A stretch of 64,000 nucleotides of DNA from Methanocorpusculum sp. (lineage in GTDB: Archaea > Halobacteriota > Methanomicrobia > Methanomicrobiales > Methanocorpusculaceae). The position numbers and the translations under genes are program-made. Positions within the stretch are counted from its first letter, which is position 1. The number at the start of each line of letters is the position of its first letter. The notes beneath the pieces were generated by a model. That model was not told the DNA's origin and made no database searches. It was given only the letters and a program-made list of their open reading frames with translations. The stretch covers positions 62,001 through 126,000 of the forward strand of contig NZ_JAUSPQ010000007.1 of the NCBI RefSeq assembly GCF_030655665.1, written 5' to 3'. Below are positions 1 to 64,000 of this stretch, piece by piece.

Positions 1-1
1 C

Positions 2-1201
2 CTTATCCCGGAACTGGTGTATGACATGGCTGCACCTCTGGGTCTTGTCGATCTGAAAGAGTTCCCGGTGAAGAGGCCGCCCCTCAGATTTCCGCCGTAT
101 ATTGCATCGCTTCCCTCCGGCCTTACCGGCACCTCCGAAAAAATATTTTCCGCGATCGCCCGCAGAGACCGGTTCATGTTCACGCCGTACAACAGTTTCG
201 ATGGTCTGATCAATTTCATGTATGCGGCAGCGAATGATCCAACCGTTGTAAAGATCCAGATGACGCTCTACAGACTGGGTTCCGAGTCCCCGGTGATCGC
301 TGCGCTCATCGCTGCGGCAAAAAACAACATAGATGTTACCGCAGTCGTCGAACTGAAAGCGAGTTTTGATGAGGAGACCAACTTCAAGTGGGCAACGAAA
401 CTCAAAGAAGGGGGAGTCAATGTCATCGTGGGATACCCTGGTGTCAAAGTCCATGCAAAATGCTGCCTCGTGACCCGAATCGAAAATGGACAGATCGTCC
501 GGTATGCGAACATTTCTACCGGCAACTACAATGCAAAGACCGCAAAGATCTACTCCGACATGTCGATCTTTACGGCAAACGAGGAGATCTGCTCTGATGC
601 TGCCGTATTGTTTGCAATGTTTTCAGGTTCTGTCCCGTCCCCGGTTTACCGCCGTATTATTGTAAGTCCGCACTCGATGAATGAGACGCTTATCAGTAAA
701 ATCGAACGTGAAGCTAATGTCTCCGGGAGCAGCGGGAGGATCATAATGAAGATGAACTCGCTGACCGACCGGGACATCATCAATGCGTTGTATGCTGCGT
801 CAGAAAAGGGAGTAAAGATCGATCTTTCCGTAAGGGGTATATGTATTCTCAGACCCGGCGTTCCTGGATTGTCCGAAACGATCCGCGTGACCTCCGTTGT
901 CGGACGGTTTCTGGAGCATACCAGAGTGTATTACTTTGAAAACAGCGGCGACCCTGAGGTGTATATCGGCAGTCCTGATATGATGCCGAGAAACCTGAAC
1001 CGGCGTATCGAGATCCTCTGCCCGATCCTTGATAAAAAGATAAAAAAGGTCCTCATAGAGAAGATCATTCCCGAGTTCATTTACGACTCGGTGAAAGGCC
1101 ACACTCTCGACGCGAATGGAAGATATCATCCCCCTGAACGAAAACCGGGCAATTTAAGTTCCCAGCAGAAGTTTATTTCCATGCAGAAGGTCTGGAGATA
1201 A
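2..1201 (+). CDS. ppk: Polyphosphate kinase PPK1, C-terminal part (5' end outside window)
   Basis: PPK1 reversibly moves the terminal phosphate of ATP onto inorganic polyphosphate through phosphohistidine intermediates. The frame is open from base 2, so about 400 of the usual ~690 residues are visible: the two C-terminal phospholipase D-like catalytic domains. Counting from the GTG at 17, the first catalytic His lies in KVHAKCCLVTR (H146) and the second in VGRFLEHTRVYYF (H301). Their spacing matches H435/H592 of the E. coli enzyme closely. The conserved loop RGICILRPGVPGLSE precedes the second His. The true start is upstream of the window. An exopolyphosphatase-type gene lies 14 kb away, so both polyphosphate synthesis and hydrolysis are represented. 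Confidence 0.95.
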   Translation, partial: LIPELVYDMAAPLGLVDLKEFPVKRPPLRFPPYIASLPSGLTGTSEKIFSAIARRDRFMFTPYNSFDGLINFMYAAANDPTVVKIQMTLYRLGSESPVIAALIAAAKNNIDVTAVVELKASFDEETNFKWATKLKEGGVNVIVGYPGVKVHAKCCLVTRIENGQIVRYANISTGNYNAKTAKIYSDMSIFTANEEICSDAAVLFAMFSGSVPSPVYRRIIVSPHSMNETLISKIEREANVSGSSGRIIMKMNSLTDRDIINALYAASEKGVKIDLSVRGICILRPGVPGLSETIRVTSVVGRFLEHTRVYYFENSGDPEVYIGSPDMMPRNLNRRIEILCPILDKKIKKVLIEKIIPEFIYDSVKGHTLDANGRYHPPERKPGNLSSQQKFISMQKVWR

Positions 1202-1326
1202 CGAATCCCATTCTTTTCAGTCGTTGTTGTTCGTCCTGTATGATACGCTGCATTTCGAGAGTATGTTTCCAAAAGGAGGCATTTTTAGGATACCTTTATC
1301 ATCTTTTTGTGCGATAGTAAATCAAT

Positions 1327-1896
1327 ATGACAAGTGTTGTTATGATTGAGCAGGAACTCAATCCAAATGCCTGGAAATTCCAGGTCCTCAAAGCAGTCAT
1401 TTTTGTTTTGTTTGGAATATTCTGTCTCGTCTTTCCGTTCGCGACCCTGAACTTAGGGGCCTATTTAGTAGCTTTTGTCCTGATTTTCGTGTCGATCGCG
1501 GCATTGTTCTCAGGATTTGCCGCATTCGGCGAACCAAAGACCACCTGGTGGATGATCGTGCTTGGTATCATAGGTATCATTATAGCCGTCTATTCCTTCC
1601 TGAACCCGGCGTTTATGATCACGTTCGGCACGATCTGTGTGGGAATCATCGCCCTTCTCTCCGGACTGACCGACATTATCCTTGCATTCAGCAAGGGACT
1701 TTCCGCAGGCATCCGTGTTCTGACATTCATTTTAGGCGTGCTCGGTATTCTCGTCGGTTTGATCTTTCTCCTTCAGCCGGGGATCGGTGCTGAATTACTG
1801 ATCATTCTCCTTGGCATATTCCTTATCCTCGGCGGTATCGTCGCATTGATCGAAGGATTCATGTTCAAAAAATTCATTTCTGAAGTGACCAGCTGA
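1327..1896 (+). CDS. DUF308 / HdeD-like integral membrane protein
   Basis: This 189-residue protein is almost entirely hydrophobic, with about six transmembrane segments after a short polar N-terminus, and Gly-rich helices (for example LGIIGIIIAVYSFLNP). The arrangement of paired three-helix units with an FLNP turn is that of the DUF308/HdeD family. Family members are linked to acid or general stress in bacteria, but the biochemical role is not established. It has its own TATA-like sequence about 30 bases upstream and ends at a T-rich tract, so it is probably monocistronic. No catalytic motif is visible. Confidence 0.8.
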   Translation: MTSVVMIEQELNPNAWKFQVLKAVIFVLFGIFCLVFPFATLNLGAYLVAFVLIFVSIAALFSGFAAFGEPKTTWWMIVLGIIGIIIAVYSFLNPAFMITFGTICVGIIALLSGLTDIILAFSKGLSAGIRVLTFILGVLGILVGLIFLLQPGIGAELLIILLGIFLILGGIVALIEGFMFKKFISEVTS

Positions 1897-1902
1897 TCCA
1901 CT

Positions 1903-1919
1903 CTTTTTTTTTGTTTTTT
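1903..1919 (+). terminator. T-run terminator after the DUF308 gene
   Basis: An almost uninterrupted run of T residues starts seven bases after the stop codon. Oligo-T tracts without a required hairpin are the usual intrinsic termination signal in archaea. Confidence 0.6.
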
Positions 1920-1980
1920 GAAAGGCAGTGAGTGCCAAACCTTTTATTATATCGGTGCCATAGAATCAGAGAAGAGCATT

Positions 1981-2550
1981 ATGGCGGAAAATACTAAGAA
2001 AATCGCTGAGATCTCGGCAATTCTCGGCATCGATGAACACAGCTGCCGGGAGATCGCGAAAGAGTACGATGAGATCCTCCCCTGTAAGAAGATCGGGAAA
2101 GTCAGCGTCTATGAGGACAATACCGTAGACCGGTTCAGAAAGATCGCCGATCTTCAGGCGCAGGGTCTCCCAAAAGAGGTCATCATTCCTGCGATCCGCG
2201 GTGGAAAATCCCTGCAGGAGCGGGCAATAGAGGATATGAAAAAGATGGGGGTGGATATCCAGACCGAGCCGAAAAAAATAGTGCCAAAACCAATTCCGCG
2301 TTCCGAGACTGAAGAGGAACTTATCCTTGCCGTTCGATCTGCTGAGACAAGCATTGCCGCGATGGAACACCGGCTTTCTGCGTTCCGGGAAAGATCCGAG
2401 GCCGATACCACTGCGATCCTTGATGCGGTCTCTTCTGTCTCCGCTGAAGTTGCAGAACTGAAAACGCAGGTGCATACGCTCTGGGATCAGATCGCAGCCC
2501 TCGAAGAATACCTGCGTGCATGCCAAAACAGATCTATCTGGAAACGCTGA
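1981..2550 (+). CDS. Predicted HTH (MerR-like) protein with C-terminal coiled coil
   Basis: The 189-residue protein begins at ATG 1981; an upstream TTG at 1918 in the same frame lies before the TATA-like sequence (about 1940-1950) and is unlikely. Residues 5-70 look like a helix-turn-helix of MerR type: KIAEISAILGI, then a second helix, a wing-like segment GKVSVYEDNTV and a helix with LQAQGLPKEVI. Residues about 115-180 are a heptad-rich coiled coil (TSIAAMEHRLSAFRERSE, then SAEVAELKTQVHTLWDQI), suggesting dimerisation. No ligand-binding cysteines are present. Its target is unknown; a DNA-binding role is inferred from the fold only. Confidence 0.55.
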   Translation: MAENTKKIAEISAILGIDEHSCREIAKEYDEILPCKKIGKVSVYEDNTVDRFRKIADLQAQGLPKEVIIPAIRGGKSLQERAIEDMKKMGVDIQTEPKKIVPKPIPRSETEEELILAVRSAETSIAAMEHRLSAFRERSEADTTAILDAVSSVSAEVAELKTQVHTLWDQIAALEEYLRACQNRSIWKR

Positions 2551-2644
2551 ATCTTTCCCGCATCTTTTTTCCGATTTCGACGGGAGGGACATGCCGGTCA
2601 GGCAAAAACCCTAATCTCTCCCGCACCAATATCTACACAGTATT

Positions 2645-3808
2645 ATGCCTTCCCAGTGTGCCGTATGCAAAGGAAAAGGACTCTGCGGTCTTCCGAGTTG
2701 TCCGATAACCCGGCGTTTCCATGCACTGAAAGACACACGACCCGTTTCTGAATACATGGGGGCGTCCCCATCGGTTTTTGTCGGGAGTTACGGGTATCCC
2801 CGGGTCGTCGGGGGTCCCCTCATGATCAACGATACCGACAACCCTCTTGACTGGGTCAGACAGGGTTTTTCCATCGACGATATCGTTTCAGTTCGTTCCC
2901 GAACGATTCGGGGAGGATCCGATCTGGATGTAAAGATCCCGGACATCGGGAAAGTTCAGGAGATCGCCCTTTCGGCTAAACCTCTCGATGTGGAGGTGGC
3001 GTTTGAAAAACCGGTATCGTTCGATATAAATTTCGATGGGACCGTCACGCCGATCGGCATGTCAGGTGCGATGAAAAAACTGGATGTCATCGACAATGCC
3101 TCGGTTTCCCGGATCGTCGACCGCTGTACCTCCGATACCGATCTCAAAGCGACCGAAGCCGCCAGGATCATGTTTGAAAACGGGACCGATGTCTACAAGA
3201 TCACGAACCTTTTAACAGCCGGTCTTCTCGGGGTAAAACGCCGGGTGGTCCCGACCCGCTGGGCGATTACTGCTACAGACGACATGATCTCCACCTCGAT
3301 CAAGCGTGAGGTCATAAAAATGCCTGCTCTTCCCGAGTATCAGGTGTTCTCCGGGACCCTGTATGGAAATACGCTGTGTTTCATCCTCATTCCGTCAAAC
3401 GACTGGAGATTCGAGATGCTCGAACGCTGGCAGAAACATTCCCTATGGTCCGGAGACGAGGAGACGATCGTCGTTGACGGGGAGAAGGGGCTTACCAAAT
3501 CGAAGTATTCTCCGATCGCAGGAGCATACTACTCGGCAAGACTTGCTGTTCTCGAGTATCTGAAAAGTGTCGGAAGATGTGCACGGGTCTTGTGTATCCG
3601 GGACATTTCCGGTGAGTACTGGGCACCTCTTGGCACATGGGTCATCAGAGAAGCCGCCCACGAATCCCTCTCTCACTCCCCGGACCGGGTCGGAACACTT
3701 GGAGAAGCCGTGACTTCTGCTTCACAAAAGCTTGGGACCAGTTTCTGGATCCCGAAAATGGATCTCCTCCGGGATATCAGACAGCAGAAGACGCTCTTTG
3801 AGTTCTGA
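2645..3808 (+). CDS. nreA: DNA repair protein NreA with PCNA-binding tail
   Basis: NreA is an archaeal protein linked genetically to DNA-damage resistance and found with PCNA. The N-terminus has a short zinc-finger-like set of cysteines (CAVCKGKGLCGLPSC, residues 5-19) followed by the conserved body (DUF650/DUF651), including SPSVFVGSYGYPRVVGGPL and SPIAGAYYSARLAVLEYL. The last residues are RQQKTLFEF, matching the PCNA-interacting consensus QxxLxxF at the extreme C-terminus. Length (387 aa) is normal for the family. The gene has its own promoter region and is followed, 15 bases after its stop, by the end of the palindromic element at 3823. Confidence 0.9.
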   Translation: MPSQCAVCKGKGLCGLPSCPITRRFHALKDTRPVSEYMGASPSVFVGSYGYPRVVGGPLMINDTDNPLDWVRQGFSIDDIVSVRSRTIRGGSDLDVKIPDIGKVQEIALSAKPLDVEVAFEKPVSFDINFDGTVTPIGMSGAMKKLDVIDNASVSRIVDRCTSDTDLKATEAARIMFENGTDVYKITNLLTAGLLGVKRRVVPTRWAITATDDMISTSIKREVIKMPALPEYQVFSGTLYGNTLCFILIPSNDWRFEMLERWQKHSLWSGDEETIVVDGEKGLTKSKYSPIAGAYYSARLAVLEYLKSVGRCARVLCIRDISGEYWAPLGTWVIREAAHESLSHSPDRVGTLGEAVTSASQKLGTSFWIPKMDLLRDIRQQKTLFEF

Positions 3809-3822
3809 GACGGATCATTTGG

Positions 3823-4386
3823 AATAGGACTTACTAGGTGTTAGAGTGTATCCAATTCGGGAAGGGTATGGCTGGGTGTCGAAGCATGAGATTAAAAAAA
3901 CCGCGAATCTCCGCGAATAAACGCGAATAAACGCGAATCGCATTTTTCTTGCGCCGTCGTGCTCTGCGCCGTCGTGCTCTGCGCCGTCGTGCTCTGCGCC
4001 GTCGTGCTCTGCGCCGTCGTGCTCTGCTCCGGCTGATCGCCTACGCAGAATCGCACGACGTCTGGAAAAATGCTATAGGAAAAACCGGCGTGCCGGTTTT
4101 TCTTTCAAGTTGGCTCTCTTTTTGTGTCGTATGAAAAAATAATATAAGAACAGAAAAACCCGCACGCGGGTTTTTCCCTCAGCATTTTTCAAGAGAGGGT
4201 GCGATTCTGCGTAGGCGATCAGCCGGAGCAGAGCGCCCGAACGCAAGGAAAATGCGATTCGCGAAGATTCGCGGAGATTCGCGGTTGGTTTTTTCAGATA
4301 TCAGAAAATAACCCGTACACGAAACCGAAGTACATCCCATAAGTACTTCTGTTTTATGATTGAGAGCACACCGCGTAAGTCCTATT
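3823..4386. mobile_element. Non-coding palindromic element, copy 1 (terminal inverted repeats)
   Basis: A 564-bp unit bounded by 19-bp imperfect inverted repeats: aataggacttactaggtgt at 3823-3841 and acaccgcgtaagtcctatt at 4368-4386. A GG dinucleotide lies just outside each end. Inside come about 65-100 bp arms, CGCGAAT-rich repeats (about 3899-3939 and 4256-4284), a 15-bp tandem repeat on the left, 35-bp perfect inverted arms (4022-4056 and 4199-4233), and two hairpins in the centre (about 4080-4101 and 4153-4176). No convincing gene is present: short open frames only translate the repeats. The arms match those of the copy at 9144-9784 in swapped order, so the two are the same family in opposite orientation. 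It resembles a MITE, but no transposase is visible. Confidence 0.75.
3951..4025. repeat. 15-bp tandem repeat, five copies
   Basis: Five perfect head-to-tail copies of gcgccgtcgtgctct sit inside the left arm of the palindromic element. The right arm lacks them, so the expansion interrupts an otherwise matching inverted repeat (3930s-3950 pairs with about 4240-4262). Because 15 is a multiple of three, the array yields a spurious Arg-rich open frame. Confidence 0.95.
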
Positions 4387-4524
4387 GGAAAAATCTCCGG
4401 CAGTATCCTGGTGGTATACCAGCATCGCAAATATAAACTTCTCAGAAAGCATACCTGAAGGTACTTAGTATCCGTATTCCGGCTTCGGCCGATGTTCTGA
4501 AATGTTGGAAACGGAGGATGAATC

Positions 4525-5010
4525 ATGAAAGCAATCGTTTACGAATCAAACACCGGATTTACCCAGAAATATGCATTTATGCTGAGCGAAAAAACCGGGC
4601 TTCCCGTATATCTTCTGGAGAATGCAAAGAGCGAACTCCAGAAAGGAGATGAGGTATTTTTCCTCGGCTGGATCTGTGCAGGCAAGATCAGCGGCTATGC
4701 GAAAGCCGCCAAACTGTATTCGGTAAAGGGGGCGGCAGGCGTTGGCATAATGTTCCCGGACGAGACCACGGTCCCTCAGTTGAGAGAAAACAACAAGATC
4801 AAAGACATCCCGGTCTTTTTCCTGCACGGGGGAGTCGCTCCCGAGAAACTGAGTCCCATCAAACGGAAACTCCTAAGCATGATCGCAAAAACCGTGGAAA
4901 AAGCCGGAGCGAAAAACGAAGGCGAAAGAGCGGTGATCGATGCTCTCAGGATCGGCGGGGACTTTGTCAGGCCGGAAAATCTGGATGAGATCGTTGCCTT
5001 TATTCAGTAA
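4525..5010 (+). CDS. Flavodoxin-like protein
   Basis: This 161-residue protein has a flavodoxin-like N-terminus: KAIVYESNTGFTQKYA (residues 2-17) corresponds to the first beta strand and phosphate-binding loop that holds FMN phosphate, and DEVFFLGWICAGKISGY is the following strand and loop. It probably carries FMN and donates electrons or acts as a domain of a reductase, although the partner is unknown. The start is supported by GGAGG about eight bases upstream. A TATA-like ATATAAA at about 4426-4432 implies a leader of roughly 70 nt containing a small CGGC-TTCG-GCCG hairpin. It follows mobile element copy 1 and is probably monocistronic. Confidence 0.7.
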   Translation: MKAIVYESNTGFTQKYAFMLSEKTGLPVYLLENAKSELQKGDEVFFLGWICAGKISGYAKAAKLYSVKGAAGVGIMFPDETTVPQLRENNKIKDIPVFFLHGGVAPEKLSPIKRKLLSMIAKTVEKAGAKNEGERAVIDALRIGGDFVRPENLDEIVAFIQ

Positions 5011-5020
5011 AACCCCCAAC

Positions 5021-5033
5021 TATTTTTTTTTAT
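5021..5033 (+). terminator. T-run terminator after the flavodoxin-like gene
   Basis: A tract of ten T residues (interrupted once by A) begins ten bases after the stop codon, consistent with an archaeal intrinsic terminator. Confidence 0.55.
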
Positions 5034-5087
5034 TAATACGCTGCACTCTCCAGAAATGAGCGCTTTCCGGCAAAAAAAGATATGTTA

Positions 5088-5273
5088 TTATGTTCGTTTC
5101 CCGTCAAGGAACTCGGCTGGGAAATTGTGTTCAAATGTCGTTCTGATATCCTGAGCCCGCATATATTTTACCATAACATTCTGGTTACAGTCTTTCCACT
5201 CAGGATCCCACCACTGACAGGAATCTTTAATGCAGGTCTCCCGTATCAGCGGACAATATCTCACATCACTCAT
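5088..5273 (-). CDS. Small cysteine-rich protein, function unknown
   Basis: A 61-residue soluble protein with four cysteines in the first half (CPLIRETCIKDSCQWWDPEWKDC), each segment separated in a way that could bind a metal ion. I do not recognise a named family. It starts 24 bases after the IMPACT-family gene on the same strand, so it is probably the last gene of the ycaO operon. The cysteine and tryptophan pattern is too regular for a chance frame, and the gene occupies otherwise empty sequence. Confidence 0.55.
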   Translation of the reverse strand: MSDVRYCPLIRETCIKDSCQWWDPEWKDCNQNVMVKYMRAQDIRTTFEHNFPAEFLDGKRT

Positions 5274-5297
5274 AATGCAGTACTTATCTTCACAGGA

Positions 5298-5675
5298 TTA
5301 TAATGCCTTTCTTCTCTCCAGATACTCGGTGACGACACCGTTTCCCGCCTCGCGAAAAGCCCGGGAAACTCCCGCAGGTCCAAGCTTGATCCCGCCGAAG
5401 AGCCGGGAGATGATCAGAATATGACTCGTAAGACCGTGCCTTTCGAGGATCTCGGCAAGTGCACGCCCAGGAGAGCCTACTTCGCCGTCCGCCCGGCTGT
5501 CCGAATAATTCCCGCAGACGACCGCGTAACAGTGATGGGCCGCTTTTTTATAGAGTTTTTCGTGGATCTCCCGAACTTCGAGAACATCATCCACTGATTC
5601 GATCTCGTAAAGGTGAGCGTAAAACTTGGATTTCTTCTCATCCAGTCGTACGGCTGCTACCTCACGGGCCGCCAT
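5298..5675 (-). CDS. IMPACT/YigZ (UPF0029) family protein, single domain
   Basis: The 125-residue protein matches the N-terminal UPF0029 domain of YigZ/IMPACT: KKSKFYAHLYEIES, then HHCYAVVCG, SDGE-like region RADGEVGSPGRALAEIL and RLFGGIKLGPAGVSRAF. Bacterial YigZ is about 200 residues with an extra C-terminal domain, which is absent here. Mammalian IMPACT affects translational control through GCN1, and the archaeal role is not known. The ATG directly follows the TAG of the upstream gene (5676-5678), with no spacer, indicating co-translation. Confidence 0.85.
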   Translation of the reverse strand: MAAREVAAVRLDEKKSKFYAHLYEIESVDDVLEVREIHEKLYKKAAHHCYAVVCGNYSDSRADGEVGSPGRALAEILERHGLTSHILIISRLFGGIKLGPAGVSRAFREAGNGVVTEYLERRKAL

Positions 5676-6281
5676 CTATCTGTCCCGCATCTCGCAGAGG
5701 GCATTCCTGAACTCGTTAAGATACTCCTGCATGGAAAGGCTGCCTTCCGGAAACGGGCAGTCGGCATCATACAGTTTGTCGATCATCGGGTTTGTCGGAT
5801 AGATCTCGACAGGAATACCGGTCTGTTGGACTGCAGCCTCCATTGCCGTTCTAAAAAGTCCAATGCAGTAGGCTATCCTGTGCGTATAGGTATCCTTCGT
5901 CTTTTCCAGATAACCGGCGATACGTGCCGTCTCGATCCTGAGAAAATCGTCTTTTATCTTCTGATCCTTCACGTTCCCAAGCATATAATGATAGTGGGCA
6001 AACGGATACATCAGTTCAAGTTCAGCCGGAACCGTTCCGCAGGTCCCAAAGATCACCACATGATACTTTGATTTATCCGGAAACACTTCGCCAAATAATG
6101 CGTGAAACAGCTTATGGCTTGGACTTGTACTATAAGGTTTTCGTACAGCACAGGGGATAAAGAGCCCGATGTCTCTTGGAGCGACATAATATTCATTGAT
6201 AATATACTGATATGCTTCCTCAAACTGCGGAAGATAAAACGGAGGGTCGGTCAGATCCTGTGGGTCCTCGGGCGGGCGCAT
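5676..6281 (-). CDS. ArcS-core (DUF5591) domain protein
   Basis: The 201-residue protein contains PCAVRKPYSTSPSH (about residues 43-56), an exact match to the diagnostic ArcS pattern PC-x3-KPY-x2-S-x2-H. ArcS (archaeosine synthase) converts preQ0 at position 15 of archaeal tRNA towards archaeosine, with lysine as donor in partnership with a radical SAM protein. Here only the core catalytic domain is present: no TGT-like N-terminal domain and no C-terminal PUA domain, so tRNA binding must come from another protein or the substrate differs. It lies between pspC (three bases away) and the IMPACT gene (zero bases) in one operon. Confidence 0.75.
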   Translation of the reverse strand: MRPPEDPQDLTDPPFYLPQFEEAYQYIINEYYVAPRDIGLFIPCAVRKPYSTSPSHKLFHALFGEVFPDKSKYHVVIFGTCGTVPAELELMYPFAHYHYMLGNVKDQKIKDDFLRIETARIAGYLEKTKDTYTHRIAYCIGLFRTAMEAAVQQTGIPVEIYPTNPMIDKLYDADCPFPEGSLSMQEYLNEFRNALCEMRDR

Positions 6282-6284
6282 GTT

Positions 6285-6530
6285 TTATTCCTTTACTTTG
6301 AACTCTGCATCGACTACGTTCGGGTCAAGGGCTTTTGGACCGACCGGGACAAAGATCCACATCAGAATATAGATCAGAATGCTTGGGACCGTGAGGTAGG
6401 GGATGAACGTCAGAACTACCCAGATTATCCGGACAAGCCAGGTTGGGGCCTTTATGTATTCAGCAACCCCTCCGCAGACGCCGGCAAGAAGTTTATCGGT
6501 CTGTGACCGATGAAATGTTTCGAGTACCAT
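6285..6530 (-). CDS. PspC-domain small membrane protein
   Basis: The 81-residue protein starts at ATG 6530 (MVLETFHRSQTDKLLAGVCG). The segment LLAGVCGGVAEYI is the hallmark of the PspC domain, followed by one strongly hydrophobic stretch (VRIIWVVLTFIP...IYILMWIFVP) that inserts in the membrane. Bacterial PspC senses envelope stress, and archaeal homologues are uncharacterised. A longer in-frame start would overlap thiF and is not supported. It is 25 bases downstream of thiF and three bases upstream of the ArcS-core gene. Confidence 0.85.
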   Translation of the reverse strand: MVLETFHRSQTDKLLAGVCGGVAEYIKAPTWLVRIIWVVLTFIPYLTVPSILIYILMWIFVPVGPKALDPNVVDAEFKVKE

Positions 6531-6555
6531 TGTCTTACATGTTTTGCCCGAGAGC

Positions 6556-7266
6556 CTATAAGGTTGCGCACATAGGACATCGCGGACTCTTTTTGACGGT
6601 AAAGATCTCCATCGAGTTTTCCGCCCCGTCATAGAGCAGAAGTTTCCCGGCAAGCGTGCTGCCTGTTCCGGTGAGATATTTTACGACTTCCGCAGCTTCA
6701 ATGCTCCCGATAACGCCTGCTGCTGCTCCAAGGACCGGTGTTTTGGTCGTGGTATTTGCATTCTGGAAAATACAGGAAAGACAGGGGGTTTTTCCCGGGA
6801 TGACCAGGGTCGCCTGACCCGTGAATCCTGCGACCGCTCCGTGCATCAGCGGGATATCCAGTTCCAGGGCCACTTTGTTCAAAACGAATCTGGCAGCAAA
6901 ATTATCCATACAGTCGACGATGATATCGGCGTCCCCAATCAGCCGGAGAACAGAGGATTCGTCGATCCTCTCGGAAAATGCCGTGACATTACACTCAGGA
7001 TTCAGGGACTCGAGTGTTATTTTCGCTGATTCGGCTTTGGAGGTCCCGATCCTGTCTTCAGTGTGGAGGATCTGCCGGTTCATGTTCGAGAGCTCGATCA
7101 CGTCCATATCGCAGATCCGGATGCTGCCGATCCCGACCGCGGCGAGGTACATGGATGCGGGAGAACCCAGCCCTCCCGCTCCGGCGATGAACACAGTCGT
7201 ATCGCTTAGTTTTTCCTGACCCATTTTCCCCAGAAGGGATTCCTGTCTGGCGTACCGCTCATTCAT
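6556..7266 (-). CDS. ThiF/MoeB/HesA-type E1-like adenylyltransferase
   Basis: E1-like enzymes adenylate the C-terminal Gly-Gly of ubiquitin-fold sulfur carriers such as MoaD, ThiS or SAMPs. From ATG 7266 (236 aa) the protein shows the nucleotide-binding loop GAGGLGSPASMYLAAVG, the segment DMDVIELSNMNRQ with the conserved Arg, and IVDCMDNFAARFVLN. Two zinc-binding CxxC pairs are present (CLSC and CPMC at the C-terminus). Its ATG overlaps the TGA of tfuA in an ATGA arrangement, so the two are translationally coupled. That suggests a sulfur-activation role for the YcaO-TfuA system, although a general MoeB/SAMP role is equally possible. Confidence 0.85.
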   Translation of the reverse strand: MNERYARQESLLGKMGQEKLSDTTVFIAGAGGLGSPASMYLAAVGIGSIRICDMDVIELSNMNRQILHTEDRIGTSKAESAKITLESLNPECNVTAFSERIDESSVLRLIGDADIIVDCMDNFAARFVLNKVALELDIPLMHGAVAGFTGQATLVIPGKTPCLSCIFQNANTTTKTPVLGAAAGVIGSIEAAEVVKYLTGTGSTLAGKLLLYDGAENSMEIFTVKKSPRCPMCATL

Positions 7267-7895
7267 AAGAGAGCCCTCACGGCGTTCAGACACTCGATCG
7301 CGTCAAGGCGTTTCTGGTCAACGGCATTATCTTTGATCCAGGACAACAGCGTTGTTTTTGTTTCTCCGGAGATATCTGCATCTTTGATGACCCGCCGGTA
7401 TGTCCGGTCAGGATAATAGATCGCTTTGCAGGCCTTGAGAAGCGATGTTTCTTCTTCTTTGGTAATGACCCCGTCCAAAAGGGCTTTTGAAAAACCTGCC
7501 CGGATATTTACCATGGGTTCGGAAAGAGCGATCCCTGTTTCCGTATCATACACGAGTCCGACCTCGTCATCGGCGATGATCTCCCCGGATTTATACTGGT
7601 GATAGATCTTTCCAATACCGGTCATCCCAAGCGTGTCCAGCTCGGAGGCACGAAGCGCCCCCATAGATGATGAGCCGTAGACTTTCACTCCGGACTTCAT
7701 CACGCCGAGAAGTTCCCGATGACCAACTGCCTCATCCTGAAAAAAGACCCCGTCTATGATGACCATGATATCCGCATTTTCTGCCGCGGCAGCAGCAGCT
7801 CCGCGTTTTACCGGCGGTAAAAAAACTGCGTCCGGAAGGATCGATCCGGCAGTTACCAGATCAAGACTAGGACCGATGAAGACGACGACGTTCAA
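7263..7895 (-). CDS. tfuA: TfuA-like protein, YcaO partner
   Basis: TfuA partners YcaO in installing thioglycine; in methanogens the pair acts on methyl-coenzyme M reductase alpha subunit. The visible family core begins NVVVFIGPSL and continues through DGVFFQDEAVGHRELLG and YGSSSMGALRASEL. No ATG sits at the expected place; I chose TTG 7895, preceded by AGAGGTG about nine bases upstream, giving 210 aa and a 29-base overlap with ycaO. GTG 7904 is an alternative. A farther ATG (7958) would force a 90-base overlap. TfuA probably binds thiophosphate or recruits the sulfur donor (inference from the family). Confidence 0.85.
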   Translation of the reverse strand: MNVVVFIGPSLDLVTAGSILPDAVFLPPVKRGAAAAAAENADIMVIIDGVFFQDEAVGHRELLGVMKSGVKVYGSSSMGALRASELDTLGMTGIGKIYHQYKSGEIIADDEVGLVYDTETGIALSEPMVNIRAGFSKALLDGVITKEEETSLLKACKAIYYPDRTYRRVIKDADISGETKTTLLSWIKDNAVDQKRLDAIECLNAVRALL

Positions 7896-9072
7896 TCTCC
7901 ACACACCTCTGTCCTCTGCGTTCGTTGTCGATGGTAAAACATTCAAGACCCGGAACAACGACTCTCACGACAGGTATCTGCAGAACCGGGTCGGTGAGAT
8001 CGAATACGATGACACGGTCAAGTCCGACGACCGCGAGATTTTTCACGATCAGTTCGATGTCGGTCTTGAAATCGTTCGATGCATTGTTTTGGATCTCGGC
8101 TGCGGACTGATACTCGTCGCCTTTGAACCAGTAGGCATTCATCCGTTTGACCCGGTCATACCCCATCATCTCGCGGAACTGGGCAAGGGTCGCATCCTCG
8201 CGTGCTCCGTGGATCTGGGTCGCTCTGCTCTGGGCAACCTCGGAAAGGGCTCTGATCATCGCGATCTCCGGATTGGTGTGGGTCCCCATACCTATCGTCA
8301 GAAGCCGGGAATCTTTGAGTTCGATATCATCAGAAACAGCAGCGATCGTCGGGATCCCGACATCCGAGGTGATGTCCCGGAGGGTCACTTCGACCCCGGC
8401 GGCCGTGAATTTTGCGAGCATCTCCGCGGCTTTTGGCGGGAGGTCGGTGAGTTTTGGTCCGGTATTTCTGGTCGTTTCGACGAGTGACCAGGCGTCACGC
8501 TCGATCACTTCGGTAAGTGCATAGAAGAGTGCCTCTTCCAGCGTGTTTCCGGACGCGATGCCGTTTGAACTGGTTCGAAAGAGTGTTGGATAGCTGAACG
8601 GGTTTGGGTGGATGACGGCGCAGAGCGGGACTTTGACCGATTCATTATTGGTGATGTCCCACCCTTCGACCCAGGGGATCTCGAGATTGGCATCTGTTGT
8701 ATGCGGAAGGATCAGATCCTTCGGGTCAACGGCAGTTTCTGTTTTTCGAATACTGCTGTAGGGAAGATTTGCGATGTCCCGGGGTATCGCTTCTGCCGAG
8801 TATCGCTCGATGCCTTCCATGATCCCGGCGACTCTGGCTTCGGCAGGGGTCCCGCCTTTCCCGTTGTAGACAGAGATCGCCCCGTCGGCAGCTGTCGGAC
8901 GGATGCAGGAGTATACGGGGATCCCGATCCGGTCAAGGTCGGTGATGTCGGCAACACGGGTTATGCCTGCCTCCGGAACGAACTGTTCGATCCGCTTAAG
9001 GGTATCTTCAGGTGTGCAGCTCCGTTCGGTCCAGCCGGTGTAAACTTTGGGAGACGACTGCAGTTCTATCAT
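7867..9072 (-). CDS. ycaO: YcaO-domain protein (McrA thioamidation type)
   Basis: YcaO enzymes phosphorylate a backbone amide with ATP so that a nucleophile can replace the oxygen; paired with TfuA they convert glycine to thioglycine in McrA. The 401-residue sequence shows the YcaO ATP-binding elements: GGTPAEARVAGIMEGIERYS, SNGIASGNTLEEALFYALTE with VIERDAW, and AMIRALSEVAQSRATQIHG. Length and order are those of the methanogen form. A TATA-like element lies about 27 bases before the ATG, between the gene and the palindromic element at 9144. It heads a seven-gene minus-strand run. Confidence 0.9.
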   Translation of the reverse strand: MIELQSSPKVYTGWTERSCTPEDTLKRIEQFVPEAGITRVADITDLDRIGIPVYSCIRPTAADGAISVYNGKGGTPAEARVAGIMEGIERYSAEAIPRDIANLPYSSIRKTETAVDPKDLILPHTTDANLEIPWVEGWDITNNESVKVPLCAVIHPNPFSYPTLFRTSSNGIASGNTLEEALFYALTEVIERDAWSLVETTRNTGPKLTDLPPKAAEMLAKFTAAGVEVTLRDITSDVGIPTIAAVSDDIELKDSRLLTIGMGTHTNPEIAMIRALSEVAQSRATQIHGAREDATLAQFREMMGYDRVKRMNAYWFKGDEYQSAAEIQNNASNDFKTDIELIVKNLAVVGLDRVIVFDLTDPVLQIPVVRVVVPGLECFTIDNERRGQRCVEIERRRLHRS

Positions 9073-9143
9073 TGTATGAGTATCGGCGGGGAAAGCTAAA
9101 GTATGTTGCGGGATGGAAATCCCTGCTCTCGTTTTTCTCTTAG

Positions 9144-9784
9144 AATAGGCGTTACGCGGTGTGATATTAACCGGAAAAAAAACTGAAGATCTTATGAGAT
9201 GTAATTCGATTTCGTGTACGGCATTCGTTTTGATACAAGAGAAAAACCAACCGCGAATCGGCGCGAATCCCGCAAGCCTTTGGCTTGCTCCCAGAATCGG
9301 ATTTGCTATTCCTCACTCTCACAAGTCTCTCGCAAGGCAAAGCCTTGCTCGGCTGAGGCCGCCCCTACGGGTCAGCCCCCCCTCGACTTGCTCGTCCCTT
9401 CATCGGGAACGTTCGGGCAAATCCTGTCGCCGCCCCAGCGGCTCCTATTATTGAGTTTCCTCTTGATCATATGTCGTGATTGTCAGTAAAATGGATGTTA
9501 TTCAGGTTAAGAACTACTCAATGAATCTCTTCCGCACAGGAGGCGCCGGGGCGCCGACAGGATTTGCCCGAACGTTCCCGATGAAGGGACGAGCCGTCGT
9601 GTCTTTGCCGAGCAAATCTTTGATTTGCGAGGGACACGACGAGCGAGAGTGAGGAATAGCAAATCCGATTCGCCTCGCCCGAAGGGCGGATTCGCGCCGA
9701 TTCGCGGTTGGTTTCTCTCATGTGTCCACCCCCAGTAATACCCTTACCGACGTGGATTAAGGATAACACCCCGTGAGTCCTATT
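9144..9784. mobile_element. Non-coding palindromic element, copy 2 (opposite orientation)
   Basis: A 641-bp unit with 19-bp inverted ends, aataggcgttacgcggtgt (9144-9162) and acaccccgtgagtcctatt (9766-9784), and an AG dinucleotide immediately outside both ends. Its left arm (9163-9265) matches the reverse complement of the right arm of the copy at 3823-4386, and its right arm matches that copy's left arm. The core is a long palindrome: 9246-9270 pairs with 9688-9713, 9292-9320 with 9645-9673, and 9391-9429 perfectly with 9555-9593. Small hairpins of form GCAANNN-TTT/AAA-NNNTTGC stud the arms. The core shares no sequence with copy 1 beyond the CGCGAAT repeats. It sits between the promoters of ycaO and msrAB and encodes nothing credible. 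Confidence 0.75.
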
Positions 9785-9818
9785 AGAAAAAATGGTTGAT
9801 ATTGCCTGTTTATAGAGG

Positions 9819-9826
9819 TATATATA
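9819..9826 (+). promoter_or_regulatory. TATA box of msrAB
   Basis: The run TATATATA lies 39-46 bases before the chosen start of msrAB, giving a short leader that carries the GGGGAG ribosome-binding site. It is only 35 bases outside the end of palindromic element copy 2. Confidence 0.6.
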
Positions 9827-9864
9827 CAGACGGCGGTTAATACTCAATTATTTTGGGGAGAATT

Positions 9865-10857
9865 ATGACGATGGAAAATAACCGGAAATCCAAAGAAAAT
9901 GACGAAATATCGGTGATCTATTTTGCCGGAGGATGTTTTTGGGGAATGGAAAAACTGATGCAGTCGATTCCGGGGGTGATCCGGACGACGGTCGGCTATG
10001 CGAACGGGAAATCAGACCAGGTCCCGGATTACCAGGTCGTCTCTACCGGGCGGTCAGGCTACCGCGAGACGGTGCGGGTGGAGTATGATCCGGGAAAGAT
10101 CAGTCTTGATGCCCTGCTTTTTTCGTATTTCCGGGTGATAGATCCCACCCTTGAAAACAGACAGGGAAACGACCGGGGCACGCAGTATCAGACCGGCATC
10201 TACTATGTCGATGACTCGTCGAAAGAGACGGTCATGCGGATCGCAGAGATCGAACGGGAGAGGCATCCGGCGTTCAAAGTGGAGATCGGTCCGCTGACTT
10301 CCTTTTATGATGCAGAAGAGTATCATCAGAAGTATCTGGATAAAAATCCCGGAGGGTACTGTCATATAGGTGCGAACGAGTTTAAGGAGGCGACCGAAAT
10401 GATCGTCGATCCGGGAAAATATCAGCGTCCGAAAAAGGAGAAGATCGCTGAGATCTTAGACAAGACCGCGTTTTCCGTGACGCAGAAAGGCGATACGGAA
10501 CCGGCGTTTCAGAATGCGTTCTGGGACCGGCACGAGAAAGGGATCTATGTGGATGTCGTGACCGGCGAACCGCTGTTCACCTCATCCGACAAGTATCAGA
10601 GCTCCTGCGGCTGGCCGGCATTTTCGAAAAGTATCGATGATAACACGATCATCCCCCTGGAAGACAACTCGTTTGGGATGAAGCGGACCGAAGTGAAGAG
10701 CAGGTCCGGGAATTCCCATCTCGGGCATGTTTTTTCCGGGGACCGTGAATCACCGAGCGGCACGCGGTATTGTATTAACAGTGCATCTTTACGGTTCATC
10801 CCGTATGCTGAGATGGAAAAGGAGGGATACGGGTACCTGAAGAGCAAGGTCAACTGA
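9865..10857 (+). CDS. msrAB: Fused peptide methionine sulfoxide reductase MsrA-MsrB
   Basis: This 330-residue bifunctional enzyme repairs both S- and R-methionine sulfoxide. The MsrA domain (about residues 15-170) carries the catalytic motif GGCFWG. The MsrB domain (about 185-325) has SSCGWPAFSKSI, HLGHVFSGD and the catalytic cysteine in RYCINSASLRF. The usual MsrB zinc-binding CxxC pairs are absent, so it is of the zinc-free type. GGGGAG at 9854-9859 supports ATG 9865; ATG 9871 is also possible and TTG 9853 would remove the ribosome-binding site. Such fusions are common in bacteria, so horizontal origin is plausible. Confidence 0.95.
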   Translation: MTMENNRKSKENDEISVIYFAGGCFWGMEKLMQSIPGVIRTTVGYANGKSDQVPDYQVVSTGRSGYRETVRVEYDPGKISLDALLFSYFRVIDPTLENRQGNDRGTQYQTGIYYVDDSSKETVMRIAEIERERHPAFKVEIGPLTSFYDAEEYHQKYLDKNPGGYCHIGANEFKEATEMIVDPGKYQRPKKEKIAEILDKTAFSVTQKGDTEPAFQNAFWDRHEKGIYVDVVTGEPLFTSSDKYQSSCGWPAFSKSIDDNTIIPLEDNSFGMKRTEVKSRSGNSHLGHVFSGDRESPSGTRYCINSASLRFIPYAEMEKEGYGYLKSKVN

Positions 10858-11066
10858 ATATTTCCACCGCACTACATTTTTTCGGCATTAGTGAAAATCA
10901 CATTCATCAGTTAAACAATGGGCTGAATGATGAAGATCGATTCAGTTATCGCTTGGATTAGGGGATAATTTACCGTACAATCACTATCTGATCCAAAAAG
11001 ATTAGATACTTGTGGAAGGTATTCTATAGTATCAGAACATATTCTGATTAACACGAGAGTGATTCT

Positions 11067-11996
11067 ATGAAAAAAATTTCCTATTTGTTTATTGCCCTGA
11101 TCGTACTCTTCCTCTTCGCCGGTGCTGTTTCTGCAGACACTATTGGCGGCGACAAGGGTATCGTTCAGGTTAAGTGCGATGTGAACGGAGCATCCGCCTC
11201 TCTGATCTCGATCAGCGGGGATGTCTATGAGACCAAAACCATTACCAACGGTATGGCAGAGTTCTATGTGTACACAACCGGCACCCCGGTTGATCAGGTC
11301 ATCGTCTCTGCAGACGGGTATTACACTTCGAGCGCTTCCGTATCGGTTCCTGCAGCCGGTGAGACAACTATTGTCTCAGTAACTCTTGAAGCAAAGCCGA
11401 TTGGCGGCGACCGTGGTTTCCTTCAGGTAAACACCAATATTATTGGCGCAAAAGTTGATGTTATGTCGATCTCTGGTTCAGTCGGTTACTCTGGATACAC
11501 AGACATTAACGGTAAAATCGAGTTTGCGGTCTACACGACCGGCACACCGATCAACTCTGTTGTCGTCTCAGCACCAGGCTGGGTCACCCAGACCGTTTCC
11601 GTAACTGTCCCTGAAAAAGGTCAGACCGAGACAGTCAACATTGAGATGGTTTCCACGAACCCCATTATTGGCGGCGACCAAGGCGTTATCAGCGTTACCA
11701 GCAATGTTGAAGGCGCAAAAGTTGAGCTGATCTCCATCTCTGGTTCTGTCGGTTACACAGGTACGATCTCCAACGGTAAAGCAGACATTACTGTCTACAC
11801 GACCGGAACCCCGGTCAATCAGGCACGTGTTTCCGCGACCGGATATCAGACCGCAACTATTGGGGTAACAATGCCGACAAAAGGCGAGACCCTTACCTTC
11901 AATGTTCCGCTGACTGCAACATCATCCCCGATGGGCTTTGCCTTAATCGGTCTTCTTGGCGTCATCGGTATCATTGCTTTAGTCCGCAGGGACTAA
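11067..11996 (+). CDS. Secreted, membrane-anchored protein with three repeat domains
   Basis: The 309-residue protein has a signal peptide (cleavage likely after AGAVSA, residue 23), three tandem repeats of about 85-90 residues (roughly 26-113, 114-200 and 202-285), and a C-terminal hydrophobic helix followed by RRD. Each repeat begins IGGD(K/R/Q)G, contains SISG and YTTGTPV/I, and resembles the carboxypeptidase-regulatory/PEGA beta-sandwich folds used in surface proteins. The tail SPMGFALIGLLGVIGIIAL plus RR resembles tripartite archaeal cell-surface anchoring signals. Repeats 2 and 3 are more similar to each other (SISGSVGY in both) than to repeat 1. A T-run follows the stop. A cell-surface or adhesion role is inferred. 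Confidence 0.75.
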   Translation: MKKISYLFIALIVLFLFAGAVSADTIGGDKGIVQVKCDVNGASASLISISGDVYETKTITNGMAEFYVYTTGTPVDQVIVSADGYYTSSASVSVPAAGETTIVSVTLEAKPIGGDRGFLQVNTNIIGAKVDVMSISGSVGYSGYTDINGKIEFAVYTTGTPINSVVVSAPGWVTQTVSVTVPEKGQTETVNIEMVSTNPIIGGDQGVISVTSNVEGAKVELISISGSVGYTGTISNGKADITVYTTGTPVNQARVSATGYQTATIGVTMPTKGETLTFNVPLTATSSPMGFALIGLLGVIGIIALVRRD

Positions 11997-12019
11997 TCTT
12001 ATTTTTTTCTTTTCTTCTT
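11997..12019 (+). terminator. T-rich terminator after the surface repeat protein
   Basis: A tract with 18 T residues in 23 bases begins directly after the stop codon. It fits an archaeal intrinsic terminator and separates this gene from moeA. Confidence 0.6.
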
Positions 12020-12118
12020 GACCCTATCCCCAAGAGTAATTAATCTAGTTTAATTTATTTAATTGATTTGGTTAACAAACGATGTTAAGTATCTGTCAAC
12101 ATAATATGTAAGGCAGAT

Positions 12119-13648
12119 ATGTCCAAAAAATCACATGCATTGACCTCGTATCCGGAGGCAATGGAGGCAATTTTTCACGCCAAAGATCCAAGGAGGTCAG
12201 TAACTATACCCTTGACTGAGGCTGCTGGAAAAATACTTGCAGAACCGGTATATGCCCGTTTTTCTGTACCTGAAATTGCTCTTGGAGCAGTTGACGGTTT
12301 TGCAGTTCAGAGTTGTCAAACTGCTGACGCATCGCAAAACAATCCCATATATCTGACCGAATGGAAACGATGCAACACAGGAAACCCGGTTCCAGGGGAA
12401 TTTGATGCGGTGATCCGGGTTGAGTCTTCGGTCATTGACCCGTCAGACAGGCTTGTTGTTACTGCTCCAATCGCTCAAAATAAAAATATCAGGCTTCCTG
12501 GAGAGGATGCAGTTTCCGGAGAACTGATTCTTCCTGCCGGAGCAGGTATCCGACCAATGGACATAGCAGCGCTTGGAACCTACGGTATACGTGAAGTCAC
12601 CGTCAAATCAGTGAAAATATGTATCATCCCTTCCGGCTCGGAACTCATCCCTCTTGGATCGGACCCGCTCGGCGGAGAAATCATCGATAGCAATACACCG
12701 ATGGCGGAAGCTTATCTGAAATACTTGGGAGCTGAAGCTTCCAGAACGCACATCGTTCCTGATGATTATCAGGAGATCGAAAAAGCAGTAAAAGCAGCAG
12801 TCAAAGATGCTGATATAGTTATCATCTCTGCCGGGACCTCGGCGGGTACTGAAGATTACACGGAAAAAGTCATCAAAGATCTTGGAACGCTCGTATTCCA
12901 TGGAATCGCCCTCAATCCCGGAAGACCAGCACTGTTTGGTCTGATTGACGAAAAACCGGTCTTTGGGATGCCGGGATATCCGGCAGCAGCTCAGACATTT
13001 CTCCGGGCGATAATTGCCCCACTTCTGATAAAATGGGGTATCAAACCTTTAGCTTCTGAAGAGACACTCCCCGTTAGACTCGGCAACTCATTTGAGTCCA
13101 CTGCATCAATGGAAAACTACAGTCGATTTTCCGTTGGAAAAATCGGTGATGAATATGTCGCAATTTCACAGCCGTCTTGGTCCAGTGTACAGAAAACGAC
13201 GGTCCAGTCCAATGCGTTGATCGTAAATCCCTTTGGGGCAGGTACATTCCATGCTGGTGATGTGGTCCCGGCAATCATTCGATGCAGCAGAGAAGAACTC
13301 AACTCCACCATCCTGATTGCCGGAGCATATGAGCGGATTTTTGAACATCTGAGTAATTTAGCGAAGAAACAGGGAATTACACTCAGGTATGGAGATCGTG
13401 ACCCGAATTCTGCTCTTTTCCATCTGAAAAATGCCAGCACCCATCTCAGCTGTTTTGTCGGGACAGATACCTTACCGCTAGGAGATTTTATCTCTGTACC
13501 GCTTGCGGTATCTCCAAAGGGTGAAACAATTTACCTTGTACATAGAACCGATGTTCCCGAAAACGATCTGATAAATACGCTTTTTACTCTTACTGCGCAT
13601 GATGAATTTGTAAAAGGAGCTACTGCTCTGGGGTATCATGTCATATAA
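12119..13648 (+). CDS. moeA: MoeA-family molybdopterin molybdotransferase with C-terminal extension
   Basis: MoeA inserts molybdate or tungstate into adenylated molybdopterin, needed here for formylmethanofuran and formate dehydrogenases. Residues 1-400 are MoeA: LGAVDGFAVQ, GTSAGTEDYTEKVI, and NPGRPALFG followed by PVFGMPGYPAAAQTF. Residues about 400-509 (ILIAGAYERIFEHL onward) look like a shortened periplasmic-binding/LysR-effector fold, which in many archaeal MoeA fusions is about 200 residues. Here it is roughly half, so ligand binding may be lost. A weak inverted repeat (ATGTT/AACAT) lies about 20-40 bases upstream. The stop overlaps the next gene by 11 bases. Confidence 0.85.
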   Translation: MSKKSHALTSYPEAMEAIFHAKDPRRSVTIPLTEAAGKILAEPVYARFSVPEIALGAVDGFAVQSCQTADASQNNPIYLTEWKRCNTGNPVPGEFDAVIRVESSVIDPSDRLVVTAPIAQNKNIRLPGEDAVSGELILPAGAGIRPMDIAALGTYGIREVTVKSVKICIIPSGSELIPLGSDPLGGEIIDSNTPMAEAYLKYLGAEASRTHIVPDDYQEIEKAVKAAVKDADIVIISAGTSAGTEDYTEKVIKDLGTLVFHGIALNPGRPALFGLIDEKPVFGMPGYPAAAQTFLRAIIAPLLIKWGIKPLASEETLPVRLGNSFESTASMENYSRFSVGKIGDEYVAISQPSWSSVQKTTVQSNALIVNPFGAGTFHAGDVVPAIIRCSREELNSTILIAGAYERIFEHLSNLAKKQGITLRYGDRDPNSALFHLKNASTHLSCFVGTDTLPLGDFISVPLAVSPKGETIYLVHRTDVPENDLINTLFTLTAHDEFVKGATALGYHVI

Positions 13649-14474
13649 TATACCTGATTATGTCAAGCTCTGGGATGACATGATCGAACGTTCCTCTGCA
13701 CAAAAACGAACGACCCGTGATGATTCCCTGAGTTTTTGGGATGATCCCGTAAACGTAGACAACTTTGTGCACCGACTTCAGTATAATGACCGGACCAGGA
13801 TCGAGCATCAGTTATCTTCGATGCAGATTCCCCAAGGTTCGTCAGTATTGGATATTGGATCGGGACCCGGCACCCTTGCGGTACCTCTTGCTCAGTCCGG
13901 TTGCTCGGTAACGGTTGTAGAACCCTCTCTTCTTATGGTGAATGCTATGGAGAAATACCGGACTCTGGTAGGCTCACGGCCAATCCGCGTGATCCAAAAA
14001 GAATGGGAATCCGCACAACCTGATGAGATTGGAACGCATGACTATGTGATCGCTTCTCTCTCCCTCATGATGGGAAATATTCGGGAATCGTTGCTGAAAA
14101 TGAATACTGCAGCGACCCATGCAGTACATCTCTTCTGGTTTCTGGTTCCTCCTTCGTTTTCACGTGGGAACTGCGACCTCTGGCCGCTCCTGCACGGTGA
14201 ACCTTATTGCTATGAACCAACAGCTGACATGCTCTGGAATGTATTGTTCCAGCTTGGCATTCATGCAAATCTCATCGTCGAAACAAAGAAGAGCGGATCG
14301 AATTACCACGGTATCGATGAACTCAGACTGGACTATTATACCCGGCTTCTCGCGAAAACAGATGAACAGAAGGAGATCGTGAACAAATATCTGGAGGAAC
14401 GGATGATAAAAACGGAACAGGGATGTGCCATGCCTGGAAACGCCAAGACTGCACATATCTGGTGGGAAAAATAA
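13638..14474 (+). CDS. Class I SAM-dependent methyltransferase
   Basis: The 278-residue protein has the SAM-binding motif I SVLDIGSGPGTLAVPLAQ (about residues 69-86), followed by motif II acidic strand CSVTVVEPSLLMV. The flanking helices give a Rossmann methyltransferase of unknown substrate. The start codon lies 11 bases inside moeA, so they are co-translated. That suggests, without proving, a link to molybdopterin or metal metabolism. Many archaeal moeA or molybdate-transport loci carry such a methyltransferase. Confidence 0.8.
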   Translation: MSYNIPDYVKLWDDMIERSSAQKRTTRDDSLSFWDDPVNVDNFVHRLQYNDRTRIEHQLSSMQIPQGSSVLDIGSGPGTLAVPLAQSGCSVTVVEPSLLMVNAMEKYRTLVGSRPIRVIQKEWESAQPDEIGTHDYVIASLSLMMGNIRESLLKMNTAATHAVHLFWFLVPPSFSRGNCDLWPLLHGEPYCYEPTADMLWNVLFQLGIHANLIVETKKSGSNYHGIDELRLDYYTRLLAKTDEQKEIVNKYLEERMIKTEQGCAMPGNAKTAHIWWEK

Positions 14475-14543
14475 CCATCCCACCTGTTTTTCCACTTTTT
14501 TCGAACAGCTTAATACCTTAAAGACCTATGTTGAATATACGCT

Positions 14544-15077
14544 ATGACTGATTCAACACACACGGATGATCCAGACTACTGGTTTTCCTCAGGCGAACGC
14601 GAACGTGATGCAGGGAACCTTCGTCAGGCACAGTTGTGTTTCGAGCGGGCAACGGTACTTGATCCGTACAATGCCGTGTACTGGTCTGAGTTAGGGCTCG
14701 TGATGAATGAGAATGATAAATCCGGATATGATGCTCTTCGCTGTATCCGCCATGCTCTTGAACTTGATTCGAGGTGTGCTGCGATCTGGTGTGCAAAAGG
14801 AGTTGTCCTCTTTCGTCAGGGGGATCCCGAAGCTGCGGTTGTGGCATTTCAGCGGGCAACGAATCTAAATCCTCACGAGGCCGATTACTGGATGAATCTC
14901 GGACTTGCCTATGCAGCTCTCGAAGAGTACAAACATGCCCTTCTGGCATTTGAGATCGGTATCGAAATTGTGCCGACCGATTCCAGCTTCTGGGAAAGGA
15001 AAGGAACGGTTCTTCTTGCACTTGGTGAGAAGGAGCGGGCAGAACACTGTTTAGCGAATGCCCGACGCTTTTGCTAA
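14544..15077 (+). CDS. Tetratricopeptide-repeat protein
   Basis: The 177-residue protein is built almost only of TPR units of 34 residues: for example AGNLRQAQLCFERATVLDPY, GDPEAAVVAFQRATNLNPHE, and LEEYKHALLAFEIGIEIVP, each with the typical W-LG-Y-A-F-A-P positions. About four and a half repeats are present and there is no signal peptide, so it is a cytoplasmic scaffold for protein-protein contacts. The partner is unknown. A TATA-like sequence lies about 30 bases upstream, and the convergent exopolyphosphatase gene ends 15 bases after its stop. Confidence 0.85.
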   Translation: MTDSTHTDDPDYWFSSGERERDAGNLRQAQLCFERATVLDPYNAVYWSELGLVMNENDKSGYDALRCIRHALELDSRCAAIWCAKGVVLFRQGDPEAAVVAFQRATNLNPHEADYWMNLGLAYAALEEYKHALLAFEIGIEIVPTDSSFWERKGTVLLALGEKERAEHCLANARRFC

Positions 15078-15091
15078 AGCTGCTGCCCTTC

Positions 15092-16009
15092 TTATTCCGC
15101 CTGAATCACACCGGCAGTTTCGAGTTTATGGTAAAGGTATCCATCCCGTACCCCTGATTTGCTGACAACTATTTTTTTGCTGGCATAATACTCGGCGATC
15201 GTCTGAAGAATGATCATTCCCGGAAGAAGTGTATGGATCCTTTCCGGGGCGACTTTGAGGATCAGTGAGATGGCAGCTTTTCTGTCGGTTTCTGCCAGGT
15301 CTATCATCTTTTTCAGATCCTGGGTATTGTACTCAGTCGCTGCAGGCCCCTTTTCTTTGAGTGCATTATACAGTCCGCGGCTTGCCCGCACCGTGCCGCC
15401 AACACCACAAATCATATCAGTTGGAATATTTTTGCATGAGACGATAATTTTATCGAGCTCACTGATCACTGCCTTGCCGATATTTTTCCGCTCGTCCGGA
15501 GTCGGCAGCAGATCAGCAACATTTTCAGAGTATGTATTTAAGGACCCAAGCGGTATGGACTCAGTGAACACGATCTCAGAGTTTTGGTAAAAAACGAGTT
15601 CGGTGCTGCCGCCGCCGATGTCAACCAGCAACCCGTCACGCATATCAACGGTCTGCATCGCCCCGTAATAATCAAAGACGGCCTCCTCGTTACCACTCAA
15701 AACATCGATATCGAAGCCGGTATTTTTCTTAATCTCTGCAGTAACTTCCAGAGTATTTTCTATGTTTCGAAGCGATGCCGTTGCAAAAACATAAAGACGT
15801 TCAACCCGGACATTTTCCAGAATCATCCTGAAATCGTTCAGGACGTCCACGGCTTTTCTGATGCCTTCCGGGGTGAGACGCCGTTTTTTTACGTAGCCGA
15901 CAAGACCTGCCGTATGCTTTTTACTGAGCTTCAGCTGGAGAGTGTTGTCGGTTACTTTGTAAAGTGCTAAACGTATGGTGTTGGACCCGAGATCGATAAC
16001 TCCATACAT
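15092..16009 (-). CDS. ppx: Ppx/GppA-family exopolyphosphatase
   Basis: Ppx/GppA enzymes remove terminal phosphate from polyphosphate or hydrolyse pppGpp. The 305-residue protein has the actin-like ATPase fold with the N-terminal phosphate loop GVIDLGSNTIRLALY, the second loop LLVDIGGGSTELVF, and GVGGTVRA in the C-terminal half. It lacks the extra C-terminal HD-like domains of long bacterial Ppx, as is typical for short forms. Since archaea lack (p)ppGpp signalling of the bacterial kind, polyphosphate is the likelier substrate. A TATA-like element and a GGAGG site (TGGAGG about 15 bases before the ATG) support the start. Confidence 0.88.
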   Translation of the reverse strand: MYGVIDLGSNTIRLALYKVTDNTLQLKLSKKHTAGLVGYVKKRRLTPEGIRKAVDVLNDFRMILENVRVERLYVFATASLRNIENTLEVTAEIKKNTGFDIDVLSGNEEAVFDYYGAMQTVDMRDGLLVDIGGGSTELVFYQNSEIVFTESIPLGSLNTYSENVADLLPTPDERKNIGKAVISELDKIIVSCKNIPTDMICGVGGTVRASRGLYNALKEKGPAATEYNTQDLKKMIDLAETDRKAAISLILKVAPERIHTLLPGMIILQTIAEYYASKKIVVSKSGVRDGYLYHKLETAGVIQAE

Positions 16010-16112
16010 ATATTATATTGCCTCCATTTGGACTCTCATACTCTGTGCATATCTTACACGCAGATGATTATAATAATGTCCTATAGAGAAAAAGAGGATT
16101 ATATATTTGGTA

Positions 16113-16580
16113 TCAGCAGCCGATTTCTCTGATAACGTTCACCATCTCGATTGCACCGACCGCCGCATCATAACCTTTGTTTCCGACTTTTGATCCGGCT
16201 CGTTCTATTGCCTGCTCAAGATTGTCTGTCGTTAAAACACCAAACATGACCGGGATTCCGGACTTCAGAGACACCGTAGCTATACCTTTGGTGACCTCGT
16301 TACAGACATAATCATAGTGACTGGTTGAACCGCGAATCACGGCACCCAGACAAATGACTGCATCATACTTCTTTGACTCTGCCATCTTTGCCGCGATCAG
16401 CGGGATCTCGAAGGCTCCCGGGACCCAGGCGATCTCAATGTCATTTTCCAGAACATCATGTCTCTTGAGACCGTCAAGAGCCCCTCCAACTAACTTCGAT
16501 ACGATGAACTCATTGAATCTTGCTGCAACGATGCCTACTTTGATATTTTTTGAAACCAGATTTCCTTCGTAAACTTTCAT
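16113..16580 (-). CDS. ribH: 6,7-dimethyl-8-ribityllumazine synthase
   Basis: RibH condenses 3,4-dihydroxy-2-butanone 4-phosphate with 5-amino-6-ribitylamino-uracil, the penultimate step of riboflavin synthesis. The 155-residue protein shows [55 protein letters not shown] with the catalytic His, and [20 protein letters not shown] 16580 is preceded by AAGGTGATT, a good ribosome-binding site; a GTG nine bases upstream would bury that site. It is the last gene of the ribE-ribB-ribH run, ten bases after ribB. Confidence 0.95.
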
Positions 16581-16590
16581 ACTAATCACC

Positions 16591-17250
16591 TTAACAATCC
16601 ATGGGACTCATCTTTTTTTGTTCAACTGCGAGAGCGGATTCTTCCAGTCTTTTCCGGTAGGCCTGAAGATCCTGAATCGTGACAAACGTCATGCCGTACT
16701 GTTGTGCCATCCGGATAAGATCAGGAGTCCGCATCATCTCACCATTATCCGCCATAATCTCACAGCAGAGTCCTGCCTCTTTGAGACCAGCAAGTTTCAT
16801 GAGATCAACAGTCGCTTCGGTATGCCCTTCGCGTTCGAAAACACCGTTGTCTTTTGCCTGGAGCGGGAACATGTGTCCTGGTCTTCGGAAGTCTTCGGGT
16901 TTTGCATCAATCTCAACACACTTTCGTGCGGTGATACCCCGTTCGACCGCTGAAATGCCGGTACTGGTATCGACATGATCGATAGAGACCGTAAATGCCG
17001 TTTCATGATTGTCGGTGTTCTTCGTCACCATTGGCGGGAGACAGAGTTTTTCGACAAGTTTTCTGCTCATCGGCATGCAGATCAGTCCTCTGCCGTATTT
17101 TGCCATGAAGTTGACATTCTTCGTTGTGGCGTGTTCAGCGGCACAAATCAGATCCCCTTCATTCTCTCGGTTTTCATCATCAGTGACGATGATCATCTCT
17201 CCATTCCTGAGCGAGTCCAGGGCTTCTTCGATCGAGTTAAAGGCAAACAT
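16591..17250 (-). CDS. ribB: 3,4-dihydroxy-2-butanone 4-phosphate synthase
   Basis: RibB makes the four-carbon unit of riboflavin from ribulose 5-phosphate. The 219-residue protein contains the acidic metal-binding loop [33 protein letters not shown] and [17 protein letters not shown] with its conserved His-Thr-Glu. There is no fused GTP cyclohydrolase II domain, as expected in archaea. The start at 17250 lies two bases after the ribE stop. Gene order and overlap indicate one transcript starting upstream of ribE. Confidence 0.95.
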
Positions 17251-17252
17251 AG

Positions 17253-17903
17253 CTAAAATCCTGCTTTGGTGAGGTATTCCTCGGTTATCACACATTTCTG
17301 CGGTTCTTTATTCTTCATCCGGGTGATGAACCGTTCAACATATTTTCCAATCATATCACATTCCAGATTTACTGATTCCCCTTGTGTTTTCGAGAGAAGG
17401 GTCGTGGATTTCTCGGTATGGGGAATGATCGCGACGCTGAACGAGTCCGAATTCACCGAAGCTACGGTCAGACTGATGCCGTCTACCGCGATGGATCCTT
17501 TTTCGATGATATATTTCATGATCTCCGGACCTGCTGAAAACGTCACCCAGATAGTTCGATCATCACGGCGGATCCCGGATATTGTTCCGGTACCGTCAAC
17601 ATGACCGGTGACGATGTGTCCTCCAAAGCGGCCGTTCGACGACATCGCACGCTCAAGATTCACATTACTGCCTGGTTTCAACGTTCCAAGAGATGTCCTG
17701 GCAAGTGTCTCGCTTGTCGTGTCCGCGTCAAAACTTTGTGTGTCGAGTCTGCTTACTGTAAGACAGACACCGTTTACTGCAACACTGTCTCCCATATTCA
17801 GGTCTTCAAAGATCCTGCTTCCCTGGATGGAAAGGACTGAAGAGTTCTGACCTTTTTTGATTCGGGTCACAGTGCCGATCTCTTCTACGATTCCGGTAAA
17901 CAT
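17253..17903 (-). CDS. ribE: Riboflavin synthase, bacterial-type (alpha chain)
   Basis: This enzyme dismutates two 6,7-dimethyl-8-ribityllumazine molecules to riboflavin. The 216-residue protein begins [12 protein letters not shown] and has two tandem lumazine-binding barrels (about 1-95 and 96-200) with the second starting [13 protein letters not shown] and containing [14 protein letters not shown]. Most methanogens instead use a small archaeal riboflavin synthase related to RibH, so the presence of the bacterial trimeric type is unusual. The order ribE-ribB-ribH copies the bacterial ribD-ribE-ribBA-ribH operon without ribD. A TATA-like stretch (about 17957-17972) lies 55-70 bases upstream. 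I see no FMN riboswitch there. Confidence 0.92.
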
Positions 17904-18121
17904 GATTATTGACTCCTGTGCAGGTTGAACCAGCTTGATTATCTATTCTACCCGTAGCTATATAATTATTATCATATTTGAGTTTCAAATCAAAAATGAG
18001 TTAACTGGTGCTCTTCAGATACTAAGTAAAAACTGACATTCACCAGAAATAATTTGATAAAAAAAGGCCATTGATGGATGAAAATTAAGTTGAAAATCCA
18101 TCAACACAATAAAAAATAATA

Positions 18122-19765
18122 TTATTCCGGCACTGCGCCCTTATCGGCCTGACCGGCGTAGCGTGCATAGCGTGCAAGAACACCCTTCAATTCTCGCTCT
18201 TTGGGGACCCATGTCTTTCTTCTTTCATCAAGTTCCATTTCATCAACGAGAAGATCCAGTCTTCGCTCATACAGATCAATGGAGATGATGTCACCCTCAC
18301 GGACCAGTCCGATCGGTCCACCAACCTTTGCCTCAGGAGCAACGTGACCGATACACGGACCGCGTGTTCCGCCGGAAAAACGTCCGTCAGTCACCAGAGC
18401 AACATGGGTATAGCCAAGACCCATCAAAGCCGAGGTCGGGGAAAGCATTTCCGGCATTCCGGGTCCCCCTTTTGGTCCCTCATACCGGATAACGATCACA
18501 TCACCCTCGACGATTTTTCCGGTGAGGATCGCATCCATCGCCTCATTCTCTCCGTCAAAAACCCGTGCCGGCCCCTGATGTTTCCACATCGCATCGATCA
18601 CTGCTGCCGATTTGATCACCGACCCATTAGGTGCAAGGGAACCTTTCAGGATCTTCAGCCCTCCAGCCTTGTGCACAGAATTTTCCATACGGTGGATCAC
18701 GTTCTCATCCACATATTTCACACCATCCGCGATCACATACACGGATTTTCCCGAGACCGTCATACAGTCGTCAAGATGGGACCTTATCTGTTTGAACACC
18801 GCAGGGATCCCACCCGAGTGATATAACGTCTGCATCGAGTGCGGCCCTCCCGGCTGCATCGAACAGATATGCGGGACGATCTCACCCATCTGGGTAAAAT
18901 CGTCAAGTGTCAGCGGAACACCTGCTTCCTGGGCGATCGCCATCAGATGAAGGACAGTGTTCGTTGAACCGCCAAGCGCCATATCTACGGCGATGGCGTT
19001 TTTCAGCGAATTCTTCGTGATGATATCGCAGGGTTTGATATCCTCTCTGATCATCTCAACAACTCTGACACCGCTTTCATAGGCGAGCCGAAGTTTGGCT
19101 GAATCCACTGCGGGTATCGCGGCACAACCCGGAAGGGACATCCCCATCGCTTCCGTCATGCATGCCATAGTATTTGCTGTATATAGTCCCTGGCAGCTTC
19201 CACATCCAGGCATTGCTGCGGCTTCCAGCTCATGAAGTTCCTCTTCCGTCATCTTATGTGCGGCGACCTTTCCTACACCCTCGAAAATATCAGTAAGGGA
19301 AAGCTCACAACCTTTGTGATGTCCGGGAAGCATATTCCCTCCGGTGATAACGATCGCCGGAATATTGCATCGTGCCGCTGCCATAAGCATACCGGGCACG
19401 ATCTTGTCACACGTACAAATACACACAAGGGCATCGAACCGGTGTGCCTGGATCATGAGTTCAACGGAATCCGCAATGTTTTCCCGAGAGGCAAGCGAGT
19501 ACCGCATGCCTTCATGTCCCATCGCTATTCCATCACAGATCCCTATCGTGTTAAACTCGAAAGCGACACCTCCGCCTGCCGCAACTCCCTCTCTCACGCG
19601 TTCGGCAACCATTCTGAGATGCGTATGTCCCGGAACGATCGTGTTCCAGGAGTTTGCAATCCCGACAAAGGGTTTTTCCATCTCTTTATCTGATATCCCA
19701 AGTGAGCGTATAAGTGCCCTGTTGGGCGCTCTGGTGTATCCTGATTTCACATCATCGCTGCGCAT
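18122..19765 (-). CDS. ilvD: Dihydroxy-acid dehydratase
   Basis: IlvD dehydrates dihydroxyisovalerate and dihydroxymethylvalerate in valine/isoleucine synthesis, using an Fe-S cluster. From ATG 19765 ([18 protein letters not shown], 547 aa) the sequence shows cluster-ligand cysteines in [20 protein letters not shown] and [19 protein letters not shown], and the C-terminal [19 protein letters not shown]. An in-frame codon ten residues upstream is less likely because the family begins at MRSD. A TTTATC element sits about 20 bases upstream, so the leader is very short. The gene stands alone, 218 bases from ribE and 101 from the GNAT gene, both on the same strand. Confidence 0.97.
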
Positions 19766-19866
19766 CTGAATCACATAGATAAAGGTAATTGGCAATAATA
19801 AAACAAGCGGCCGAAAATCCCTGATTACTTAAAGGAGATATAGTGCACAAAAAGGGAGGAGGATGC

Positions 19867-20412
19867 TTATCTGTGATGCAGCTCCTCTTCTACCAAATTG
19901 TCCCATAAGATCTTCCCCATGATCTTCAGATCGGTATATTTTCCATCAAGATAAAACGCCATTTTTTTGGTTCCTTCCAGTTCAAATCCCAGTCGTTCGT
20001 ACAGGCAGACTGCACGAGGATTAGTGTCGGCGACCTGACACTCCATCCGGATAAAACCGCGTTTACTGACTTCATCCTCAAGAAATTTTACTGCTTTTGT
20101 GCCGATGCTCATACCCCAGTACGCCGGTTCTATATAGAGGAAAAAGGTCGCACTGTGTGAAAGTCGGGTCCCGGGAGGCTGGGAATAAAATCCTGCGCCG
20201 CCGATTATCCGGTTTTTGTAATGCATGCACCAGAGAGAGACGACCCCGGACTGGATGTAAGACCATAACGCCAAGGTTGCCTCCATGGAAACCGGAGGAA
20301 TGGATTCGAAATGCTCTGCTATCTCGGGGATATTGCATAACTCATTGATACGTCCAAGTTCCGACTCCTGGACAGAGCAAAACCGAACCTGTGCGGAGAT
20401 ACTATCAGCCAT
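19867..20412 (-). CDS. GNAT-family N-acetyltransferase (RimJ/RimL-like)
   Basis: The 181-residue protein has the GNAT fold: RIIGGAGFYSQPPG (strand), then EPAYWGMSIGTKAVKFLEDE containing the acetyl-CoA pyrophosphate loop in degenerate form (W-G-x-x-I-G-T), and NPRAVCLYERLGFELEGTKK near the end. This matches ribosomal-protein or small-molecule acetyltransferases, but the substrate cannot be assigned. A clear TATA element (about 20438-20447, ATATTTATT on the minus strand) lies 26-35 bases before the ATG, so the transcript probably has little or no leader. Confidence 0.8.
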   Translation of the reverse strand: MADSISAQVRFCSVQESELGRINELCNIPEIAEHFESIPPVSMEATLALWSYIQSGVVSLWCMHYKNRIIGGAGFYSQPPGTRLSHSATFFLYIEPAYWGMSIGTKAVKFLEDEVSKRGFIRMECQVADTNPRAVCLYERLGFELEGTKKMAFYLDGKYTDLKIMGKILWDNLVEEELHHR

Positions 20413-20671
20413 GAGCTAGTGTGGGAAGGCGGATACAATAAATATATCGTGCGTGGCATGGACGGATAAAGGGATGACAGGAATCGCTGTGAAAAAAAGC
20501 ATTACAGCAATTTTGCGGTCAAAAACATATTGAAAGGGCGACATAATGGTGTTTCTGATCAGGATATCTCGGGAAATCCCATCAGGCGAAGTAAGGTATT
20601 TTCATCTAATAGAAATATTTGCTGTGCATGGTCGCCATCATTAAAGCCAACCAAAACCAATACAATACCAG

Positions 20672-21523
20672 ATGACTATAGTTGCATGCCTAGGAGTGGG
20701 CAGAATAGGCGGAGAAGTTGCATACGTTTCTGCCCTCAGAAAATTTGCCGACGAACTCGTCCTGTTTGATATCAGCGAACCCCTGCAGCATGCACAAAAA
20801 CTCGATATAATTCACGGGATGGATATTCCCGTATCCACAAATACCGCCGACCTCAAAGATGCCGACTACTGTATCTTTTCGGCCGGCTACTCGCGTTCTC
20901 CCGGAATAAAAACACGTGCCGATCTTTTTGATAAAAATCTCCCGATCGCAAAGGAATCCGCAGAACTCCTGAAAGGATTCACCGGCAAACTCATCGTCGT
21001 TACCAATCCAATGGACGTCTTTACCTGGTATTTTGCGAAGCAGAGCGGTCTTGAAGAGAGTCAGGTCGTCGGGTTCGGCGGTCTTCTCGACAGCAGACGG
21101 TTCACCGTAGCACTCCAATCTATGGGTATCGAAGCAGAGGGTCAGGTCCTCGGCGAGCATGGCGAACATCAGGTCCCGCTTTTCTCCAGTCTGGACATCG
21201 ACACCCCTATCCCAGTAAGGGAAGAGATCCTGACTGGTCTTCGCGGCTCTTCGATGCCGGTGATCAAAGGAAAAGCCGGCACGGTTTTTGGTCCGGCTTA
21301 TCACATCGTATCTATGATGGAGCGAATCGAGAAAGGAAAAAAGATCATCTGTTCCCTTCCGGCAAACGGTGCTTACGGGATAGAAGATTGTTCAATTGGA
21401 CTTCCGGCAGTAGTAACACGTTCCGGTGCAAAAATCGATGAAAGCCTGAAGCTTGATCCCTGGGAACAGGAAAAACTCCTTGATGCCGCGGATTTCTTAC
21501 AGGGACTTTGCAGGAGAGTATAA
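20672..21523 (+). CDS. mdh: Malate dehydrogenase (lactate/malate dehydrogenase family)
   Basis: The 283-residue NAD(P)-dependent enzyme interconverts malate and oxaloacetate in the incomplete reductive TCA pathway of methanogens. Seen are the dinucleotide loop LGVGRIGGEVAY, AGYSRSPGIKTRADL with Arg at the substrate-specificity position (malate rather than lactate), VTNPMDVFTWYF, and the catalytic His in LGEHGEHQVPLFS. It is somewhat shorter than the usual ~310 residues. The TAA stop is followed at once by the ATG of polB, so the two are co-translated, although no functional link is known. Confidence 0.93.
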   Translation: MTIVACLGVGRIGGEVAYVSALRKFADELVLFDISEPLQHAQKLDIIHGMDIPVSTNTADLKDADYCIFSAGYSRSPGIKTRADLFDKNLPIAKESAELLKGFTGKLIVVTNPMDVFTWYFAKQSGLEESQVVGFGGLLDSRRFTVALQSMGIEAEGQVLGEHGEHQVPLFSSLDIDTPIPVREEILTGLRGSSMPVIKGKAGTVFGPAYHIVSMMERIEKGKKIICSLPANGAYGIEDCSIGLPAVVTRSGAKIDESLKLDPWEQEKLLDAADFLQGLCRRV

Positions 21524-23914
21524 ATGGAAATTGCCATCAATCAGGCAGAATACTCAAATGCGCCTGGAGGTCCGGTCGTTCACATATTCGGACGCGAAGC
21601 GGACGGGACCCCTCATCAGCTGAAAGTCACCGGATTTCGTCCTTACTTCTGGGTCCGTGAAAGCGAAGCCGATAAACCTCACACGGAAAAGATCGACGTC
21701 ACCCAGGATAGGGGGATCTCCATCAAAGGTGAACCTCTTCGACGGATATACACCGAGAAACCCGGAGACGTCAGAAATATCAGGGAAAACTATCACCATT
21801 TCGAAGCCGACATTCCGTTTGCCACCCGGTTTCTGATCGACACCGGTCTTACCGGGGGGGTCCGTGCTCCATCAGATGAGTGTTCTTTCGCCGAACTTTC
21901 ACCGGCAACGGTGATCTCCAGACCTCGGGTCTGCATGTGTGATATCGAGTGTGATGACAGGAACGGATTTCCCGAACCTGAACGTGATCCGCTCACCTGC
22001 ATAACCTGCCACGACTCATTTGATGACCAGTATACGACCTTTGTTCTGAACGGAAAAACCAAAGGGGTGTATGATAAAGCTGCACCTCTCCCGAGCGGAT
22101 GTTTTTCTGACAGTCATATCATCCTATCCTATGACACCGAACGCGATCTCTTCACCGGATTCATAGACTACATCCGGGAGAAGGATCCTGACATCCTCTC
22201 CGGCTGGAACTTCATCGACTTCGACGCCGAGTATATCCTCAAGCGTGCCGAAACCCTTGGATTCCGGACCGAAGTCTTTGCCCGTATGCCGGGGATGACC
22301 GAGAGAAATGCGATGAGAGGCCGGGTCATCTTCGATCTTCTTGCTGCATACAAGAAAATGCAGGGAAGTCAGAAGGAGTCGTATCGTCTGGATGCCGTCG
22401 CCGAAGATGAACTCGGCGAGACAAAAGTGCGGTACACCGGAACCCTCGGAGATCTCTGGGACAATGACCCTCTGAAAATGGTGGAGTACAACTTCAAGGA
22501 TGTCGAGCTCTGTGTTGGAATCAACAAAAAGAACAACATCATCGAGTTCTATCAGGAAGTAGCCCGGTATGTGGGCTGTCCTCTCGACAAAACACTGAAC
22601 TCGTCGAATGTGATCGACATCTATATCCTCAGAAAAGCGTTCGGCAAATTTATCCTTCCGTCCAAAGGAAACGCTTCGGGCGAGGAGTTTGAGGGAGCAA
22701 CAGTCTTTGCTCCGAGCAAAGGCGTCAGAGAGAATGTCATCGTTCTGGATCTGAAATCACTCTATCCGATGGCGATGATGACCCTCAACGCCTCTCCGGA
22801 AACGAAGTCTCCCGACGGTGAGATCCATGCACCAAACGGGATAAGATTCAAAAAATCCCCGGACGGTCTGACCCGGTCGATCATCAGCGAGCTGATGGCC
22901 GAACGTGACGACCGGAAAAAACTCAGAAATAGTTTTCCGTTCGGATCGGATGAGTATACTCTGTATGATATGCAGCAGAATGTGCTGAAGGTGATCATGA
23001 ACACGTATTACGGCGTCTCGGGCTTCTCCAGATTCCGGCTGTATGATCGGGACATCGGAGCTGCCGTCACCTCGGTTGGTCGTGCGATCATCCAGCACAC
23101 GAAAGCAGTTATCACCAAACGCGGGTATGAGGTGATCTACGGGGATACTGATTCATGTTTTGTCCAGATCCCCCCCATGTCTCTCGAAGAAACAATGAAG
23201 GTTGCCCGTGAGATCGAAGAAGAACTTAATGCCAGCTATCAGGCATTCTCAAAGGAGACTCTTGGCGCAGATATGAACTTCTTCTCGATCAAGTTCGAGA
23301 AAATCTACCGGAGATTTTTCCAGGGAGGAGCAAAGAAGCGGTATGCGGGTCATCTCATCTGGAAAGAGGGACAGGATATTGATAAGATCGACATAACCGG
23401 CTTTGAGATGAAGAGATCGGATTCCGCGCAGATCACCCGCGAGAGCCAGGAGCGGGTTCTGGAGATGATCCTGAAAGGAGACGGAAAGGAAGATGTCAAA
23501 ATGTATCTTCCGGAGGTGTTGAACTTTTACCGTGAAGGAAGATGCCCCCTCGAAAAGGCAGGCATTCCGAGCGGTATAAACAAGTCTCTTGCCGATTATG
23601 CTCATCTGGATTCACACGGAAGGGGAGCCATCTACTCAAATAAATATCTGGGGACAGACTTCAAACGCGGCAGTAAGCCCAAGCGGCTTTACATCAAGCG
23701 GACAAATATACCCGAAAAATATCCGGAGACAGATGTGCTCTGCTTTGAGTATCCAGATCAGATCCCGACGGGGGCGTTTGAGATCGACTGGGAAACGATG
23801 CTCGAAAAAACGATTCAGGCACCTCTTAACCGGATCTTCGATGCACTCGACTGGGACTGGGACGAATTTGATCCGACCAAGTCCAAAAAGACAACGCTGG
23901 ATATGTTCTTCTAA
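21524..23914 (+). CDS. polB: Family B DNA polymerase with PCNA-binding tail
   Basis: The 796-residue replicative-type polymerase has an N-terminal domain, a 3'-5' exonuclease domain with CDIECDD (Exo I) and SGWNFIDFDAEYI (Exo II), and the polymerase domain with DLKSLYPMAM (motif A), NTYYGVSGFSRF (motif B) and IYGDTDSCF (motif C with catalytic Asp pair). The uracil-pocket region is in the N-terminal third. The C-terminus KTTLDMFF fits a PCNA-interacting peptide (xxxLxxFF, with Lys in place of Gln). There is no intein. It follows mdh without a gap. Confidence 0.96.
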   Translation: MEIAINQAEYSNAPGGPVVHIFGREADGTPHQLKVTGFRPYFWVRESEADKPHTEKIDVTQDRGISIKGEPLRRIYTEKPGDVRNIRENYHHFEADIPFATRFLIDTGLTGGVRAPSDECSFAELSPATVISRPRVCMCDIECDDRNGFPEPERDPLTCITCHDSFDDQYTTFVLNGKTKGVYDKAAPLPSGCFSDSHIILSYDTERDLFTGFIDYIREKDPDILSGWNFIDFDAEYILKRAETLGFRTEVFARMPGMTERNAMRGRVIFDLLAAYKKMQGSQKESYRLDAVAEDELGETKVRYTGTLGDLWDNDPLKMVEYNFKDVELCVGINKKNNIIEFYQEVARYVGCPLDKTLNSSNVIDIYILRKAFGKFILPSKGNASGEEFEGATVFAPSKGVRENVIVLDLKSLYPMAMMTLNASPETKSPDGEIHAPNGIRFKKSPDGLTRSIISELMAERDDRKKLRNSFPFGSDEYTLYDMQQNVLKVIMNTYYGVSGFSRFRLYDRDIGAAVTSVGRAIIQHTKAVITKRGYEVIYGDTDSCFVQIPPMSLEETMKVAREIEEELNASYQAFSKETLGADMNFFSIKFEKIYRRFFQGGAKKRYAGHLIWKEGQDIDKIDITGFEMKRSDSAQITRESQERVLEMILKGDGKEDVKMYLPEVLNFYREGRCPLEKAGIPSGINKSLADYAHLDSHGRGAIYSNKYLGTDFKRGSKPKRLYIKRTNIPEKYPETDVLCFEYPDQIPTGAFEIDWETMLEKTIQAPLNRIFDALDWDWDEFDPTKSKKTTLDMFF

Positions 23915-24059
23915 GGAAAGGATACGGCATGTAGGAAAATGTGCTGTCATAACACCCGATACGCGCCGCGCCGCTACCAAATATTTCCGAAAACACTAAT
24001 TCCTGACTAAGGGACTTTTTTCAAAAAAGTATGATAAATTGAGAGCTTTGGCAAAAACC

Positions 24060-24560
24060 TTAGTTCCCAACAATTATCCGGACCGGAGTCGGGAGTTTGT
24101 ATCCACTGTGAAGAAGTGCATCCTTTGCCTGATCGATATACTGCTCGGTTGTCCAGACGGTGAAAATACGCTGTCTTTCTTCAACACGGGCTGCAGTTCC
24201 GACTGGTTTGCCGAATGCAAGTCTCATACCTTCAGAAATACGGTCCGCACCAGCACCAGTTGCCTGCTTATGTTCACGGAGAACGTGGTGAGGATATGGT
24301 CTGATCTTTAAGTGGAAATTGTTTCTTCCGACGTCTTTCATCAGACGTCTGTTCATATTGATACGTGCAGCTTCCATTGCCGTGTGACGGATCTGGCATG
24401 CTTCAAGTGCTTCAAGATGAATTGCGACCGGGAACTCTTCTGAAAGATTTCCCATATCAAACGTTACAACTTTTACGCCCGGTACACCACCCATATATTC
24501 ACGGCGGCAATATGCCTTCTTGGCGAGCTTATTATACATTCGTGCTGGCTTTCTTACCAT
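24060..24560 (-). CDS. rpl10e: Large-subunit ribosomal protein L10e (uL16)
   Basis: A 166-residue ribosomal protein of the archaeal/eukaryotic L10e (bacterial L16) family, located near the peptidyl-transferase centre and P-site tRNA. Recognisable are [40 protein letters not shown], and [23 protein letters not shown] with [20 protein letters not shown]. Length is normal. It stands alone between polB (converging) and the ABC transporter operon, which ends 55 bases upstream on the same strand. Confidence 0.97.
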
Positions 24561-24615
24561 TTTTAGTTACTCCTAGCTCTCTTAAATGTGCAAACTACGT
24601 TAGTTGGAAACCATA

Positions 24616-25398
24616 TTAAATGTTCTTATTCCCCGCCTCTAATTTCTCGATTTCGGCGAGAACATCTTTCCTGAGTTTGGCAAACTCTACACTAGTCCTA
24701 TCACGGGGTCTTGGTAGAGGATTTGGATATATTTCATAAATTCTTCCCGGACGAGGAGTGAGAATGACGATTTTATCAGAAAGATAAACTGCTTCATCAA
24801 CACTGTGCGTAACGAAAATTACCGTCTTTTTCGTTTCCTCCCAAATCTGGAGAAGCTCACGCTGCATTTTATTCCGGGTCTGCGCATCGAGCGCGCCAAA
24901 CGGTTCGTCCATCAGCATGACGGCCGGATCTGTTGCAAGAGCCCGGGCAACTGCCGCCCGCTGACGCATGCCCCCGGATAATTCGTATGGGTAGCTGTCG
25001 CCAAATCCGGCGAGACCTACCAGCGCAAGACGCTTGTTGACTTCGGCGATCCTCTCTTCATTTGGAACGCCGGTCATCTCTAAGCCGAACCCTACATTCT
25101 CCGCGACGGTACGCCACGGATAAAGAGAGTATTCCTGAAAGACCATCGTCATCTTCGGGGAGGGACCGTCAACGATCTTTCCATCGATCGAAACGGTTCC
25201 ACTGGTCGGAACATCAAGCCCCCCTATCATTCGAAGAAGGGTGGTTTTTCCACAACCGGAAGGTCCGAGCAGGCAGACGAATTGACCGTCATGGACCTCG
25301 AGATTGACATGCTCCAGAGCAGTGACGTCACCTTTCCGTGAGGAGAACGTCTTTGTGGCGTCCTCCACTTTCACCCATACCTTATCCCAGTCAGTCAT
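24616..25398 (-). CDS. ssuB: ABC transporter ATP-binding protein (nitrate/sulfonate/taurine type)
   Basis: The 260-residue ATPase energises import of a small anion. It has Walker A GPSGCGKTTLLRMIG, Q-loop VFQEYSLYPW, signature LSGGMRQRAAVARALATDP, Walker B VMLMDEPFGALD and the H-loop FVTHSVDEAVYL. Sequence and gene company place it in the SsuB/TauB/NrtD branch. Its ATG overlaps the stop of the permease gene (ATGA). The true substrate is unknown: sulfonates, including coenzyme M-like compounds, are plausible in a methanogen but this is inference. The symbol is by family only. Confidence 0.9.
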   Translation of the reverse strand: MTDWDKVWVKVEDATKTFSSRKGDVTALEHVNLEVHDGQFVCLLGPSGCGKTTLLRMIGGLDVPTSGTVSIDGKIVDGPSPKMTMVFQEYSLYPWRTVAENVGFGLEMTGVPNEERIAEVNKRLALVGLAGFGDSYPYELSGGMRQRAAVARALATDPAVMLMDEPFGALDAQTRNKMQRELLQIWEETKKTVIFVTHSVDEAVYLSDKIVILTPRPGRIYEIYPNPLPRPRDRTSVEFAKLRKDVLAEIEKLEAGNKNI

Positions 25399-26156
25399 TT
25401 GTCAAGCACCTCCCAGGCGAACTTTTTCCGCAGAACATACTGGAAGAACTGATCCATAAAGATGCCGATGATGCCGATGGCGATCATGCCGGCGATGACC
25501 ATCTGGATCTGACCCCAGTTATATGTGTACATGATAAGATATCCAAGACCCGACACGGTTCCCGGCATCATTTCCGCAGCGACAACACTCATCCAGGCAA
25601 TACCGAAGCCGACGCGAAGCCCATTCCATATGGCAGGACCCGCGGCCGGAACGATGACCTTGGTGATGATCTGGCGCTCATTTGCCTGATAGATCCGGGC
25701 TGTTTCGATCCAGCTTTTCCTCACCCTTTTCACACCATCTATAGTATTGACAAGGATCGGAAAGATACAACCGATCACGATGATAAACAGGATCGGAGTA
25801 AGACCCAACCCGAACCAGGCAAGGGATAAAGGCACCCAAGCCATGGGCGGGATGGGGCGAAGGATCTGGATCAGACTATCGGAAAACTGTTCAAGAACAG
25901 AATACCTGCCGAGAATGATTCCCAGAGGGACTGCGACCAGGCAGGCGATGATAAATCCAAGCGTTACCCGGTAAATACTGACCCAGCTGTTTTCCAGGAG
26001 ACTTCCGCAGCCGTAAAGATCGGCAAACGGCGTCATAAAGACGGCGAGAACATTTTCCACCCGGGGAAGGATGTATGCATTGTTCATCAGAATCGCTGCA
26101 ACTTCCCACAAAATGAGAACGAGTGCCGGAAGTATCAGCTTAATGTACCATTTCAT
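25395..26156 (-). CDS. ssuC: ABC transporter permease (nitrate/sulfonate/taurine type)
   Basis: The 253-residue permease has six predicted transmembrane helices and the ABC-permease cytoplasmic loop EAA-like motif in VIVPAAGPAIWNGLRVGFGIAW, preceded by IYQANERQIITK. It forms the dimeric channel for the ATPase encoded just downstream (four-base overlap). A TATA element at 26236-26247 indicates that permease and ATPase can be transcribed independently of the binding-protein gene, which ends 144 bases upstream. Confidence 0.9.
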   Translation of the reverse strand: MKWYIKLILPALVLILWEVAAILMNNAYILPRVENVLAVFMTPFADLYGCGSLLENSWVSIYRVTLGFIIACLVAVPLGIILGRYSVLEQFSDSLIQILRPIPPMAWVPLSLAWFGLGLTPILFIIVIGCIFPILVNTIDGVKRVRKSWIETARIYQANERQIITKVIVPAAGPAIWNGLRVGFGIAWMSVVAAEMMPGTVSGLGYLIMYTYNWGQIQMVIAGMIAIGIIGIFMDQFFQYVLRKKFAWEVLDK

Positions 26157-26235
26157 GATCTGTGGTGTTCACCATCCTCTTTAATGTATGACATTTTACA
26201 GGATATCAAATGTGTTACTTGTTTTACGCCGGAAC

Positions 26236-26247
26236 ATATTATATATC
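26236..26247 (-). promoter_or_regulatory. TATA element upstream of ssuC
   Basis: On the minus strand the sequence GATATATAATAT lies about 80-90 bases before the permease ATG in the 144-base gap after the binding-protein gene. It would give a leader of about 55-60 nt. Confidence 0.45.
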
Positions 26248-26300
26248 TCACTAGAGAGACATCCTGGAAATATAAAAATACGCAAAAAATGTGAGTGGGT

Positions 26301-27515
26301 TTACGCGGATTTGACCACGTAGGCGATGCCGGCATAATCAAGAGCCGACTTCAGCATGACATCCTGGATAGAGCCGAGCTGGGGATCACCGAGAACAACA
26401 TTTTTGCCTTCGGCGCTGCGTGACTTCACCCAGGCAACAAACCCATCCCAATCGTTGGCCGGGGAGGAGAGATAAGCTACAAGTCCGGATCCTTCAAGCA
26501 TGATCGGTGAGAGGATCTTGAGACTCATGTCACCGGTACTCTTATCAACTGCGCTGATAAAAGGCGGAGTGCCGGCAAGTGCATACTGAATGGCATTCTG
26601 CTGGAGAAGGGTCATCAGCTGGGATCCGCCGGTTCCTTCGACAAGTTTGACATCGGCGACCTTCTGACCGTTGATGTAGAGTTCGGCATCAGTGATCTTA
26701 CCGGTCTTTTCCGTGACAGGTTTCAGGTAACAGTTATAGGTATTCTTGAAGTATTCCCAGTCCTTCAGGAGAACGAACAGGGGTGCGTGATGATCACTGG
26801 GTAGGTATCCGATCGAGATGGTCGATGTAGGAGCAGGCGTGATGAATATTCCGCTTTCTACCTGTGCAACTGCCGAATCATACGGACCAAAGTCGTAAAG
26901 GATTGCTGCAGACTCATCCTTAGATGTCGATGCGAGTTTTGCAGTAACAAGACCAAGTTCACGCTGGGACTGGATAAACGCCTCATTGCTGTCCATCCAA
27001 GACTCGGTAACTTCGCTGGAGAACTTGATCGTCGGAATCGAGGTCTTCATCACATCAATCGAACTGACGGTCACATTTCCATAGGTCAGATTCTGACTCG
27101 AGAAGAGCCAGTCGGCGGTCAGGACTGCTGCTTTATCCGGATAATCGTTGATATATTTGTTTCCAAGGATCATCAGAGCCGTAAGGCTTGATGCGACATC
27201 AGGATTCTCCAGAGCTTTGGAGTTGGCACCGAACACACAGCAGGTATGATTTTTCCAGGTTCCTTCAGGTGGAAGATCCTGACTATATGAAATCACTTTT
27301 CCGATGTTACCTTCTAAGGCAACGGCAACAAAAGGCTGCCAGTTGATGTAACCGTCGATCTGGCCGGTTGCAAGAAGTCCGGGCATTGTTCCGGCTCCGG
27401 TATAGAGAATCTCCACGGTAGCATTGTCACTTCCGGGGTCGGTACATCCTGCGGTAAAAACCACCATGACACACATAACGAATGCCATAAAAATCAGAAT
27501 CAGCTTTTTCTGCAT
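26301..27515 (-). CDS. ABC transporter substrate-binding lipoprotein, circularly permuted
   Basis: The 404-residue lipoprotein starts at ATG 27515 with a signal peptide and lipobox (VFTAGC, Cys24). It belongs to the NMT1/SsuA-type binding proteins, but its halves appear in reversed order. Residues 33-218 (TVEILYTGAGTMPGLLATG, ATGQIDGYINWQPFVAV, ending ILYDFGPYDSAV) are normally the C-terminal part. Residues 232-404 (ISIGYLPSDHHAPLFVLL, GGSQLMTLLQQ, ending DPQLGSIQDVMLKSALDY and AGIAYVVKSA) are normally the N-terminal part. A Pro/Thr-rich linker near ITPAPTST (about 225-232) joins them. Both lobes are complete, so it may still bind ligand. It serves the permease and ATPase downstream. Confidence 0.85.
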   Translation of the reverse strand: MQKKLILIFMAFVMCVMVVFTAGCTDPGSDNATVEILYTGAGTMPGLLATGQIDGYINWQPFVAVALEGNIGKVISYSQDLPPEGTWKNHTCCVFGANSKALENPDVASSLTALMILGNKYINDYPDKAAVLTADWLFSSQNLTYGNVTVSSIDVMKTSIPTIKFSSEVTESWMDSNEAFIQSQRELGLVTAKLASTSKDESAAILYDFGPYDSAVAQVESGIFITPAPTSTISIGYLPSDHHAPLFVLLKDWEYFKNTYNCYLKPVTEKTGKITDAELYINGQKVADVKLVEGTGGSQLMTLLQQNAIQYALAGTPPFISAVDKSTGDMSLKILSPIMLEGSGLVAYLSSPANDWDGFVAWVKSRSAEGKNVVLGDPQLGSIQDVMLKSALDYAGIAYVVKSA

Positions 27516-27723
27516 ATATCTATGTTGGCTTATCGAGGGTATCAATTAATCGCAATGCAATGTATAAAGTTATGTCTAAAATTTTCGATTTTAATATACA
27601 TTAACACAACACAGTATAATTCACCCTCATTTTCAAGAATTTTGTATCCTTAAAGAGATTCACCACGGCGCCACTGAAAAACCTTTCTTTTAATGTGGTT
27701 TAGAAACAACATAGTAAGAACAA

Positions 27724-28638
27724 ATGAGAATATTACTACTTGGTGCCGGAGCTGTAGGACTCTCAATCGCGGCAAAATTATCGAAATATGCAGAAGTCTT
27801 TGCTGTATGCCGGGAAAGATGCAGTACATCTATAGAAAAAGACGGGTTTTACCTGACAGGCATCTGGGGGACGGAGACTTTCCGGTTTCCCTGCGGTACA
27901 GTCCCTCCCAAAGGATCATGGGATTATATCATTATCTCCACCAAAGCAGCCGCCACACGGGAGATCTGCGAGCAGTATAATCATCTATTCGGTGAGGCAG
28001 AGGTAGTAAGTCTTCAAAACGGAATCGGCAATGAAGAGATCATTGCCGAGTACACAGACCATGTGCTTGGGGCAATGATCATTACCGGATTTGAGTGGAA
28101 AGCCGACAATGCGGTTTTTGTATCCGTCGACGGCGGTGAGACGGCCTTTGGCAGATTCCCAAGTGGGAAAGATGCAAAAGCAGACTGCCTAGCGGAGTTG
28201 TTCAACAAAGCAGGAATGCGGGCGACCTCCTCTGAAAACATCAGAGGTACAGTCTGGTCAAAGGCATTGTACAGCTGTTCTCTGAATCCGCTCGGCGCAA
28301 TCATGGAATGTCCCTACGGAGAACTGCTCAGAGAACCTGCCTGGACCATCATCACCAGTATCGTTCACGAAGCATTCGAGGTTGCACGCGCAGAAATGGT
28401 CATACTAACCCAGAAGACCGCGGACGAGTATCTTGAGTTCCTGAAGACGAAAAAAATACCCCCGACAGCCGCGCATTTCTCCTCAATGTATCAGGATATT
28501 GCTGCGGGCCGCAAAACCGAGGTGGATTACATCAATGGGGCGATCGTAGCACTCGGAAAAAGACACAATATCCCCACACAGGTGAATGAAACGATCGTCA
28601 ATCTCACGCATTTCAAAGAGGAGCTGTCATGCCGATAA
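27724..28638 (+). CDS. panE: 2-dehydropantoate 2-reductase (ketopantoate reductase)
   Basis: PanE reduces ketopantoate to pantoate with NADPH on the way to coenzyme A; archaea are known to use such enzymes. The 304-residue protein begins with the dinucleotide loop MRILLLGAGAVGLSIAAKL, followed by SLQNGIGNEEII, the catalytic Lys region VWSKALYSCSLNPLGAI, and SSMYQDIAAGRKTEVDYINGA with the conserved Ser and Asp. Length is normal. The mobA start lies ten bases inside the 3' end. The upstream intergenic region is AT-rich with several TATA-like sequences. Confidence 0.9.
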   Translation: MRILLLGAGAVGLSIAAKLSKYAEVFAVCRERCSTSIEKDGFYLTGIWGTETFRFPCGTVPPKGSWDYIIISTKAAATREICEQYNHLFGEAEVVSLQNGIGNEEIIAEYTDHVLGAMIITGFEWKADNAVFVSVDGGETAFGRFPSGKDAKADCLAELFNKAGMRATSSENIRGTVWSKALYSCSLNPLGAIMECPYGELLREPAWTIITSIVHEAFEVARAEMVILTQKTADEYLEFLKTKKIPPTAAHFSSMYQDIAAGRKTEVDYINGAIVALGKRHNIPTQVNETIVNLTHFKEELSCR

Positions 28639-29258
28639 AACGATCTGCGATGATTCTTGCAGGCGGCGAAGCAAGGCGGGTAAATGGACGCGAGAAATAT
28701 CTGTTTTCCTATCGGGGATGTTCCTTCATCTCCCGACTTGTGATGACTTTCGAAGGGCTCGTTGATGAGATTGTCATCGTTGCAAAAAATGAGAGGCAAA
28801 CCGAGCATTTTGCAGGACTACCCGCAATCGTCAGATGTACCTGGGATAAAAAATCCGGACTCGGGCCAATCGGGGGAATCTCAGCAGGTCTCGACGAGAT
28901 ACAGGGAGATATGGTGTTTATCTCGGCATGTGATATGCCCACCGTCCATAAACCGATCGTACAATATCTGTTTGAAAACATCGGAGAATATGATGCAATC
29001 ATCCCTGAATGGGAAAACACCGACCTTGAACCGCTCCATGCAGTCTACAGAGTATCAGCACTCAGAGAGTATATCGCAAAACATGAGTCACTTTCGCTCC
29101 GCGACATGATCAATACGCTGAACACAAAACGAATCCCTCCCGAGATGTTTCGAACGATCGATCCACAACTTGAAAGTTTCAGAAATGTGAATACGCTGGA
29201 AGAGCTTCTTGCCATGGGTCCCGAAGCCGCATATCAGGAAAAACATCCTGAGAAGTAA
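28629..29258 (+). CDS. mobA: MobA-like molybdenum cofactor guanylyltransferase
   Basis: MobA attaches GMP to molybdopterin to form the guanine dinucleotide cofactor used by formate and formylmethanofuran dehydrogenases. The 209-residue nucleotidyltransferase shows the GTP-binding loop AMILAGGEARRVNGREKYL (a variant of LAGG-x-S-x-RMG-x-DK), GPIGGISAGLDEI, and the metal-binding FISACDMPTV. Arg replaces the usual Ser-Arg pattern in the loop and Lys follows Glu rather than Asp, so activity should not be assumed. Translational coupling to panE is suggested by the overlap. Confidence 0.82.
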   Translation: MPIKRSAMILAGGEARRVNGREKYLFSYRGCSFISRLVMTFEGLVDEIVIVAKNERQTEHFAGLPAIVRCTWDKKSGLGPIGGISAGLDEIQGDMVFISACDMPTVHKPIVQYLFENIGEYDAIIPEWENTDLEPLHAVYRVSALREYIAKHESLSLRDMINTLNTKRIPPEMFRTIDPQLESFRNVNTLEELLAMGPEAAYQEKHPEK

Positions 29259-29304
29259 CACATCTACGATTTCGTGCGAATCAAGCCGTTGGATAAAACA
29301 GCAA

Positions 29305-29313
29305 TAAAAAAAA
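29305..29313 (-). terminator. T-run terminator after nusA
   Basis: On the minus strand a run of nine T residues lies 8-16 bases after the nusA stop codon, matching an archaeal intrinsic terminator and ending the rpl30e-nusA transcript. Confidence 0.55.
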
Positions 29314-29320
29314 GACGAAG

Positions 29321-29794
29321 TTATGACTCGTCTTCGTCTGACTCTTCTTCCTCTTCCTGTTTGAGCTCGACATTGGCGATATCAAACTGGCGGAAAGCGA
29401 GTTTCTTTGCTTTGATAATATTTCTGCCTTCTTTACCGATGGCAAGACCGCGGTCGGCATCTGCAACCTCGATATAGGCAACTTCAGTATTTTCCTCTTC
29501 ATCCTCTTCGAAGATGACAGTCTGTACCTGGACAGGGAGGAAACAATTTCTGATAAACTGAACTTTATCTGGATTGTATTCAACGACCTCGACCTTCTTA
29601 CCGAAAGCGTCAGATGCCTTCTTGATGCTGGCACCCTTCTTTCCGATTGCAAGTCCCATCTCTCCGGGGTTGATAACAAAGAGGATGCGGCCGAATTTAT
29701 CATCGACAACACAGTCTCTTGCACCTGCACCGGTGAGATTCTCAAACTGGGCAATCATACGCATGGCGTCTTCGGAAATAGTAATCTCACTCAT
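29321..29794 (-). CDS. nusA: Archaeal NusA-like transcription factor (two KH domains)
   Basis: The 157-residue protein is the archaeal NusA form: two KH RNA-binding domains without the bacterial N-terminal and S1 regions. KH signatures are NPGEMGLAIGKKGASIKKA (domain 1) and DRGLAIGKEGRNIIKAKKL (domain 2), each with GxxG. The tail is strongly acidic (EEEEESDEDES). It starts two bases after rpl30e. In many archaea rpl30e-nusA precede rps12-rps7 in the RNA polymerase operon, but here a terminator and the convergent mobA follow, so the cluster is split. Confidence 0.93.
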   Translation of the reverse strand: MSEITISEDAMRMIAQFENLTGAGARDCVVDDKFGRILFVINPGEMGLAIGKKGASIKKASDAFGKKVEVVEYNPDKVQFIRNCFLPVQVQTVIFEEDEEENTEVAYIEVADADRGLAIGKEGRNIIKAKKLAFRQFDIANVELKQEEEEESDEDES

Positions 29795-29796
29795 AT

Positions 29797-30087
29797 TTAT
29801 TCACTCTTAAGGGAGAGGATATCGGATTCGCCCGCATTAACGATCGCAAGGACACTGATCATGTGGTCACGACCACATTCTTTACCGAGCTGACGGGAGC
29901 TTCCTTTGAATTCATAAAGGGGGATGCTTTCGTTTGCTGCAAGAAATGCTCGGACTTTAATCGGGGCATTCTTTGCGATGATGACGAGTTCTGCTTTGTT
30001 TTCAGCAACGATTTTCTCAACAGAGTTCTGGCCGAGGGTGACCTCGCCGGTTTTCATTGCTCTTCTTAAAGATAAGTTGAAATCCAT
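29797..30087 (-). CDS. rpl30e: Large-subunit ribosomal protein L30e
   Basis: The 96-residue protein starts at ATG 30087 (MDFNLSLRRAMKTGEVTLG), with AAGGTGA upstream. L30e belongs to the L7Ae-like RNA-binding fold and contains the expected core LVIIAKNAPIKVRAFLAAN and CGRDHMISVLAI. The frame is open for 35 more codons upstream to an ATG at 30192, but that extension covers the leader hairpin at 30122-30165 and has no family match, so I reject it. The promoter is probably the TATATA-containing stretch near 30245-30257, giving a leader of about 135 nt. Confidence 0.93.
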   Translation of the reverse strand: MDFNLSLRRAMKTGEVTLGQNSVEKIVAENKAELVIIAKNAPIKVRAFLAANESIPLYEFKGSSRQLGKECGRDHMISVLAIVNAGESDILSLKSE

Positions 30088-30121
30088 TTTTTTTTCACCT
30101 TTTTGAGGTTCACTGCACTCT

Positions 30122-30165
30122 GGACAAGACTCAGGGGAGGTGAGTCCCAAACAGTATTCTTGTCC
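30122..30165 (-). promoter_or_regulatory. Long two-part hairpin in the rpl30e-nusA leader
   Basis: On the minus-strand RNA an outer stem GGACAAG/CUUGUCC (7 bp) encloses a 12-nt one-sided bulge and an inner stem GACUCA/UGAGUC with loop CCUCCCC. It ends about 35 nt before the L30e ATG. L30e-type proteins are RNA binders and some eukaryotic homologues regulate their own mRNA, so autoregulation is a reasonable inference; the loop also resembles an anti-Shine-Dalgarno sequence. Confidence 0.4.
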
Positions 30166-30329
30166 TTCCCGCAGGCCGCCGGCTTCATACATGAGACCGG
30201 GAAGTTTCTTCAGGAGTTTCTTCAGGAGTTTCCTTCAAAACTCTGTATATATTAACACCCAGAAATAATGAAGGTATCCTCACACGAACGAAAATGATAC
30301 AAATACTGGAACGAAAAAAAAGGAGAAGA

Positions 30330-32333
30330 TTAATCTCTTCCGTAGAAGCCGTGACCGGAGTCCCTTCTGGGGGCTGCCGGTCCGCTGCTTCCGCGGCTGA
30401 AACTTCTTCTGTCACCGCTGCCGGAACTCCGGTCCCCGCTACGGTAGTTACTTCCGCCACTACTTCCGCCACGATTTCCGTAGGAGGAGCCGCCACTACT
30501 TCCACCGCGGTTTCCATAGGAGGAGCCGCCGCTTCTGTATCCACCAGAGGAACCTCCGCGCCGGTCTCCGCCTGAGCTGGATGATCCGCCGCTTCTGTAT
30601 CCGCCAGAGGAACTTCCACGCCGGTCTCCGCCTTTGTCCCGGTCACGCTCATGTTCCTCTTCTTCAGCAGTACGTGGTGCTGCGATGGAGATCTCAAGTT
30701 CCTGACCACGGATGGTCTTGGAACCCATGACCTCGGCAACAAGATTTGCATGCTCTAAGGGAACATCGACATAGGAGTAGTTGTTGTACAGATCGATCCT
30801 GCCAATTGAGGAGCCCGGGATGTCGCACTCGCCTGCAAAGGCTCCGACGATATCCTTCGGGCGGATCTGTTGGTTCTTACCAAGGGAGATCCTGAATCTG
30901 ACCATACCCGCCTCAGCACCGCTGCTTTCAACGGTCCCGGGCGTAAACGTCTCAGAGATTGAGGCAGAGGGTTGAAGAGGCTTAATGTCCTCACTTTGAC
31001 TGACATTCTTACCGGAATCAAGGTGCATCTTCAGAAGAGCTGCCGCGACCTGAATACTGGTCACTTCTGCTGTGGATTCAGAGTCTGTCTCGGTTTCCGT
31101 CTCAAGAAGCTGCTCAACGAGGGGAAGATACATCTCAAGATTTCCTGAAGCCATGATATCCCGGACTTTGTCCAGGAAGATCTGCTGTTTCATCTCAGCT
31201 ACATCATCCAAAGTCGGCAGAGGGGTCTTGGCGATCTGGATCTTTGCATACCGCTGGATATCCCTGAGTTTGTAGATCTCACGTGGAGCAACAAACGTCA
31301 CGGATTTTCCGGCCCTGCCTGCACGGGCAGTTCTGCCAATACGGTGTACATAATACTCGACATCCTGCGGAACATCATAATTGAATACAATATCCACATC
31401 ATCAACATCGATACCGCGTGCTGCAACATCCGTTGCAATCAGGACATCGATGGTACCGGCCCGGAAGCGTGCCATGACACGATCCCGCTGCTGCTGCTTC
31501 ATATCTCCGTGGAGAGCTTCCACAAAGTATCCGCGCGCCTGCATCCGGCTCATTAAATCATCCACCGTTCTCTTCGTGTTACAGAACACGAGTGCGAGTT
31601 CGGGGTTGTTCATATCAAGAGTGCGGCAAAGTGCTTCGAGTTTGTCGCGTTCTCTGACCTCGATATAGGTCTGCTCGATCTGAGGGACCGTAAGTTCCTT
31701 ACGGGTGATCTTCAGGAACTGAGGGTCATGCTGGAACCTTCTGGTGATGTCCAGGATCGGCTGCGGCATTGTGGCCGAGAACAGGATAGTCTGCCGGTCC
31801 TTTGGTGTATCTCGGAAAATATCCTCGATATCATCACGGAATCCCATATCAAGCATCTGATCAGCTTCATCAAGGATGAACATCTTGATCGAGTCGAGAT
31901 GCAGGGTCCCACGTTTGATGTGATCAATTACACGACCCGGGGTTCCGATGACGACCTGCACATTGCCTTTGAGGGCACGGAGCTGGCGGTCGATCGGCTG
32001 TCCACCGTAAATCGGGACTACATTCAGCCCTTTTTTATATTTCATCAGCCGAGAGAATTCCTCGGCGGTCTGTATTGCAAGTTCCCTTGTTGGTGACAGG
32101 ACAAGTGCCTGTACATTTTTGTTATCTGGATCAAGCCTTTCAATAATTGGAATCCCAAACGCTGCCGTTTTTCCCGTTCCCGTCTGAGCCTGCCCCGTTA
32201 CATCTTTCCCATCAAGGATCTGTGGTATTGCCATTACCTGAATTGGTGTTGGCTCCTCAAATCCCATGTCGCCTATCGCCTGAAGTATTTCTTCAGAGAT
32301 CGCGAAATCCGCGAATGTTTTTGTTTCCTCCAT
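30330..32333 (-). CDS. deaD: DEAD-box RNA helicase with Gly/Ser/Arg-rich tail
   Basis: The 667-residue helicase unwinds RNA, probably in ribosome assembly or cold adaptation. The core (about 1-370) carries the Q motif region PTPIQVMAIPQIL, Walker A AQTGTGKTAAFGIP, PTRELAIQ, DEAD in FILDEADQMLDMG, SAT in LFSATMPQPI, and HRIGRTARAGRAG. Residues about 480-560 form a DbpA-like RNA-binding domain (MVRFRISLGKNQQIRPKDIV). The last ~100 residues are low-complexity repeats of SSGGYRSGG and SSYGNRGG with RGG-like boxes, a flexible RNA-binding tail. The tail is coded by imperfect tandem DNA repeats (30340-30650) that can expand or contract. Confidence 0.95.
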   Translation of the reverse strand: MEETKTFADFAISEEILQAIGDMGFEEPTPIQVMAIPQILDGKDVTGQAQTGTGKTAAFGIPIIERLDPDNKNVQALVLSPTRELAIQTAEEFSRLMKYKKGLNVVPIYGGQPIDRQLRALKGNVQVVIGTPGRVIDHIKRGTLHLDSIKMFILDEADQMLDMGFRDDIEDIFRDTPKDRQTILFSATMPQPILDITRRFQHDPQFLKITRKELTVPQIEQTYIEVRERDKLEALCRTLDMNNPELALVFCNTKRTVDDLMSRMQARGYFVEALHGDMKQQQRDRVMARFRAGTIDVLIATDVAARGIDVDDVDIVFNYDVPQDVEYYVHRIGRTARAGRAGKSVTFVAPREIYKLRDIQRYAKIQIAKTPLPTLDDVAEMKQQIFLDKVRDIMASGNLEMYLPLVEQLLETETETDSESTAEVTSIQVAAALLKMHLDSGKNVSQSEDIKPLQPSASISETFTPGTVESSGAEAGMVRFRISLGKNQQIRPKDIVGAFAGECDIPGSSIGRIDLYNNYSYVDVPLEHANLVAEVMGSKTIRGQELEISIAAPRTAEEEEHERDRDKGGDRRGSSSGGYRSGGSSSSGGDRRGGSSGGYRSGGSSYGNRGGSSGGSSYGNRGGSSGGSNYRSGDRSSGSGDRRSFSRGSSGPAAPRRDSGHGFYGRD

Positions 32334-32435
32334 TCTTCTTACATATGAGCGTTATGAGGTTATAGAATGGTTGGTGGCATTTTTGGAGAGACGGTGTAAC
32401 TATCATAATGCATGAGAAGCAAATATTCACCTAGA

Positions 32436-32966
32436 ATGGTACGGGTATTTATAGCAGTTGAACCTGCCGAAGAGATAAGAGATAGACTGGAACAAGCCGG
32501 AATGTCGCTTCGGGAATCAAATGCACGACTGACTCTGCCAACAGCAGATCAAATGCATATCACGCTGAAGTTTTTGGGAGAGGTCCAAACGAGCAGCATT
32601 CCAAAGATCGCCACTACTCTGGAAAAAGTGAAGGGCACACCATTCCAGTTGACCGCAGCACGGGTCAGTACGTTTGGTCAGCGGGTAATCAAAGCTGAGG
32701 TGACCGATCAGGGATCCTGTGCAGCTCTTGCAAAACAGATCGACGGATTCCTGCTCCCGCTCGGATTTCCAAAGGAAACACGACCGTTTTCCCCCCACAT
32801 CACCCTTGCACGAATAAAGGAATACGCACCCGATCTTGCGGCAAAGACAGACATACTCCAAGATAAGGAGTTTGGCACATGTATGATAGATGAGATACTC
32901 CTAAAGCAGAGTACATTAACCTCCAAAGGATCAATATATACCACACTTGCCCGGGTGAAGTTATGA
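32436..32966 (+). CDS. thpR: RNA 2',3'-cyclic phosphodiesterase (2H family, ThpR/LigT)
   Basis: This 176-residue 2H phosphoesterase opens 2',3'-cyclic phosphate ends of RNA and was first noted as a tRNA half ligase. The two catalytic motifs are HITLKFLGE and HITLARIKE, separated by the usual ~85 residues. The family consistently begins (M)VRVFIAVEP, so I place the start at 32436 rather than at the ATG 24 bases upstream. It heads an operon in which every junction overlaps: its TGA is shared with the cca start (ATGA), followed by larE and thiI. Confidence 0.9.
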   Translation: MVRVFIAVEPAEEIRDRLEQAGMSLRESNARLTLPTADQMHITLKFLGEVQTSSIPKIATTLEKVKGTPFQLTAARVSTFGQRVIKAEVTDQGSCAALAKQIDGFLLPLGFPKETRPFSPHITLARIKEYAPDLAAKTDILQDKEFGTCMIDEILLKQSTLTSKGSIYTTLARVKL

Positions 32967-34357
32967 GAGATAAAATAGAAGAGGAGGTATTAGAGAACGT
33001 TCGACCGGCGGATGAGGAGCGGCGCGAAGTTCAGGAAATGGGGCAAAAACTCATCGATGCAGTGGTCCGGATCGCCGGCGTGCCGGCAATGATGACAGGG
33101 TCCGTGGCACGAGGAACGTGGGTACGCGGAGACAAAGACATCGACATCTTCATGCTGTTTCCTCCTTCACTATCCCGGGATGAACTGCAGGAAAAAGGAC
33201 TTGCCGCTGCATACGGCGTGGTGGAAATGTTCAACGGCTCATCCGAAGAGAAGTATGCCGAACATCCCTACCTGAATGCCGTTATCGATGGATTCGATGT
33301 GGATCTGGTCCCCTGCTACCATGTTGCATCGACCGCAGAGATGAAATGTGCAGTCGACCGGACACCATTCCACACCAGATACCTGCTTGACCGAATCGGA
33401 AGCCTCCGGGACGACGTCCTCCTTATGAAACAGTTTGCAAAAGGCGGAGGAGTATACGGATCAGACCATATGACCGGTGGATTCTCCGGATACCTCTGCG
33501 AACTGCTCATCCTCGCATACGGCGGATTTACCGAACTTCTCCAGGCCGCAGCAACGTTCCGTTATGGAGAGGTCATCGACATCGAAGGATTCTACCCGGA
33601 CAAAAAAACGATAAGAAAACTGTTCTCCGAACCGCTGATTGTCATTGATCCGACCGATAAAGCCAGAAATGTGGCGGCAGCATTAACACCGACACGCTTC
33701 TCCGAGTTCATGGAGCTTGCCCGGGACTACTGCGCCAAACCGGATCCATGTTACTTCATCCCGGATGCACCCACGTCGATCTCAAAGCAGGAATTCACAG
33801 AGACACTGGAAAAACGCGGAACCACAATGCTGGCCTTATCCTTTAAGACCCCGGCATACGTTCCAGACACGGTCGTCCCTCAACTGAGAAAAACGATGGA
33901 ATCCATCAAAAATCAGCTGGTCGGCGAAGACTTTCCCGTTCATCGGGCGGAAGTGGCGATGGGGACTGAACGCTGCCTTATCCTCTTCGAACTGCTTGTT
34001 GCGACCCTCCCGTCGATCATCCTTCGGGAAGGACCGCCCGTCTGGGTGCATGACAATGCGGACAGTTTCGTGGAAAAATATCTCCGGGAAAATGAGCACG
34101 CAGGGCCGTGGATCAGTGAGGACCGGTATTACACCGAGGTCACTCGCAAATACACACATGCCTTTGACCTTCTGGCAGATCCACAGAAAATTCTCTCCGG
34201 TTCTATCGGAAAACATGTGAGAATGTCTATGGAAGAAGGATACAAAGTACTCGTAGGCGAGGAGATATGGTCGCCCGAGTTCGCCTTCTTCCTCTCGGCA
34301 TACTTTGCGAAAAGCTCACATGCTGTCAGAAAACTTCGGGTTATTGATCAGAGATGA
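32963..34357 (+). CDS. cca: Archaeal class I CCA-adding tRNA nucleotidyltransferase
   Basis: The enzyme adds or repairs the 3' CCA of tRNAs without a nucleic-acid template. The 464-residue protein has the class I nucleotidyltransferase motif MTGSVARGTWVRGDKDIDIF with the metal-binding Asp pair, a third carboxylate in FDVDLVPCYHV, and the archaeal tail domains that bind the tRNA acceptor stem. Length fits the archaeal class. It is needed here, because the tRNA-Gly gene at 43104-43175 does not encode CCA. Start and stop overlap thpR and larE by four bases each. Confidence 0.95.
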   Translation: MRDKIEEEVLENVRPADEERREVQEMGQKLIDAVVRIAGVPAMMTGSVARGTWVRGDKDIDIFMLFPPSLSRDELQEKGLAAAYGVVEMFNGSSEEKYAEHPYLNAVIDGFDVDLVPCYHVASTAEMKCAVDRTPFHTRYLLDRIGSLRDDVLLMKQFAKGGGVYGSDHMTGGFSGYLCELLILAYGGFTELLQAAATFRYGEVIDIEGFYPDKKTIRKLFSEPLIVIDPTDKARNVAAALTPTRFSEFMELARDYCAKPDPCYFIPDAPTSISKQEFTETLEKRGTTMLALSFKTPAYVPDTVVPQLRKTMESIKNQLVGEDFPVHRAEVAMGTERCLILFELLVATLPSIILREGPPVWVHDNADSFVEKYLRENEHAGPWISEDRYYTEVTRKYTHAFDLLADPQKILSGSIGKHVRMSMEEGYKVLVGEEIWSPEFAFFLSAYFAKSSHAVRKLRVIDQR

Positions 34358-35109
34358 CACTATCAGAGATCCTGAAAGAAAATTCGCCCGCACTTGTCGC
34401 CCTCTCAGGAGGGACAGACAGTATGACTCTGCTCGCTGCATTCGTCAAAGAGAGACTGCCGGTTTCCGCTATCACGATCCGATCTGAGTTTACCGTGCCC
34501 GAAGAAGTTACACGGGCAGAGAAGTTCGCACGAAAGCTCGGCGTAGACTGGACCGTCATCGACGTTTCTGTGTTATCCGATGAACGTCTGTGGTTCAACC
34601 CGCCGAACCGGTGTTATATCTGCAAAAAACTCATCATGACCGCACTTCTCGAATTTGCTGACGGAAAAACAGTCTGTGACGGGACACATGCGGACGACTC
34701 CGCAGAAGACCGACCCGGGAGAAAAGCCCTAATGGAACTTGGTATCATCAGTCCGTTTGCATTGGCAGGTATCGGAAAAAAAGAGATTTACTCACTAGCA
34801 AAGGAACTTGGCGTCACGATAATTCCCTCATCTTCGTGTCTTGCTACACGGATTCCGTTCGGCGAGGAGGTCACCGAAGACAACATGAAAAAAATCGCAG
34901 AAGCCGAATTGTTCCTGCGGGAAAAAGGGATCTCAGAAATGCTTCGTGTACGTCTTTCATCAGGACACGCCGTCATCGAAACAGAAAAAAATGAGAGAGA
35001 CAAAGCAGAATTATATTTAGATGATCTGAAAACCTTCGGGTTTTCCACAATAACATTCACAGAATACAAAACAGGAGGAGAAAACTCATGGAACAAAATA
35101 CAGCAGTAA
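34354..35109 (+). CDS. larE: LarE-like PP-loop sulfur transferase
   Basis: LarE transfers sulfur to the nickel-pincer nucleotide of lactate racemase; many archaeal homologues are uncharacterised. The 251-residue protein has the PP-loop SGGTDSM, NPPNRCYICKK, GTHADDSAEDRPGRKA and SSSCLATRIPFGE. The CxxC plus a third Cys resembles LarE forms proposed to hold a [4Fe-4S] cluster instead of sacrificing one Cys. No larB or larC lies nearby; instead it sits between cca and thiI, overlapping both, which suggests that its sulfur may serve tRNA thiolation or another cofactor (inference). Confidence 0.85.
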   Translation: MTLSEILKENSPALVALSGGTDSMTLLAAFVKERLPVSAITIRSEFTVPEEVTRAEKFARKLGVDWTVIDVSVLSDERLWFNPPNRCYICKKLIMTALLEFADGKTVCDGTHADDSAEDRPGRKALMELGIISPFALAGIGKKEIYSLAKELGVTIIPSSSCLATRIPFGEEVTEDNMKKIAEAELFLREKGISEMLRVRLSSGHAVIETEKNERDKAELYLDDLKTFGFSTITFTEYKTGGENSWNKIQQ

Positions 35110-36281
35110 TGGTTCGGATCGGGGAGCTCTGGCTCAAAAGCGAACCGGTAAAAAAACAGTTCATGCTTGCCTTGACACGAAACATCAAAACGGCTCTGGA
35201 CGCACAGAAAATCGACTACTCCATCGAGGAGTATCGGGGCCGCATCCTGATCTTCGGCGACACAAAACGAATCGCCCCGATCGTTTCAAAGATCTTCGGT
35301 ATCGTTGATGTCAGTATCTGCGAGACCACCACAAACCAGCCGGAAGACATGGCAAAAACGGCCCTCAAGTTTGCTGAGAAAAAACTTAAGCCAGGTATGC
35401 GGTTTGCGGTCAGGGCACGACGTCAGCATGTGAGCGGATTTACGAGCCAGCAGCTTGCCAGCATGATCGCCGATGTGATCTGGGAGAAGATCCCTGATTT
35501 CGTCGTCGATTTGGACGACCCCGAATATGAAGTTTTTGTCGAGGCACGGGAATACGGAGGTATCGTGTACGATGAAAGGATCCCGGGACAGGGAGGTCTC
35601 CCCCTTGGAACAGCAGGACGTGCCGTGACCCTTCTCTCAGCTGGTATCGACTCACCTGTCGCCGCATGGCTCATGATGAAACGAGGTGTGATAATCTCCG
35701 GTCTTTTCATGGACGGGGGCAGATGGGCGGGGCCTGCCACGCGGTATCTGGCTATGGACAACGTACGGATCCTTTCCACCTGGTGTCCCGGGCGCGGCAT
35801 TCCCCTCTGGATCGCGAACCTTGAACCGTTCTTCGATGCGATGACAAACTCCTGCGACCGGCATTATACCTGCCTCTTCTGTAAGAGATTTATGATGCGG
35901 GTGGCCGAAGGCGTAGCAGAGCAAAACAAAATGGAGGGGATCGTTTCCGGAGAAAATCTCGGTCAGGTGGCATCCCAGACGTTACAGAATATGGGCGTGA
36001 TTACTGCCTCGGTGAAGCTCACGGTCCTGCGCCCTCTCCTTACCTATGACAAAGAGGAGATTGTGGCGATCTCCCGGCGGATCGGCACATATCATGAAAG
36101 TCCGGGCGATACTGGATGCCTTGCGGTCCCCAAAAAACCGGCAACACGTTCTGCTCAGGAGCTTATCGACTCCGAGGAGAACAAACTTGACATGGATAAA
36201 CTCGTCCGAGAAGCTGTCCTGTCAGCCGAACTCTGGATCGCAAAGGACGGAGAGATATTCCAGAAAATACTCTCCGAGTGA
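35088..36281 (+). CDS. thiI: tRNA 4-thiouridine sulfurtransferase ThiI
   Basis: ThiI activates U8 of tRNA with ATP and replaces oxygen by sulfur. The 397-residue protein has an N-terminal ferredoxin-like domain and THUMP domain (about 1-165), then the PP-loop LLSAGIDSPVAAWLMMKRG, and CPGRG...TCLFCKRFMMRVAEG with a CxxC typical of archaeal forms. There is no rhodanese tail, so sulfur handling differs from E. coli, and the CxxC may hold a cluster. GGAGGAG 8-14 bases upstream supports ATG 35088, which lies 22 bases inside larE. Confidence 0.93.
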   Translation: MEQNTAVMVRIGELWLKSEPVKKQFMLALTRNIKTALDAQKIDYSIEEYRGRILIFGDTKRIAPIVSKIFGIVDVSICETTTNQPEDMAKTALKFAEKKLKPGMRFAVRARRQHVSGFTSQQLASMIADVIWEKIPDFVVDLDDPEYEVFVEAREYGGIVYDERIPGQGGLPLGTAGRAVTLLSAGIDSPVAAWLMMKRGVIISGLFMDGGRWAGPATRYLAMDNVRILSTWCPGRGIPLWIANLEPFFDAMTNSCDRHYTCLFCKRFMMRVAEGVAEQNKMEGIVSGENLGQVASQTLQNMGVITASVKLTVLRPLLTYDKEEIVAISRRIGTYHESPGDTGCLAVPKKPATRSAQELIDSEENKLDMDKLVREAVLSAELWIAKDGEIFQKILSE

Positions 36282-36352
36282 GCAATCAGTTTTTTCCTCT
36301 TAACAACACACAATCTATTTTTACCACAACGACTAATATCATAAGGTCCGGA

Positions 36353-36439
36353 GCCGAGATAGTCTAGTCCGGAAAGGCGGTGGCCTTGAAAGCCTCTGGT
36401 AGTAATACCTCGGGAGTTCAAATCTCCCTCTCGGCGCCA
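36353..36439 (+). tRNA. tRNA-Ser (anticodon TGA)
   Basis: An 87-nt cloverleaf: acceptor GCCGAGA (36353-36359) pairs with TCTCGGC (36429-36435), followed by discriminator G and an encoded CCA (36437-36439). The anticodon loop is CTTGAAA giving anticodon TGA, and a long variable arm (around CTCTGGTAGTAATACC) is present as expected of tRNA-Ser. The T loop is GTTCAAATC. It follows thiI by 71 bases. Confidence 0.95.
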
Positions 36440-36497
36440 TTTTGAATCAGTCTCTTTTCGCTGTCTTTATCTCCGTTATCGACCAATATAATTTCAT

Positions 36498-36734
36498 ATG
36501 TGTATCGCAGTTCCCGCAGAAATTCTTGAAATCCGCGACGGAAATGTCGCACTCGTTGATTACGGTGAACTCCAGCAGGAGGTTCGCATCGATCTTGTTG
36601 ATGTAAAAGTCGGCGAGTTTGTTCTTGTACATGTCGGGTTTGCCATACAGCGGCTCTCGCGAGAGGAAGGATTGGAGACGCGGGAACTGTTTAAAGAAGT
36701 ATATAAAGCAATGGAAGAACCGGACCATGCATGA
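36498..36734 (+). CDS. hypC: Hydrogenase maturation factor HypC
   Basis: HypC carries the Fe(CN)2CO unit with HypD and delivers it to [NiFe]-hydrogenase apoprotein. The 78-residue protein starts with the essential MCIAVPAEILEI (the Cys after Met binds iron) and has DYGELQQEVRIDLV and VGEFVLVHVGFAI. It leads the hypC-hypA-hypE-pyrC run, with an eight-base overlap with hypA. HypD, HypF and HypB are not in the window. Confidence 0.95.
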   Translation: MCIAVPAEILEIRDGNVALVDYGELQQEVRIDLVDVKVGEFVLVHVGFAIQRLSREEGLETRELFKEVYKAMEEPDHA

Positions 36735-37071
36735 ATCCGGGATCGCCTACGATGTATACGTGACTTCAAAACGGGCGGCCGAAGAGAATCACGCAAAACT
36801 GGTGAAAACCATTTATGTGGATATCGGATCCATGGCCATGGTAAACCCTGAACAAGTGGAGTTCATGTTCCATACATTTATCACTGACGATCCGATGTTC
36901 GCGGAGACAAAACTCGTTTTTAATACCATTCTTCCTATTGCCGAGTGCACATGCGGATACAAGGGGCCGGAGATCTTTGTCTGTCCCAACTGCGGCAAAC
37001 TGCCCCACATGATTCAGGGAAGAGAGATCTTGGTGAAAAATCTTGAAATCGAAACAGGTGAATCTGAATGA
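36727..37071 (+). CDS. hypA: Hydrogenase nickel-insertion protein HypA
   Basis: HypA delivers nickel to [NiFe]-hydrogenase precursors. From ATG 36727 the 114-residue protein begins MHESGIAYDVYV, where the first His and Glu form the nickel site, and has a zinc site made by CTCGYKG and CPNCG. The start overlaps the end of hypC, and its own stop overlaps hypE by four bases. A longer in-frame start (36619) would bury the MHE nickel motif and is rejected. Confidence 0.95.
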   Translation: MHESGIAYDVYVTSKRAAEENHAKLVKTIYVDIGSMAMVNPEQVEFMFHTFITDDPMFAETKLVFNTILPIAECTCGYKGPEIFVCPNCGKLPHMIQGREILVKNLEIETGESE

Positions 37072-38093
37072 AAAAGGATACTGAAGTAAATATGATGCAC
37101 GGTGCCGGCGGAGAGGTAATGGGAGAACTTCTCCAGACGCTCACGGCATTCAAAAACAATAATGCAGGCGGGATCGGCCTCGAGTCGCTGGATGACGGCT
37201 CGACCTTCACGGTCGGAGGAAAAACCATCGTTTTAACGACTGACTCGCACGTGGTAAAACCGATCTTTTTCCCCGGAGGAGACATCGGCAGGGTCGCGGT
37301 CTCCGGAACAGTCAACGATCTTGCCGTAATGGGTGCACGGCCAATCGCTCTGACCTGTGCAATGATCATTGAGGAAGGATTTCCAATCGCAGATCTCGAA
37401 AAGATTGTTGCTTCGATGGATGAAGCCTTAGGCGAAGTCGGCGCATCGATCATCACCGGCGACACGAAAGTTGTAGAGAAGGGAAGTCTGGACGGAATCG
37501 TGATCAACACTGCGGGGGTCGGCGTGATCGAGGACGAAGGATTCCTGATTCGTGACAAAAACCTCACGGTCGGTGACAAGATCATCGTATCAGGAACACT
37601 CGGCGACCACGGACTCGCCATCGTTTCATACAGAGAAGGTTTCGATCTTGGCGATCAGCTGAAGTCCGACGTTGCCCCGCTCTGGAAGATGATCAAGGCG
37701 GCGATGAAGGCGGCCGGGACAGATAACATTCACGCAATGAAGGACCCGACCCGCGGAGGCTTCGCCGCATGCATCAACGAGATGGCACGCAAAGCCGGCG
37801 TAAAAGTCGTCGTGAGCGAGGATACCGTCCCCATCAGGGAAAGCGTTGCTTCCGCCGGATCACTGCTCGGAATTGATCCTCTGCAGGTCGCAAACGAAGG
37901 AAAATGTGTCATGGGTGTCGCCCCAGAGGCGGCAGAACGTGTCCTGGCCGCCCTGAAAAACCACCCATACGGGAAAAATGCCGCGATCATCGGTGAAGTG
38001 GTTGAAGGATCCGGTGTTGTTATGCAGACACGGATCGGCGGCGAACGGTTCATCGAACCGCCGCTTGGAGATCCGGTTCCAAGAGTTTGCTGA
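37068..38093 (+). CDS. hypE: Hydrogenase maturation protein HypE
   Basis: HypE dehydrates the carbamoyl group on its C-terminal cysteine to thiocyanate, the source of the hydrogenase cyanide ligands. The 341-residue protein shows HGAGGEVMGELL, TDSHVVKPIFFPGGDIGRVA with SGTVNDLAVMGARP, MKDPTRGGFAACINEMA, and the required C-terminal PRVC. Length is normal. It overlaps hypA by four bases; pyrC follows after two bases, so the unrelated pyrimidine gene rides on the same transcript. Confidence 0.96.
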   Translation: MKKDTEVNMMHGAGGEVMGELLQTLTAFKNNNAGGIGLESLDDGSTFTVGGKTIVLTTDSHVVKPIFFPGGDIGRVAVSGTVNDLAVMGARPIALTCAMIIEEGFPIADLEKIVASMDEALGEVGASIITGDTKVVEKGSLDGIVINTAGVGVIEDEGFLIRDKNLTVGDKIIVSGTLGDHGLAIVSYREGFDLGDQLKSDVAPLWKMIKAAMKAAGTDNIHAMKDPTRGGFAACINEMARKAGVKVVVSEDTVPIRESVASAGSLLGIDPLQVANEGKCVMGVAPEAAERVLAALKNHPYGKNAAIIGEVVEGSGVVMQTRIGGERFIEPPLGDPVPRVC

Positions 38094-38095
38094 AT

Positions 38096-39358
38096 ATGAC
38101 CGAACTGATTCTTTCCAATGCACGGATGCCTGATGGAAGAATCGCAGATATCTCCATAGATCAGGGAATCATTACCCACATTGGAAGTTCCGGACATGCA
38201 GAAAGAGTAATTAACTGCAGAAACCGGCTCTGCATACCTGCCGCTACTGACATACATGTCCATATGCGTGATGGAAGTCAGGCCGCTAAAGAGACCTGGA
38301 AAACGGGCACACAGGCGGCGGCGGCAGGAGGAGTAGCTACGGTCGTCGACCAGCCAAACACCATCCCCCCGATGGAATCTGTGGAAAACTTTACGAAGAG
38401 GGTCTCCCTAGCTTCGAAGGAATCCTTCTGCCATTTCGGGATAAACGGTTCGGTTACCGAAAATGCTGATATACCAGGTCTGATTCAGGCGGGGGTCCTT
38501 GCATTCGGAGAGATGTTTGCTGCACCTTCAAGCTATGGAAATGCCCTTACCGTTGATGTGATCCGTGACTCCCTGAAGATCCTTGCGGATTACAATATGC
38601 TTGTGACCGTCCATGCAGAAGAAGTGAAGGACGGAGAGGTACACTCTCTTGCGGAACATTCACATTCCCGTCCAATATCTGGAGAGTTAAAAACCATACG
38701 ACTCGTGCAGGATCTCGCACCTTCAGGCGCAAAACTGCACATATGTCATGTCAGCAGCGCTGAGGTGTTTGACACAATAAAAGGCAGCTTCGAAGTTGCA
38801 CCTCACCATCTGTTTTTGTCCTATGAAGAGACAACACCGGAAAACACCTTCTGGAAAATGAACCCCCCGCTCCGCTCGAAAAAGGAGCGGCTTCTTCTCA
38901 TGGAGAACGTCTCAAAGATCCCTGTGATCGCATCGGACCATGCCCCGCACACAATACAAGAAAAATCACAGGCATTCTCCGCCGCCCCTTCAGGTATCCC
39001 TGGAGTTGAAACGATGCTCCCCCTGCTGATGAACGCGGTCGCTGAACGGAAGATCACGCTGGATGATGTACTCGCAAAAACAGTGACGAACCCATGCAGC
39101 ATTCTCGGCATCCCTGCCCCTTCGCTTACTCCCGGCTCAAGGGCTGATTTTGCCGTGTATGCCGACACCCCGGTGAAAATATCGGGCGAATCACTTCACA
39201 GCAGATGCGGCTGGACCCCCTACGAAGGAATGCCCGGACTTTTCCCGACGACAACCGTGATCGGCGGGGTCTCTGCTTGGCATGACGGGGAGTTCACCCG
39301 TGGCGGTGGACGAATGTGGTCAAACACCCATGCCAGTCAACTTCGCCGAAAAGAGTAA
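38096..39358 (+). CDS. pyrC: Dihydroorotase
   Basis: Dihydroorotase closes carbamoyl-aspartate to dihydroorotate in pyrimidine synthesis. From ATG 38096 (420 aa) the amidohydrolase motifs are AATDIHVHMRDGSQ (metal-binding HxH), VTVHAEEVKD, KLHICHVSSAEV and IASDHAPHT (metal-ligand Asp), with SGIPGVETMLPLLM. An in-frame TTG at 38087 overlaps hypE and is less likely. The GTPYEGMPG-type segment (TPYEGMPGLFP) near the C-terminus is typical of the class. Confidence 0.93.
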   Translation: MTELILSNARMPDGRIADISIDQGIITHIGSSGHAERVINCRNRLCIPAATDIHVHMRDGSQAAKETWKTGTQAAAAGGVATVVDQPNTIPPMESVENFTKRVSLASKESFCHFGINGSVTENADIPGLIQAGVLAFGEMFAAPSSYGNALTVDVIRDSLKILADYNMLVTVHAEEVKDGEVHSLAEHSHSRPISGELKTIRLVQDLAPSGAKLHICHVSSAEVFDTIKGSFEVAPHHLFLSYEETTPENTFWKMNPPLRSKKERLLLMENVSKIPVIASDHAPHTIQEKSQAFSAAPSGIPGVETMLPLLMNAVAERKITLDDVLAKTVTNPCSILGIPAPSLTPGSRADFAVYADTPVKISGESLHSRCGWTPYEGMPGLFPTTTVIGGVSAWHDGEFTRGGGRMWSNTHASQLRRKE

Positions 39359-39478
39359 TAACTTTCAGGACAAACAGAGTATTCGTGCCGAAAATACCAG
39401 ACATGTTTTAGGCCCCCGTACAATCTATACGCGATCGCGTGAAATGAGTTCCGGGACAACATAACATGCCACAGGCGC

Positions 39479-39549
39479 CCCCTGCCAGGTCAAAGATCCG
39501 CGAGAACATGCAACAGCATACGATGAACGGGCTCGGTTAATGGCAGGGG
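39479..39549 (+). ncRNA. Candidate structured RNA between pyrC and the prepilin gene
   Basis: A perfect 9-bp stem CCCCTGCCA/TGGCAGGGG (39479-39487 and 39541-39549) closes 53 bases that contain smaller pairings (CGAG/CTCG around an ATGC-AACA-GCAT hairpin). A 12-bp perfect palindrome acgcgatcgcgt lies 40 bases upstream at 39429-39440, near a TATA-like element. No known riboswitch class fits by eye. It could be a 5' leader of the gene at 39568 or a separate small RNA; evidence is structural only. Confidence 0.25.
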
Positions 39550-39567
39550 ACATTCATCTTTTCAGTC

Positions 39568-40092
39568 ATGAAACGAAGGTTGTCTGAACAAAGCGATGAC
39601 GGCGTATCGCCTGTTGTTGCCACGCTGCTCCTTATTGCCCTAACGCTAATTCTTTGTGCTATTATTGCCGCATGCCTCATGAATTATACGTCATCGGGAG
39701 TATCGCCTTCATACCCTCCGGAGATACTGGCGATCGAGTCGGTCAATCACTATAACGGCGAGATATTTGCCTTTGCAAGCAAAGTAACCCTGATAAACAT
39801 CGGGACAGAAAAGCTCTGGAATTCCGATTACTCTGCTAAAGTGTATATAAACGGTGAAAAAAAGTTTATCATCATCAAAACACTAAGAGCGGATGAATTT
39901 ATTCCAACACAACATTTCGGGATCCAACTTCTATATGGTAGCGGCCCTAGAGGATATGAATGGGAACCCGAAAACTCCGGTGTTTTTGATCTGAACGATG
40001 GAACGATTCATCCCGGAGATGTCCTCCGGATCGACATCATCAGAAAAGAGGATGGGAAAGTTATTTCACGTTCGATAAAATTGATCGAATGA
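39568..40092 (+). CDS. Type IV pilin-like protein (archaeal prepilin N-terminus)
   Basis: The 174-residue protein has a class III signal peptide: a charged start MKRRLSEQSDD, then GVSPVVATLLLIALTLIL as the hydrophobic assembly helix, with prepilin-peptidase cleavage expected around DDGVSP. The remainder is a predicted beta-rich extracellular domain. Such proteins build adhesive pili or pilus-like surface structures. No assembly ATPase or platform protein is in the window, so it would use machinery encoded elsewhere. It ends in a T-rich stretch and is followed by dnaG. Confidence 0.75.
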   Translation: MKRRLSEQSDDGVSPVVATLLLIALTLILCAIIAACLMNYTSSGVSPSYPPEILAIESVNHYNGEIFAFASKVTLINIGTEKLWNSDYSAKVYINGEKKFIIIKTLRADEFIPTQHFGIQLLYGSGPRGYEWEPENSGVFDLNDGTIHPGDVLRIDIIRKEDGKVISRSIKLIE

Positions 40093-40189
40093 ATTTTTTT
40101 CAACATGTTGCTTAAGTAGTACAAGAATAAATATATCCCGTACCTATGGATTTTCATTACATTCATTCACACATCCATGGAGGCTTTAC

Positions 40190-41500
40190 ATGTATTCAAT
40201 CGACAGTATCAAATATCTCATTCATATGCATATCGAAGCGGAGGGGGTGGTCGAAAAAACCGACGTAGTCGGGGCTATCTTCGGTCAAACCGAGGGGCTC
40301 CTCGGTGAAGAACTGGATCTCCGCGACCTTCAGAGGAGCGGACGAATCGGCAGGATCGATGTCCAGATCATCAGCAAGCACGGCAAAACTTCCGGCGAAT
40401 GCTACATCGCCTCCTCCCTCGACCGGGCAGAAACTGCGATATTAGCTGCAGCTCTGGAAACGATCGACCGCATAGGTCCCTGTATGGCAGCGGTCCGCAT
40501 CCAAAACATAGAAGATCTCCGGGCAATCAAACGCCGGCAGATCGTCGAGCGGGCAAAGGAACTTCTCCTGGAATCCTTTGACGAGGTAGGTATCTCCACC
40601 TACGACATCCTTGCCGAAGTCAGGCAGGCAAGCAGAGTCGAAAAAATCACGACGGTCGGGGCGGAGCGGCTCCCCGCAGGACCGGCCGTTCTGGATTCCG
40701 ACGCTATTATCATCGTTGAGGGACGCGCAGACGTGCTGAATCTTTTGAAGTGCGGCATCAACAATACCGTGGCGGTCGAGGGAACAAAGGTCCCGGATAC
40801 CGTAATTGATCTTTCATATAAGAAAAACACCACCGTATTCGTTGACGGCGACCGGGGAGGGGATCTGATTTTGCGTGAACTTCTCCAAGTTGCCGACATC
40901 GACTTTGTGGCATTCTCCCCACGCAGAAGAAGTGTAGAGGATATGAGCCGTAAGGAGATCGTCAAATCGCTTAGAAACAAGGTTCCTGCGTCAGTCCTGA
41001 AAGACCACATCGAAAAGGACGAGCCGATCTCCGATCTGGTCTTCGAGATCGAGGCAGGCCGGGAAGAGGGACAGACCACTCCTATTCCAGATGAAGACGA
41101 AAAAAATGCTGCTCCGGTTGAACCGGAGCGTATCTCCGCAGAACCAGCCCCAATAATCAAAGATGAGACGGCAATAACGCTACCCGCGGAGCCCGAACCA
41201 GTTCCAATCAAAAAACCGGAGAATCCCGTAACGATCAAGGAACATACCGAATATATGAAACATACCGGCCGAAGCAGGATCCTCACGGAAGATGCGGGCC
41301 TTATCGGCGATTACTCACTTCAGGAACTCAAGGCAGTCCTGCCGAAACTGAATGATGATGCTGCGGGAATTATCGTGGATGCTGCCGTCGATCAGAAATT
41401 CATTGACCAGGCATTTGCAAAAGGGCTGAAGTATGTCGCAGCACACAAATTTGAAGGGATCGTCCGGAGACCGACAGGTCTCAGACTGATCCCCTTCTGA
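40190..41500 (+). CDS. dnaG: Archaeal DnaG-type primase
   Basis: Archaeal DnaG has a TOPRIM catalytic core and is associated with both RNA priming and the exosome. The 436-residue protein has an N-terminal domain (SIKYLIHMHIEAEGVVEKTD), the TOPRIM segment DAIIIVEGRADVLNLLKCG (catalytic Glu) and VFVDGDRGGDLILRELLQ (DxD-like acids), then a Glu/Pro-rich linker (about 310-365) and a C-terminal region. The bacterial zinc-finger and helicase-binding domains are absent, as usual. A TATA element near 40123-40135 and a GGAGG site support the start. Confidence 0.93.
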   Translation: MYSIDSIKYLIHMHIEAEGVVEKTDVVGAIFGQTEGLLGEELDLRDLQRSGRIGRIDVQIISKHGKTSGECYIASSLDRAETAILAAALETIDRIGPCMAAVRIQNIEDLRAIKRRQIVERAKELLLESFDEVGISTYDILAEVRQASRVEKITTVGAERLPAGPAVLDSDAIIIVEGRADVLNLLKCGINNTVAVEGTKVPDTVIDLSYKKNTTVFVDGDRGGDLILRELLQVADIDFVAFSPRRRSVEDMSRKEIVKSLRNKVPASVLKDHIEKDEPISDLVFEIEAGREEGQTTPIPDEDEKNAAPVEPERISAEPAPIIKDETAITLPAEPEPVPIKKPENPVTIKEHTEYMKHTGRSRILTEDAGLIGDYSLQELKAVLPKLNDDAAGIIVDAAVDQKFIDQAFAKGLKYVAAHKFEGIVRRPTGLRLIPF

Positions 41501-41501
41501 T

Positions 41502-42227
41502 TCAAAAACGTTTTTTATCAGCACAGAACCGGCCGATGATCTCCATATAATCCTCGGGCCGGTTCATCACGTCGAGAGTATCATTTGTTCCGACCATGCC
41601 GTAAAGACCACGACCCTGAACAAGCCCAAGCTCAGGAAGGGGAAGCGGGAGGATCACATGCATCGGGATCTGTTCGCCGTAATGCGGGTTAGGGACCCAA
41701 CCCTCTTTTTTCATATAGTAGTATGCGGCCCCGTGCATCTCGTTGATCTCGCCGTATTCACTGGAAAAATCGGTAGACACCAGATTTGCCATAATCAAAT
41801 CCTCACTGCCAGGATTAATGGTTACATGACCATATCCGGGAGGGATAAGGACAGTGTCACCCGTATGGGCCGGCACGAGTATGACATCCGTGTGATCGCG
41901 TTTCTGTAAAAGATAATAGGCGAATCCAGAAAGGACCTCATATACCTCAGGATACGGGACCCCGGCGGCGTTTGAGGGGTGATAATGCCCTTTTGTTTTT
42001 GTATATTCTCCATTGATGAACCCGGCGGGAATCCGGGTAATATCATATCTGAGATGATGACGTTCCAACCAGGTATGATCCCCATGTGTTTGATAGAGGT
42101 CGCGGTACATATAATATAACGGTGTGTCCGGATTCCGGTTTGACGGGCGTACTGCAAACACATTCTCCATATCCTCCATGGTCCGGACGGACGGGATTGG
42201 AAGGGAACCGGGCCAGAACATTTTCAT
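41502..42227 (-). CDS. pgiA: Cupin-type glucose-6-phosphate isomerase
   Basis: Archaeal cupin isomerases interconvert glucose 6-phosphate and fructose 6-phosphate with a bound metal. The 241-residue protein shows the cupin metal motif GHYHPS with a later PEVYEVLSGFAYYLLQ and PPGYGHVTINPGSEDLIM (His and Glu ligands). That matches the archaeal/Methanomicrobia family rather than the classic PGI fold. It converges with dnaG, the two stops being two bases apart. Confidence 0.9.
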   Translation of the reverse strand: MKMFWPGSLPIPSVRTMEDMENVFAVRPSNRNPDTPLYYMYRDLYQTHGDHTWLERHHLRYDITRIPAGFINGEYTKTKGHYHPSNAAGVPYPEVYEVLSGFAYYLLQKRDHTDVILVPAHTGDTVLIPPGYGHVTINPGSEDLIMANLVSTDFSSEYGEINEMHGAAYYYMKKEGWVPNPHYGEQIPMHVILPLPLPELGLVQGRGLYGMVGTNDTLDVMNRPEDYMEIIGRFCADKKRF

Positions 42228-42290
42228 GGAATAATGATATGCAGTTCCTGCTATAAGGACATGATTATTTCCCGAACCAAACGGAGATAC

Positions 42291-42298
42291 TTTTTATT
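42291..42298 (+). promoter_or_regulatory. TATA box of hemD (leaderless start)
   Basis: The T-rich element TTTTTATT lies 23-30 bases before the ATG at 42321, the standard TATA-to-start distance, so transcription probably begins at the start codon itself and the mRNA lacks a leader. No Shine-Dalgarno sequence precedes the ATG. Confidence 0.5.
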
Positions 42299-42320
42299 GA
42301 GAAATGACAATGGTATATCT

Positions 42321-43013
42321 ATGCAGATTGCAATAACCCGTCTCGCGGAAAAAGGTACAACTGACCAGGCATTATGCGAACGATACGGTCATTCGGCCAG
42401 GATCGTCTCGCCGCTACGGGCCGAGCTGAGGGCAAGTCTTGTTCAGACCTTTGTTCTTGCCGCAAATGACGGAGATTTTGACGCGATCTTCTTCACGAGC
42501 GCATATCCGGCAAAACATATCGGCCTGCTTCTTGACCGGGAGATCACGAAACGCTGTCGTGTCATCGCAATCGGACCGCAGACCGCAAAGATACTGCATA
42601 ATCAGGGTATTGCCGCAGAAACCCTCCCTACATTTTATTCACGAGACTTCGTGCCGTACCTCGGCGAGTGGATCGAGGGAAAACGGATCGGAATCCCCCG
42701 GGCGGATGTGCCGAATCCGGATCTGATCGAAGCAATCGAACAGGCAGGCGGAATGACCTTTGAGTACCGATGCTACGGGCTTGTCCCGACCGGTGAATTC
42801 CTTGATCTGGATGGGGCGGACATCGTACTTTTCACCAGCGCAAACTCTTTTTCACAGGCACGTCTGCCTGATCTTACCGGAATCATTCCCGCTGCTATTG
42901 GGGAAATAACCGCAAAACGCATGCAAGATGGAGGCGTCATACCGGTCGTTGTTGGAGACGGATCACTTGAAGGGACGCTCACCATCCTAAACGAATATCT
43001 GAAAACACAATAA
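42321..43013 (+). CDS. hemD: Uroporphyrinogen-III synthase
   Basis: HemD closes and inverts ring D of hydroxymethylbilane, feeding F430 and cobamide synthesis in methanogens. From ATG 42321 the protein is 230 aa, with two Rossmann-like domains: DFDAIFFTSAYPAKHIGLLL, RVIAIGPQTAKILHNQGI, GADIVLFTSANSFSQARL and PAAIGEITAKRMQDGG. Sequence identity in this family is low, so the call rests on these TSA/N and IG-TA motifs. A longer frame opens at 42234, but it lies upstream of the TATA element and is rejected. Confidence 0.82.
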   Translation: MQIAITRLAEKGTTDQALCERYGHSARIVSPLRAELRASLVQTFVLAANDGDFDAIFFTSAYPAKHIGLLLDREITKRCRVIAIGPQTAKILHNQGIAAETLPTFYSRDFVPYLGEWIEGKRIGIPRADVPNPDLIEAIEQAGGMTFEYRCYGLVPTGEFLDLDGADIVLFTSANSFSQARLPDLTGIIPAAIGEITAKRMQDGGVIPVVVGDGSLEGTLTILNEYLKTQ

Positions 43014-43103
43014 CTGAATATTCCCTCTTTTTTCCTGTCTTCGATGAGCGCGGACAAATAAGTCACGCGATGAACTGACAGATAAAAAGTCTAAAAGAAA
43101 AGA

Positions 43104-43175
43104 TGCATCGACCGGGACTCGAACCCGAGTTTAGGCGTTGGCAACGCCTAGTGATAACCACTACACTATCGATGC
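43104..43175 (-). tRNA. tRNA-Gly (anticodon GCC)
   Basis: On the minus strand a 72-nt cloverleaf: acceptor GCATCGA pairs with TCGATGC, discriminator A at 43104. The anticodon stem AGGCG/CGCCT encloses loop TTGCCAA with anticodon GCC. The T arm contains GGTTCGAGTCC. CCA is not encoded (TCT follows), so the CCA-adding enzyme is required. Confidence 0.95.
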
Positions 43176-43218
43176 TAGTGTGCCCTATTCTATTACATAA
43201 ATTCGTATAAAAAGATTT

Positions 43219-44139
43219 CTACCAGATAAGCCAGGCCCAGGAGCCCGCTATCAGACAGCAGAGGAAGAAACCGATAATCGCACACCCGTTGATCAGCGGC
43301 AGACCCGGTTGGGGTTTTCCGGTGTTTACCGGCACTATAAGGATCAAAAGACCGATAATCCCGCCGACAAGAGCCCCTAATGCGGGAAGATACAGACCAA
43401 AAATCGAGATTACACCCTCGCCTCCGGCAAACACCTGTGCTGAGACCACAAGAATCGCCGGCATGATAACATCCCCCATACCTACCATATACGCGCCGCG
43501 TTCCCCTTTAGAATCACGGATGGAAAATCCGCTCTTCCGGTATGAGTAGCCCTTCGTCTTCGGAACAAGAAACATGATCGGCATCTTCTGACGAAGCACG
43601 CCGTCGGCGAGGGTCAGCATATGCTTCGACCGTTTCACCGCGATAAAATCATAGACCATCAGAAGAACAAGAAGGATCAGGACCGGGAGGAGTGAGAGCG
43701 ACACCCCAAATATGGCTGCACATCCTGCCGCCACTACGATTCCGGCAATGTTGATCACGTACCACTCAGGATAGAACCAAAGAAGAGCGATGATCCCGAT
43801 CCCGAAAATCACACCACCCACATCCGCCCAGATACCCAGTCCGAACTGAAGCAGAAGAGCCATCACCACATAATAGATCACTGCTGCCAGAGAAAAACCG
43901 ATTATGATACTGATTATCTGCTGTGCCTTCCATTTGATGAGGATAAGCAGAACAGCGGTAACCACCAGCATTGCAAAGATGAACAGAAACGCATTTAAAA
44001 TAGAGTCGGGATCCTCAAATGCACCTAAACCCGCCTCCATCACCGGACCAATAAGAAGGACCGCGAGAAGGCTGGTCACCGCCATCATCAGAATCAAACC
44101 GACATATGACGCAGCAGAACGCAGATTATATTCACTCAT
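43219..44139 (-). CDS. Presenilin/signal-peptide-peptidase family intramembrane aspartyl protease
   Basis: The 306-residue protein has nine predicted membrane helices and all three family signatures: YD in LLMVYDFIAV (Asp164), GxGD in MVGMGDVIMPAI (Asp223) and PAL in YLPALGALVGG. The Asp pair falls within three residues of the catalytic D162/D220 of PSH, the structurally solved presenilin homologue of Methanoculleus. Presenilins cleave transmembrane helices within the bilayer; the archaeal substrate is unknown. It stands alone, divergent from the small coiled-coil membrane protein with 40 bases between. Confidence 0.93.
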   Translation of the reverse strand: MSEYNLRSAASYVGLILMMAVTSLLAVLLIGPVMEAGLGAFEDPDSILNAFLFIFAMLVVTAVLLILIKWKAQQIISIIIGFSLAAVIYYVVMALLLQFGLGIWADVGGVIFGIGIIALLWFYPEWYVINIAGIVVAAGCAAIFGVSLSLLPVLILLVLLMVYDFIAVKRSKHMLTLADGVLRQKMPIMFLVPKTKGYSYRKSGFSIRDSKGERGAYMVGMGDVIMPAILVVSAQVFAGGEGVISIFGLYLPALGALVGGIIGLLILIVPVNTGKPQPGLPLINGCAIIGFFLCCLIAGSWAWLIW

Positions 44140-44179
44140 ATATAGTTAAGTTAATATTAACCCTCACCTTAGTTAAACT

Positions 44180-44494
44180 ATGAATGTTCGCGACATCATT
44201 CCGGAGATACTGCTCATCCTTCTGATGGCGGTATCCGCTATCGTGGTTGTCAGCAGATTATGGCAGGATGCCATCATTTCCATCGGGATTCTGCTGCTTA
44301 TTCTTGCATTCGGCGGACTTATTCTGCAGGTACTGGTCCGTCTCCGCAGGCTGGAGGAGCAGGCAATTCAGCGTGAGCGCATGCTGAGAAGCAATCTGGA
44401 GGATCTGGGCAGACAACTGATCGCCAAGCAGGACCTCACCTCACAGACGGTCATCGAGGCGGTCGAAAGTATCAAGATGCGGATGTACCGTTAG
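44180..44494 (+). CDS. Small membrane protein with C-terminal coiled coil
   Basis: The 104-residue protein has two hydrophobic segments (EILLILLMAVSAIVVV and ISIGILLLILAFGGLILQV) and then a charged coiled coil from about residue 54 (RLRRLEEQAIQRERMLRS). I do not recognise a named family. Its TAG stop is followed immediately by the fen1 ATG, so the two are co-translated, which may be only economy of space. Confidence 0.6.
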   Translation: MNVRDIIPEILLILLMAVSAIVVVSRLWQDAIISIGILLLILAFGGLILQVLVRLRRLEEQAIQRERMLRSNLEDLGRQLIAKQDLTSQTVIEAVESIKMRMYR

Positions 44495-45496
44495 ATGGGT
44501 GTTGCCCTCCGGCCGCTTCTTGCGGAATATAAAGAGTCGCCCGGATGGGAAGGGCTCGGCGGGATTGCGGCGATCGATGCCTTCAACGCATTGTATCAGT
44601 TCCTTTCAGGTATACGGCAGGCAGACGGTGCCCCCCTTATGGACAACGAGGGGCGGACCACGTCCCATCTGAGCGGGTTGCTTTTTCGGAACGCGAACCT
44701 AATCGAGAAGAATATCACCCCCATATATGTTTTTGACGGGAAGCCCCCCGTGTTCAAAGCATCGACGCTGGCAAAGCGCCGTGAAGTTCGGGAAAATGCC
44801 GCGGACTCATGGGAGAAGGCACTGAAAGAGGGAGATGAAGAGAGCGCCAGAAAGTTTGCGATGGCCTCATCGAAGGTCGATGCTTATATTATCGATTCAG
44901 CTAAGGAGCTTCTCTCGGCTCTTGGGATAGCCTGGATCCAAGCGCCCGAAGAAGGGGAAGCTCAATCCTCCTATATGGCATTAAACGGGGATGTGACTTA
45001 CGCGGTATCTCAGGATTATGACTCGCTCCTGTTTGGAGCTCCTGACCTGGTTCGAAACATTACAATTTCAGGAAAAAAAAGGATCCGCGGGAAGGTATTC
45101 TCGATATATCCGGAGAGGCTCAGGCTGGAAGCGGTCCTCTCAGGAATGAGGGTGACGCGAGAGGAGTTGGTCCAGATAGCTCTGCTGATCGGAACGGATT
45201 ACAACAGCGGGGTGCCGGGTGTCGGACCAAAAACCGCAGTGAAAATCGTTGCAGAGGGTAAATTCTATGACCGGATCGACGAGTCGGAGAATGCAGCGGA
45301 TCCAAATCAGCTGATCAGATACTTTCTGGATCCACCGGTCGAGCGGTCCTACCGGATCGAGAGCAGATCGCCGGACCCGGAGTTGGTCATCGACCTTTTG
45401 TGCGGGAAGCATGGGTTCACGAAAGAAAGAGTGGAGGCAGGACTTGAACGACTCGGCGCGAAAAAGGGACAAGCCACGCTGGACGCGTGGTTTTAA
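44495..45496 (+). CDS. fen: Flap endonuclease FEN1 with PCNA-binding tail
   Basis: FEN1 removes 5' flaps during Okazaki fragment maturation and repair. The 333-residue nuclease starts MGVALRPLL and shows the N and I regions with catalytic acids: [53 protein letters not shown] and [19 protein letters not shown] (helix-hairpin-helix). The C-terminal QATLDAWF is a full PCNA-interacting box (QxxLxxWF). It abuts the upstream small gene with no spacer. Confidence 0.96.
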
Positions 45497-45554
45497 TCAC
45501 GTTTTTTGAGAGGGGAGGGACAACTCGTTTTCACAGATGCTTTCCCTAGGCAAT

Positions 45555-45574
45555 ATAAAAAAATATTAAAAAAA
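45555..45574 (-). terminator. T-rich terminator after rpiA
   Basis: On the minus strand two T-runs separated by an AATA (covering 45555-45574) lie just past the rpiA stop codon, fitting an archaeal intrinsic terminator. It may also serve the convergent fen1 transcript weakly. Confidence 0.5.
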
Positions 45575-45577
45575 GTA

Positions 45578-46246
45578 TCAGGCGCTTTTACCGACGATGA
45601 CGATCGTCTTTTCAGTCATCTTAGCAAAGATACCGTTCTCCAGCACACCCGGGATCGAATTGATCGCAGACTCGAGCAAAACAGGGTCGTCCACTCTGCC
45701 GAATGCACAGTCGAATATGTAATTTCCATTGTCAGAAATGACAGGGCCATCCTTTTTCACGCCGTTACGCATAACCGGCTTGCCGCCAAGTTCAGCAAGC
45801 TTCCTGCAGACACTCCCGTACGCAAACGGCAGGATCTCGATTGGGACCATAGCGTCCAGAACGGGCACTTCTTTTGCCTGATCAATGACCACAACAAACT
45901 GTTTTGCCGCATCAGCAACGATCTTCTCTCTGAGATGCGCCGCACCGCGCCCTTTGATCATCTGCTTGGACGGGGTCACCTGATCAGCCCCGTCAATGGC
46001 CATATCCAGCACCGGGTGAAGAGACAGAGTCGTCAGCGAAATACCGTACTCTTCGGCACGCATCGCCGTCTGATGGGATGTCGGAACACCAAAGATCCGC
46101 AGGCCTTCCGACCTGATCCGCTCACCAAGACGTTCCATCGCGAAAAAAACCGTCGAGCCCGTTCCAAGCCCCACGATCATCCCGTCCTTTACCATATCAG
46201 CCGCACGATACCCGGCATTTCTTTTTGCTTCAACCACAGCATCCAT
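45578..46246 (-). CDS. rpiA: Ribose-5-phosphate isomerase A
   Basis: RpiA interconverts ribose and ribulose 5-phosphate, supplying ribulose 5-phosphate to RibB and pentoses for nucleotides. From ATG 46246 (222 aa) the protein shows VGLGTGSTVFFAMERLGE, FGVPTSHQTAMRAEEYGI, DMAIDGADQVTPSKQMIKGRGA with catalytic Asp and Lys, and ILPFAYGSV. A GTG three codons upstream is possible but has no better ribosome-binding site. It is monocistronic. Confidence 0.93.
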   Translation of the reverse strand: MDAVVEAKRNAGYRAADMVKDGMIVGLGTGSTVFFAMERLGERIRSEGLRIFGVPTSHQTAMRAEEYGISLTTLSLHPVLDMAIDGADQVTPSKQMIKGRGAAHLREKIVADAAKQFVVVIDQAKEVPVLDAMVPIEILPFAYGSVCRKLAELGGKPVMRNGVKKDGPVISDNGNYIFDCAFGRVDDPVLLESAINSIPGVLENGIFAKMTEKTIVIVGKSA

Positions 46247-46336
46247 TATGCACACAAATATGCGTGATATCCTAATAATGACTTTGGATAAGCATCCTCT
46301 CGATTGATTTATTATAGCGAAAAACCGTTATTAATT

Positions 46337-47791
46337 ATGACAGATACCCTCCCTTCAGGAAAGACCCTGATATTCATACTGATCGTTGCATCCATCGCCT
46401 CATTCATGTCAGCCCTTGACGGGACGATCGTCAATATCGCTCTCCCAAGCATCGCGAAAGCATTCGATCTCTCCACCTCCTCCGTCGCCTGGGTCAGCAC
46501 AATATATCTCCTCGTCATCGCCGGCCTGCTGCTGATCATCGGGAAAATTACCGACACTATCGGCCTCAAAAAAATATTTCTGGGAGGATTTGCCATCTTC
46601 GTCATCGGCTCTTTTTCCTGCGGGTTTTTCCCCGACCTTCTGCACTCGTTTAATATCCTCCTGATTTCCCGAATCGTCCAGGCAATAGGAGGCGGGATGA
46701 TGATAGTCGTGGCCCCAGCCATGCTTTCCCGATTCATGCCGGGGGACCGACGGGCAAAAGGCCTCGCCCTCATTATGCTTTTTGCCGCCGTCGGCATGGC
46801 GCTTGGTCCGACACTTGGAGGATATCTTACCGAGTATCTTTCCTGGCACTGGATCTTTTTCATCAACGTCCCGGTCGGCATTTTTGCCGTCATCCTGGGA
46901 CTTTTCGTCATACCGGAGAACAAACCCGATTCATGCCCTCTCAAGAGATTTGACACTGCCGGAGCAATCCTTATTTTTGTCGGCCTTGCGGCGCTGCTCT
47001 TCGCCTTCTCGGAAGGATTCTCTCTTGGCTGGACCTCACCCCAAATCATCATCTCGACCCTCCTTGCCGTGATCTTTATCGGCGGCTTCATTCGGCGTGA
47101 ACTGCACTACGACAACCCGCTGATTGATCTTGGCATGTTCAAAAGCAGATCATTTGTTGTCCTGAACATCGTCTTCGCACTGCTCTATTTCACGTTTGCC
47201 GGAGCGAACTATATTCTCCCGTTTTACCTTGAGTATATACACGGTTTTTCGACCTCAAACGCGGGACTCATCCTGACAAGCCTCTCGGTCGGGATGATGA
47301 TCACCGGCATTCTATCCGGTCTGATCTATGCAAAACTGGTCGGCAAAATAAAATATATGGTCATGGTAGGTGTTGTTCTGGTTGGAGTGGGATATTTCCT
47401 TCTCTCCCACTTGAGCCCTGTTACTGGGTTAGGGGTCATCATCACTGCACTTTCAATGATTGGTCTCGGAATTGGTGTGACGGTCACGCCTCTTACCACG
47501 CTGATCATGGGGGCGGCTCCTGCATCCAAGCAGGGAATGGTCTCAAGTCTGACCGGTCTGGAGCGGTATGCCCCCATGACGATCGGTGTGGCAGTCTACA
47601 ACCTCATTGTGATCGTAGGCATCGTCACGATCGTCAAGGACTCAGGGATAACCTATAAAACACCCGCAGATATCAGCCCATCCATCCTCGCACTCGGTTT
47701 TGACATGGCGTTTGTGATCTCGGTGATCCTGGCCGTGGTAATTTTAGCTCTCTGCTTCTTCATCAAAGAAGAAAAGGCGGTAGAGGAATAA
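46337..47791 (+). CDS. MFS transporter, DHA2-type multidrug exporter (14 helices)
   Basis: The 484-residue protein has 14 predicted membrane helices. Motif C/D features of the DHA2 family are visible: MSALDGTIVNIALPSIAKAF in helix 1, WVSTIYLLVIAGLL, RIVQAIGGGMMIVVAPAML, and GMALGPTLGGYL with WHWIFFINVPVG. The family expels drugs and other amphipathic compounds using the proton gradient. The next gene encodes a MarR-type regulator with an operator palindrome in the 53-base gap, so the pair probably forms an inducible efflux system. ATG 46337 is chosen 25 bases after a TTTATTATA element. Confidence 0.9.
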   Translation: MTDTLPSGKTLIFILIVASIASFMSALDGTIVNIALPSIAKAFDLSTSSVAWVSTIYLLVIAGLLLIIGKITDTIGLKKIFLGGFAIFVIGSFSCGFFPDLLHSFNILLISRIVQAIGGGMMIVVAPAMLSRFMPGDRRAKGLALIMLFAAVGMALGPTLGGYLTEYLSWHWIFFINVPVGIFAVILGLFVIPENKPDSCPLKRFDTAGAILIFVGLAALLFAFSEGFSLGWTSPQIIISTLLAVIFIGGFIRRELHYDNPLIDLGMFKSRSFVVLNIVFALLYFTFAGANYILPFYLEYIHGFSTSNAGLILTSLSVGMMITGILSGLIYAKLVGKIKYMVMVGVVLVGVGYFLLSHLSPVTGLGVIITALSMIGLGIGVTVTPLTTLIMGAAPASKQGMVSSLTGLERYAPMTIGVAVYNLIVIVGIVTIVKDSGITYKTPADISPSILALGFDMAFVISVILAVVILALCFFIKEEKAVEE

Positions 47792-47816
47792 ACCTTTTTT
47801 TTCAAACACACATAAA

Positions 47817-47834
47817 TAGTTGCAAATGCAACTA
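47817..47834. promoter_or_regulatory. Perfect 18-bp palindrome, likely MarR operator
   Basis: TAGTTGCAAATGCAACTA is a perfect inverted repeat (8-bp arms, AA centre) between the MFS stop and the MarR start. It overlaps the zone just downstream of a CATAAATA TATA-like element at 47811-47818. MarR dimers bind palindromes of this length, so autoregulation is likely; no copy is seen upstream of the MFS gene. Confidence 0.65.
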
Positions 47835-47844
47835 AATTATACTG

Positions 47845-48345
47845 ATGCAGCAAAAACCGATACAGGAAGGTCTCGGCCATAACATCATGGCATTTGACAA
47901 GTATTTCAGAATATATCTGAAAAATAACCTCAAAGTCTACAATCTCAATACTGCTGAAGGAATGGTTCTCCTCTCACTCTGCGGAGAGGAGCGAAGGACA
48001 GAAGGACAGATCTTCGACAGTATTCATAAGAATGAACCGGAAACGACCCAGGACCAGCTGGTTCATGAACTGCATTATGATAAAAGTGTGATGACGCGAA
48101 CAATGCAGTCCCTCGAAAGCAAGGGGTATGTTACACGATCCATGAATCCAGCAGACAGCAGGTCATTTCTTTTTGGTCTGACAGAGGCGGGATCTGGTTT
48201 CAAAGCCGTCCTTATGGATATCATGCGGGAGTGGAACGACACGGTGCTGGAGGGATTTACGGCTTTGGAAATCTGCCAGATGAGCGACATACTTGCGAAA
48301 CTTGCCCAAAACGCCCAGAAAACAGGTATCCGGAAAGAACGATGA
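47845..48345 (+). CDS. MarR-family transcriptional regulator
   Basis: The 166-residue protein has the MarR winged helix: NLNTAEGMVLLSLCGEERRT, QLVHELHYDKSVMTRTMQSL as recognition helix region, and the wing KGYVTRSMNPADSRSFLFGL with TEAG. The N- and C-terminal helices give dimerisation. It likely represses its own operon (palindrome at 47817-47834) and possibly the exporter upstream, in response to a toxic ligand. The stop overlaps the next small gene (ATGA). Confidence 0.9.
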   Translation: MQQKPIQEGLGHNIMAFDKYFRIYLKNNLKVYNLNTAEGMVLLSLCGEERRTEGQIFDSIHKNEPETTQDQLVHELHYDKSVMTRTMQSLESKGYVTRSMNPADSRSFLFGLTEAGSGFKAVLMDIMREWNDTVLEGFTALEICQMSDILAKLAQNAQKTGIRKER

Positions 48346-48578
48346 CGAACAATAACTCTATCGCAAAAAAAGCCGGCAAAGGTCTTGCAGCCTATCTAAC
48401 CGACTGGAAAAATCTTCTGGCACATGCCCTTCTTGGATGTCTTCTGCTTTTGATCGCAATTATCGCGCCGGTCCCAATCTGGACAAAGCTGGTGCTGATC
48501 ATCTGTCTGGTGACACTGAACATTCTTCGCATGAGATGGTCAAAGGCACGAAATGCGAAAAAAATGGGGGAAATATGA
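48342..48578 (+). CDS. Small two-helix membrane protein
   Basis: The 78-residue protein (MTNNNSIAKKAGKGLAAYL) has two hydrophobic segments, LLAHALLGCLLLLIAIIAPV and TKLVLIICLVTLNILRM, and a basic tail. No family is recognised. The ATGA overlap with marR means that it is translated from the same transcript, so it may belong to the efflux or stress response. Confidence 0.6.
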   Translation: MTNNNSIAKKAGKGLAAYLTDWKNLLAHALLGCLLLLIAIIAPVPIWTKLVLIICLVTLNILRMRWSKARNAKKMGEI

Positions 48579-48656
48579 GCTCAAAAAACTCCTTTGGCAA
48601 TTACCTTTAAATGCACGTGGCGTTATGTAGTTAGTAACGATACCGGAGACAGGATC

Positions 48657-49082
48657 ATGACATACGCAGTAATTTACTTTTCACGAACTGGAACCAGCAG
48701 GAGGATTGCTGAAAAAATCGCGAAAAAACTCTCCGTCGAACCGGTAGAGATGACCGACAACATGGACTGGGACGGCACTCTTGGCTACATGCGTGCAGCA
48801 CGTTACGCAATGCAGAACAAGGATGTGACAGTTCAGACCCGCGGTCAGATCGGAACGGTAGACGAATATATCGTGATAACACCGATGTGGTGCGGAAAAA
48901 TCACCCCGGCGATCCGGATACTTCTGCAGGATCTTCCTAAAGACAAAGTCCACCTGATTGTTTCATCGGGGGGCATGAACTTAAAAGAACGGGACGGATA
49001 TCTTTCCGTTCTGGACATCATGAAGAAAGATAAGAACGAGGATCAGCTGATTGACGCCTTCGTTGGCGGCTTATCCACGTAA
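48657..49082 (+). CDS. Flavodoxin-family protein
   Basis: The 141-residue protein is a flavodoxin: YAVIYFSRTGTSRRIAEKIA is the FMN phosphate loop, YIVITPMWCGKITPAIRILL the second FMN-contacting loop, and HLIVSSGGMNLKERDGYL the third. ATG 48657 is used because the family starts at the first beta strand; the frame is open further upstream without support. Such proteins (as in many methanogen NAD(P)H:quinone-type flavodoxins) can act in redox stress defence. It follows the MarR operon by 78 bases. Confidence 0.85.
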   Translation: MTYAVIYFSRTGTSRRIAEKIAKKLSVEPVEMTDNMDWDGTLGYMRAARYAMQNKDVTVQTRGQIGTVDEYIVITPMWCGKITPAIRILLQDLPKDKVHLIVSSGGMNLKERDGYLSVLDIMKKDKNEDQLIDAFVGGLST

Positions 49083-49098
49083 TCGATTATCTCTATTT

Positions 49099-49908
49099 TT
49101 ATCCGGAGATCAGCATCTGGACCGCGATTACCAGCATCAGGATGAAAAATATCCGGCGAAGCCATACATCCGGGACATGTCCTGAGACCTTGACGGCAAA
49201 AATTACCATTGGTATCGCCGTGATAACGAGAATCGCCCACATCATGACGTCAATGTAGCCAATCAGATAAAATCCATATGCGGATAGATCAACTCCGGCA
49301 GAAAAGCCGTTCACCAGATATGAGAGGATCCCGCCGATTGTGATGAAGAGAATAGCTGCAGAGGAAGTCGCGGCAGCTTTTTTCATGGTGAACTTACCCA
49401 GAATTACCATGAGCGGTACCAGGATAGTGCCGCCTCCAACACCCAGAAGACCGGACATGAACCCGGCAGTCCCACCAATACTCCCGGCAAGGGGAGCGGC
49501 CATTCTCTCACCCGTTCCGGACGGGAGACAAGTCACCAGACGAACCGCCCCGAGGATCAGCATCACGCCAAAGAGGATCGTGAGTATCTGTACCGGAAGA
49601 TACGTGGCGACCGTGCCGCCGATGAACCCGGTCACCGTGCCGCAAAGCCCCATGATAATGGCGTCCCGCCAGACCACATTTCTTTTTTTCGTGTGGCTGA
49701 CTGCTCCGGTAAGGACGGTCGGAAACGCCGCTGCAAGACTGGTTCCAAATGCCACAAGAATCGCGATATCATCCGGGACCCCCGACTGTCGGAGAACAAA
49801 AAACATCACCGGTGCGTATAAAAATCCGCCGCCAACACCCAAAAGACCGGACATGAATCCGGCAAGAAGGCCGGTCCCGATCAAAATACAGATGAAAATG
49901 GGGTCCAT
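49099..49908 (-). CDS. TauE/SafE-family sulfite/organosulfur exporter
   Basis: The 269-residue protein has eight predicted membrane helices in two repeats, each with the family signature GLLGVGGG: SGLLGVGGGFLYAPVMFF and FMSGLLGVGGGTILVPLMVI. Members export sulfite, sulfoacetate and similar anions. It starts four bases after the radical SAM gene in the cysteine operon, which fits a role in disposing of sulfur compounds formed when sulfide is handled (inference). Confidence 0.9.
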   Translation of the reverse strand: MDPIFICILIGTGLLAGFMSGLLGVGGGFLYAPVMFFVLRQSGVPDDIAILVAFGTSLAAAFPTVLTGAVSHTKKRNVVWRDAIIMGLCGTVTGFIGGTVATYLPVQILTILFGVMLILGAVRLVTCLPSGTGERMAAPLAGSIGGTAGFMSGLLGVGGGTILVPLMVILGKFTMKKAAATSSAAILFITIGGILSYLVNGFSAGVDLSAYGFYLIGYIDVMMWAILVITAIPMVIFAVKVSGHVPDVWLRRIFFILMLVIAVQMLISG

Positions 49909-49912
49909 GATA

Positions 49913-51016
49913 TCAGGGTATTATCTCGCAGCCGTTATATCGCGTGTGGGCAAATGCTCCCGCGGGGAGAGAGCCATCATCCAGCATCGTCCGAATACGA
50001 GGGAGGTTTTCCACAAGGGCATCGTGCAGGTTTCTGACCGTGCCGCAGACGAGTCTGTATCCATCACGCCAGGGTCTGACGATGTTTGAGTAGAGACACC
50101 GCCCTCCGCAGAATCCATATATGTCGCAGGAGAGACACGGTTCACGAACCGGGATCTCGGGAAGGGAGAGAGGATCAGCGGTACGGATCTCGCCCGCATA
50201 AAAATCCGCCATCCCGACCATGATCGGACAGGGGGCGATTTGGCCGTTGGTCATCACACTGTAGTTCACATACCCCGAGCCGCATCTGAGTTTTGACGGG
50301 CGACCAAGCAGAAGATCCTCGGTCGTCGAAAGAAACGGATACCATTTTGGAACAACACCCGTTGTCTCGATTCGCGAGACCCACTCGGCAACAAGCCGAC
50401 GAATCCCTGCATTGTACCCTTCGCTCCATTCGGCAAACCTCCGACGGGAGAAGTCCCCGGTGAAATCCGCGTCCATCTGCCAGTGGATAGAACTGAAATG
50501 TTCTGCAAGATGGGTGACGGCAGAAAATATCTCCGTGTCTTCTGCTACGGTCATTCTCGCGATAAGCTCACCCGTGAATCCGTTGGAACGGATCATATCA
50601 ACTGTGCCAAGCACCAGATCATACATCCCCTTCCCCCGGTGTCCGTCGGTAAGTGCCCTTTCCCCGTCGATGGATATAAGGATAGTCTCGAACTGGTTTG
50701 TGTATTCTTTTGGAAGCTTGCCAAGAAGTGTACCGTTCGTCTGGAGCATGAACCGTTTCACCGGCGCATGATCCATAATCTCCATCACCAGATCAGATCG
50801 GATGAGCGGTTCACCCCCAATAAACGTGAGAACGGCATGCGGATCTTTTGAAAGAAATGCATACAGATCACGCAGCGGATAAGCCAAATCTTCGCAAATC
50901 GTTTCATCGATCGTGCCGGGAGAATTTCCGCAAAGGTCTTCCTCCTCGAACATTTTTCCTCTGCAGTAGGAACAACAGAGGTTACAGTCATCGGTCACGA
51001 TCAGATGAAAAAACAT
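49913..51016 (-). CDS. Peptide-modifying-type radical SAM protein (AF1420-like, SPASM-like tail)
   Basis: The 367-residue protein starts with the radical SAM cluster motif CNLCCSYCRG (CxxxCxxC) and GGEPLIRSDLVMEI. The C-terminal third has an auxiliary-cluster array: CGSGYVNYSVM, APCPIMVGMAD, PCLSCDIYGFCGGRCLYS, and a final Cys. That places it with the putative peptide-modifying family typified by AF1420. No obvious short precursor peptide gene is adjacent. It lies two bases after SepCysS and four before TauE. Confidence 0.85.
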   Translation of the reverse strand: MFFHLIVTDDCNLCCSYCRGKMFEEEDLCGNSPGTIDETICEDLAYPLRDLYAFLSKDPHAVLTFIGGEPLIRSDLVMEIMDHAPVKRFMLQTNGTLLGKLPKEYTNQFETILISIDGERALTDGHRGKGMYDLVLGTVDMIRSNGFTGELIARMTVAEDTEIFSAVTHLAEHFSSIHWQMDADFTGDFSRRRFAEWSEGYNAGIRRLVAEWVSRIETTGVVPKWYPFLSTTEDLLLGRPSKLRCGSGYVNYSVMTNGQIAPCPIMVGMADFYAGEIRTADPLSLPEIPVREPCLSCDIYGFCGGRCLYSNIVRPWRDGYRLVCGTVRNLHDALVENLPRIRTMLDDGSLPAGAFAHTRYNGCEIIP

Positions 51017-51018
51017 AA

Positions 51019-52197
51019 TTAACTGATGGTCAGACCATTCGTTTCGGCGATCTCAAGATAGGTGTCTGCAACATATTCAGCCTGTTTTCTGGTCATGCCG
51101 TAGGTGTTGATCTTCCAGACTTTGGTGGCCCCGGGAATGATGCCGGTGATACCCTTTTTGGAGAGAGCACTTGAGAGGTAAAATCCCCGCTTCTTGTGGG
51201 TTTGCGCGACCTGATCAAAGGAGCCGGTGGTGTCCAACCGGGTAAGCGTGTGTTTTCTCGGATACTCGGACATGATCTTCGTTCCCTCGATTGACCTGAG
51301 AGCCTCCACCACGATTCGGCTATTGGCAAGCTCCTCGTCAAAGTGTTCGACGCGGGCCTTCACCGTCGGAAATGAAGCAAGAAGTCCAACGATAGGAGCC
51401 CCCATCAAGGAACAGCCGAGAATGCCAACCTCTTTGATACCGAATTTCCGTCCGGTTATGTCACCCTCCATCTGTGTCGTACGGAAAACCTCGTCAGCAC
51501 GTTCCTCGGTCGCGGCGAGAATTCCCGACGGGGCGGGGGCAGCCATACTTTTGTGACCCGACCCAACGATGAAATCGACCCCAAGCTCCTTGCCGTTCAC
51601 CGGCATGATGCCCACGGTGTAGACCCCATTGTAGAGAACAGGGACATCATACTGATGAGCGACCTTGACGATACCTTTCACATCATGCATATTGCCGAAC
51701 TGGTAATCCACATGATCGATGAAGAGCAGCTTTGGCGCAGTGCCAAACTCACGAACAACATCCTCGATCCGATTCGCGGTATCCTCAGCGGTGATATGGT
51801 TGTCGGCAGTTTTGGGGATCTCGCGAACGACCCCTTTCTGAAGTTCGACGGAAAGATACGAAGTATAGTGGGCAAGAGCACCGATCAAGACCGGATCGCC
51901 TTTTTCCACATAGGTGCCGGCGACCTGCTGGAATCCGCGGCGTGCTCCGGGAATCGTGCGTGCCTGCGCCATCCCAAGCCACTCGGCGACATCCACATGG
52001 AAATCCTTCAGCGGCGGGTTCTCGATATAATCCAGGCGGAACGGTTTTCTGCAATTGTCACAGACCGAGTAACCATCACCCCAGGATATCATCGCTTTCA
52101 TCGCCTCGGTCGTCAGACGGCCTCCCACTTGGATTGGATCCAGATTGATGGACGTCTCCTCGACCATCCGCGCCTCAATATTATCACAACATTTCAT
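51019..52197 (-). CDS. pscS: O-phosphoseryl-tRNA:Cys-tRNA synthase (SepCysS)
   Basis: SepCysS converts Sep-tRNA(Cys) to Cys-tRNA(Cys) with sulfide, the cysteine route of methanogens lacking free cysteine synthesis. The 392-residue PLP enzyme has active-site cysteines in SVCDNCRKPFRLD, GARRGFQQVA, FIDHVDYQFGNMHDV, and the PLP Lys in VGSGHKSMAAPAPSGIL. The N-terminus (CCDNIE) holds an extra Cys pair. SepRS is not in the window. A 59-residue helical protein overlaps its start. Confidence 0.95.
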   Translation of the reverse strand: MKCCDNIEARMVEETSINLDPIQVGGRLTTEAMKAMISWGDGYSVCDNCRKPFRLDYIENPPLKDFHVDVAEWLGMAQARTIPGARRGFQQVAGTYVEKGDPVLIGALAHYTSYLSVELQKGVVREIPKTADNHITAEDTANRIEDVVREFGTAPKLLFIDHVDYQFGNMHDVKGIVKVAHQYDVPVLYNGVYTVGIMPVNGKELGVDFIVGSGHKSMAAPAPSGILAATEERADEVFRTTQMEGDITGRKFGIKEVGILGCSLMGAPIVGLLASFPTVKARVEHFDEELANSRIVVEALRSIEGTKIMSEYPRKHTLTRLDTTGSFDQVAQTHKKRGFYLSSALSKKGITGIIPGATKVWKINTYGMTRKQAEYVADTYLEIAETNGLTIS

Positions 52198-52373
52198 AAG
52201 AGCTCCTCTCTAAGTATGGATATCTGTTTCTCCACCGATGCGAGGGCCTTAGCGGTTTTTGCCTTCTGATCCTCGTCAAGGGAATGATCCGGGGCAGTAG
52301 TCCGGAGAATGGCTCTGATATCCGTTAGGGAGAACAAAGCCTGAAATACTGCATCTGCGGCTCGCTGTGACAT
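52194..52373 (-). CDS. Small helical protein coupled to SepCysS
   Basis: The 59-residue protein (MSQRAADAVFQALFSLTDIR) is predicted all-helical with a C-terminal heptad-like stretch (KTAKALASVEKQISILREEL). Its stop overlaps the SepCysS start (ATGA), so it leads the cysteine operon. SepCysE, a helical scaffold bridging SepRS and SepCysS, is the known small partner in other methanogens but is about three times longer. This may be a minimal counterpart (inference). No ribosome-binding site is seen close to the ATG. Confidence 0.5.
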   Translation of the reverse strand: MSQRAADAVFQALFSLTDIRAILRTTAPDHSLDEDQKAKTAKALASVEKQISILREELL

Positions 52374-52413
52374 GATGGTATGTACGTCTACTCCTGGACA
52401 AAAGAAAATATCG

Positions 52414-53151
52414 TTACAGGCTAACGAGACCGAAGAGGAAGAGAACACCGATGATCACCGGAACATGGATGAGATAGATGATCAGCGTGTGGCGGCCGAT
52501 GAAACAGAGCGGGGTAAATACCCGCGGCATCTCACCAAGCCGGGTGAGGATCCCATGCCGAACGCCGTCTTTGTATAATACCGATCCGAGTGCCACGCCG
52601 AGAAGAACGACCCCGAACCAGGGGATGAGCGGCTCGTAGTCCAGAGTCGCAAATCCATTGTAGGTAATACCAAACGGGATCAAAAACGCGGGTCCCCGAA
52701 GCATCGAGACGATCGGCGAAAGGGCGATACAGATAAGGCCAACGACGAGGGAGATATACGGTTTGACTTTCATCACAACAAACGGGATGGAAATGATCGT
52801 GGAGATGCCGATCATATGAAGAATGCCGAATACGACAAATTCCGCAGGATAAACAAGCCAGGTTACTATCGTAATGACGGCGGCAAAGCAAAGGAGATAG
52901 AGACCACGGAAAAATAGTTTCTTCGCCGACCGAACCGGGTTGGTCTCGCGGCCAGTGGAAAGAACGAGAGAAACGCCGGCGATCACTACGAAGAGGAATG
53001 CGATCGGCGCACCCGACATGGTATACGGATCGAACCAAGTGGCTAGCCCGGTCTTAAAGAAGTACAGACAGAAGAGGATATGATACAGGATCATCAGGAT
53101 GAGGGCAACCCCGCGTGCAGCATCCAGTTCAAAGTAGCGTGACCCTCTCAT
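52414..53151 (-). CDS. DUF1624-type acyltransferase-like membrane protein
   Basis: The 245-residue protein has seven or eight membrane helices and the heparan-alpha-glucosaminide acetyltransferase-like (DUF1624) signature ELDAARGVALILMILYHILF with conserved Asp and His in the first helix, plus FFRGLYLLCFAAVITI. Such proteins acylate surface sugars or lipids across the membrane. I use ATG 53151; ATG 53187 (MDRYDIRIN) would nearly abut the divergent gene at 53194. It is 41 bases upstream of the small helical gene and may be transcribed with it. Confidence 0.75.
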   Translation of the reverse strand: MRGSRYFELDAARGVALILMILYHILFCLYFFKTGLATWFDPYTMSGAPIAFLFVVIAGVSLVLSTGRETNPVRSAKKLFFRGLYLLCFAAVITIVTWLVYPAEFVVFGILHMIGISTIISIPFVVMKVKPYISLVVGLICIALSPIVSMLRGPAFLIPFGITYNGFATLDYEPLIPWFGVVLLGVALGSVLYKDGVRHGILTRLGEMPRVFTPLCFIGRHTLIIYLIHVPVIIGVLFLFGLVSL

Positions 53152-53193
53152 TGGATTTATGTTGATTCGGATATCATATCTATCCATCGGAAA

Positions 53194-54054
53194 ATGAAGG
53201 ACGAACATATTATTGAGGCAGTCGGGATGACGCGGGTCGTCATCAGGGACGGTGAGGTCGTGGAAGTCGGAGAGCCGGGGGTCCGGTTCTGTCCGCTTGC
53301 AAAACGGTTTGCAACACCAGTCGACCCGATCACGAAGGAATCAGTGCAGAAAAACATCGAGTCGCGGATCAAAAACTTCGGGATGTGTACAAAAGAGCGG
53401 CAGGTGCTAGACCAGGAAACCTTCGTTCTCTTCGGCGCATCTGAGTTGATGAGCACCGGTCTGAGATCGAAGACCCTGGACGCGGCAGTCATCTGTTCAG
53501 ACGGAGCCGGCACGGTGGTCGTGCGAACACCAGACCTTGTCCAAGGACTCGGCGGAAGGATGTCCGGTCTCGTCTCAACGACCCCTCACCTCGAAGTTAT
53601 TAAAAAAATAGAGGAGGCAGGAGGCATCGTGATCGATAAAGAGACCGCGAAACTTGATGTTCTCGCGGGACTAGCACGGTCAAAATCTGAAGGCTGGACC
53701 AAAACGGGAGTGACGGTCGCGGGATTCCAGCATGAACTCGCAGAGGAGATCCGCCGGACTTATCCGGAAGCGCTGATCATAGCCGTTCACACATCAGGCG
53801 TCAAAAATGCGGAAAATGCAGAGAGATTAGTCGCCGCATCCGATCTGGTCTTTGCCTGTGCCTCAAAATATGTCCGTGCCGCCGTGTCCAAAGCATTGGT
53901 CCAGGGCGGAGTGGGCGTACCGGTATATGCAATGAGCCTTGCAGGAAAACGCCTGATCATGGAGAGGCTGATAGAAACAGATCAACAGATCCTGGTAAAA
54001 AACACCAAGCTTCCGGTCGATGATATGGGGAAACAACCGGAACCTTTAGTCTAA
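53194..54054 (+). CDS. Methanogenesis marker protein 8 (DUF2099 family)
   Basis: The 286-residue protein matches methanogenesis marker 8: HIIEAVGMTRVVIRDGEVVE, the segment with CPLAKRF, IESRIKNFGMCTKERQV, VLFGASELMSTGL, VICSDGAGTVVVRTPDLVQG, GGRMSGLVST, and FACASKYVRAAVSKA. The family occurs in essentially all methanogens and its biochemical role is not established. A T-run directly follows the stop. It is divergent from the DUF1624 gene, with a 42-base promoter region shared between them. Confidence 0.88.
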   Translation: MKDEHIIEAVGMTRVVIRDGEVVEVGEPGVRFCPLAKRFATPVDPITKESVQKNIESRIKNFGMCTKERQVLDQETFVLFGASELMSTGLRSKTLDAAVICSDGAGTVVVRTPDLVQGLGGRMSGLVSTTPHLEVIKKIEEAGGIVIDKETAKLDVLAGLARSKSEGWTKTGVTVAGFQHELAEEIRRTYPEALIIAVHTSGVKNAENAERLVAASDLVFACASKYVRAAVSKALVQGGVGVPVYAMSLAGKRLIMERLIETDQQILVKNTKLPVDDMGKQPEPLV

Positions 54055-54061
54055 TTTTTTT
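54055..54061 (+). terminator. T-run terminator after marker 8
   Basis: Seven consecutive T residues start immediately after the stop codon, separating this gene from the ablA leader promoter at 54198. Confidence 0.4.
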
Positions 54062-54197
54062 GCCCAACAAATACCCGACCCTACAGCCGGATATCAGTGA
54101 CGAAAGAGCCTGCTTAATACAGTTTTGTCATTATTCAGGACACTATTTTACCATATTTTGAAATTTCCGCTAATTATATTCGAATTGGGGCAAAAGG

Positions 54198-54339
54198 TTT
54201 ATAGTGTGAGCCCATAGTTAAAGTGTTCACCGGACTGTGCAGTTATCTGCCGATAATTTTTGGTCCATCAATGCAATTCTGGCTTTGTACAGACCGGTTT
54301 CTACCCCGTTGGGGTGAAAGATAAACAAGATTTGAGGAG
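54198..54339 (+). promoter_or_regulatory. ablA promoter and structured leader
   Basis: A TATA element (TTTATAG, 54198-54204) lies 148 bases before the first ATG (54346), implying a leader of about 120 nt. It contains GGAC/GTCC (54232-54235 with 54263-54266) enclosing hairpin GCAG-TTAT-CTGC (54239-54250), then hairpin ACCCC-GTT-GGGGT (54303-54315), then the Shine-Dalgarno GAGGAG (54334-54339). The kamA-like gene at 56953 has a leader of the same length and plan. Function is unknown; salt or lysine control of acetyl-beta-lysine synthesis is conceivable. Confidence 0.45.
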
Positions 54340-54345
54340 ATAAAA

Positions 54346-54510
54346 ATGCATCCATTGTACATTACATCATTTTTCGAGCTCGGTAATGAGCCTGAGCCTG
54401 CTTTGCATGGGAACGAGCTGAGAACATATCCGGTCGACGGGCGGATCATTGATCATCATTATGAATTAAGTGACTCCGGACCGCCGGGGACAGGAGAGTT
54501 GAATAAATGA
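54346..54510 (+). CDS. 54-residue upstream ORF coupled to ablA
   Basis: A short open frame ([18 protein letters not shown] onward) has a strong Shine-Dalgarno (GAGGAG, 54334-54339) and ends in an ATGA overlap with ablA, so it is probably translated. Its first codons nearly copy those of the kamA-like gene at 56953 (MHPKYITS), with about 24 of the first 26 bases alike, but the rest diverges. It may be a leader peptide controlling ablA or the remnant of a duplicated gene start. It is hydrophilic and acidic, with no motif. Confidence 0.5.
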
Positions 54511-55868
54511 CACTGCCGCCGGAATCCACGGACAAACACGCATACGGGAGTGCGACGACGAATGAGGCAGGTTCCTTTCCAGAGGGAGGGTATGCCGGAA
54601 TAGATACCAGTGAATACTGGAAAAACTGGAAATGGCAGGTCCGGCATGCAATCAGAAGCATTGACACGGTCCAGCAGGTGCTGGGAATCAGGTTTGATCC
54701 GGACGAGCGAAAACAACTCCAAAAGACTGTCGAGAAGTTTCCTCTTTGTATAACACCGTATTATCTCTCACTAATTGATACGGATGATTACCGGAACGAT
54801 CCGATCTTCCGACAGGCATTTCCCTCTCCTGCCGAACTCATCGTGGAAAATTATGAACTCAACGACCCTCTTGCGGAGGATAAAGACAGTCCTTGCGAGT
54901 GTATTACTCATAGATACCCTGACCGGGTCCTATTTCTCATCAGTAATACTTGTGCAATGTACTGCAGACACTGCACACGAAAACGGAAAGTCGGCGACAT
55001 AGATTCGATTCCCGACCGGGAGAAAATTCTGGAGGGAATAGCCTACATCCGTGAGAATCCCCAAATCCGTGATGTGCTTCTCTCAGGAGGAGATCCCTTT
55101 ATGCTGAGTGATGAGGTCTTAGACTGGATACTGACCGAACTCAACGCCATACCTCATGTAGAGGTTATACGTATCGGGACACGGGTCCCGGTGGTCCTGC
55201 CATTCAGGATCACCGATGATCTAGTGAATATGCTGAAAAAGCATCACCCGATCTGGATCAACACGCAGTTCAATCATCCAAAAGAGATGACATCATCAGC
55301 CCAGGCCGCCATTGCCAAACTTGCCGATGCCGGCATTCCACTTGGAAACCAGTCGGTCCTGCTTGCACGGATCAACGACTGCCCGATCATCATGAAAGAA
55401 CTCGTTCACCAGCTGGTGAAGAACCGCATTCGTCCGTATTATCTTTACCAGTGCGATCTTTCGGAAGGAATCAGTCATTTCCGAACACCCATTGCCAAAG
55501 GGATTGAGATCATGGAGAGTCTGATCGGGCATACCAGCGGATTTGCCGTTCCTCGATATGTGGTCGATGCACCTGGAGGAGGAGGGAAGATTCCTCTTTC
55601 TCCGAATTATCTGCTGACCTGGTCGGTGAACAAGGTCGTGCTCCGGAACTACGAGGGAATAATCTGCACGTATCAGGAACCTGCGCACTATGATCGGATC
55701 CTTTGCGATGAAAACTGTGATGCCTGCAAACTCCAGCTGGATATCGAACGTGCCGATGAATCAAGGGTGGTCGGGGTCGCGAGACTTCTCGCCGATTATG
55801 ATGAGACGACGACCCTTATCCCTGAGAATAATGAACGAATTGAGAGAAGAGATGATGAATCCATCTGA
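54507..55868 (+). CDS. ablA: Lysine 2,3-aminomutase
   Basis: AblA makes beta-lysine from lysine, the first step to the osmolyte N-epsilon-acetyl-beta-lysine. The 453-residue radical SAM/PLP enzyme has cluster cysteines C149, C153 and C156 in [27 protein letters not shown], and the PLP lysine motif [11 protein letters not shown]. It carries the N-terminal helical region and the C-terminal Cys-containing zinc-like tail ([10 protein letters not shown]) of true aminomutases. The ATG overlaps the stop of the 54-residue ORF, and its 3' end overlaps ablB. Confidence 0.95.
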
Positions 55869-56694
55869 TTCAGTGATAAAGTATGGAAAAAGCATACTCC
55901 AGCACGGTCATTTCAATAACCGGATATATATCATAAAACTCGCACAAGATGATCTCCCGGGGATCATCGGATTCGCCGACGATCTGGCCGAGAACGAGGG
56001 ATACACCAAAATATTCGGGAAAGTGCCAGCATCATCTGCGGATCTATTTGCCCGTGCCGGTTATGTCATCGAGGCATCCATCCCCTCATATTTTCAGGGT
56101 AAGGAGGAGGCTGTATTTATAGCAAAATACTTTGATCCAAACCGATGCAAGGCAGTCAATGTAGCAGAACTTGCCGGAATCTGCACAGAAGCCGGAAAAC
56201 ATACGGGAAAGAGACAAGACCAAAAACTGCCCGAAGGGTTCACCCTTCGACCAGCAAATACTGAAGATGCCGAGGAGCTCGCAGATCTGTTCCGAAGAAT
56301 CTTCCCAACCTATCCCTTTCCCATCTCTGATCCGGCATACATCAGAACCACTATGCAGGATAACATACACTATTTTGTGATAAAAGAGGGGAACAAAATT
56401 GTAGCTGCATCATCCTGTGAGGTCGATAAAGAGAGCTTGACGGCGGAGATGACGGATTTTGCAGTGGACCCACGCTTCAGAGGCCACGGTCTTGCACGGA
56501 TCCTGCTTACTGAGATGGAAGAGACAATGCGAAAAGAGGGAATAATCACAGCATATACTATTGCGAGATCTGCCTCACTCCCCATGAACGCCGTTTTTGC
56601 CGGGGCAGGATATCGATTCAGCGGGATGCTCCCAAATAACACCAACATCAGCGGATCGATCGAGAGCATGAACGTCTGGTACAGAAAGATATAA
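55852..56694 (+). CDS. ablB: Beta-lysine N-acetyltransferase
   Basis: AblB acetylates beta-lysine to the compatible solute used by methanogens under salt stress. The 280-residue protein has an N-terminal family-specific half ([36 protein letters not shown]) and a C-terminal GNAT domain with acetyl-CoA loop [19 protein letters not shown] and [17 protein letters not shown] place the start at ATG 55852, within the last codons of ablA; ATG 55855 or 55831 are alternatives. It forms a two-gene unit with ablA. Confidence 0.92.
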
Positions 56695-56803
56695 ACAGCA
56701 TATTTGGATTTAATACCAATTTTCCCAAAAAATATCATCTAATAATTGAGAAAATACACATATTTTCACGATTTTCACCATCGACACAGAAAATGGCGGA
56801 AAG

Positions 56804-56947
56804 GGTTTAAATGATAGGGACCAAGTAAAGTGCGTTTAAAGAATTTTGCATCAGGTCACTAAGATCTTCTGTTAACAGCAATGTGACCGATCTTTTTGCA
56901 CATAATGAATTTGCCCTTTTTTGGCAGATTACCCCAGTAAACGAGGT
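56804..56947 (+). promoter_or_regulatory. Promoter and structured leader of the kamA-like gene
   Basis: TTTAAAT at about 56806-56812 lies near 149 bases before the ATG, as at ablA. The leader holds GGTCAC/GTGACC (56854-56859 with 56883-56888) enclosing the palindrome CTGTTAACAG (56869-56878), then hairpin TGCC...GGCA (56912-56926) and GAGGT (56943-56947). Primary sequence is mostly different from the ablA leader, but length, order of stems and the AAAGTG block near the transcription start are shared. Confidence 0.45.
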
Positions 56948-56952
56948 AAAAA

Positions 56953-58059
56953 ATGCATCCAAAGTACATTACATCTATTTCTGCGCTTGACAATCTTGTC
57001 GGGCTTGCTCCTAAAGAACGGGAGATGATGGAGAGAGTGACCGACGTGTTCCCATTTCGGGCCAACGACTATTATCTATCCCTGATAGACTGGAAAGACC
57101 GTAGGGATCCGATTAAAGCTATTATCATTCCCGACTCCCGTGAACTAGAAGTCGGAGGATCTGCTGATCCCTCCTGTGAGAAGGATTATACCAAAAAACC
57201 CGGTCTGCAGCACAAATACGATCAAACCGGCCTTCTGCTTTTGACTGATGTCTGCGGCGGGATCTGCCGTTTCTGTTTTCGAAAACGCCTTTTTATGTCC
57301 TGCGAACGCGAGACTGTGAGAGACGTATCCGAGAATATTGCGTATATCCGGGAGCACACGGAGATCACCAACGTTCTTCTGACCGGCGGGGATCCCCTGA
57401 CACTGGATACCCGGCATCTTGAATCCGTGATCCGTGAACTCCGCGAGATCCCACATGTGAACATCATCCGGATCGGGAGCAAGATGCTGGCGTACAATCC
57501 TTACCGTATTCTCAACGATTCAGAACTTCTTTCAGTCCTCTCGCGGTACAGCACCCCGGAAAAACGGATATATCTGATGGCACACTTCAACCACCCAAAC
57601 GAGATCACCGAGATTTCGATACAGGCGGCAGAGGTGCTCCAGAAATCAGGCGTCATCGTTGTGAACCAGACCCCGATCCTGAACGGGATCAATGCCGAAC
57701 CAGAAACACTTACGACACTCTTTCGAAAACTGTCTTTTGCAGGAATATCTCCCTACTATGTCTTCCAGTGCAGACCGGCAACCGGCAACGGATTATTCCA
57801 TGTCCCGGTCGAGACATCCTACGATATCCTCCAGGAAGCTTGGAAAAACTGCTCGGGACTGGCAAAACGGGCAAGATTCATCATGTCCCATTCGACCGGA
57901 AAGGTTGAAGTGGTCGGTAAAGATGTCGAAAATGTCTTCATGCGGTATCATCAGGCCGCCGAGAACAATGACATCGGGAAGTTCATGACCTTCCCGACGA
58001 ATCAAAAGGCAGAGTGGTTCGATGATTATCTTGCAGGTCAAGCCCCTGCAAAGAATTAA
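56953..58059 (+). CDS. KamA-family radical SAM protein, paralogue of ablA lacking the PGGGGK motif
   Basis: The 368-residue protein resembles lysine 2,3-aminomutase: cluster cysteines C101, C105 and C108 in DVCGGICRFCFRKR, LLTGGDPLTLD, AHFNHPNEITE and YYVFQCRPATGNGLFHVP. It is 85 residues shorter than AblA, without the N-terminal helical block and the C-terminal Cys tail. Where AblA has PGGGGK for PLP, this protein has SHSTGKVEVVG, so substrate or cofactor use may differ. It follows ablB by 258 bases with its own structured leader, and ends at a T-run. Confidence 0.88.
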   Translation: MHPKYITSISALDNLVGLAPKEREMMERVTDVFPFRANDYYLSLIDWKDRRDPIKAIIIPDSRELEVGGSADPSCEKDYTKKPGLQHKYDQTGLLLLTDVCGGICRFCFRKRLFMSCERETVRDVSENIAYIREHTEITNVLLTGGDPLTLDTRHLESVIRELREIPHVNIIRIGSKMLAYNPYRILNDSELLSVLSRYSTPEKRIYLMAHFNHPNEITEISIQAAEVLQKSGVIVVNQTPILNGINAEPETLTTLFRKLSFAGISPYYVFQCRPATGNGLFHVPVETSYDILQEAWKNCSGLAKRARFIMSHSTGKVEVVGKDVENVFMRYHQAAENNDIGKFMTFPTNQKAEWFDDYLAGQAPAKN

Positions 58060-58061
58060 CA

Positions 58062-58071
58062 CTCTTTTTTT
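58062..58071 (+). terminator. T-run terminator after the kamA-like gene
   Basis: CTCTTTTTTT begins two bases after the stop codon, a typical archaeal terminator. The next 250 bases (to 58324) hold only promoter-like AT-rich sequence. Confidence 0.5.
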
Positions 58072-58324
58072 GTCAAAGGATAACCATGATCAGATATCAG
58101 TCCATTCCCCTGCTCATGCGATCTCACGATTAAGATTCACACTTTTATCAAAACATGTGCCTTCTGAATAAATCAAACCCCATTAACAATTTACCCATAT
58201 GCGCACAAGTAATTTAATCCATCGTGTCATATACACAACATCCATATAAGAAATGATACAGACGCATCCGAAAAACCATATCGGCGTGTTTTGTCATTAT
58301 CTCAATATTGGAGGAGAGAATCGT

Positions 58325-59062
58325 ATGAGTAATAAGAGTATAATTGATGAACTTCTTGCAACCCTCCCGGAAAAACCAGTTCCCGTTCGATCCATAGAAG
58401 TTGGGGCTCACTGGACCGCCGTCTGCAGCACACACTGTGGTCTCGCCACAACGATAATCGGGGATAATTGTCATGATCACAAAACCGTTGTACGTGATGC
58501 AGGATCTCTGCACCTGAAAAGTGCGCAGGAACTTGCCGAGTATGCAAAATCAGATTATTCGTTAGAAGCCAGTATTGGTATAGCTGCTATCAACTCGCTT
58601 CTGGATATGAACGAACAAAATGCGGTAGAGATGAACGCATCTCAAGTACTTATGGAAAAGGGCGCCGGGAAAAATGTGGCACTTGTTGGACATTTCCCTT
58701 TTATTCCCAAACTCCGAAAAAGTGTGAAAAATCTCTGGGTCATTGAACTTCATCCAACCGAAGATGACTACCCAGCGCAGTCTGCTGCTGAGTTGATTCC
58801 AGAGGCCGATATCGTAGCACTAACCGCGAGTTCCCTGATAAATCATACCATGGATGATCTGCTGAACCTCTGCGAACCGGATACTCTCGTCATGATCCTA
58901 GGACCAAGCACCCCTCTTTCTCCTGTGTTGTTCGATCACGGAGTAAACATCATCGCAGGATCACGTGTTCGTGATGAAACCGCCGTTCTTCATGCCATTG
59001 GACAGGGTGCGACGTTCCAGCAGGTCACTGGTGTGAAACTGCTGACCTTCACGAATCCGTAA
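58325..59062 (+). CDS. DUF364/DUF4213-type putative metal-chelation protein
   Basis: The 245-residue protein matches the DUF4213-DUF364 pair: an N-terminal domain (EVGAHWTAVCSTHCGLATTI) and a Rossmann-like C-terminal domain with VALVGHFPFIPKL, PEADIVALTASSLINHTMDD and VMILGPSTPLSPVLFDHGV. The family has been proposed to bind heavy metals or a SAM-like ligand; no activity is established. ATG 58325 is preceded by GGAGGAG. It lies 29 bases before trmO and may be co-transcribed. Confidence 0.82.
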   Translation: MSNKSIIDELLATLPEKPVPVRSIEVGAHWTAVCSTHCGLATTIIGDNCHDHKTVVRDAGSLHLKSAQELAEYAKSDYSLEASIGIAAINSLLDMNEQNAVEMNASQVLMEKGAGKNVALVGHFPFIPKLRKSVKNLWVIELHPTEDDYPAQSAAELIPEADIVALTASSLINHTMDDLLNLCEPDTLVMILGPSTPLSPVLFDHGVNIIAGSRVRDETAVLHAIGQGATFQQVTGVKLLTFTNP

Positions 59063-59091
59063 ATAGTCCAAACCCGTATGGGAAAATAACG

Positions 59092-59652
59092 ATGACACAG
59101 AAACCAGATCAAACAATTATCCCTGATAGTGAAGAGAAAACGTTCATGCAATCATCCGAGGGCACACTGGATTCGTTCACCTATACGCCGATCGGCATCG
59201 TGCGGTCTCCCTACACTGATATCGCCGGTATGCCGATCCAGCCAACCGGAGCGGAAGGCGTGCGCGGCACCATTGTTCTACGCCCGGAGTTTTCTCCAGG
59301 TCTCAACGATCTGGATGAGTTTTCCCACATCATCCTGATATATGCGTTTCATCGGTCCAAAGGATATTCCCTGCAGGTCACCCCGTTTTTGGACACAGTC
59401 CAGCACGGAGTCTTTGCCACCAGAGCACCAAAACGACCGAATACAATCGGACTGTCGATCGTCAGACTGATCAATATTCGGGAGAACATCTTAACGATAG
59501 AAAATGTAGATCTTCTTGACGGAACGCCCCTGTTGGATATCAAACCCTATGTGCCGGCGTTCGATGCATTTTGCTCGGCAAAAGCAGGATGGCTCGATCG
59601 AAGTTCACGGGATGCAGGATCGGCAAGATCAGACAAACGGTTCAGCGAGTAA
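59092..59652 (+). CDS. trmO: tRNA t6A37 methyltransferase TrmO (TsaA family)
   Basis: TrmO methylates the N6-threonylcarbamoyladenosine at position 37 of some tRNAs with SAM. The 186-residue protein shows TPIGIVRSPYTDI, GLNDLDEFSHIILIYAFHRSK, VFATRAPKRPNTIGLSIVRL and LLDGTPLLDIKPYVPAFDAF, all hallmarks of the beta-barrel methyltransferase. An N-terminal 25-residue polar extension precedes the domain. Archaeal forms sometimes modify other small targets, so the substrate is not certain. Confidence 0.88.
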   Translation: MTQKPDQTIIPDSEEKTFMQSSEGTLDSFTYTPIGIVRSPYTDIAGMPIQPTGAEGVRGTIVLRPEFSPGLNDLDEFSHIILIYAFHRSKGYSLQVTPFLDTVQHGVFATRAPKRPNTIGLSIVRLINIRENILTIENVDLLDGTPLLDIKPYVPAFDAFCSAKAGWLDRSSRDAGSARSDKRFSE

Positions 59653-59766
59653 CTGATTCCTGCAGTAACGTGGAAAAGCGTTGGAAAAATCGTATTATTA
59701 TGCATAAGGGTAATAATAGATATACATGATTCAAATCACCGCCGACCGCATATTCGAGGAATGGAA

Positions 59767-60726
59767 ATGACAGAGAACCATATCTTCGGCCCGGTCAATT
59801 CCAGGAGACTCGGGAGATCACTGGGCATCGATCTTTTGCCCTTCAAGACCTGTTCATATGACTGCGTCTACTGTGAATGCGGAGCAACGAACAGTCTAAC
59901 GACAAAAAGGGCCGAGTTTTTTCCAACTGAAGAGGTGATCGCCCAGCTGGATAAGGTCCTCAGAAAAGGACCAACATTGGATTACATAACGTTTGCCGGA
60001 TCAGGTGAGCCGACCCTTTCCCTGTCGATCGGGCGGATCATCAGACATCTGAAAACAACCTATTCGCAGTATAAGGTCGCCGTCCTCACGAACGGGAGCC
60101 TGCTGGGCAATAAAGAGGTCATTGCGGATCTTTCCCGGGCTGATCTGGTTATCCCCACCCTGACCAGTACAAGTCAGGAAACGTTTGAACGTATCCACCG
60201 TCCATATCCCGGCCTCTTAACAAAAACGATCATCAATTACATACTGGAGTTCAGAAAGGAGTTCCGGGGAGAAATGTGGCTTGAGATTTTCCTGATACCC
60301 AATCAGAACACCAGCTTAGAAGAACTGGCATCGCTTCGAGACGTTATAGATAAAATCCAACCCGCACGCATTCAGCTGAACACGCTTGACCGGCCGGCTG
60401 CTGAAGACTGGGTCACAGCCCCGGATGAAGAAGAGCTGATAAAGATCAGGAACTACTTTGCTGAACTCAACATACCGGTGGATGTGGCCGGAGTCTGCTG
60501 TGAACAGCCCGACGTCTGCATCTCCGGTGAAAGCACCCATGAACTGATCAAAAAAACCCTCCACATCCGTCCCTGCACAGTTGAAGATCTCGCTTCAATG
60601 ACCGGCTTACATCATCACGAAGTGGCCAAATACTTATCAGGACTTCTTGAGGAAGGGACGATTCATGTCCAGAGAGGGAAAAGAGGCGTTTTTTACTCGG
60701 CCGGACCGCAGACGGAACGAAAGTAA
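59767..60726 (+). CDS. Radical SAM protein with C-terminal winged helix (COG0731-like)
   Basis: The 319-residue protein has the cluster motif CSYDCVYCECG (CxxxCxxC), SGEPTLSLS, and after the radical SAM barrel (about 1-235) a winged-helix-like tail (TVEDLASMTGLHHHEVAKYL, then GTIHVQRGKRGVFYSAG). I use ATG 59767 because GAGGA (59756-59760) is six bases upstream, whereas ATG 59761 abuts it. The family includes wybutosine-type and other unassigned radical SAM enzymes; here the HTH tail may bind nucleic acid. Substrate unknown. Confidence 0.82.
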   Translation: MTENHIFGPVNSRRLGRSLGIDLLPFKTCSYDCVYCECGATNSLTTKRAEFFPTEEVIAQLDKVLRKGPTLDYITFAGSGEPTLSLSIGRIIRHLKTTYSQYKVAVLTNGSLLGNKEVIADLSRADLVIPTLTSTSQETFERIHRPYPGLLTKTIINYILEFRKEFRGEMWLEIFLIPNQNTSLEELASLRDVIDKIQPARIQLNTLDRPAAEDWVTAPDEEELIKIRNYFAELNIPVDVAGVCCEQPDVCISGESTHELIKKTLHIRPCTVEDLASMTGLHHHEVAKYLSGLLEEGTIHVQRGKRGVFYSAGPQTERK

Positions 60727-60938
60727 CGCCAGGTGAAGAAGCCACAACCTCCATCGGATATTCTAAAATAAGCCCCCATCAATATATTCACAATAGTGTG
60801 TAGTAAAATAAGCATAAATACCACGTGAATCATCGATTCAAGCAGTCTATTTCCCTATCCCCGTAGGAAATCTACAAAATTCCACCATTTTTGAAGACCA
60901 TAGCTTCAAATAGATAGTAGCAATATACAACTCAATCA

Positions 60939-62946
60939 ATGCTATCTATCCTTTATTCTCTTCGTAAATCAAAAGGAGTTAGGATACCCTGCATAAGCAT
61001 AGCAGTGATTTTCCTCTGTTTGTGTCTTGCATGCGTACCTGTCCTTGCTAACTCTGATGTGACCTTGGTAACGGATACTACCGCAAATCCGGCGACCATT
61101 ACTGATGTCGAAGATTTTTTTGATACTGCTATTCCAGCAGGACTCGCAACATACAATATACCCGGCGCAACTGTCGCAGTAGTGCAGGATGGAGAACTGA
61201 TTTTTTCCAAAGGGTACGGTTATGCTGATCTTACCAATGAAACGCCAGTTGATGCCGACTCAACAATCTTCCATATTGGATCGGTCACTAAACTCTTCAC
61301 CTGGACCTGTGTTATGCAACTGGTGGAAGAGGGTAAAATCGATCTGGATACTGACATCAATACTTATCTGACTGATTTTTCAATTCCCGACACATATCCA
61401 GGCCAACCAATCACCATGCGAAACCTGATGACACACACGGCTGGATTCGAAGACGCATCTCGTCGTGGGGCAGTTGAAGACGTAGAAGATCTCTTTTCGT
61501 TTAGAATCTACTGCCGGGATTATATGCCCGCAAGGGTGTATCCTCCAGGGACCGTTACCTCCTACTCAAATTATGGCACCACACTCGCAGCAGTCATCAT
61601 TGAGGATGTGAGCGGCGTTTCGTTTGAGGAATATCTGCAGGAACATATTTTAACGCCTCTTGATCTCACAAAAACACATATTTCCTATTTCCTCCCGCCT
61701 GAATCTGCCGCGAATCTCTCCTCAGGGTATAATTATATCAGCGGGAAGAATGTAGCCGTCACAGACACAGTTTTTGTCATTGGTCCCGCCGGATCCATCA
61801 GTTCCACGGCACCAGATATGGCAAAATTCCTTGCTGCACATATGCAGAACGGGACGGTTGATGGAGTAGAAATTCTTTCTGAAAAAACGGCAGCACTCAT
61901 GCACGCAAGAACATTTTCAAATGACCCACGGGTCAGCGGCATGTGTCTTGGATTTTATGAAACATTTCTCAATAATGAGAGGATTATTCTCCACGGTGGA
62001 GATACAAATACATTCCATTCGCTCTTTGTAATTATTCCAGAAAAAAAAATCAGGATTTTTTGTCTCATACAATGCTCCTGGAGGGACAGCAGCACGATAC
62101 GACCTCCTTGTGGAGTATGTCAACCAGTTTTATCCTCTCACCGAAACAGTGACATCGACCCCGGACACAAACCCGGGCACATCGTTGGAGAAATACGCGG
62201 GAACCTACCAGTCAACCCGCCATAATTACCGGACTTTTGAATTCTTCATTGATCCACCCAAACAAATGGTAGTTGAGGTGGGGGAAAACAACACACTCCG
62301 TTTGATAAAAGCAGACACAACATCTTCAGAATACATCGAGATTAACCCAGGCGTCTTCAAAGAATTGAGTGATACACCATCGTTCTACGGGAATATGGTC
62401 TTTCGTGAGAATGAGAATGGTGATGTAACGTTCCTCTGTTACGAAAACCTTCCGGTCTTCGCGTATGAACGGGTGCCTTGGTATGCTACCGATGGTTTTA
62501 CTGAAGGTGTGCTCTCCGTTGCTGTTGTACTTCTTCTCACTGTTTTCCTCTGGCCGGTTATGGCACTGTCCCGGAGAATATACGGGAAAAAAGGTGAAGT
62601 GATACAGGAAAAAGGACTCCCGTTCTATGCCCGTCTGATCGCCTTTTTATCCTCCGTTATCAGCATTATCTTTGTGTTCTGTCTTCTCCCGATTGTTCAG
62701 AACAATGAAGGACTGATAAATTTGTATGAATGGGATGCAACACCCCCGTTCATCCTGACTGCCATTCTAACGGTCCCGGTGATTTGTGTTTTATTATCGA
62801 TCGTAACCGCAGGTTTCACAGTCGTCGTCTGGAAGATGCAATGCTGGCGTCTCTGGCACCGGGTGCATTATACGCTCGTTACCATAGGACTCTTTATGCT
62901 GATATGGTGGATGAATTATCAGAATTTGTTCTTCTTCCGGTTATAA
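60939..62946 (+). pseudogene. Serine beta-lactamase-like exported hydrolase, frameshifted at an A9 tract
   Basis: The gene encodes an exported penicillin-binding-like serine hydrolase with a C-terminal membrane domain, split by one frameshift. The first frame (60939-62225) has a signal peptide, catalytic SVTK in HIGSVTKLFTW, YSN in TSYSNYG, and HGG in ILHGGDT. At an A9 run (62041-62049) this frame leaves homology. The +1 frame continues with SGFFVSYNAPGG, and runs to 62946 with a beta-rich domain and about four membrane helices. Removing one A would restore a ~668-residue protein. It may be a decayed gene, phase-variable, or a sequencing error. Confidence 0.75.
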
Positions 62947-63245
62947 CGGATATCATACACTCATTTTTTCATATCAATTCATTTTCAGCCGTTTTTGAGG
63001 ATAAGGACATCACCGGTTGCCCAAATACAATCAACATATATGCCGAAAGTCGAAAAAATCATCCGGCAGACATTTATATCATCAAAGGAATTTGTTATTT
63101 TAACATGCAGCAATGTTATTGAGTGAAATAGCTAAGCTCATATCGCAAAGAAATACGAATAGGCACCTCAAAAAGAGCAGACCAAGACTATTCCCCCTTT
63201 GCGGTTGAGAAAAACCTGCTGCACGTCTAAATCCGGAATGAAACC

Positions 63246-63971
63246 ATGCCAACATTACACGTCAATGATATCGAAATGTATTACGAAACCCGCGGAGAGG
63301 GAAAGCCGCTGCTGATTATCTGGGGAATCGGTGGTGAAATCCCGCCGCTTATTGACCGGCTTGCAGAATCAACTCAGGGTAAATACAGACTCATCTTGTT
63401 CGACAACCGGGGTTCCGGGAGAACGGACAAACCGGACATCCCGTATTCAATTTCCATGATGGCAGATGATACATCCGGCCTCATGACGGCAATTGGTATC
63501 GAACAGGCCCATGTCATCGGCATTTCGACCGGTGCCAGGATTGCCCTTTCACTCGCAGCAGAGCACCCAAAACAGGTGAAAAGCCTCATTCTTCACGTGG
63601 CTGCTGCCCGCTCTCCTGATAAAGAAGACAAGGATGCGGCCGCATCGTTTGAACGACTGCGTGCTGCCATGACACAACCGGGATTTATGGAAAAAGTGCT
63701 CGCCTACCCACCTACGATCGAATCATTCTTCCGGCAATTCGAGGCTTTGAGGGAATTTGACGGCAGATCACTGCTGGGGAAAATTCAGTGTCCCGTACTG
63801 ATCGTGAACGGAACGCAGGATGCATCGACACCGGTCAGATACGCAGAAGAACTCGAGGCAGGAATCCCGGATTCACGTTTGATCCTTGTAGACAGTGATC
63901 ACCTTTTTGCAAGAACAACGCCCGACCTCCTGATCACGCCGGTTCTTGCATTCCTGAACGAAATTGAGTGA
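63246..63971 (+). CDS. Alpha/beta-hydrolase
   Basis: The 241-residue protein has the canonical fold: oxyanion region IIWGIGGEIPPLIDRLA, FDNRGSGRTDKPD, nucleophile elbow GISTGARIALSLAAEHP (Ser in GxSxG), acid NGTQDASTPVRYAEEL and the catalytic His in DSDHLFARTTP. Substrate cannot be assigned; relatives include esterases and lactonases. It stands alone after a 299-base gap, in which I see no gene, and ends 29 bases before the window's edge. Confidence 0.9.
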   Translation: MPTLHVNDIEMYYETRGEGKPLLIIWGIGGEIPPLIDRLAESTQGKYRLILFDNRGSGRTDKPDIPYSISMMADDTSGLMTAIGIEQAHVIGISTGARIALSLAAEHPKQVKSLILHVAAARSPDKEDKDAAASFERLRAAMTQPGFMEKVLAYPPTIESFFRQFEALREFDGRSLLGKIQCPVLIVNGTQDASTPVRYAEELEAGIPDSRLILVDSDHLFARTTPDLLITPVLAFLNEIE

Positions 63972-64000
63972 AGAGACGCCCTAAATCAAACATAATATAA

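Follow-up and report, generated by a model that had tools for sequence, protein, structure and literature searches.

Known systems

SsuA-type receptors close their ligand between two lobes and dock on the permease of an ABC importer. Coenzyme M (CoM), the cofactor behind methane formation, has an analogue, bromoethanesulfonate, that is a classic inhibitor. Almost all methanogens carry ssuABC as a CoM transporter (PMC10658910), and a CoM-specific SsuABC system that is induced under CoM starvation has been described in M. acetivorans (PMC12068725). Few natural permutations of ABC binding proteins have been documented; the published case that was found is TpMglB-2 (Tp0684) of Treponema pallidum, a sugar receptor of Type I that has a permuted topology and retains glucose binding, and for which the designation 'Type Ic / Cluster Bc' was proposed (PMC4990184). 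Its authors suggested that tethering may have favored the permuted topology (PMC4990184). Within the open-access literature searched, permuted substrate-binding proteins (SBPs) were represented by the Treponema case and by engineered sensors only, and no report of a permuted Type II SsuA-fold receptor was found.

The window analyzed here, a stretch of 64,000 nucleotides from a Methanocorpusculum genome, carries a gene that most probably (with a probability of roughly 0.8) encodes a functional, lipid-anchored SBP of an SsuABC-type importer with a permuted SsuA fold, a reading that includes the proposed ligand, tether, and origin. On this reading it is a permuted Type II receptor that is conserved in a methanogen order, with canonical relatives in equivalent operons and an apparent recent independent event for comparison. 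The gene, its parts, and its operon partners are as follows.

26301..27515 (-), open frame of 404 aa (plus stop) for the predicted circularly permuted SsuA/NMT1-type substrate-binding lipoprotein
27444..27515 (-), residues 1-24, comprising the signal peptide and a lipobox whose AG-C24 does not vary in the family alignment
26862..27419 (-), residues 33-218, canonical C-terminal half, with WQPF and HTCC motifs
26823..26861 (-), residues 219-231, linker from the canonical C-terminus to the canonical N-terminus, the fastest-evolving part (dN/dS 0.21-0.31)
26304..26822 (-), residues 232-404, canonical N-terminal half, with GYLPSDHH, GG..LM, AGTPP, EGSG, and SIQD motifs
26646..26714 (-), additional beta-hairpin at about residues 268-290, a feature of the Methanomicrobiales permuted clade that canonical relatives lack
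25395..26156 (-), ABC permease (SsuC/SaoP/NtrB-type) of the same operon, by profile match
24616..25398 (-), ABC ATPase (SsuB-type) of the same operon, by profile match

The protein of 404 residues starts with MQKKLILIFMAFVMCVMVVFTAGCTDP, and its lipobox AG-C shows no variation across a 17-sequence alignment. The open frame, signal peptide, lipobox (AG-C24), and both halves lie where the original prediction had placed them. The neighboring transporter genes that it had noticed are also confirmed: SBP, permease, and ATPase stand together, which is the gene set of an SsuABC importer, and the operon is conserved. The permease, the ATPase, and the gene for ribosomal protein L16 lie on one side of the SBP gene, and panE/mobA-like genes on the other. 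Further along the window, at 30330-32333, an ORF resembles a DEAD-box RNA helicase with a long Gly/Ser/Arg-rich C-terminal tail.

Swapped order of the two halves

In its native order, the protein is matched by PF13379 (NMT1_2) in two pieces that are out of sequence, profile positions 150-243 at residues 27-128 and only then positions 3-149, which places the break at 149/150 of the profile. Searching all 11 contigs of the genome (Methanocorpusculum, 1.81 Mb) returned the same arrangement, with 150-243 lying upstream of 3-149 in a single open frame, in what is the sole PF13379 gene of these contigs; each half-match had an E value of 1e-9 to 1e-10, and chance is therefore excluded. When the protein is rotated (231-404 followed by 33-218), a single match covers profile positions 7-243 with 85.0 bits versus 75.8 for the native order, both exceeding the curated cut-off of 24.7. 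With the SsuA_fam profile TIGR01728, rotation raises the score from 35.6 to 45.6 bits (match over residues 53-286), and in either order the protein stays below the curated cut-off of 163.5, which the canonical archaeal relatives L065, L128, and L214 exceed. The permutation had been proposed together with this very comparison, and it is supported in that the native order outscored the rotated one on neither profile.

A second rotation test used a custom HMM built from twelve canonical-order archaeal relatives, on which proteins were scored in native and in doubled form, the doubling spanning the joint. The window protein rose from 75.8 to 130.5 bits, whereas doubling cost canonical-order proteins up to about 24 bits (54 in one truncated protein). 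In proteins with long upstream open-frame extensions, doubling does not bridge the joint and adds almost nothing to the score, with the two out-of-order stretches remaining visible. The window protein thus contains each half once, in swapped order, and gives a continuous match after rotation; the half order of canonical SsuA/NMT1-type (Type II) proteins is not the one it has. Pfam and NCBIfam gave matches of the NMT1/SsuA type only, and none to a TpMglB-2-like Type I fold.

AlphaFold2 modeled the native order from a 45-sequence alignment with a mean pLDDT of 92.4 and a pTM of 0.87. Foldseek, which follows chain order, found 0 PDB matches at E<=1e-3 for this model (best TM 0.29) and no solved structure with permuted connectivity, while the canonical control, L128 of Methanobrevibacter, gave 1420 matches at that threshold, the best being S. 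aureus 3un6, TauA 6ssy, and SsuA 3ksj/2x26 (E about 1e-21, TM about 0.8). Single-sequence searches of solved structures returned nothing significant for either the native or the rotated order; an alignment profile reached TauA 6ssy, again in two out-of-order pieces. Order-dependent tools such as Foldseek and single-stretch HMM matches miss or split permuted proteins. The chain would be a natural circular permutation of the SsuA two-lobed fold with its termini in lobe 2.

Distribution and operon context

Searches of related genomes, a scan of 84,980 species, and HMMs of the two halves revealed homologues with the permuted order in Methanocorpusculum, Methanocalculus, Methanofollis, Methanoregula, and Methanolinea. 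The original prediction had suggested looking for the ordinary order among close relatives, but in the close homologues of the Methanomicrobiales the permutation is fixed: all of them share it, including two from one-contig genomes (G014 and G016). This clade A comprises 85 distinct permuted sequences; the species scan used patterns specific to it. A divergent sub-clade of about 33% identity (L047, L048, L050-L052, L061, and L062) has the same order. Genome G204 is the only clade-A carrier in its family, its relatives with both halves matched being canonical, and some Methanomicrobiales genomes have canonical relatives only (e.g., L058 and L179). It is the more distant relatives that have the ordinary order, namely, those in Methanobrevibacter and other families of the Halobacteriota. 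In some Methanocorpusculum genomes, permuted SBPs occur as tandem pairs (L060:6073-8669, L080:28-2730, and L089:5974-8570); these were considered as duplication intermediates and ruled out, both copies being complete permuted proteins.

A second permuted group, clade B, occurs in other families of the same phylum (L054, L055, L057, L059, L063, L064, L149-L159, L161, L163, L166, L168-L172, and L185). Its proteins are shorter, mostly 330-380 aa, and are cut in the same loop as those of clade A, at about position 160/163 of the canonical HMM in both. A tblastn search with a clade-B query for a permuted relative on bacterial plasmids gave partial matches only, none covering 80% of the query. Two further NMT1-type matches, G251:C158:5995-6627 and G256:C120:16908-17609, lie in open frames of 819 and 1170 aa and may be fusions; they are in canonical order.

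The order SBP-permease-ATPase is kept in nearly all permuted loci with enough flanking sequence (clade A, clade B, and L056, described below) and in the majority of canonical Halobacteriota loci for which flanks were retrieved. Several Methanocorpusculum species have the SBP separated from the permease and ATPase, both of which are retained elsewhere in the genome; at L211, L212, L213, L070, and L124 the operon is split, with the SBP beside panE/mobA-like genes and the permease-ATPase pair beside ribosomal protein L16. No permease or ATPase match adjoins the Methanobrevibacter SBP genes within the fetched flanks. A divergently transcribed HTH regulator is common to canonical, A, and B loci. 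Most Methanomicrobiales have it next to the operon; Methanocorpusculum does not, its homologue lying elsewhere. This regulator (L023, L054, L059, L064, L065, and L081-L125), in some cases with a PrpR_N-like part, is a candidate sensor of CoM/sulfonate status.

Number of origins

One protein, L056 (L056:5365-6453, genome G095), is permuted at another site, position 122/123 of the HMM, with the C-terminus 'RKGLTP' and the start 'GIKTIADLKG'. Doubling adds 138 bits on the canonical HMM, and its closest relatives, in G068 (pieces 84% and 70% identical), G086, and G077, are canonical. It is apparently an independent, recent permutation at a different breakpoint, known from one assembly of 220 contigs to which an artefact reading still applies.

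In an SBP tree for which rotation had first brought all sequences into one order, three placements are separate: clade A (100/99), clade B (100/100), and L056, which falls within a canonical clade (100/100 with L065). This tree does not reject A and B as one clade (AU p 0.22), and together with the shared breakpoint this lends some weight to a single ancient permutation, in which the common ancestor of both clades, whose cuts lie in the same loop, was already permuted. Such an origin is possible but rather doubtful: the permease plus ATPase tree sets A apart from B and the canonical systems (100/99) and marginally rejects A and B as one clade (AU p 0.038), the linkers of A and B differ by eye, and L056 attests that a new permutation can occur in the family. 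The evidence supports at least two permutations in the family, and three events are likely. The fuller picture, in which archaeal CoM/sulfonate receptors were permuted at least three separate times (in clade A, in clade B, and in a single recent case), twice at the same loop, while operon, ligand, and partners were kept, is quite conceivable and is advanced tentatively. If true, nature would have run a repeated experiment on the chain order of a binding protein, for which the site of the membrane tether may have been the driving factor.

Ligand

The operon has CoM biosynthesis genes as neighbors in three different contexts, of which two have a permuted and one a canonical SBP. At L059 (clade B), cysteate synthase (above its cut-off) and ComDE are neighbors; at L053 (clade A), the permuted SBP comes after ComDE and a ComB-like gene whose protein falls below its cut-off; at L214, the canonical SBP comes after MMP16/ComF, cysteate synthase, and ComDE. 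From these neighborhoods in a few genomes, the equivalence of canonical and permuted operons, and the published systems (PMC12068725, PMC10658910), the ligand is probably CoM or a close sulfonate.

The same protein may also bind another small molecule, such as taurine, another sulfonate, a thiamine precursor, or a nitrate-like anion, with the CoM genes nearby only incidentally. TauA/SsuA-like families bind several sulfonates, taurine and isethionate being among the candidates. The SsuA, TauA, SaoX, and NMT1 profiles match the family or its relatives weakly to moderately, no CoM gene lies within 6 kb of most clade-A operons, and the CoM genes of the window genome itself are on another contig than the operon. 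Against these observations stand the three gene contexts, the CoM-specific system published for M. acetivorans (PMC12068725), and the fact that the window gene is the only PF13379-type SBP in its genome; a different ligand is accordingly a minority option, although one to be taken seriously. At L059, a canonical SsuA-like protein (L059:4920-5825) is encoded between ComDE and the permuted SBP; like L196, L201, and L205, it has no obvious signal peptide (the four proteins measure 302-316 aa) and is perhaps an intracellular sulfonate-binding or CoM-pathway protein.

Conservation and selection

Residues conserved in both canonical and permuted proteins occur in the C-terminal part of the window chain (G236, Y237, S240, and H242 of GYL.S.H, G297, G315, P318, G342-S343, and S382-I383-Q384) and, across the joint, at P61, H90, and C92. 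The dN/dS of the window gene versus three relatives is 0.07-0.10 overall and 0.08-0.10 and 0.06-0.09 for the two halves, the linker being relaxed at 0.21-0.31, which shows strong purifying selection on the gene; full-length matches are free of internal stops.

The separate profile matches of the two halves might suggest a fusion of SBP halves of different origin, that is, a new two-part receptor instead of a permutation. This is very improbable, as each half is present once and the two are complementary parts of one profile (the 149/150 breakpoint), rotated sequences match continuously, and the AlphaFold2 prediction is one compact protein. A one-contig artefact, or a gene decaying after rearrangement, is to all intents ruled out by the low dN/dS in both halves and the lack of stops, and by the conservation of the order in dozens of genomes that different groups assembled; since these are independent assemblies, two of them in one contig, the misassembly across the joint that would have undone the original prediction is excluded.

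Proposed mechanism and origin

In the favored reading, a permuted receptor of an SsuABC-type importer, both ends of the chain would lie in a lobe 2 loop flanked by the helix '...QDVMLKSALDYAGI' and the strand 'TVEILYTG', and the short linker would connect what were ancestrally the N- and C-terminus. Like other Venus-flytrap receptors, the protein would close around its ligand and hand it over to the permease and ATPase, while its lipid anchor would now tether lobe 2 instead of lobe 1. The permutation may have arisen, more than once in the family, through the fusion of tandem duplicates whose outer halves were then lost; a model of duplication, fusion, and trimming exists (PMC3320104). The duplication-then-loss route assumed from the outset is therefore plausible, but no tandem-fused intermediate was found among the homologues examined.

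Comparison with known systems

With the permuted family, the effects of chain order, tether position, and hinge crossings on receptor function and evolution could be tested directly, and the family has a bearing on the uptake of CoM by methanogens. With the SsuA/TauA family (PF13379, TIGR01728, and TIGR01729; PDB 2x26, 3ksj, 6ssy, and 3un6) the window protein shares the family residues, an operon with an SsuC-like permease and an SsuB-like ATPase, and, by prediction, both lobes; it differs in its swapped order, in the signal peptide placed before the second half, and in the extra beta-hairpin of the Methanomicrobiales clade. The canonical relatives from Methanobrevibacter (L127-L146) and other Halobacteriota, which provide the best fold control, have the GYLPSDH, EGSG, SIQ, and HPCC motifs in common with it, but they keep the ordinary order with an N-terminal tether on lobe 1 and lack the hairpin insert. 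The CoM-specific SsuABC of M. acetivorans (PMC12068725) has the same gene set, and related archaea have equivalent operons with CoM genes as neighbors; the canonical relatives examined, all from other archaea, are of ordinary order.

The closest parallel in topology is TpMglB-2, likewise a natural, circularly permuted, and tethered ABC substrate-binding lipoprotein that is conserved in relatives. In experiments, TpMglB-2 retained ligand binding. Family and ligand are unrelated: the Treponema receptor is bacterial, has a Type I (glucose/galactose, Cluster B) fold, and has its cut in the N lobe and one additional crossing of the hinge, while the window protein is archaeal, with a predicted SsuA/NMT1 (Type II, Cluster F) fold that would be cut in lobe 2. 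By analogy with the nomenclature proposed for TpMglB-2, it would be the 'c' form of its own SBP cluster.
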